A stretch of 21,242 nucleotides of DNA from a virus (IMGVR_UViG_3300044641_005091:1-21242); one strand, 5' to 3'. Shown: positions 1-21,242, counted from the stretch's first letter. Notes: generated by a model from the letters alone, not told the origin. Translations and numbers: made by a program.

Positions 1-855
1 ATAAGCATCCTCTGCACCACGTTTTTCTTTCGGTTCACAAACATAAGTTTCTCTATACCATTGAACTAATTCACCATCAATCACAGAACGACCGGATGCA
101 AGAAAGTTTCCATCACATTCTTGTTTTGCCAAATCTGGTCCGAGAAGAGCATCTTGTTCGTCTCTCCACGATTGATCACGGTCTGGATGGACTTGCCATA
201 ATAATTCTATTGGATTGAATGCACTTTCTTTTAGTGTTGCTTTTACCCATTGTTTATGGTAAAAGTTACCAACACCATTTGGTGTAGAATTGATAATTGC
301 CGTACCACCAGTTGCAAGTGTTTGTTGTGCAGATGCCCATATTTTATCTATGTCATCAATAAAAGCGGCCTCATCTATAATCAGAAGTGAAAGTGCCTCA
401 GAACGAGCAGAGTCAGCGGCAGCAGAAACGGCTTTAATTTGTGAACCATTCCTAAAACGAAGTGACAATTTATTATCTTCTTGAACGCCGGTCTTTAACC
501 AACTTGGAAGATTGTCATACATAACACGAACTTTTGTAACCAAGTTCTTCGCAGTCTCCTGTTTCGTTGCAATAACAAGAATGTTTTTATCTTGATTAAA
601 TAACATCAACCAAAGAGAATAACCAGCAATAAGTGTGGATATACCCAACTGACGAGATTTAAGAACTATATTCCATCGATTATTGTTAAATTCTTTTACA
701 ACATCTTCTTGGAATGGATATAATTCAAATAGTATTTTGCCACGAGTTGGGTGTTGAATCTTTGCATACCTTTTCATAAAATATACAGGATTACTTGCAC
801 ACTTAGCAAATTCCTCTTTGATTATGTCTTTAAGATTTTTATTCGATTGACTCAT
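1..855 (-). CDS. Terminase large subunit, ATPase half (partial, 3' end outside window)
   Basis: This gene encodes the packaging motor ATPase and nuclease that drives DNA into the prohead. The frame is open from the ATG at 855 to the left edge, giving 285 visible residues. The N-terminal ATPase signatures are in order: an adenine-binding Q-motif-like YPFQ (residues 46-49), Walker A SRQLGIST (67-74), Walker B LLIIDEAAF (157-165) with its catalytic Glu, and the coupling motif STPNG (190-194). The visible part ends about where the RNase H-like nuclease domain begins, so that domain cannot be inspected. The layout resembles the gp17-like terminases of T4-type and related phages. The start codon overlaps the stop of the upstream membrane-protein gene (ATGA), which suggests translational coupling. 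No small terminase is seen in the window. Identification is firm. Confidence 0.96.
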   Translation of the reverse strand, partial: MSQSNKNLKDIIKEEFAKCASNPVYFMKRYAKIQHPTRGKILFELYPFQEDVVKEFNNNRWNIVLKSRQLGISTLIAGYSLWLMLFNQDKNILVIATKQETAKNLVTKVRVMYDNLPSWLKTGVQEDNKLSLRFRNGSQIKAVSAAADSARSEALSLLIIDEAAFIDDIDKIWASAQQTLATGGTAIINSTPNGVGNFYHKQWVKATLKESAFNPIELLWQVHPDRDQSWRDEQDALLGPDLAKQECDGNFLASGRSVIDGELVQWYRETYVCEPKEKRGAEDAY

Positions 856-1223
856 TGAACTACCAACACTATTCCTAAGACGGAAGCGGCTCCGGTTAAG
901 AACCACAGAAATTTATTATCATACCAACGTGGTTGTAATTCTTCATTTATCTTTTCAAGTTCTTTGCTTCTTTTTTGACAAGCATCAATAACTTGATCAC
1001 GGTTTCTTAGTTGTTTGAGAAACATATCAGACCGAGATTGATATAAGTCTATTACAGTATCTTGTGCATCAACCACCGTTTTTAAATAATCAACTGAATC
1101 TCTAATTAGTTGAATTTTATTTGCCAGTAAAGTTATTTCCGTTTTATTGAAACAGTAAACTGAATCTTTCTCTGTAGCAACCAAATTTGAGGTCAAAAAT
1201 ATTAAAGCAAAAACATATTTCAT
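852..1223 (-). CDS. Small exported protein, coiled coil and C-terminal TM (spanin-like?)
   Basis: I do not recognise a family. The protein has an N-terminal hydrophobic stretch that reads as a signal peptide (MKYVFALIFL, with a plausible cleavage after LVA). A middle of about 70 residues is charged and rich in heptad-like Leu/Ile/Val, probably coiled coil. A hydrophobic C-terminal segment (FLWFLTGAASVLGIVLVV) ends almost at the last residue. It would span the periplasm with its C-terminus in the inner membrane. Unimolecular spanins have a similar outline, but their N-terminus is a lipoprotein signal and I see no lipobox here. I chose the ATG at 1223 because it starts a clean MK signal peptide. 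A GTG at 1229, overlapping the upstream stop codon, would add two residues. The gene lies between another coiled-coil membrane protein and the terminase, so a lysis role is possible but unproven. Confidence 0.78.
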   Translation of the reverse strand: MKYVFALIFLTSNLVATEKDSVYCFNKTEITLLANKIQLIRDSVDYLKTVVDAQDTVIDLYQSRSDMFLKQLRNRDQVIDACQKRSKELEKINEELQPRWYDNKFLWFLTGAASVLGIVLVVQ

Positions 1224-1225
1224 AA

Positions 1226-1564
1226 TCACTCACTTAAAAATTTGTTGATATACTTAATTGCATCATTTGAATTTTTTATGATAGGTTTTCTTTTTTTATT
1301 GAAAGATTTTTTAACATCTTCTAGATTATCTTTTTTTACATTCAATATAGAATCCATTATGTCCGCACGTTTTTTCAATTCAATATAATCATATTGATAT
1401 TTGTTTATCAATGCCTCCAAACTATCTTTTGTTTTTGTTGAAGACTTCATTTGTTCTTTTGAACGATTGTTGTCATAAACTACATAAACAAAAAGTATTG
1501 CAAATACAGAAATGGCAAAAATTTTTATGTAGTTGCCAATTCTTTTTTCCAAAACATTTTCCAT
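1226..1564 (-). CDS. Small single-pass membrane protein with periplasmic coiled coil (Rz/i-spanin-like)
   Basis: The 112-residue product has a short charged N-terminus and one TM segment at about residues 12-30 (KIFAISVFAILFVYVVY). A long Lys/Asp/Glu-rich region of coiled-coil character follows. By the positive-inside rule it is an N-in, C-out type II inner membrane protein, the topology of inner-membrane spanins (Rz) in Gram-negative phages. The stop overlaps the start region of the next gene, which encodes a coiled-coil protein anchored at its other end. Spanin subunits are commonly encoded by adjacent or overlapping genes. The function is inferred from topology and position only, since no sequence motif is diagnostic. 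The ATG at 1564 follows an AAAGGAT stretch that could serve as the ribosome binding site. Confidence 0.78.
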   Translation of the reverse strand: MENVLEKRIGNYIKIFAISVFAILFVYVVYDNNRSKEQMKSSTKTKDSLEALINKYQYDYIELKKRADIMDSILNVKKDNLEDVKKSFNKKRKPIIKNSNDAIKYINKFLSE

Positions 1565-1566
1565 TT

Positions 1567-1917
1567 TTAATCCTTTGTATACGTTGAAACCATTTTTGCT
1601 CTACCACGACCGGTAGCACCTTTTTTTCTCTTTCGTGTTACGGCACTTCTTTTTTGTTTTGATGACATTGAAGCGGCTTTGGATGCCGGAACACATTTTG
1701 GATATGCTCTCTTACCACCCTTTCTGGCTTTACTACCAGCAGAAGCGCCACATGGGGGATGACCACCACTTTTTTTCTTACGAGAAATATCTACCCATTT
1801 TTCTCTAAACCAACCGGTTAATCCACCACTGGGTTTTTTGCCTTCAATCAAAACTGAACGAAAGTATTCTCTGATGATTTCTCTAACGATATTTTCTGTG
1901 CATTGATTCATATGCAT
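1567..1917 (-). CDS. Small basic protein with KWVDIS / YPKCVPASKA motifs (virus-associated unknown domain)
   Basis: The 116-residue protein is very rich in Lys and Arg. After an N-terminal helix of about 25 residues it carries GGLTGWFREKWVDIS (residues 31-45), a PPCG motif (54-57), AYPKCVPASKAA (71-82) and a basic tail. This pattern recurs in small proteins of many marine and freshwater phages and some large eukaryotic viruses. I recall a Pfam family named DUF5872 for it, but the name needs checking. Its function is unknown. The basic charge suggests nucleic acid binding or a place inside the capsid, and the two conserved Cys could bind metal. Another small basic gene at 4167-4742 has comparable motifs. 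The ATG two codons further in (1911) is an equally good start. Confidence 0.82.
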   Translation of the reverse strand: MHMNQCTENIVREIIREYFRSVLIEGKKPSGGLTGWFREKWVDISRKKKSGGHPPCGASAGSKARKGGKRAYPKCVPASKAASMSSKQKRSAVTRKRKKGATGRGRAKMVSTYTKD

Positions 1918-1935
1918 AAATATCTGTAATATTTT

Positions 1936-2805
1936 TTATACATCATACCAACCAATAATTGTTGCAATTTTCCTACCAGTCTTACCTTCTGCAACTTGTC
2001 TTGGAACTCCTTTTATGACCATAGTAGAAGATCCACCACCATCCATAGAAATCCATGTTGCTCTTGGACTTAATTTTTTTAATGTGTTTCCCCACCTAAT
2101 CCAATCTTGCGGTGTTTTTGAGGTTGTTACAGCAACAAATAAATTATTTGTATCATCAAAACCAATAGATGTTTTTGGTCTATTTTCATCCTTTTTCAAT
2201 TTTCGTATTGCAGATGATTCCGTTTTACCACCATTTCGTATTAACACATCAGTTCCTGAAAACGCATATTTTATATTCCCCAAATCTTTTAATACCTGTT
2301 GTTCTGCAGTAGATTCCTTGTTAGTTTCATAAATCCGTATTGTATTGTTTTTCATTATTGCCATAACAACATAACTATTAAATCCGTTACCTGTTTTTTC
2401 ACTTATCATCGTATAATATGGATATCCGGTATCTGGATTTGTTATCCTGCCATTTCTTACAAATACTCCGGTTGCCTTTCCTGATGGTTCGTATAAAGTT
2501 AGGTTAGCAAAAGACCATATAAAATTTCTTTGTTTCCAACCAGGTATGTCATGTAACATAAAACCTTGTTGTACTTGTTTTCCACCAACTTCACTTATTA
2601 TGGGAATGCCAATATCAACAGTAACAACAGATGGACTAAATTTAGCAAATGTGTAATCCGTTGGTGGAACAACATATGTGTTTTTATCACCAGATTCGTT
2701 ATCATCAATTTTAACTGAATCACCTTTGAATGTTTCTTTTAGTTTTTGTATAGTTTTTTTTCTATGATCAGAATCGTCTATTATTACAAAATTTTTTTTA
2801 TCCAT
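1936..2805 (-). CDS. Phosphodiester glycosidase (NAGPA-type) domain protein
   Basis: The 289-residue protein has a charged N-terminus of about 45 residues followed by a domain matching the NAGPA family (formerly DUF2233, PF09992). That family includes the eukaryotic uncovering enzyme that removes GlcNAc from mannose-6-phosphate diesters. Supporting motifs are RPKTSIGF (209-216), matching the family's RPR-T-A-I-G strand, and MDGGGSST (254-261) followed by MVIKG, the most diagnostic stretch. GGKQV, GFFxN-like and FVRNGR elements occur upstream in the expected order. Bacterial members are linked to hydrolysis of sugar-1-phosphodiesters in surface polymers. No signal peptide is visible, so the protein would be a virion component or need a holin to leave the cell. 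Neighbours are structural or lysis-like genes. The domain call is confident, but the substrate is unknown. Confidence 0.88.
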   Translation of the reverse strand: MDKKNFVIIDDSDHRKKTIQKLKETFKGDSVKIDDNESGDKNTYVVPPTDYTFAKFSPSVVTVDIGIPIISEVGGKQVQQGFMLHDIPGWKQRNFIWSFANLTLYEPSGKATGVFVRNGRITNPDTGYPYYTMISEKTGNGFNSYVVMAIMKNNTIRIYETNKESTAEQQVLKDLGNIKYAFSGTDVLIRNGGKTESSAIRKLKKDENRPKTSIGFDDTNNLFVAVTTSKTPQDWIRWGNTLKKLSPRATWISMDGGGSSTMVIKGVPRQVAEGKTGRKIATIIGWYDV

Positions 2806-2822
2806 CTTAATTTCTATATTTA

Positions 2823-4163
2823 TTATTTAAATTTTCCTCTTAAAACTCTTTGATACGGTATACCCAATCTACTGCAAACTGCCATTGCTGCAGCGTGTGT
2901 TGCATCTAAATGAGAAACCATTGATTTTAAATCATATGAAGTAGCTTGAGTAGTTATCATCCGTATATCATTATCATCTAGTATTGTATTGACTTCTTTA
3001 ATCAACTTTGTAGAACGTCTTTCATCTGATTTTATACTATTTAGTCTATCATCATAAACTCTATCATACTGATCAAATATACTTTGTTTAACTTCCGGTT
3101 TAATTCGATACATTGGGCGCGATTCTACGGATTTTCCAACACCATAAGTTGTCAATCCTTTTGATTGAACAAACTCATCCCATCCTTTTCCTGGCCTCTG
3201 CAATATGTATTTGTAAAGTTGATCAACAGCACGCAATTCGTAATAATTATATCCGATTGCACATATTATATCGTCTGGTGAAAATGCACCACCAAAAGCA
3301 AGAATCACATCATCCTCTTTTATCTGAATTGGGTGGTTGTGAGTCAATATTAACTCTGATACACGCCAGTCTGCTATTTTTTCAACTTCTTCTGAAACCG
3401 ATATAGATCCTTGTTGATAATTTGTTCCCTCCCAAACCACTCTTCCATTAAAATAAGTAACTAATGCATATTCAAACATTTCATGTTCATATTTTTTTTC
3501 AAATTCTACCATATTACTTAATTTTGATCCTATACCGCCATCTGGTTTAACCTTTTCTACTGGTGGATTTTTTGATGAATCACTTGCACTTGAAAATATA
3601 CCAACCCACGGAACTTGAAATGGAACTGATGCCAGTCCTACAATTGCGATTCCAAAATAAGTACCAAATAATGTTAAGTGAAAATCTACGAGAGCATCGA
3701 ATAATAAATCTACCCATTCATCGAAATTTTCTTTGAATTTTCCAGCAATTTCGTATAATTTATTGGATAATTTATTTGCATCACCACCTAAAACTTTTGT
3801 TCCGGATGAACTCGGTGGTCCAGGAGCAGGACCAATACATGGTGGTGGCGGTAATCCTGGAGTAAAAGTTATTTTCGTCCAAAAATTTAAAATACCAACT
3901 GCCATTATAGTCCAAGACGGTTTAGTATTTTTCATATCTTCACATTTTTTTACACCATTTAAACAATTCAATATTGATTTTTTTAAATCATTTTTTGCAT
4001 CACCAAGTGGTGGCAAAAAAACTGATCCAAATGCAGTTTTAGCAGTGTTCATGCATGCATAAACGTATGCATTTGATATTGCCTGAGCGATAGAATCACT
4101 TGACTTGGCATTTACTTTACCAATCTCTTTATCAATTGAAAGTTTAAAAATATAATGTTTCAT
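2823..4163 (-). CDS. Large virion-like protein with JAMM/JAB-like HxH...SxxD domain
   Basis: The product is 446 residues. Residues 1-190 are hydrophobic and Pro/Gly-rich (LPPLGD, TPGLPPPPC, GPAPGPP, then a long hydrophobic stretch at 155-190), a composition I associate with unassigned phage structural proteins. Residues 225-330 look like a JAB/JAMM-type metallopeptidase fold: a strand pair with a candidate Glu (VVWEGT, E245), then LILTHNHP (271-278), then FSPDD (294-298). The S295-x-x-D298 pair fits the JAMM signature, but the loop after HxH is 17 residues instead of about 7. The ELRAV segment (309-313) resembles what follows the THNHP motif in domains attached to MuF-type phage proteins. Residues 350-446 are charged and helical. 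Both ends of the gene are only a few bases from the neighbouring genes. Peptidase activity is a hypothesis. Confidence 0.85.
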   Translation of the reverse strand: MKHYIFKLSIDKEIGKVNAKSSDSIAQAISNAYVYACMNTAKTAFGSVFLPPLGDAKNDLKKSILNCLNGVKKCEDMKNTKPSWTIMAVGILNFWTKITFTPGLPPPPCIGPAPGPPSSSGTKVLGGDANKLSNKLYEIAGKFKENFDEWVDLLFDALVDFHLTLFGTYFGIAIVGLASVPFQVPWVGIFSSASDSSKNPPVEKVKPDGGIGSKLSNMVEFEKKYEHEMFEYALVTYFNGRVVWEGTNYQQGSISVSEEVEKIADWRVSELILTHNHPIQIKEDDVILAFGGAFSPDDIICAIGYNYYELRAVDQLYKYILQRPGKGWDEFVQSKGLTTYGVGKSVESRPMYRIKPEVKQSIFDQYDRVYDDRLNSIKSDERRSTKLIKEVNTILDDNDIRMITTQATSYDLKSMVSHLDATHAAAMAVCSRLGIPYQRVLRGKFK

Positions 4164-4166
4164 ATA

Positions 4167-4742
4167 TTATGTCTTATCTATTGCGCCTTTGCCACTTGAC
4201 GGCCACCCGAAACGGCATGACCAATATCTTGCCTTGTGTCTTGGTCCAGGTGATTGGCAATTATGACGAGCACGGAATGATTTTCTACGAGCAGCATTAC
4301 TCTTTTTAATTCGCATTGTTTTCTTTCCACCTTCACCCTTATGACCAAAATTAACTTTTACAACATTTCCATTTGGTTTCTTAACATAAACGGAAAACTT
4401 TTTTGGACCACCTGGAGTTCTGAACGGTTTACCGAGAGAAACTTTTCTACCACGATATTCAGCCTCATTCATCATGTTTGGTTCACTTTCTTGTAAACTA
4501 AAATGTAATTCTGTTATCTTACCACAAGAATTAGTTGCATATCCTTCAAGTTGATACGATGGGTTATTGATAACTTCTTTTACATTACGATACCCACCAC
4601 CAGCTGCCTTATATGCTTTAACTAGTGCACCAGATGCATAAGCACTTGGCCACACTTTATATTTTCTTCTGATTCTTGCCTTTATACTATTGTAAAGTTT
4701 TTTATTTGTAGGAACTGCTCTTTCAACAATTATGCTTTTCAT
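4167..4742 (-). CDS. Basic protein with YPSAYA-like N-terminal and RARHNC/YWSC C-terminal motifs
   Basis: The 191-residue, strongly basic protein has two parts. Residues 20-51 (KARIRRKYKVWPSAYASGALVKAYKAAGG) match a short motif seen in many phage and giant-virus proteins. Residues 92-180 form a second unit with a β-rich stretch (KFSVYVKKPNGNVVKVNFG), then SFRARHNC (155-162) and ARYWSCRF (171-178). I recall the RARHNC...YWSC pair from phage structural-region proteins, where its role is not established. C162 and C176 with H160 could form a metal site. The start ATG at 4742 overlaps the stop of the upstream holin-like gene (ATGA). The two-motif fusion and the genomic position suggest a virion or DNA-binding role. 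I do not assign a function. Confidence 0.85.
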   Translation of the reverse strand: MKSIIVERAVPTNKKLYNSIKARIRRKYKVWPSAYASGALVKAYKAAGGGYRNVKEVINNPSYQLEGYATNSCGKITELHFSLQESEPNMMNEAEYRGRKVSLGKPFRTPGGPKKFSVYVKKPNGNVVKVNFGHKGEGGKKTMRIKKSNAARRKSFRARHNCQSPGPRHKARYWSCRFGWPSSGKGAIDKT

Positions 4743-5050
4743 CTATTTCTCCGTTTACGAATAGGTTTTTCATCGACTATATCATTATCATCCAATTCCT
4801 CATAGTAATCAGTATCTTCTATTTTTCTATATTTAGTTGCAAATTGTTCTGATGCTACTGAAAAAAGACTACCGACTACTATGTAAAGAAATCCATCGAA
4901 TATAAATTGTTCTATCTTTTTATCATAAAAAGTAGACAACACTGCCATAAATATCATAACAAGAAAAGAAAAAAACATCATCATTCTTTTTGATGATAAC
5001 CTACCTCTTATTCCACTAAAAGTTTCTGAAACAGGACTAAGTGGTTTCAA
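4739..5050 (-). CDS. Putative holin (two transmembrane segments)
   Basis: The 103-residue protein has a basic N-terminus, TM1 at about residues 22-41 (MMMFFSFLVMIFMAVLST), a short charged turn (DKKIEQ), TM2 at about 50-66 (FDGFLYIVVGSLFSVAS) and a charged tail ending KPIRKRRNR. Size, two-TM hairpin and charged C-terminus fit class II-type holins, which open the inner membrane at lysis. The start is TTG at 5050, with GGGAG about 8 bases upstream as ribosome binding site. No in-frame ATG precedes TM1 in a suitable place. The gene overlaps the 3' end of the upstream Cys-rich gene by 14 bases and the downstream basic gene by 4. Neighbouring spanin-like and glycosidase genes make a lysis role plausible, although other small phage membrane proteins look alike. 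Confidence 0.8.
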   Translation of the reverse strand: MKPLSPVSETFSGIRGRLSSKRMMMFFSFLVMIFMAVLSTFYDKKIEQFIFDGFLYIVVGSLFSVASEQFATKYRKIEDTDYYEELDDNDIVDEKPIRKRRNR

Positions 5051-5660
5051 TGTTTTCTCCCAAATCTTCTTCTAACTTTTTAATAAAGTTATTTGTAAAT
5101 TCTTCAAACTCGTTTTCTATCTTTTTCAAAAGTTCTTCCTTATTCAAAGGAGTTTTCCATTTTTCATTATCACCAAAATCATTTGTAAATTCCATTCGTG
5201 ATAATTCACTGGCTATCATATCTTTGTCTTTTTCAGCTTCTTTCAACCAAGCAAGAGCATTTTGTTTTACTTTTATTTTTTCATATTCATCCCATTTTCC
5301 TTCGAGACGAATTTTATGTTCCATATCTATTACACAATCAAAACACATACCATGAATACGTTTCATTTTTTGATCAAGTTTTTTTGGTATACCGCAAGTG
5401 CAAGTTTCTTTTGGACAATTTGGGAATGAGTTTAGATATTCATGTAACTCTTGTTGCCAAACTTTACCAAGTTTTATCGTATAGCCATTTCTTTGTTCCC
5501 ATTCATTTCCATCAGAATCAAACCATTTATCACCAATTTTTCTTGAAACATTTGATTCTTTGTCTTCTTCGGTATATCCAACGGTAACTTTGTTTTGACT
5601 ATCATGTTCACCGGCAAGAAGTTTCTTAACATCATCAAGACTTTCAATTTTAATATCCAT
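5037..5660 (-). CDS. Hypothetical protein with Cys-rich, probably zinc-binding centre
   Basis: The 207-residue protein has an acidic, charged N-terminus with GDKWFDSDGNEWEQRNG (residues 43-59). A central cluster of cysteines follows: C82, C87 and C89 (CPKETCTC), then a basic helix and HGMCFDCVIDMEH (103-115) with C106-x2-C109. Four of these five Cys, perhaps with H103, could form a zinc knuckle. The C-terminal 90 residues are highly charged and helical (EEFTNNFIKKLEE). I have seen the combination of a Cys pair and GMCFDCV in small phage proteins of unknown role, but I do not know a function. It starts at the ATG at 5660 after AAAAGGTT, and its 3' end overlaps the TTG start of the holin-like gene. 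It may be a virion protein or an assembly factor. Confidence 0.8.
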   Translation of the reverse strand: MDIKIESLDDVKKLLAGEHDSQNKVTVGYTEEDKESNVSRKIGDKWFDSDGNEWEQRNGYTIKLGKVWQQELHEYLNSFPNCPKETCTCGIPKKLDQKMKRIHGMCFDCVIDMEHKIRLEGKWDEYEKIKVKQNALAWLKEAEKDKDMIASELSRMEFTNDFGDNEKWKTPLNKEELLKKIENEFEEFTNNFIKKLEEDLGENIETT

Positions 5661-5671
5661 AACATAACCTT

Positions 5672-6415
5672 TTATTTTATTATTTCATTGTAAACTTTAT
5701 TCCAAAATTTTCTTGTTATCATATGTAATGGTCTTAAACCATTTTTATCCTTTTTACTCTCTTTCATTTTACCACGTTTGGTATTAAATTTAGAAACAAC
5801 CATGTTAAATATCTCAACATCAAACCAACCAAATATAGAAATGAAACGAGATTTCAATTCAGATAATTTTGCTTCTCTATCACTTAATGCCGTTTGAATT
5901 GATTTAGAGTTCATTTCGCCAAAGGATGGAATATCATATCGAACATGATTTACTATCATATAATAAACATAAGGATTCTGAATATCTTTGTAAGGCAAAT
6001 GACTACTACCATTCCACTTCATCAATCTCTTGTAATCTTTTAATTTAGATACATCGTCTTTATCAACTGCATAAATTACAACAGTAGCGTCATCATCAAA
6101 TTGTTCGATTACATCAGTTGCATGGAATGGTGTATTTGACTTTTGAATATGTTTAACATTATGACGACGCATTATTGCAAACTTTTCATCATATGTTAAT
6201 GGTTTTTCTATTGGATCTGTAGTATCGTTTGTAACAATAATTACATTATCTTTATCGAACTTACGGCAAATTCTTTCATATTCTTCACGATGATAAATTG
6301 CCATCGGTTGAAATTTACCAGGATACAGAACAACAATATCCTTGTCCACTAATTCATTTTCATTGAATATGGTAAGATTCATTTCCTTTATCAATTTGAG
6401 AATTTTGTTATTCAT
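5672..6415 (-). CDS. Nucleotidyltransferase-fold protein (cytidylyltransferase/NMNAT-like) with altered HxGH motif
   Basis: The 247-residue protein matches the phage branch of the nucleotidylyl transferase superfamily, which normally transfers NMP or CMP from NTPs. VVLYPGKFQP (28-37) corresponds to the first strand and loop (YPGRFQP) of these enzymes. SNTPFHATDVI (93-103), VVIYAVDKDD (112-121) and MNSKSIQTALSD (168-179) correspond to the later strand and loop elements, the last to the ISxTxxR helix. The HxGH catalytic motif should follow FQP, but the sequence reads MAIYH: the first His is Ala and Gly is Tyr, leaving only H42. The Arg of the final motif is also not in its usual place. The protein may be inactive, altered in activity, or structural. 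It is the first gene after the tail chaperone-like gene, with one base between them. Confidence 0.82.
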   Translation of the reverse strand: MNNKILKLIKEMNLTIFNENELVDKDIVVLYPGKFQPMAIYHREEYERICRKFDKDNVIIVTNDTTDPIEKPLTYDEKFAIMRRHNVKHIQKSNTPFHATDVIEQFDDDATVVIYAVDKDDVSKLKDYKRLMKWNGSSHLPYKDIQNPYVYYMIVNHVRYDIPSFGEMNSKSIQTALSDREAKLSELKSRFISIFGWFDVEIFNMVVSKFNTKRGKMKESKKDKNGLRPLHMITRKFWNKVYNEIIK

Positions 6416-6416
6416 T

Positions 6417-6869
6417 TTATATTTCCGGTTCGTCTGGCCAAATTATATTGTAAGGATCAGATTGTAATGTGACATCACGAAGTAATTGACGATACGTTTG
6501 CCACTCTATCTTTTTTTCCGATGTTAATTGTGTATCGACTAATTGTGTCCAATCACATTCTAATAATAATTTGTTTCTTTGGAAACGAATTTGAGACCAT
6601 TTACTGTTTAATTCGATTTCAATTTCTAACTCTGTTTTTATTCTATACGTTTGTATTTCAATAACTTCTTCTTCGGTTATTTGGTGTAAACTTCCATCGG
6701 GAATACCGTTTTCTGGAATAGATGCGGGTTCAAATCTATATGGAAACCAACCATATGATTTTAATGTTTCTTGATCTAGTAAATAAAAATTTGAAATGTT
6801 TTTCCAATTCCTTGGCAACACTCTATTACTTTCTTTTACTACACCGTCTTCTACTAATGCATATTTCAT
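6417..6869 (-). CDS. Tail fibre assembly chaperone-like protein (APC-type C-terminus)
   Basis: The product has about 150 residues. Its C-terminal 70 match the phage tail assembly chaperone type (PF16778-like): WSQIRFQRNKLLLECDWTQ, then a short linker, EWQTYRQLLRD, and a final PYNIIWPDEPE. Proteins with this ending are encoded next to tail fibre genes and help fibres fold, or sit at their tips. The N-terminal half begins KYALVEDGVV, a β-strand opening often seen in these proteins, and contains YGWFPYRFEP. I chose the ATG at 6869 because AGGA lies about 8 bases upstream. A TTG immediately before it (6872) would add one Met. It lies downstream of two glycosyltransferases and the fibre block, consistent with serving those fibres. 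Confidence 0.85.
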   Translation of the reverse strand: MKYALVEDGVVKESNRVLPRNWKNISNFYLLDQETLKSYGWFPYRFEPASIPENGIPDGSLHQITEEEVIEIQTYRIKTELEIEIELNSKWSQIRFQRNKLLLECDWTQLVDTQLTSEKKIEWQTYRQLLRDVTLQSDPYNIIWPDEPEI

Positions 6870-6908
6870 CAAACATTCCTAAATTCATTTACATACAAAT
6901 AAATATCA

Positions 6909-7694
6909 TTACACAACCGAATCCCATAGTTTTTTCCAATCAATATATGGATCAAGTTGTCTTTCATATCCCATATGCAATGCAAGTGATGGTATTGGAG
7001 TGAAAAGAGTCATTTCCCAACGCCAAATGTGATTGATTGTAGTTCCCTCTTGAATTTGATTTGCCTCACCCCATTCGGTCATATATTCTGTTGCACAAGT
7101 GTAAAATCTACTCCAAAATTTACGGACAATTTCTGGATTACACATAAAAGTAAAAGTAGCATATTTGTTTGTTCTCCAATGTCTATTTTTACCAAGAACA
7201 ATTCTTGATTCATCTATAAACTTTGCCATGTAATTATCTGGATCATCGTATGGATGAATTGCAACTTCTGATCCTAAATTTTTCTTAAATGTTGAGTATG
7301 CATCCACCATTTCAACTATTGATGTTGGATAGTGTAGGTAGTCATCTTCAACAAAATAAACCAAATCTGCAGTAGATGAACGACCTCTATCGAATTGAGC
7401 ATGACCAGAGGAGTTCCATCCACGTAATTCTAATGGATTAAATTCATAAGTATGTCTTGATGTTTTGAAAATTTCATGTAATGAATCTATCAGTTTTTGT
7501 GATGAATGATCATCAAACCAAACAAAATGAATTTTTCCGTCATATTGTTCCGCAGACTGAACCAATGATTTTACACATTTGATAACCAATGTTGTTTTAT
7601 CAACACCACAGTATCTTGGAGTTGGATTTGCATGAATATCTATAAAACTATGTGTTCTTAAAACAATATCTAAACTCAATTTATTCGTATTCAT
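6909..7694 (-). CDS. Glycosyltransferase, GT-A fold (GT2-like)
   Basis: The 261-residue protein begins with SLDIVLRTHS, the first strand of a GT-A Rossmann-like fold. It continues with HFVWFDDHSSQ (56-66), the usual nucleotide-sugar-binding strand with an Asp pair, and LVYFVEDDYLHYP (111-123), where E116-D117-D118 fits the metal-binding DxD motif. A later W-rich segment (INHIWRWEMTLFTP) may form the acceptor side. No TM segment is seen, so the enzyme is cytosolic. It would transfer a sugar from a nucleotide-sugar to a phage or host acceptor that I cannot name. The start ATG at 7694 overlaps the stop of the GT9-like gene by one base (TAATG), so the two enzymes are translationally linked and likely act together. 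The family is clear, but the exact CAZy family is not. Confidence 0.85.
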   Translation of the reverse strand: MNTNKLSLDIVLRTHSFIDIHANPTPRYCGVDKTTLVIKCVKSLVQSAEQYDGKIHFVWFDDHSSQKLIDSLHEIFKTSRHTYEFNPLELRGWNSSGHAQFDRGRSSTADLVYFVEDDYLHYPTSIVEMVDAYSTFKKNLGSEVAIHPYDDPDNYMAKFIDESRIVLGKNRHWRTNKYATFTFMCNPEIVRKFWSRFYTCATEYMTEWGEANQIQEGTTINHIWRWEMTLFTPIPSLALHMGYERQLDPYIDWKKLWDSVV

Positions 7695-8701
7695 TATTTA
7701 ACATAACCTTCTGCTAGTTTAGTAAGTTCTTCCCGAATTTTTGTGAATGGTGCATCCCATTCACCATATTTTTCTTGTCTAAATAATTTTACAGAATCAT
7801 ACCAATTAGATGTATCACCAGGAACAACCCATGTGTAATATGGCATGATAGGTGTAACTACCCATGTTGGTTTTCCGATAGCTCCTGATAGGTGAGCAAC
7901 TGATGTACATGATGTTATTATCAAATCACAACCAGCAATTATATTAGCAGTTTCATCCCAACTTTTCATTTGTTCACGCATATCACCAAACGGTAATCCG
8001 TCTACAAGATTTTCATCTCTTTGCAATGAATAAAACGTTGTATTCGGAATATCGTGAAGACCAATCATCAATTCTGGTGGAAATCTTCGGTGTTGTTCGT
8101 CTTCAAATTCTGGAGAACCACTCCAACGGATGCCAACTTTAATATTATTCGGTTTTGAGAATAATTTTCTTGATTCTGTTGGGAAAATAAAAGGAGAACC
8201 ATCCAAATCATCATATTCCATTCCAAGAACATATGGAGCAGACATAGCAGGAACCCAATAATCATAATGTGCACACATAATAACCTCATTATCAACACAA
8301 ATAAATCCATGTCTTGAAAATAAAGGTTTCAATTCGGATGCACATGATACTAAAACTCTAGCACCCATTTCTTGAAATCTTTTAGCAAAACGAAAATTCA
8401 TTATTTGATCACCAAATCCACCTTCACATCTAAAAAGCAATGTTTTATTTTCAAGTGGTTCGTCTTTCCAAATCTTTCCAGAAAGTGCAGGAAGACCAAA
8501 TGTGTTGATAAATCTACCATAATTTAGATGTTCAAACGCTTTCATCATATTACCATGACGCATTTCATGCCATCCCAAATTAAAAAGAACCCTCAAATCA
8601 TCCTGTGGTTGTTCTCGTAAAATTTTTTCACTTATTTCTGGTTTTCCATCTATAGCATACTTCAATGCAATATCTAATGGGTGCATTTCTTTATCATTCA
8701 T
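7694..8701 (-). CDS. Glycosyltransferase, GT-B fold (GT9/GT41-like) with N-terminal TPR-like repeat
   Basis: The 335-residue protein has an N-terminal helical part (residues 1-75) with TPR-like spacing (VLFNLGWHEMRHGNMMKAFEHL). This leads into LLFRCEGGFGDQIMNFRFAKRF (88-109), matching the G-x-GD-x-I opening of heptosyltransferase and OGT-like GT-B domains. The C-terminal domain has VGIRWSGSPEFEDEQHRRFP (189-208), LQRDE, and CDLIITSCTSVAHLSGAIGKPTW (258-280), the nucleotide-sugar pocket typical of GT9/GT41. TPR joined to this fold is the layout of bacterial O-GlcNAc transferase-like proteins that modify Ser/Thr, but LPS heptosyltransferases share the core. A Bacteroidota-type promoter lies 33 bases upstream of the ATG, and AAAAAGGTTTTG precedes it. 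The gene sits just after the fibre block. The fold is well supported; donor and acceptor are unknown. Confidence 0.9.
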   Translation of the reverse strand: MNDKEMHPLDIALKYAIDGKPEISEKILREQPQDDLRVLFNLGWHEMRHGNMMKAFEHLNYGRFINTFGLPALSGKIWKDEPLENKTLLFRCEGGFGDQIMNFRFAKRFQEMGARVLVSCASELKPLFSRHGFICVDNEVIMCAHYDYWVPAMSAPYVLGMEYDDLDGSPFIFPTESRKLFSKPNNIKVGIRWSGSPEFEDEQHRRFPPELMIGLHDIPNTTFYSLQRDENLVDGLPFGDMREQMKSWDETANIIAGCDLIITSCTSVAHLSGAIGKPTWVVTPIMPYYTWVVPGDTSNWYDSVKLFRQEKYGEWDAPFTKIREELTKLAEGYVK

Positions 8702-8733
8702 ATCAAAACCTTTTTATTTTTATATGTAACTAA

Positions 8734-8765
8734 CAAATATACAAAATTTATTCGTAATAAGCAAA
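8734..8765 (-). promoter_or_regulatory. Bacteroidota-type promoter upstream of the glycosyltransferases
   Basis: On the minus strand a TTTG box (8762-8765) is followed by exactly 20 bases and then TATATTTG (8734-8741). This matches the Bacteroidota primary sigma consensus TTTG, N19-21, TAnnTTTG. The site lies in the 65-base AT-rich gap between the RCC1-like gene and the GT-B gene, whose ATG is 33 bases below the -7 box. Transcription would start near 8727 and read the glycosyltransferase and downstream genes. The sequence from the spacer through the -7 box is identical over 18 bases to the second promoter at 13912-13943. Confidence 0.8.
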
Positions 8766-8766
8766 T

Positions 8767-10923
8767 TTAAGTATATCTTTTTATTAAATGAGTTATTACA
8801 CCATAATCAGATGCAGATACCCATGTATTCAATGTTCCAACTTGTGTTGGTGATGATCTGTAAATCGTATCACCAAATCCACCTTGACCAACATTATTCA
8901 TTCCCCAAAACCAAAGCGTTCCATCTGTTTTGGTAAAAGTAACATTTCCACTGTCTGGACTTGTTAAGGTTTTCCAATCGGAATCAGTTCCAACTTGTGA
9001 ATATGTATTTATATTCCATCTCCAAAGTGTTCCGTCTGTTTTTATACCCCAGTTTACAGTGTAATCTCCATATTGCGAAGTTACACTAGCCCAATTTGTT
9101 TCAGTTCCGAGTTGAACGGGTGATGATCGTATACCCCAAACTGATCCATCAGTTCTTTGTAAAACACCACCTGCAAAAATTTTGCTCCAATTTGTATCAT
9201 TTCCAAGTTGAACGGGTGATGATCTATTTATTAAATCAGTAGAACGTCTTCCCATTGCAAGATTATTTGTATCTGTAGCGGTTGTGAAATAACCTGTAGT
9301 GTATACTATTCCAGTATTATCTATAACTCCAGAATGGAATAATCCTATTGATGATGCAGATGCCCATGTATTTAATGTTCCAACTTGTGTTGGTGATGAT
9401 CTATTGGTATAAACACCCAGACCTAAATTACCATAGGTGTTATCACCCCAAGACCAAAGTGTTCCATCAGATCTCAATGCAGATGAAACAATTCTGTTAG
9501 CATCTATCTGTGTCCAATCGGATCTAGTTCCAACTTGAACTGGAGAAGATCTACCAGTTATTACTCCAATTCCAAGTTGTCCAGTAGCGTTTCCACCCCA
9601 AGACCAAAGTGTTCCATTTGATGATATGGCCATCGAATGCGAATACCCAGCAGCAATTTGTGTCCAATCGGATCTAACACCAACTTGAGTTGGTGATGAT
9701 CTATTTCCAGTAAAGGCGGTTGTAATGCCTAATTGTCTAAATGATCCATTACCCCAAGCCCATAGAGTTCCGTCTGATCTAATTGCAATAGTATGTGATG
9801 TTCCAGAAGAAATTTGTGTCCAGTCAGATCTAGTTCCAATCTGAACAGGTGATGATCTGTTTGCAGTGGCCGTTGTTAATAAACCTAATGTTCCATTTGT
9901 ATTAGAACCCCATGACCAAAGTGTTCCATCTGTTTTTATTGCAATAGTAAATGAAGTTCCAGCAGAAACTTTTGACCAATTTGTATCTGGACCAATTTGT
10001 GTTGGAATTGATCTGAATGCGATATCTAACAATCCAAGTTGTCCAACACTATTACTACCCCACCCCCAAAGAGTCCCATCTGTTTTTATTGCAAAATTAT
10101 GAAAATTTGAAGGACCTATTATGCTTTTCCCAGCTATAACTTTCGACCAATTTGTATCAATTCCTACTTGTGTAGGCACAGATCTATTAGTAGTCGTCCC
10201 ATCGCCTATTTCGCGATTTACATTACTACCCCATCCCCAAAGAGTCCCGTCAAAACCAATAGCATACGAAACAGTTTTTCCCATTGAAACCATGGTAAAA
10301 CTTCTATTGATATATGTATAATCTAAATCGGAATCTATTGTGGCAAATGTTGCATTATCCCGTGTTAGTCCAAGCATTTGACCGTCATTATATCCCCAAA
10401 CCCAGAGTGTGCCATCTGTTTTAATAGCAGCGTTAGAAAGATTGTAAAAAATGTTATTTATTTCTGCCCAATTAGTATCAGTTCCGATTTGAACTGGTGA
10501 TGATCGTACTACCGTATCTCCTAATCCGACTTGTCCAAAATCATTTCTACCCCAACTCCAGAGTGTGCCATCTGTTTTAAGTGCAAGTTTACTTGTTACA
10601 GTTTTCCAATTAGTATGTGTTCCGATTTGAACCGGAGAAGAACGGTTTATTGTATCACCAACTCCCATATCTCCACCTTCCGAAAATGAATTCGCACCCC
10701 ATGACCAAAGAGTTCCATCTGTTTTTATTGCAAAAGATGTTTGACCACTTGATATACTACTCCAATTAGTATCAGTTCCAACTTGAACTGGTGATGATCT
10801 ATCTAATCCATCATTAAGTCCGAGTGAATATAGTGAATTTTGACCCATACCCCACAGTTCATTAAGATAAACTGGAGGAACAGGCGGTGTTTTTTGTGCA
10901 GCTACTATTATATCCTTTATCAT
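8767..10923 (-). CDS. RCC1-like repeat protein (β-propeller tail fibre/adhesin)
   Basis: The 718-residue protein consists of about 14 repeats of roughly 45-55 residues. The core reads IKTDGTLWSWG, then xNxxGQLGLGD, then RSSPVQIGTDTNW, with the next repeat starting [ST]xISxG. This is the RCC1 signature, in which each repeat supplies a blade; classical RCC1 proteins have seven. Most repeats are regular. Repeat 4 carries an insertion (DNATFATIDSDLDYTYINR), and repeats 11-13 are degenerate, with one reduced to about 33 residues. A short N-terminal stretch (IVAAQKTPPVPPVY) precedes the first blade. Phages of Bacteroidota and aquatic phages often carry such proteins among tail genes, where they are presumed to bind glycans or proteins at the host surface. 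No catalytic motif is visible. It closes the fibre block; the ATG follows AAAGGTTAATT. Confidence 0.92.
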   Translation of the reverse strand: MIKDIIVAAQKTPPVPPVYLNELWGMGQNSLYSLGLNDGLDRSSPVQVGTDTNWSSISSGQTSFAIKTDGTLWSWGANSFSEGGDMGVGDTINRSSPVQIGTHTNWKTVTSKLALKTDGTLWSWGRNDFGQVGLGDTVVRSSPVQIGTDTNWAEINNIFYNLSNAAIKTDGTLWVWGYNDGQMLGLTRDNATFATIDSDLDYTYINRSFTMVSMGKTVSYAIGFDGTLWGWGSNVNREIGDGTTTNRSVPTQVGIDTNWSKVIAGKSIIGPSNFHNFAIKTDGTLWGWGSNSVGQLGLLDIAFRSIPTQIGPDTNWSKVSAGTSFTIAIKTDGTLWSWGSNTNGTLGLLTTATANRSSPVQIGTRSDWTQISSGTSHTIAIRSDGTLWAWGNGSFRQLGITTAFTGNRSSPTQVGVRSDWTQIAAGYSHSMAISSNGTLWSWGGNATGQLGIGVITGRSSPVQVGTRSDWTQIDANRIVSSALRSDGTLWSWGDNTYGNLGLGVYTNRSSPTQVGTLNTWASASSIGLFHSGVIDNTGIVYTTGYFTTATDTNNLAMGRRSTDLINRSSPVQLGNDTNWSKIFAGGVLQRTDGSVWGIRSSPVQLGTETNWASVTSQYGDYTVNWGIKTDGTLWRWNINTYSQVGTDSDWKTLTSPDSGNVTFTKTDGTLWFWGMNNVGQGGFGDTIYRSSPTQVGTLNTWVSASDYGVITHLIKRYT

Positions 10924-10938
10924 AATTAACCTTTAATT

Positions 10939-12891
10939 TTAATATCCAAGACCACCTACAAATCCATACCAATCGGTTCCACCATTCGGCGTAATAAAAC
11001 TAACAATATTTACAGCAGGACCTTCTAAAAGAGGAGCACCTCCAACTGGCCATTTTACAGATGCAGGCCAAGCAACAGTATATGTTGTACCACTATCAAG
11101 TATTACCGTGAAACTACCGAGATTAGTAGCAGTTGGTGGATTGGTTATGGTTGTACTGGTGATATTAGCACTTTGATTTACATAAAATATATTTCCATTA
11201 GATAAATTATACGTTATACCACCGGCAGAAGAATGATTTATCGTTGTATATTTTTCTTCATAATCTACAAAAACCGGAGTATGTAGGGAACCAGATAGGA
11301 AAACAGATCCAGATACAGTTACATTTTGATTGAGTGTGCTAACACGAGATGCAGTTGCGGCGTATGATGCAGTTGCTGATATGTTAGTTCCAGTCCAACC
11401 ATTGCCACCAACATAAAACCCATTATTTGCATATATTGTACCGGATGTAGTTATTGAGGCACCACCCTGCATCTCAATTCCAACTTGTACATCAAGTGTT
11501 TCATTATCTGGATTTATCGTAATTATGTCAGATCCAGTTATATTGTTAGTGGTTCCATTATAGACCAACATATAATGTGTTCCATTACCGTAATATGATG
11601 TTAAACCGGTTGTTGGACCACTTATGGAAACACCAGATGCAGTTAAAGCATATGATGCACTTCCTTGTAATGAACCAGTAAATGCCGATGAAGTAACAAA
11701 TAATGTTGTTCCTGTTATTGCAAGACCGTTTCCTAATGATAATTCTGCAGCTGTACCTGTCCCTTTACCAATTATACGATTATTATTGTTTATTAAAATG
11801 TTGTTTGTTGTAACTGGACTCCAGGATGGTATACCTGAAATCCATTGAAGAACATGATAATCGGTTAATGCGGTTATTGTTGATATATCACCTGTTCCTG
11901 CAATGTTTCTACCAAGAATACCAGGTGTTATATTTTGCATTTTTGCATAAGTAACCACATCATTATCAATAGTCCAAGTAGATCCACCTGATGAAACGGT
12001 AATATCTCCCTTATCACCATCGGAAACACCACCACCGCCCAATACATACGAAGCAGTTGTTGCGAATGATGAACTAACTGCATTAAGAACATATGATGCG
12101 GTTGTTGCAGTTCCTTGAAGTGAACCGGTGAATGATGTTGCTTGAAGTGAACCAGTTAATCCATAAGAGCCAGATAATTGTTTTGAATGTGTCCATACAC
12201 TTGCACTATACATTAAGAAGTCACCGTAATTGGCACCATTTGTTAATACATTGTGAAGTTCACCCAATTCATAACCATTATTAACTTTTACGAAAATGGA
12301 TCCAACTGTTGCATGAACCCTTTCAACAAAACCAATAATTACTGTATGTTTTGGTGCAACTGGTGGTATTTGTGTGTATTGTCCAGAAGAACTTAAATAA
12401 AGAGTAGCACCTGCAGTCAAACCATTAGTATTTAATCCATTAACAATACCACTTGTAAAAACAAATCCCTCTGCACCAGATGATATGTTTTCCGAAACCA
12501 TACCAAGAGTATTTGCTGATCCCGCTTCAATATCACTATCAGCTCTTTTTACAGAAATTCTGTTGCCCTGTGAACCGGATATGTAAACTATTTCCCCTTT
12601 ATTGAGTGTTGTTGCTTCTGCATTGTAAACTCTAGCAAACGAATCTTGTCCTAATTGTAATGCAAGTGTTCCACCTTTCAATCCCAAATCAAGAGTTCCA
12701 TCACCATCATTCCAAACCAATCTACCGGTTGCAGTAGCAGCAGATGATGTTGTATAAAAATTAAGGTGATCAACATTATTTATGGATCCACTCATGGTAA
12801 GTGAACCCGATATTACACTACCATTGGAAGCAGTTACAGACGATAGATGTGCTCCACTACCACTTACTACAATTTTTTTCCAATTAGACAA
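10939..12891 (-). CDS. Tail fibre protein, WKK-type N-terminus
   Basis: The 650-residue protein begins SNWKKIVVSGSGAHLSSVTAS, which closely matches the start of the fibre encoded at 13927-15201. That points to a common attachment segment. The middle is Ser/Thr/Gly/Ala-rich and contains copies of the SFTGSLQGTATTASYVL and SSFATTASYVL type, common in phage fibres. A DGDKGDITVSSGGSTWTID segment follows. The last 110 residues (FVDYEEKYTTINH to WYGFVGGLGY) look like a compact β-structured tip. It probably forms trimeric β-rich fibres. Translation starts at TTG (12889-12891). The frame upstream of it reaches a stop without an ATG, and a GGAG ribosome binding site sits about 8 bases before it. The promoter nearest upstream is at 13912. 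Confidence 0.87.
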   Translation of the reverse strand: MSNWKKIVVSGSGAHLSSVTASNGSVISGSLTMSGSINNVDHLNFYTTSSAATATGRLVWNDGDGTLDLGLKGGTLALQLGQDSFARVYNAEATTLNKGEIVYISGSQGNRISVKRADSDIEAGSANTLGMVSENISSGAEGFVFTSGIVNGLNTNGLTAGATLYLSSSGQYTQIPPVAPKHTVIIGFVERVHATVGSIFVKVNNGYELGELHNVLTNGANYGDFLMYSASVWTHSKQLSGSYGLTGSLQATSFTGSLQGTATTASYVLNAVSSSFATTASYVLGGGGVSDGDKGDITVSSGGSTWTIDNDVVTYAKMQNITPGILGRNIAGTGDISTITALTDYHVLQWISGIPSWSPVTTNNILINNNNRIIGKGTGTAAELSLGNGLAITGTTLFVTSSAFTGSLQGSASYALTASGVSISGPTTGLTSYYGNGTHYMLVYNGTTNNITGSDIITINPDNETLDVQVGIEMQGGASITTSGTIYANNGFYVGGNGWTGTNISATASYAATASRVSTLNQNVTVSGSVFLSGSLHTPVFVDYEEKYTTINHSSAGGITYNLSNGNIFYVNQSANITSTTITNPPTATNLGSFTVILDSGTTYTVAWPASVKWPVGGAPLLEGPAVNIVSFITPNGGTDWYGFVGGLGY

Positions 12892-12956
12892 AATAGAACT
12901 CCACAGTTTATATCAATACCAATAAATATGTAGTTTTATGATAGTTTGGTAATTAT

Positions 12957-13712
12957 CTAGAATCCAAATTCTGCTTTATCAATATTGTAATTATGCAATA
13001 CTTCCGAAGCAGTTATACTTCTATTGTAACAATAGACTTTTGAAATTTGACCGCTGAACAAATTACCGTCACCAAATGATGCTATATTTACAGAACTATC
13101 CCCATTATGAGGATCTTTGTTTGAAGTGTATGTGCTATCTTGATAACCGTTAATGTATAACGTCATACCATCTGTTGTATTGAATGTTAAAGTAACATTA
13201 TACCAGATGCCGTTTGTAAATGTTCCAGTTGATGGATATGCAGTATAATTTGGCCAGTTTGAATGCCCACAATATATTTTATCCTCACCATTCATATACA
13301 TAAAATGACCACCATTTGCACTACTGATTAAATTATTATCTTGGAAATTGAAGTATCGAAACCAAATGGATTTGGTATACGAAGACGTTGTTAAAACTGC
13401 ACCCGTTCCAATACCTCTGTGGATTAAACCATTAAATGTGAAGGCTCCTGGTATACCAATTGGATATGAATAGAAAGGTGAGTTTACAAGAGTAATGTTT
13501 TGTTGTGTTCCAGCCAAATCATACCAAGTATCACCATCTCCATCATAAGATTCCGTTTTTGAAGCATCTAATCTTAATGTGAGACCATCTGTAACTATAT
13601 CGGGTGATGTAACTAAACCAACACTATTTTTTAATGAAAATGATCCATTTGCACCAGTATTGGAAATCATCAAACCACCATTACCGTTATTATTCAATAT
13701 TTTCAAACTCAT
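12957..13712 (-). CDS. LamG/concanavalin-like domain protein (tail adhesin or decoration)
   Basis: The 251-residue protein has a short N-terminal strand region (LKILNNNGNGGLMISNTGANGSFS) followed by a jelly-roll of LamG/concanavalin type. The opening GLTLRLDASKTESYDGDGDTWYDLAG is the typical first strand and loop (DGL.L.LDA..S......WYDLSG). Later signs are YTKSIWFRYF, GTFTNGIWYNVTLTF, MTLYINGYQDS and the closing FSGQISKVYCYNRSITASEVLHNYN. These domains bind carbohydrates or proteins, and phages use them on fibres and capsids. The ATG overlaps the stop of the small gene upstream (ATGA), so the two are likely co-translated. It is followed by a 65-base gap with no promoter that I can see. Role inferred: host-surface binding. 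Confidence 0.88.
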   Translation of the reverse strand: MSLKILNNNGNGGLMISNTGANGSFSLKNSVGLVTSPDIVTDGLTLRLDASKTESYDGDGDTWYDLAGTQQNITLVNSPFYSYPIGIPGAFTFNGLIHRGIGTGAVLTTSSYTKSIWFRYFNFQDNNLISSANGGHFMYMNGEDKIYCGHSNWPNYTAYPSTGTFTNGIWYNVTLTFNTTDGMTLYINGYQDSTYTSNKDPHNGDSSVNIASFGDGNLFSGQISKVYCYNRSITASEVLHNYNIDKAEFGF

Positions 13713-13885
13713 TTTAGATATAACTGTTGAAGTTTGTAAACAAGGTCATATACAACTTGAACTTCTTTCCCCTTAAATGTGCAATCAGACACCAGTTTCA
13801 ATAAAAATTCCAATTCCTCCTTGGAAAAAGGAGGAATTGGAGGTATCGGATTATTTTCATTATTTTCTTTTTTAACTAAACCCAT
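13709..13885 (-). CDS. Small hypothetical protein with Pro-rich start
   Basis: The product is 58 residues: a short Lys/Asn/Glu-rich beginning, a proline stretch (PIPPIPP, residues 13-19), and a helical C-terminal part (FSKEELEFLLKLVSDCTFKG, then VVYDLVYKLQQLY). I know short phage proteins ending in this SKEELEFLL...VYxLVxKLQ pattern, but no function for them. The frame also has ATGs at 13942 and 13909. However, the promoter at 13912-13943 covers the first, and the second lies about at the expected transcription start. The ATG at 13885, preceded by AATAGGTTTTATC like other starts here, is therefore the best choice. A strong hairpin followed by a U-rich run lies inside the gene. The stop overlaps the LamG gene start. 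Confidence 0.7.
   Translation of the reverse strand: MGLVKKENNENNPIPPIPPFSKEELEFLLKLVSDCTFKGKEVQVVYDLVYKLQQLYLK
13801..13841 (-). terminator. Terminator-like hairpin inside the small gene (possible attenuator)
   Basis: Positions 13809-13822 and 13828-13841 form a perfect 14-bp inverted repeat (arms of the type TCCAATTCCTCCTT) with a 5-base loop. Read on the minus strand, the stem is followed directly by AUUUUUAUU, the layout of an intrinsic terminator. It lies about 65-100 bases after the predicted start of transcription from the promoter at 13912, within the codons for PPIPPF and KEELE. The descending arm contains AAGGAGG, a perfect Shine-Dalgarno core, paired with CCTCC. It may be partial termination, an mRNA structure, or a coincidence of codons. 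Confidence 0.4.
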
Positions 13886-13911
13886 GATAAAACCTATTAT
13901 TTTTCTCATAA

Positions 13912-13943
13912 CAAATATACAAAATTTTAAGAATATATCCAAA
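13912..13943 (-). promoter_or_regulatory. Bacteroidota-type promoter upstream of the small gene and LamG gene
   Basis: On the minus strand TTTG (13940-13943) is followed by 20 bases and TATATTTG (13912-13919), a full match to the Bacteroidota sigma consensus. The -33 box lies within the last codons of the upstream fibre gene. Transcription should start near 13905, about 20 bases before the ATG at 13885. It would read the small gene, the LamG gene, the WKK-type fibre and the RCC1-like gene. The 18 bases covering the lower spacer and the -7 box are identical to the promoter at 8734-8765, and both -33 boxes are preceded by AAA. Confidence 0.78.
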
Positions 13944-15201
13944 TTTCACCGTTATTGGTGTTTACAAAAACCGTACCGTTTCCATTTGCACCACCGTAGA
14001 CTGGATTTGATGATGGGTTTGCAGTTCCTTCTTGTATTACACCCATAAAGGCATCGGGAGAAATTGATGTTGGAGTATTTTGTGTTGGATCCAAATTATT
14101 TTGAAGTGCCCAACGGTCTGCGGAAGCATCAACACCAAGAGCATATCCAGTAGAAGCTGCTTGTTGAACTACAATACCACCATCGGTGTTTGTGTCTGAA
14201 CCAGATGCAAATAATGCCCATTTATCCTCAATCGTTAAAGTTGTTGTATCTAATACAGTTGATATTCCATTTACAACCAAATCACCACTAACAACAAGTT
14301 TATTATTTACAGTTGTTGTTGATGAACCATTACCTATATTAACTGCAGTAGCACCAGTAGTACCAACATTGATTGTTGTTGCGTTTGTTGTAGCAACATT
14401 TAATGTTGTAGCTGATGTTGTAATGTCTCCACCATTAACTGCAATATCGCCAGTAAGTGTCAATCCAACAAATTGAGGACTGTCTCCTGTTTCTAATCCT
14501 AAATCAACATTTTGTGCAACACCATTGGTGGTTAATGTTACATTACCTTGACCATTAGGTGAAAGCGATGAACCACTAACTGTTCCAGCAGGAAGAGCAG
14601 AAACAACGCCAGTTGTAAATGTTGTTGATGATGTATTCAAAGTAATATTTGGTGTACTACCTTCACCGCTAGTTGCACTTGATACAAGAGCACCAGAAGC
14701 AGAAACGCTAGTAACATAATCACCAGTTGTATCAGTTCCAAGAGCAACCGAATTTGCTTGTATAGTTGCAACACCAGTTGATGCATTGATTAAAATATCA
14801 CCACTTACACCAGCATAAGATGATGAATTAAAAAATGTTTGCAATGAACCAGAATTAACAGAAAGACTGTCTGAACCCTCTACTGATATACCACTTCCAG
14901 CAAGGTCTGATAATAATTCACTGTAAGTAGTAAATGTGTTATCCGTTCCGTTATTTGTAAAAAATTTGTGAGCGGATGTTAAATCGGATAAACTAATTGC
15001 AGGAAATGTTGCGGTTGCAGTTACATTTGTTAATCCACTACCATCACCTGTAAATGATCCTGTAAAAGAACCCGTTAATCGAGTTGCAGCTTGTGTTGTT
15101 TGTATTTGTTGATTAGTACCGACTAATACACCAACCGATGCACTCACCGATGTAAGTTCGGCTACACTACCCGATACTATGAGTTTTTTCCACGTTGCCA
15201 T
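13927..15201 (-). CDS. Tail fibre protein, WKK-type N-terminus
   Basis: The 424-residue protein starts MATWKKLIVSGSVAELTSVSAS, nearly the same as the fibre at 10939-12891, so both may attach to the same tail component. The body is Ser/Thr/Gly-rich with β-solenoid-like strands, such as SGSFTGSFTGDGSGLTNVTA and LNVATTNATTINVGTTGATAVNIGNGSSTTTVNNK. The last 100 residues (DKWALFASGSDTNTDGGIVVQ to GEIWIYS) resemble fibre ends in metagenomic phages. No catalytic motif is seen. The ATG at 15201 is preceded by TTTGGAGAATTAA, a clear GGAG ribosome binding site. The 3' end contains the -33 box of the downstream promoter. It probably trimerises and binds a receptor or forms a fibre shaft. Confidence 0.87.
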   Translation of the reverse strand: MATWKKLIVSGSVAELTSVSASVGVLVGTNQQIQTTQAATRLTGSFTGSFTGDGSGLTNVTATATFPAISLSDLTSAHKFFTNNGTDNTFTTYSELLSDLAGSGISVEGSDSLSVNSGSLQTFFNSSSYAGVSGDILINASTGVATIQANSVALGTDTTGDYVTSVSASGALVSSATSGEGSTPNITLNTSSTTFTTGVVSALPAGTVSGSSLSPNGQGNVTLTTNGVAQNVDLGLETGDSPQFVGLTLTGDIAVNGGDITTSATTLNVATTNATTINVGTTGATAVNIGNGSSTTTVNNKLVVSGDLVVNGISTVLDTTTLTIEDKWALFASGSDTNTDGGIVVQQAASTGYALGVDASADRWALQNNLDPTQNTPTSISPDAFMGVIQEGTANPSSNPVYGGANGNGTVFVNTNNGEIWIYS

Positions 15202-15229
15202 TTAATTCTCCAAATTGAAAAAATTTTTT

Positions 15230-16987
15230 TCATATAAATAAATATAAGTTACTTCCGGAAATCAACAAACTTCCTGTTGAATCAAGTGCTGGTAATTGAT
15301 TTGTACTTGGTAATACCAGTTTACCGTCTATATTAACACTTCCACTAATATATGCAGATCCAGTGAATACGAGTAAGTCACCAGAAAATGTTACATCACC
15401 ATCAATATTTGTGCTACCACTAACATTCAATGAACCGGTGATTTTCTGATCACCCTTGAACTCATTTGATCCAGTGGTTGCAAAACTACCGGTTGCAATG
15501 GATGCATTAAGAGCATATGATGCAGTTAATGCATAAGATGCAGTTGCAACTGACATTGAACTTGTTTGTGATGATACCAATAATGGAATACCATTCCAAT
15601 TAAACGATGAACCAGTTACAAATAAACTACCAGTAAATTGGTGTCTGTCATCTAAACTATTTCCGAAAAGTGATGAACCAGATATGTTCAGAGTTTCATA
15701 ATTAACTACCGAAGAAGATATTACATAAGTTCTTGCAGTTATTGTTCCACCAACAAGGAGATTGCCGTCAAAATTAGCATTTGTTGCATATAATGTATTA
15801 AATCTTGGTGAATCACTTTCACCCAAACCCAATACACTTCTTTGACCGGAACCGGATATTATATTTGTCCCAAATAAATGTTCAAGTGTTTGTATTGAAC
15901 CAGATACTAAACCAGAGGGTTTATTTAATATATTGTTCCAATAAACGCTACCACTCAATTCACCGCTCGTAACAAATCCTAAATCTTGAATTTGTTGTGA
16001 TGATGAGATAACTCCACCGTCAAAAATACCACTAAAAAGTGGTGCAGTGACAGTTCCTTGTGATGTTAATGAACCACTTAAAAACAATGAACCAGTAAAT
16101 TGGTGTGTATCGTCTATCGTATTACCAAATTCTGTTGATCCAGATGCCTTTATGGTTTGTATATCAACAACTGATGACGATATTACATAAGTTCTAGCAG
16201 TAAGCGTTCCATCTATAAATGCATTACCATCAATTGTCAAATTACTACCGGATATATTTCCGAAAACAACATTATCTGATGTTCCCAATCCGATAGAACT
16301 TCTTTGATTGGAAGAAGATATTATTCCAGTTCCACCTAATATTTGAATTGAACTCGATACAATACCGTTTGGTTTGTTTACAATCTCATCCCAATTACTT
16401 GAAGTGATAAAACCAAAATTTTGAATTTGTTGTGATGATGATATTGTTCCGGCAGCAACAAGATTTGTAAGACCACTACCGTCACCAACGAATTTTCCAT
16501 ATACGGATCCAGTTACATAAACAGATCCTGTAAATTGATGTGTGTCTAACATATCGTTTCCGAATATGTTTGAACCACTACTAAAAGATTGAGTTACATT
16601 TATTACGGATGAAGATATTATTAACTGTCTAGCGGTTAAATCACCGGTTAGAGTAAGGTTGTTAAATGTTGGCGAGTCTGTGGCTGCAAGTCCTAACACA
16701 CTTCTTTGTGTAGAACTTGATACTATATTTGTTCCCGAAAGATGTGAAAGTGTTTGAATGGATGACGATACAGTTCCAGCTGGCATAGATGCAGCTGAAA
16801 GATTCGTTATTTGTGATCCATCTCCTTTCAAATAGAATGCATCTACTGTTCCAGATACAGCCAATAACGTAACAAGAGATCCAGTTCCGTCAAGAAGTGT
16901 TGAATCATCAACAGGATCAGTTTGAAGTAATCTATAATAAGACTCAGAAACAAATAGATTGGTCAGGTCTCTTTGTGTACTTGGCAA
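15230..16987 (-). CDS. Tail fibre protein with three internal repeats
   Basis: The 585-residue protein begins PSTQRDLTNLFVSESYYRLLQ, a likely attachment segment unlike the WKK type. It then contains three copies of a unit of about 145-154 residues. Landmarks are LTAR or ITAR at 119, 264 and 418, SSSVV, FGN, and DDxHQFTGS at about 150, 295 and 449. Between copies lie IVNKPNGIVSSSIQ and ILNKPSGLVSGSIQ segments and Q[RQ]SxxGLGxSD motifs. The C-terminal 120 residues carry ATASYALTASYAL repeats and a series of short GSxxIxG strands, suggesting a β-helical shaft. Translation starts at TTG (16985-16987); the preceding in-frame codon is a stop, so no earlier start is possible, and GAGAGA lies upstream. 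The 31-base gap to the upstream gene holds no recognisable signal. Confidence 0.87.
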   Translation of the reverse strand: MPSTQRDLTNLFVSESYYRLLQTDPVDDSTLLDGTGSLVTLLAVSGTVDAFYLKGDGSQITNLSAASMPAGTVSSSIQTLSHLSGTNIVSSSTQRSVLGLAATDSPTFNNLTLTGDLTARQLIISSSVINVTQSFSSGSNIFGNDMLDTHQFTGSVYVTGSVYGKFVGDGSGLTNLVAAGTISSSQQIQNFGFITSSNWDEIVNKPNGIVSSSIQILGGTGIISSSNQRSSIGLGTSDNVVFGNISGSNLTIDGNAFIDGTLTARTYVISSSVVDIQTIKASGSTEFGNTIDDTHQFTGSLFLSGSLTSQGTVTAPLFSGIFDGGVISSSQQIQDLGFVTSGELSGSVYWNNILNKPSGLVSGSIQTLEHLFGTNIISGSGQRSVLGLGESDSPRFNTLYATNANFDGNLLVGGTITARTYVISSSVVNYETLNISGSSLFGNSLDDRHQFTGSLFVTGSSFNWNGIPLLVSSQTSSMSVATASYALTASYALNASIATGSFATTGSNEFKGDQKITGSLNVSGSTNIDGDVTFSGDLLVFTGSAYISGSVNIDGKLVLPSTNQLPALDSTGSLLISGSNLYLFI

Positions 16988-17018
16988 TTATTCTCTCTCG
17001 TTAGTTCCAATATAAATA

Positions 17019-17378
17019 TCAATTATTTGAATCTAACAACTTTTTTTCTAAAATTTCTATTCTTTCTAAAAGATGTTGTATCAATAGTGTATGATACGGT
17101 GTTATTTGGTCATTATTAACTACAAGTTGTGTATCTTTTGGAGAAATGAATCCGTCATCATCTATCGTTTCTTCCAATCCTGGTTTAGGAACAGCACCAA
17201 CTAAATGTTCAAATCCAGTTTTTATCAGTTGTTGGGCAGAATATCCAGTTTTAATTCCCTTATCCAATTCATCTTTCCAAGTAAATTGAATCGCATTAAC
17301 CCCTTTAACGAATCTAATTGCATCCGCCAATTTTATATTACCCAATATATTTTTAAGTCTTTCATCGGATGTTGCATT
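17019..17378 (-). other. Peptidase S74-like chaperone domain, predicted cleavage before Ser398
   Basis: This segment encodes residues 394-513 of the spike. The catalytic Ser-Asp pair of SDERLK is intact, so self-cleavage is expected between T397 and S398. Cleavage would leave a mature fibre of about 397 residues and release a fragment of about 116 residues. The coiled coil at the C-terminal end fits the trimerising helix of this family. Confidence 0.8.
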
Positions 17379-18560
17379 AAATTCAGATGCTTGAATACGA
17401 GAATTTGCAGTCAATGAATATGGATTTGTACCAAAAGATGTTCCAGTATATGGTGCAGCAACTGCTGGTGTTAAATAAGCATAAGTATAGGATGCATCTA
17501 CACTACCATTTATTGTAACATATCCGGATTGTGTATCTGTTCCAATTAGAACACCACCAGTTGCACCAGTTTGTGCATTTATTATCAATTTACCAGAACC
17601 AGATGCATTTAACCAAAAAGAACCATCCGGATTCAAACTATGAATGTGGAAATTACCATCATCAAATATCTGACCACCATCATTATTAAAACTTATTACA
17701 CTTCCGGTTGCCTTTAATTGTGTTAATTTACCAGCAGCACTTGGTATTTTAACAATTCCAGTGTCAGTAAGTGACCATATAATATTACCATAAGCACTAT
17801 CGACTACTTGAATTGTTCCTGTATTATCTAATCTAAATGTCTTATTTGGAGCTACAACAGGATTTGTGGAATTAGATACCCGTAAGAAATCAATATATTG
17901 TGAACCACCAACAGTATTTGATCCAGATACATATATTGCAGTATTTGTTCCAGTTGATGGTGGAACTATGTTCACATTTTGATTAAGTGTATTTACATAA
18001 GAAGCAGTTGATGAAAAACTTGCAGTTCCTTGTAGTGATCCCGTGAATGAACCGGTGAATGATCCTGTTCGATATGAAGCGGTTGGAAAATTACCAATCC
18101 AATCTAATGATCCAGACCAACCATTGAATGAACCTGTTAATGATCCAGAAAGGGAACCAGATAAAGAACCACTAAATGAACCAGTGAATGAACCACTAAA
18201 TGAGCCAGAATTTGATGAACTGGCAAAATTATCTAACCAACCCAATGATCCAGAATAGTCATTGAATGAACCAGTTAATGATCCAGTGAGTGAACCGGTT
18301 GCATCAAGTGATCCCGTGAATGATCCAGTGAATGTTCCAGTGTGTGGTTTTAACTCTAAATCTGGATTATACGATGCTGAAAATACATTAAGAAAACTTG
18401 GAAAATTTGGATTATTTTCTGTTAATTCAAATGATGATGATTCACTTAAATAATCAAGAGTGTAACCACTTGATGTGTTCCATTCTTCAGGTGTACCATC
18501 CCAAAGTATGATATTGTATAATAATCCAGATGTTATTTCTCTAACTAAATATTTAGCCAC
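17019..18560 (-). CDS. Tail fibre/spike with C-terminal S74-type intramolecular chaperone
   Basis: The 513-residue protein has four parts. Residues 1-70 are a compact N-terminus (KYLVREITSGLLYNIILWDG). Residues 74-175 are GS[FL][TS] tetrapeptide repeats. Residues 190-395 are β-rich. Residues 395-513 form an intramolecular chaperone and auto-cleavage domain of peptidase S74 (endosialidase chaperone) type. This domain shows the catalytic TSDERLK motif (S398-D399-E400-R401), GYSAQQL (439-445) and a long C-terminal coiled coil (LLIQHLLERIEILEKKL). In characterised members it trimerises the fibre and is then cut off just before the Ser. The start is GTG at 18558-18560. The GGAG ribosome binding site lies in the last codons of the upstream gene, and an overlapping ATG at 18563 is out of frame. 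The domain call is firm. Confidence 0.92.
   Translation of the reverse strand: MAKYLVREITSGLLYNIILWDGTPEEWNTSSGYTLDYLSESSSFELTENNPNFPSFLNVFSASYNPDLELKPHTGTFTGSFTGSLDATGSLTGSLTGSFNDYSGSLGWLDNFASSSNSGSFSGSFTGSFSGSLSGSLSGSLTGSFNGWSGSLDWIGNFPTASYRTGSFTGSFTGSLQGTASFSSTASYVNTLNQNVNIVPPSTGTNTAIYVSGSNTVGGSQYIDFLRVSNSTNPVVAPNKTFRLDNTGTIQVVDSAYGNIIWSLTDTGIVKIPSAAGKLTQLKATGSVISFNNDGGQIFDDGNFHIHSLNPDGSFWLNASGSGKLIINAQTGATGGVLIGTDTQSGYVTINGSVDASYTYAYLTPAVAAPYTGTSFGTNPYSLTANSRIQASEFNATSDERLKNILGNIKLADAIRFVKGVNAIQFTWKDELDKGIKTGYSAQQLIKTGFEHLVGAVPKPGLEETIDDDGFISPKDTQLVVNNDQITPYHTLLIQHLLERIEILEKKLLDSNN
18038..18338 (-). repeat. Tetrapeptide-coding repeat tract (GSFT/GSLS)
   Basis: Short 12-base units of the type AATGAACCAGTG (plus-strand reading) recur through this tract. 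They encode runs such as TGSFTGSFTGSL and GSLSGSLSGSL in the S74 spike, broken by two copies of a segment around GSL[GD]W[LI][DG]NF. The tract is low complexity and may vary in length between relatives. Related GSFSG repeats occur in the neighbouring gene. Confidence 0.75.
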
Positions 18561-18561
18561 A

Positions 18562-21242
18562 TTATGCCTCCGAAATAATTATGACAACACCATTACCACC
18601 ATTTCCACCTAAACGTCTTGTATCAGTATTTGATGCATTTATTAAAGCACGTCCTCCACCACCACCACCACCAAAATTAGCTCCATCAGATGCAGCGTAA
18701 TTATCTGATGTACTACCACCTCTACCGCCGTCTCCAATAAATGTTTGCCAATATGGCATATTTAGTGTAGTAGCTGGTGGAGGGGTTGAATATAACTGGC
18801 CAGTAGTAACACCAATACTTAATCCAAATACATTTTGAAGACCTGCTGTATTAGTGGTTGTACGGGATGGTCTAAACTCTAAATTATTACCACCACGTCC
18901 ACCTCTATGAGTGGCATTTGTGGTTCTCGAATATCCAGATCCACCACCGCCACCTGTTGGGGCTAATGATGGACCATATTGACATAACATATTAAGATTA
19001 GATGGTCTTGCACCACCATAAGCATTGTTTGCAGAAATGGTAATGGAAGACGGGTGTGGAATATCAAATGCATCCAAGGAAATACAAACTTGTGATGCCG
19101 CTGATCCAGCATTATCATTTAGACTATTATACAGTGAAAGATTTAAAAATCCATCTGAATGGTTTACTCCACTATTTACACCATTGGCGGAACCAGAAAC
19201 TGCACCAAATCCCCCTATACCCCCAACTTGAAGATTTCGAGATGGACCATAAAATGGCGAGTTAGTAATCACATATGCAGTTCTTATATCAGTGATACTG
19301 CTGTTTGTAAATCCGCGTCTTCCCCCTGCACCACCAGGTGCAATAAGAACTGGATGGCGGTACGTTACTTCTGTTGAATACACAAATGTACTTTGACCAC
19401 CATTTCGCAATACAGGGTTATCAATAGCGTCATTTAAACCAGCTGTATTTACGCCACCTGGACCAACAGTTACATCATACCGTTTACCTACTTGAAATAT
19501 ACTTGCAGCATATTCACCAATTGCAACAGACCCACCATTACCACCACTGCCACCTGTTTTCCATAAAGTAGTATCGGCTCCAGTTGTAACTGCACCCGCA
19601 CCACCTGCACCTCCGCCACCAATACATATAACAGTTACTTTTTGTGCCCAAGATGGACAAATCCAACCACCGCCTTGAATAAGAGTGGAACTTGCGGTAT
19701 AGATTTGAACATAAGATCCAGAAGAAACCAATCCTTGAAAAGAAGCTGTTCCTGGAGAAGATATTCCAAGAAATGATGAACTACCGATACCGGTAAATGA
19801 TCTACTACCTGAACCGTAGTATGAACCAGTTCCAAGAAACGATCCACTAAATGAACCGGATCCAATTCCTCTGAATGAACCAGATAATGAACCAGTTGCC
19901 TGTAAACCTTCTATTTTTGCTATTGGATCAAAGAAACCATCAGGAGCATCCCATGATAACGGACTACCATACGGCCAAGTCGCCTGTGAACTTCTTGTAA
20001 CAATCAATTTTTGTGTTGTTAATGTTGAATCTGGAAAAACTGTTGTATTTCCATGTAGTTCAATGGATTGTGTTAGTATGGAACTTCTACCAATTTTTAT
20101 CCTCCAATATGCAGTGCCATCGTCAGGATAAAAACCTCTACTACTGTCATTAGGACTTAATGACATTGACCAAAGCATACCCTTATAGGTAACGTATGGG
20201 TTAGCAAGTGGGTTTGGTAATATACTTCTCCTATCAATAAATGTTATATCATTATTTTGATAAACAAAATGTTCTGGAAAAACACCATCATTATTAAAAT
20301 ATGATATTATATTACTTGCAGTTTGATTTGATGGATCTCTGTGACTTGTGATGTTTTGAACAATACCGTCTTTAAGAACACCATCCAACGTTCCTTTGTA
20401 TGATCCGGTCAATGATGCACTACCAAAGTGAGAACCAAAATGAGAACCACTAAATGATCCAGAACCAATTCCGAAGAATGATCCAGTATATGATCCTGTT
20501 AATGAAGCATTTCCTTCATGGTAGCCAAAATGAGAACCACTAAATGATCCAGAACCAATTCCGAAGAATGATCCAGTATATGATCCTGTTAATGAAGCAT
20601 TTCCTTCATGGTAGCCAAAATGAGAACCACTAAATGATCCAGAACCAACTCCGAAGAATGATCCAGTATATGATCCTGTTAATGAAGCATTTCCTTCATG
20701 GTAGCCAAAATGAGAACCACTAAATGATCCAGAACCAACTCCTATCAGTGAACCTGTTAATGAACCGGTATATTGACCTACTATAAGCGATCCTGAAAAT
20801 GATCCTATGAATGATCCTGTAACTGTTCCGTTTACGGAACCACTAAACGAACCAGAAACTGATCCCGAAAAATTAGGTACTTGTTGGGCAAAAGAACTTG
20901 TGATCGAGTAAGAAGCAGATATTGAACTACTAGCAAAAGAACTACTCAAACTGTATGAACTTGTGATCGAGTAAGAAGCAGATATTGAACTACTAGCAAA
21001 AGAACCACTCAAACTATATGAACTGGTGATAGAATATGAACTGGATATTGAACTACTAGCAAAAGATGCAGAAACTACACTACCTGCAAAAGAACTGGTG
21101 ATAGAGTATGAACTGGATATTGAACTACTAGCAAAAGAACCACTCAAACTATATGAACTGGTGATAGAATATGAACTGGATATTGAACTACTAGCAAAAG
21201 ATGCAGAAACTACACTACCTGCAAAAGAACTGGTGATAGAGT
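18562..21242 (-). CDS. Repeat-rich tail fibre with glycine-rich C-terminal domain (N-terminus outside window)
   Basis: The frame is open to the right edge, so the visible 892 residues lack the true start. The TTG at 21147 encodes an internal Leu within a repeat. The N-terminal visible part is made of 21- and 24-residue units (FASSSISASYSITSSYSLS). Next come GSFSG repeats and three nearly identical 30-residue units containing SGSHFGYHEGNASLTGSY. A folded middle follows (ITSHRDPSNQTASNIISYFNN to SIELHGNTTVFPD). The last 300 residues are dominated by glycine clusters (GGGGAGGAG, GPGGV, GGGGGSGY, GGGGGGGRAL) and end GNGVVIIISEA. Such glycine-rich ends occur in phage fibres and adhesins and may pack as polyglycine helices exposing variable loops to the receptor. 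Its stop is one base from the GTG start of the S74 spike. Confidence 0.9.
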   Translation of the reverse strand, partial: SITSSFAGSVVSASFASSSISSSYSITSSYSLSGSFASSSISSSYSITSSFAGSVVSASFASSSISSSYSITSSYSLSGSFASSSISASYSITSSYSLSSSFASSSISASYSITSSFAQQVPNFSGSVSGSFSGSVNGTVTGSFIGSFSGSLIVGQYTGSLTGSLIGVGSGSFSGSHFGYHEGNASLTGSYTGSFFGVGSGSFSGSHFGYHEGNASLTGSYTGSFFGIGSGSFSGSHFGYHEGNASLTGSYTGSFFGIGSGSFSGSHFGSHFGSASLTGSYKGTLDGVLKDGIVQNITSHRDPSNQTASNIISYFNNDGVFPEHFVYQNNDITFIDRRSILPNPLANPYVTYKGMLWSMSLSPNDSSRGFYPDDGTAYWRIKIGRSSILTQSIELHGNTTVFPDSTLTTQKLIVTRSSQATWPYGSPLSWDAPDGFFDPIAKIEGLQATGSLSGSFRGIGSGSFSGSFLGTGSYYGSGSRSFTGIGSSSFLGISSPGTASFQGLVSSGSYVQIYTASSTLIQGGGWICPSWAQKVTVICIGGGGAGGAGAVTTGADTTLWKTGGSGGNGGSVAIGEYAASIFQVGKRYDVTVGPGGVNTAGLNDAIDNPVLRNGGQSTFVYSTEVTYRHPVLIAPGGAGGRRGFTNSSITDIRTAYVITNSPFYGPSRNLQVGGIGGFGAVSGSANGVNSGVNHSDGFLNLSLYNSLNDNAGSAASQVCISLDAFDIPHPSSITISANNAYGGARPSNLNMLCQYGPSLAPTGGGGGSGYSRTTNATHRGGRGGNNLEFRPSRTTTNTAGLQNVFGLSIGVTTGQLYSTPPPATTLNMPYWQTFIGDGGRGGSTSDNYAASDGANFGGGGGGGRALINASNTDTRRLGGNGGNGVVIIISEA
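20441..20740 (-). repeat. 90-bp tandem repeat, three near-identical copies
   Basis: Copies run 20471-20560, 20561-20650 and 20651-20740. The first differs from the other two by a single base in its last ten (aatt against aact), and the second and third are identical. A 30-base partial copy precedes them at 20441-20470. Each unit encodes 30 residues including SGSHFG and YHEGNASLTGS in frame, so copy number could change without breaking the gene. Confidence 0.93.
20893..21242 (-). repeat. 63/72-bp repeats with 135-bp higher-order period, continuing past the window
   Basis: The marker TGAT(C/A)GAGTA or TGATAGAATA begins at 20901, 20964, 21027, 21099, 21162 and 21234. The steps are 63, 63, 72, 63 and 72 bases. 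From 21027 on, the pairs 63+72 form a 135-base unit whose second copy is nearly identical to the first. All steps are multiples of three and encode Ser-rich 21- and 24-residue units. Confidence 0.88.

Follow-up and report, generated by a model that had tools for sequence, protein, structure and literature searches.

Gene context of the two sites

The window, by which we mean the whole 21,242-bp stretch that was analyzed, is, as judged from its sequence, a fragment of a T4-like myovirus. Its contig end cuts a minus-strand gene for a T4-type terminase large subunit (1..906; phrog_5989, 5e-45; PF03237) that is 65% identical to that of Microcystis phage Mel-JY01 and 58% identical to that of Flavobacterium phage immuto, the nearest isolates, and IMG/VR holds many contigs closely related to the window. 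A protein with a phosphodiester glycosidase (NAGPA) domain is encoded at 1936-2805 in the late region. All gene starts were set mechanically on the basis of open reading frames (ORFs), with a possible error of a few codons.

Two promoter-like sites lie on the minus strand of this fragment. Downstream of site 1 is a two-gene block, consisting of the minus-strand gene 7694..8701 and a second gene at 6909-7694, which the original prediction had read as glycosyltransferase genes. The first of these has 59 related loci in viral contigs but matched no Pfam or PHROG profile, and we refer to the block as glycosyltransferase-like. Site 1 separates it from an RCC1-repeat fiber-like gene (8767-10923). 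Downstream of site 2 is a small minus-strand gene (13709..13885; MGLVKKENNENN...), followed by a LamG gene (12957-13712). An ATG preceding the start of the small gene is out of frame in one relative (L241) due to a length change, and MGLVKK is therefore taken as the conserved start. The RCC1-repeat and LamG-domain proteins are possible host-binding parts of the fiber block.

Two exact copies of a -33/-7 arrangement

In the whole record, TTTG-N20-TATATTTG occurs on the minus strand exactly twice, at 8734-8765 (site 1) and 13912-13943 (site 2), confirming the original prediction of TTTG, exactly 20 bases, and a -7 box at both places. The AAA noted in front of the -33 box is likewise present in both sites (AAATTTG), and the run of identical bases, given as 18, even comprises 19 (AAATTTTGTATATTTGTTA; 8731..8749 on the minus strand at site 1). 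At site 1, the -33 box TTTG (8762..8765, minus strand), identified by pattern search and by its conservation in relatives, is paired with the -7 box TATATTTG (8734..8741, minus strand). As transcription starts in F. johnsoniae are located 4-5 nt from the -7 box (PMC6847099), the start at site 1 is predicted at approximately 8728-8729. At site 2, the -33 box TTTG (13940..13943, minus strand) falls within the last codons of the fiber gene 13927-15201 (GAA ATT TGG ATA TAT TCT TAA, E-I-W-I-Y-S-stop), and the -7 box TATATTTG is found at 13912..13919 on the minus strand. The distance from the -7 box to the start codon, previously stated as 27-33 bases, is 32 nt at site 1 (ATG at 8701) and 26 nt at site 2 (ATG near 13886). 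That the sites divide the fiber block from the glycosyltransferase-like block is true for site 1, which lies at this boundary, but not for site 2, which lies inside the fiber block with the LamG gene and two further fiber genes downstream.

With dinucleotide shuffles, 0.015 copies of the exact arrangement were expected per window versus the two observed, keeping in mind that this exact form was picked after it had been seen. The loose consensus TTTG-N19..21-TAnnTTTG was expected 0.77 times per shuffled window, with P(≥2) = 0.19, and chance is therefore excluded mainly by the exact form together with conservation in relatives. A scan for E. coli-type sigma-70 promoters was uninformative (54 matches vs 59.6 expected).

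Conservation of the sites in relatives

For site 1, 59 loci were read, and 24 distinct upstream regions were drawn from clades that have the arrangement of the window. In 22 of these 24, an exact TTTG is positioned 19-20 nt before TATATT, while spacer and flanks vary; of the other two regions, one (L196) reads CTTG, and the other no longer has the arrangement. In the most distant relatives (~52-64% identical), the gene follows directly after a fiber gene, and this upstream region is absent. For site 2, 17 relatives were sampled, of which 13 had all 12 of 12 box letters, spaced by 19-20 nt, and the site was also intact where the -33 box is non-coding (for example, L220, L229, L233, and L236). 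The -7 box was lost in the other four relatives although the coding TTTGG was retained. This conservation of both sites at fixed spacing argues strongly, on comparative grounds, that they are -33/-7 promoters under selection. The expectation that more copies would be found in front of genes elsewhere was also borne out, as nine related phage records yielded 55 matches, compared with 4 for reversed-pattern controls. The spacer in a matrix built from 47 sites was 20 (33 sites) or 19 (14 sites), with the search pattern itself confining it to 18-21, and two thirds of the sites had a G immediately in front of TATATTTG.

In several diverged homologues, the -7 box varies at its end (TATATTAG, TATATTGT, and TATATTGG), in some at the final two bases, while AAATTTTG is retained, which is unexpected under a strict host consensus and counts against a host-type reading. 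At L201 (~1340-1395), the site 1 homologue reads TTTTG-N19-TATATTTAT, in which the host-type class and the second promoter class described below overlap, one base away from the host-type -7 box. In other AT-rich viral contigs (L005, L040, L041, L051, L061, L066, L068, L071, and L074), the 18-mer, preceded by TTG at a distance of exactly 20 nt, stands immediately before a conserved ORF of ~300 aa.

Relation to the host promoter consensus

The original prediction regarded the common sequence as phage-specific. This view does not hold, as at least 42 chromosomes of Bacteroidota contain the same 18-mer. Of the Bacteroidota matches among the 80 loci listed, 27 were intergenic and 26 stood within 250 bp ahead of an ORF start; the corresponding numbers for the 38 matches in other phyla were 13 and 6. 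The published F. johnsoniae promoter consensus, TTTG/TAHHTTTG with an AT-rich motif at about -18, covers most of this 18-mer (PMC6847099).

The two sites agree with what is expected of promoters of the housekeeping sigma factor sigma-ABfr: TATATTTG conforms to the -7 sequence TAnnTTTG (TAHHTTTG) at both sites; a -33 TTTG, expected at 19-21 nt, stands at N20 in both and at N19/20 in homologues; the same sequence precedes genes in host chromosomes; the stretch around -18 is AT-rich; and the resulting leaders of ~21-28 nt are plausible. Phage sites differ in being near-perfect at both boxes, including the -33 box, which is barely visible in F. johnsoniae (PMC6847099), and in having a G just before TATATTTG. 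The suggestion that a phage factor reads these sites likewise found no support, since the boxes agree with the host consensus and no enrichment was seen for the -7 half by itself: ATATTTGT without a -33 box occurred 11 times in sense versus 7 times in antisense orientation. With these same numbers, the possibility that the two sites are variants of the late-type box described below was rejected.

TTTG-N20-TATATTTG pairs were counted 22 times in 0.89 Mb of phage DNA versus 33 times in 21.4 Mb of six host genomes, where the reversed control gave 12, and are thus ~16 times denser in the phages. In view of this density, which is a point in favor of the original prediction, a feature adapted to the phages (the G before TATATT, AAATTTT) may play a role in addition to the host consensus. 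In terms of sequence, the phages use a near-perfect version of a host signal.

Genes preceded by the host-type class

The assignment of the sites to a late class was not supported by relatives, whose sites mostly precede early-type genes, whereas a different element that lacks a -33 box, [AC]TATTTAT, is found at the late genes; the early and late labels rest here on gene identity and size. In Mel-JY01, the host-type class, which can also be written TTG-N19/20-TATATTTA/G, is found as TTGCATA...cGTATATTTG before small early-type genes and before a glycosyltransferase block at 83441. The equivalent class of immuto (TTG...TATATTTAGG) precedes early-type genes, and in four long relatives of the window (G001-G004), where early-type genes are preceded by it as well, its sites are concentrated in front of short ORFs, frequently as TTTGATCTT...TTATATTTG. 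The two sites of the window are without the TTTGATCTT extension seen at many of these sites. Mel-JY01 (PP395634.1; L155-L158), for which the cyanobacterium Microcystis elabens is recorded as host, carries Bacteroidota-type promoters, and its terminase resembles those of the window clade and of a Flavobacterium phage; this host assignment may deserve a check.

A separate late-type box, [AC]TATTTAT

Counts of words upstream of genes yielded [AC]TATTTAT, which is nearly always in sense orientation, with sense:antisense ratios of 21:1 in Mel-JY01 and 16:1 in immuto, where CTATTTAT upstream was found at 13:3. The ratios in G001, G002, G003, and G004 were 30:2, 27:1, 21:1, and 22:0, respectively, although these four have homologous genes and their counts are not mutually independent. 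The antisense strand served as the control, as the reversed uncomplemented pattern was unusable because ATATTTATA contains TATTTATA, the reverse. The box is located at a median of 32 nt before the gene start, and a matrix of 122 sites showed no information upstream of position -1 and no -33 box. It is strict, as among all single changes only CTATTTAT was clearly enriched.

In immuto, [AC]TATTTAT precedes the terminase, PhoH, virion protein, sheath, tube, hub, fiber, and spike genes. Seven of 19 such sites, but none of 15 sites of the -33 class, stand directly before named structural genes (P = 0.011). In Mel-JY01, the box precedes genes of the portal-to-tail region, including the portal-position gene and the tail tube gene. 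The window itself contains five late-type boxes ATATTTAT, all on the minus strand. For four of them, the distance to the gene start is 24-36 nt, and three of those four precede fiber genes, namely 12922..12929 (CATATTTAT; gene 10939-12891), which recurs with its flank before an ORF in G006 at 25229, 15238..15245 (gene 13927-15201), and 17012..17019 (GATATTTAT; gene 15230-16987). The fourth (6899..6906; GATATTTAT) precedes gene 6417-6872. The fifth (1916..1923) is at the start of gene 1567-1917, and its counterparts are 4 nt before ORFs of similar size in G003 (118477) and G006 (9607).

T4 late promoters consist of one box without a -35 element (PMC2988020). As a positive control, T4 gave sense:antisense ratios of 23:7 for TATAAATA and 4:13 for ATATTTAT, from which we conclude that the strand call is sound and that the new box nearly corresponds to the reverse complement of the one in T4. 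TATAAATA itself was rare in sense orientation in G002-G004 (0:13, 0:15, and 1:15), so that [AC]TATTTAT departs from the T4 consensus. It resembles the T4 late promoter (TATAAATA, gp55/gp33/gp45) in its single box without a -35 or -33 element, its structural genes, and its strict consensus, but on the coding strand it reads as a near reverse complement of TATAAATA. The late promoter NATAAATA of cyanophage S-PM2 is also a T4-type late box, from a phage of a distant host phylum (PMC2984593), but has the opposite polarity. The two host-type sites do not match the T4 late type: their -33 TTTG is conserved, and their class mostly precedes early-type rather than structural genes. Neither kind of motif was found in the part of Rhodothermus phage RM378 that was searched. 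The literature searched contained no report of a Flavobacterium phage late promoter or of TATTTAT late boxes; such an absence is no proof of novelty, but the eight-base box is apparently undescribed so far, and by its sequence it is probably a new variant of the T4-type late promoter.

A candidate reader of the late-type box

A search with the gp55 profile gave no match in G001-G004 or Mel-JY01, and in immuto a weak match of gp118 (phrog_234, E 0.008). This protein of 232 aa is ~40% conserved in Mel-JY01, G001, G002, and G006, and the family occurs in more than 500 viral contigs; the gene of immuto is located at 28174-28872 (L160), and further members were found at L368 6644-7312, L372 2282-2941, L394 11382-12041, and L158 8803-9477. 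Sigma70_r2 was touched by 6 of 16 family members (best E 0.019), and a comparison of the gp118 and gp55 profiles was collinear but weak (P 0.034, probability 1.5%). In a Foldseek search with the AlphaFold2 model of gp118 (pLDDT 80, pTM 0.48), several of the best matches were sigma factors; the first match had a probability of 0.96 and E 0.08, and none had E < 0.001. A search of PDB sequences with the gp118 alignment gave nothing of note. The neighborhoods of 80 gp118 relatives, used to test the late box out of sample, gave a mixed picture, with sense:antisense ratios of 40:9 for CTATTTAT and 23:32 for ATATTTAT; because of this, and because they represent one homologous locus, we counted this result neither way. 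From these profile and model comparisons, gp118 is a candidate reader of the late box, as a lead and not as a demonstration.

Discussion

The original observation was correct and its reading partly wrong, as the sequence comparisons point to two host-type promoters inside the late region. We consider it highly likely that they are sigma-ABfr host-type promoters of a T4-like Bacteroidota phage whose late genes use the separate box [AC]TATTTAT. Points against this reading are the higher density of full pairs in the phages, the variable end of the -7 box in diverged homologues, the overlap of the site 2 -33 box with coding sequence, and the missing TTTGATCTT extension.

Several other explanations have to be weighed against this. 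Accidental matching of two AT-rich strings, by chance or as a by-product of coding, would be compatible with the frequency of the loose consensus in shuffled windows and with the coding -33 box of site 2, but the boxes and their exact spacing are kept in diverged relatives, even where that -33 box is non-coding, and we regard this explanation as extremely improbable. The original idea of a phage-specific late promoter type that is read with a phage factor agrees with the position of both sites within the late (structural) region, with their 19 identical bases, and with the AAATTTTG extension kept in several diverged homologues. Nevertheless, it is very unlikely, given that it is [AC]TATTTAT that stands before the family's late genes, that sites of the TTTG/TATATTTG class are concentrated ahead of small early-type genes, that host chromosomes also contain the 18-mer, and that the -7 box is unenriched when the -33 box is missing.

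Mixed promoters, in which host-type -33 and -7 boxes are combined with an ATATTTG box that the late factor would recognize as well, if weakly, would allow early plus late expression. ATATTTGT is indeed only one base from ATATTTAT, the L201 homologue belongs to both classes at once, and an overlap of early with late promoters has been proposed in the case of RB49 and of cyanophages (PMC2984593). Against this stands the strictness of the late box, of whose single changes CTATTTAT but not ATATTTGT is clearly enriched, and we therefore judge mixed promoters to be very unlikely as well.

With sigma-ABfr host-type promoters at both sites, the host RNA polymerase in its unmodified form would bind the -33 TTTG together with the -7 TATATTTG and would start transcription ~4-5 nt downstream of the -7 box. 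Such recognition by the host polymerase implies that the glycosyltransferase-like block and the small gene of the fiber block could be transcribed before the late switch. The late genes would be driven by [AC]TATTTAT without a -33 box, presumably via a phage factor.

For T4-like Bacteroidota phages in general, we think it probable that there are two promoter classes: a near-perfect sigma-ABfr class for early and selected late-region genes, and the late box [AC]TATTTAT without a -33 element, a near reverse complement of the T4 box for which a diverged gp55-like sigma factor of the immuto gp118 family is a possible reader. The host-type sites indicate which promoter class stands behind glycosyltransferase-like genes in the late region and predict early or constitutive expression of these genes. 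A clear late-promoter motif would permit the labeling of early and late genes in many uncultured Bacteroidota phages, and it raises the question of how the late box known from T4 and the sigma factor that reads it have changed in a lineage whose hosts have an unusual housekeeping sigma factor.
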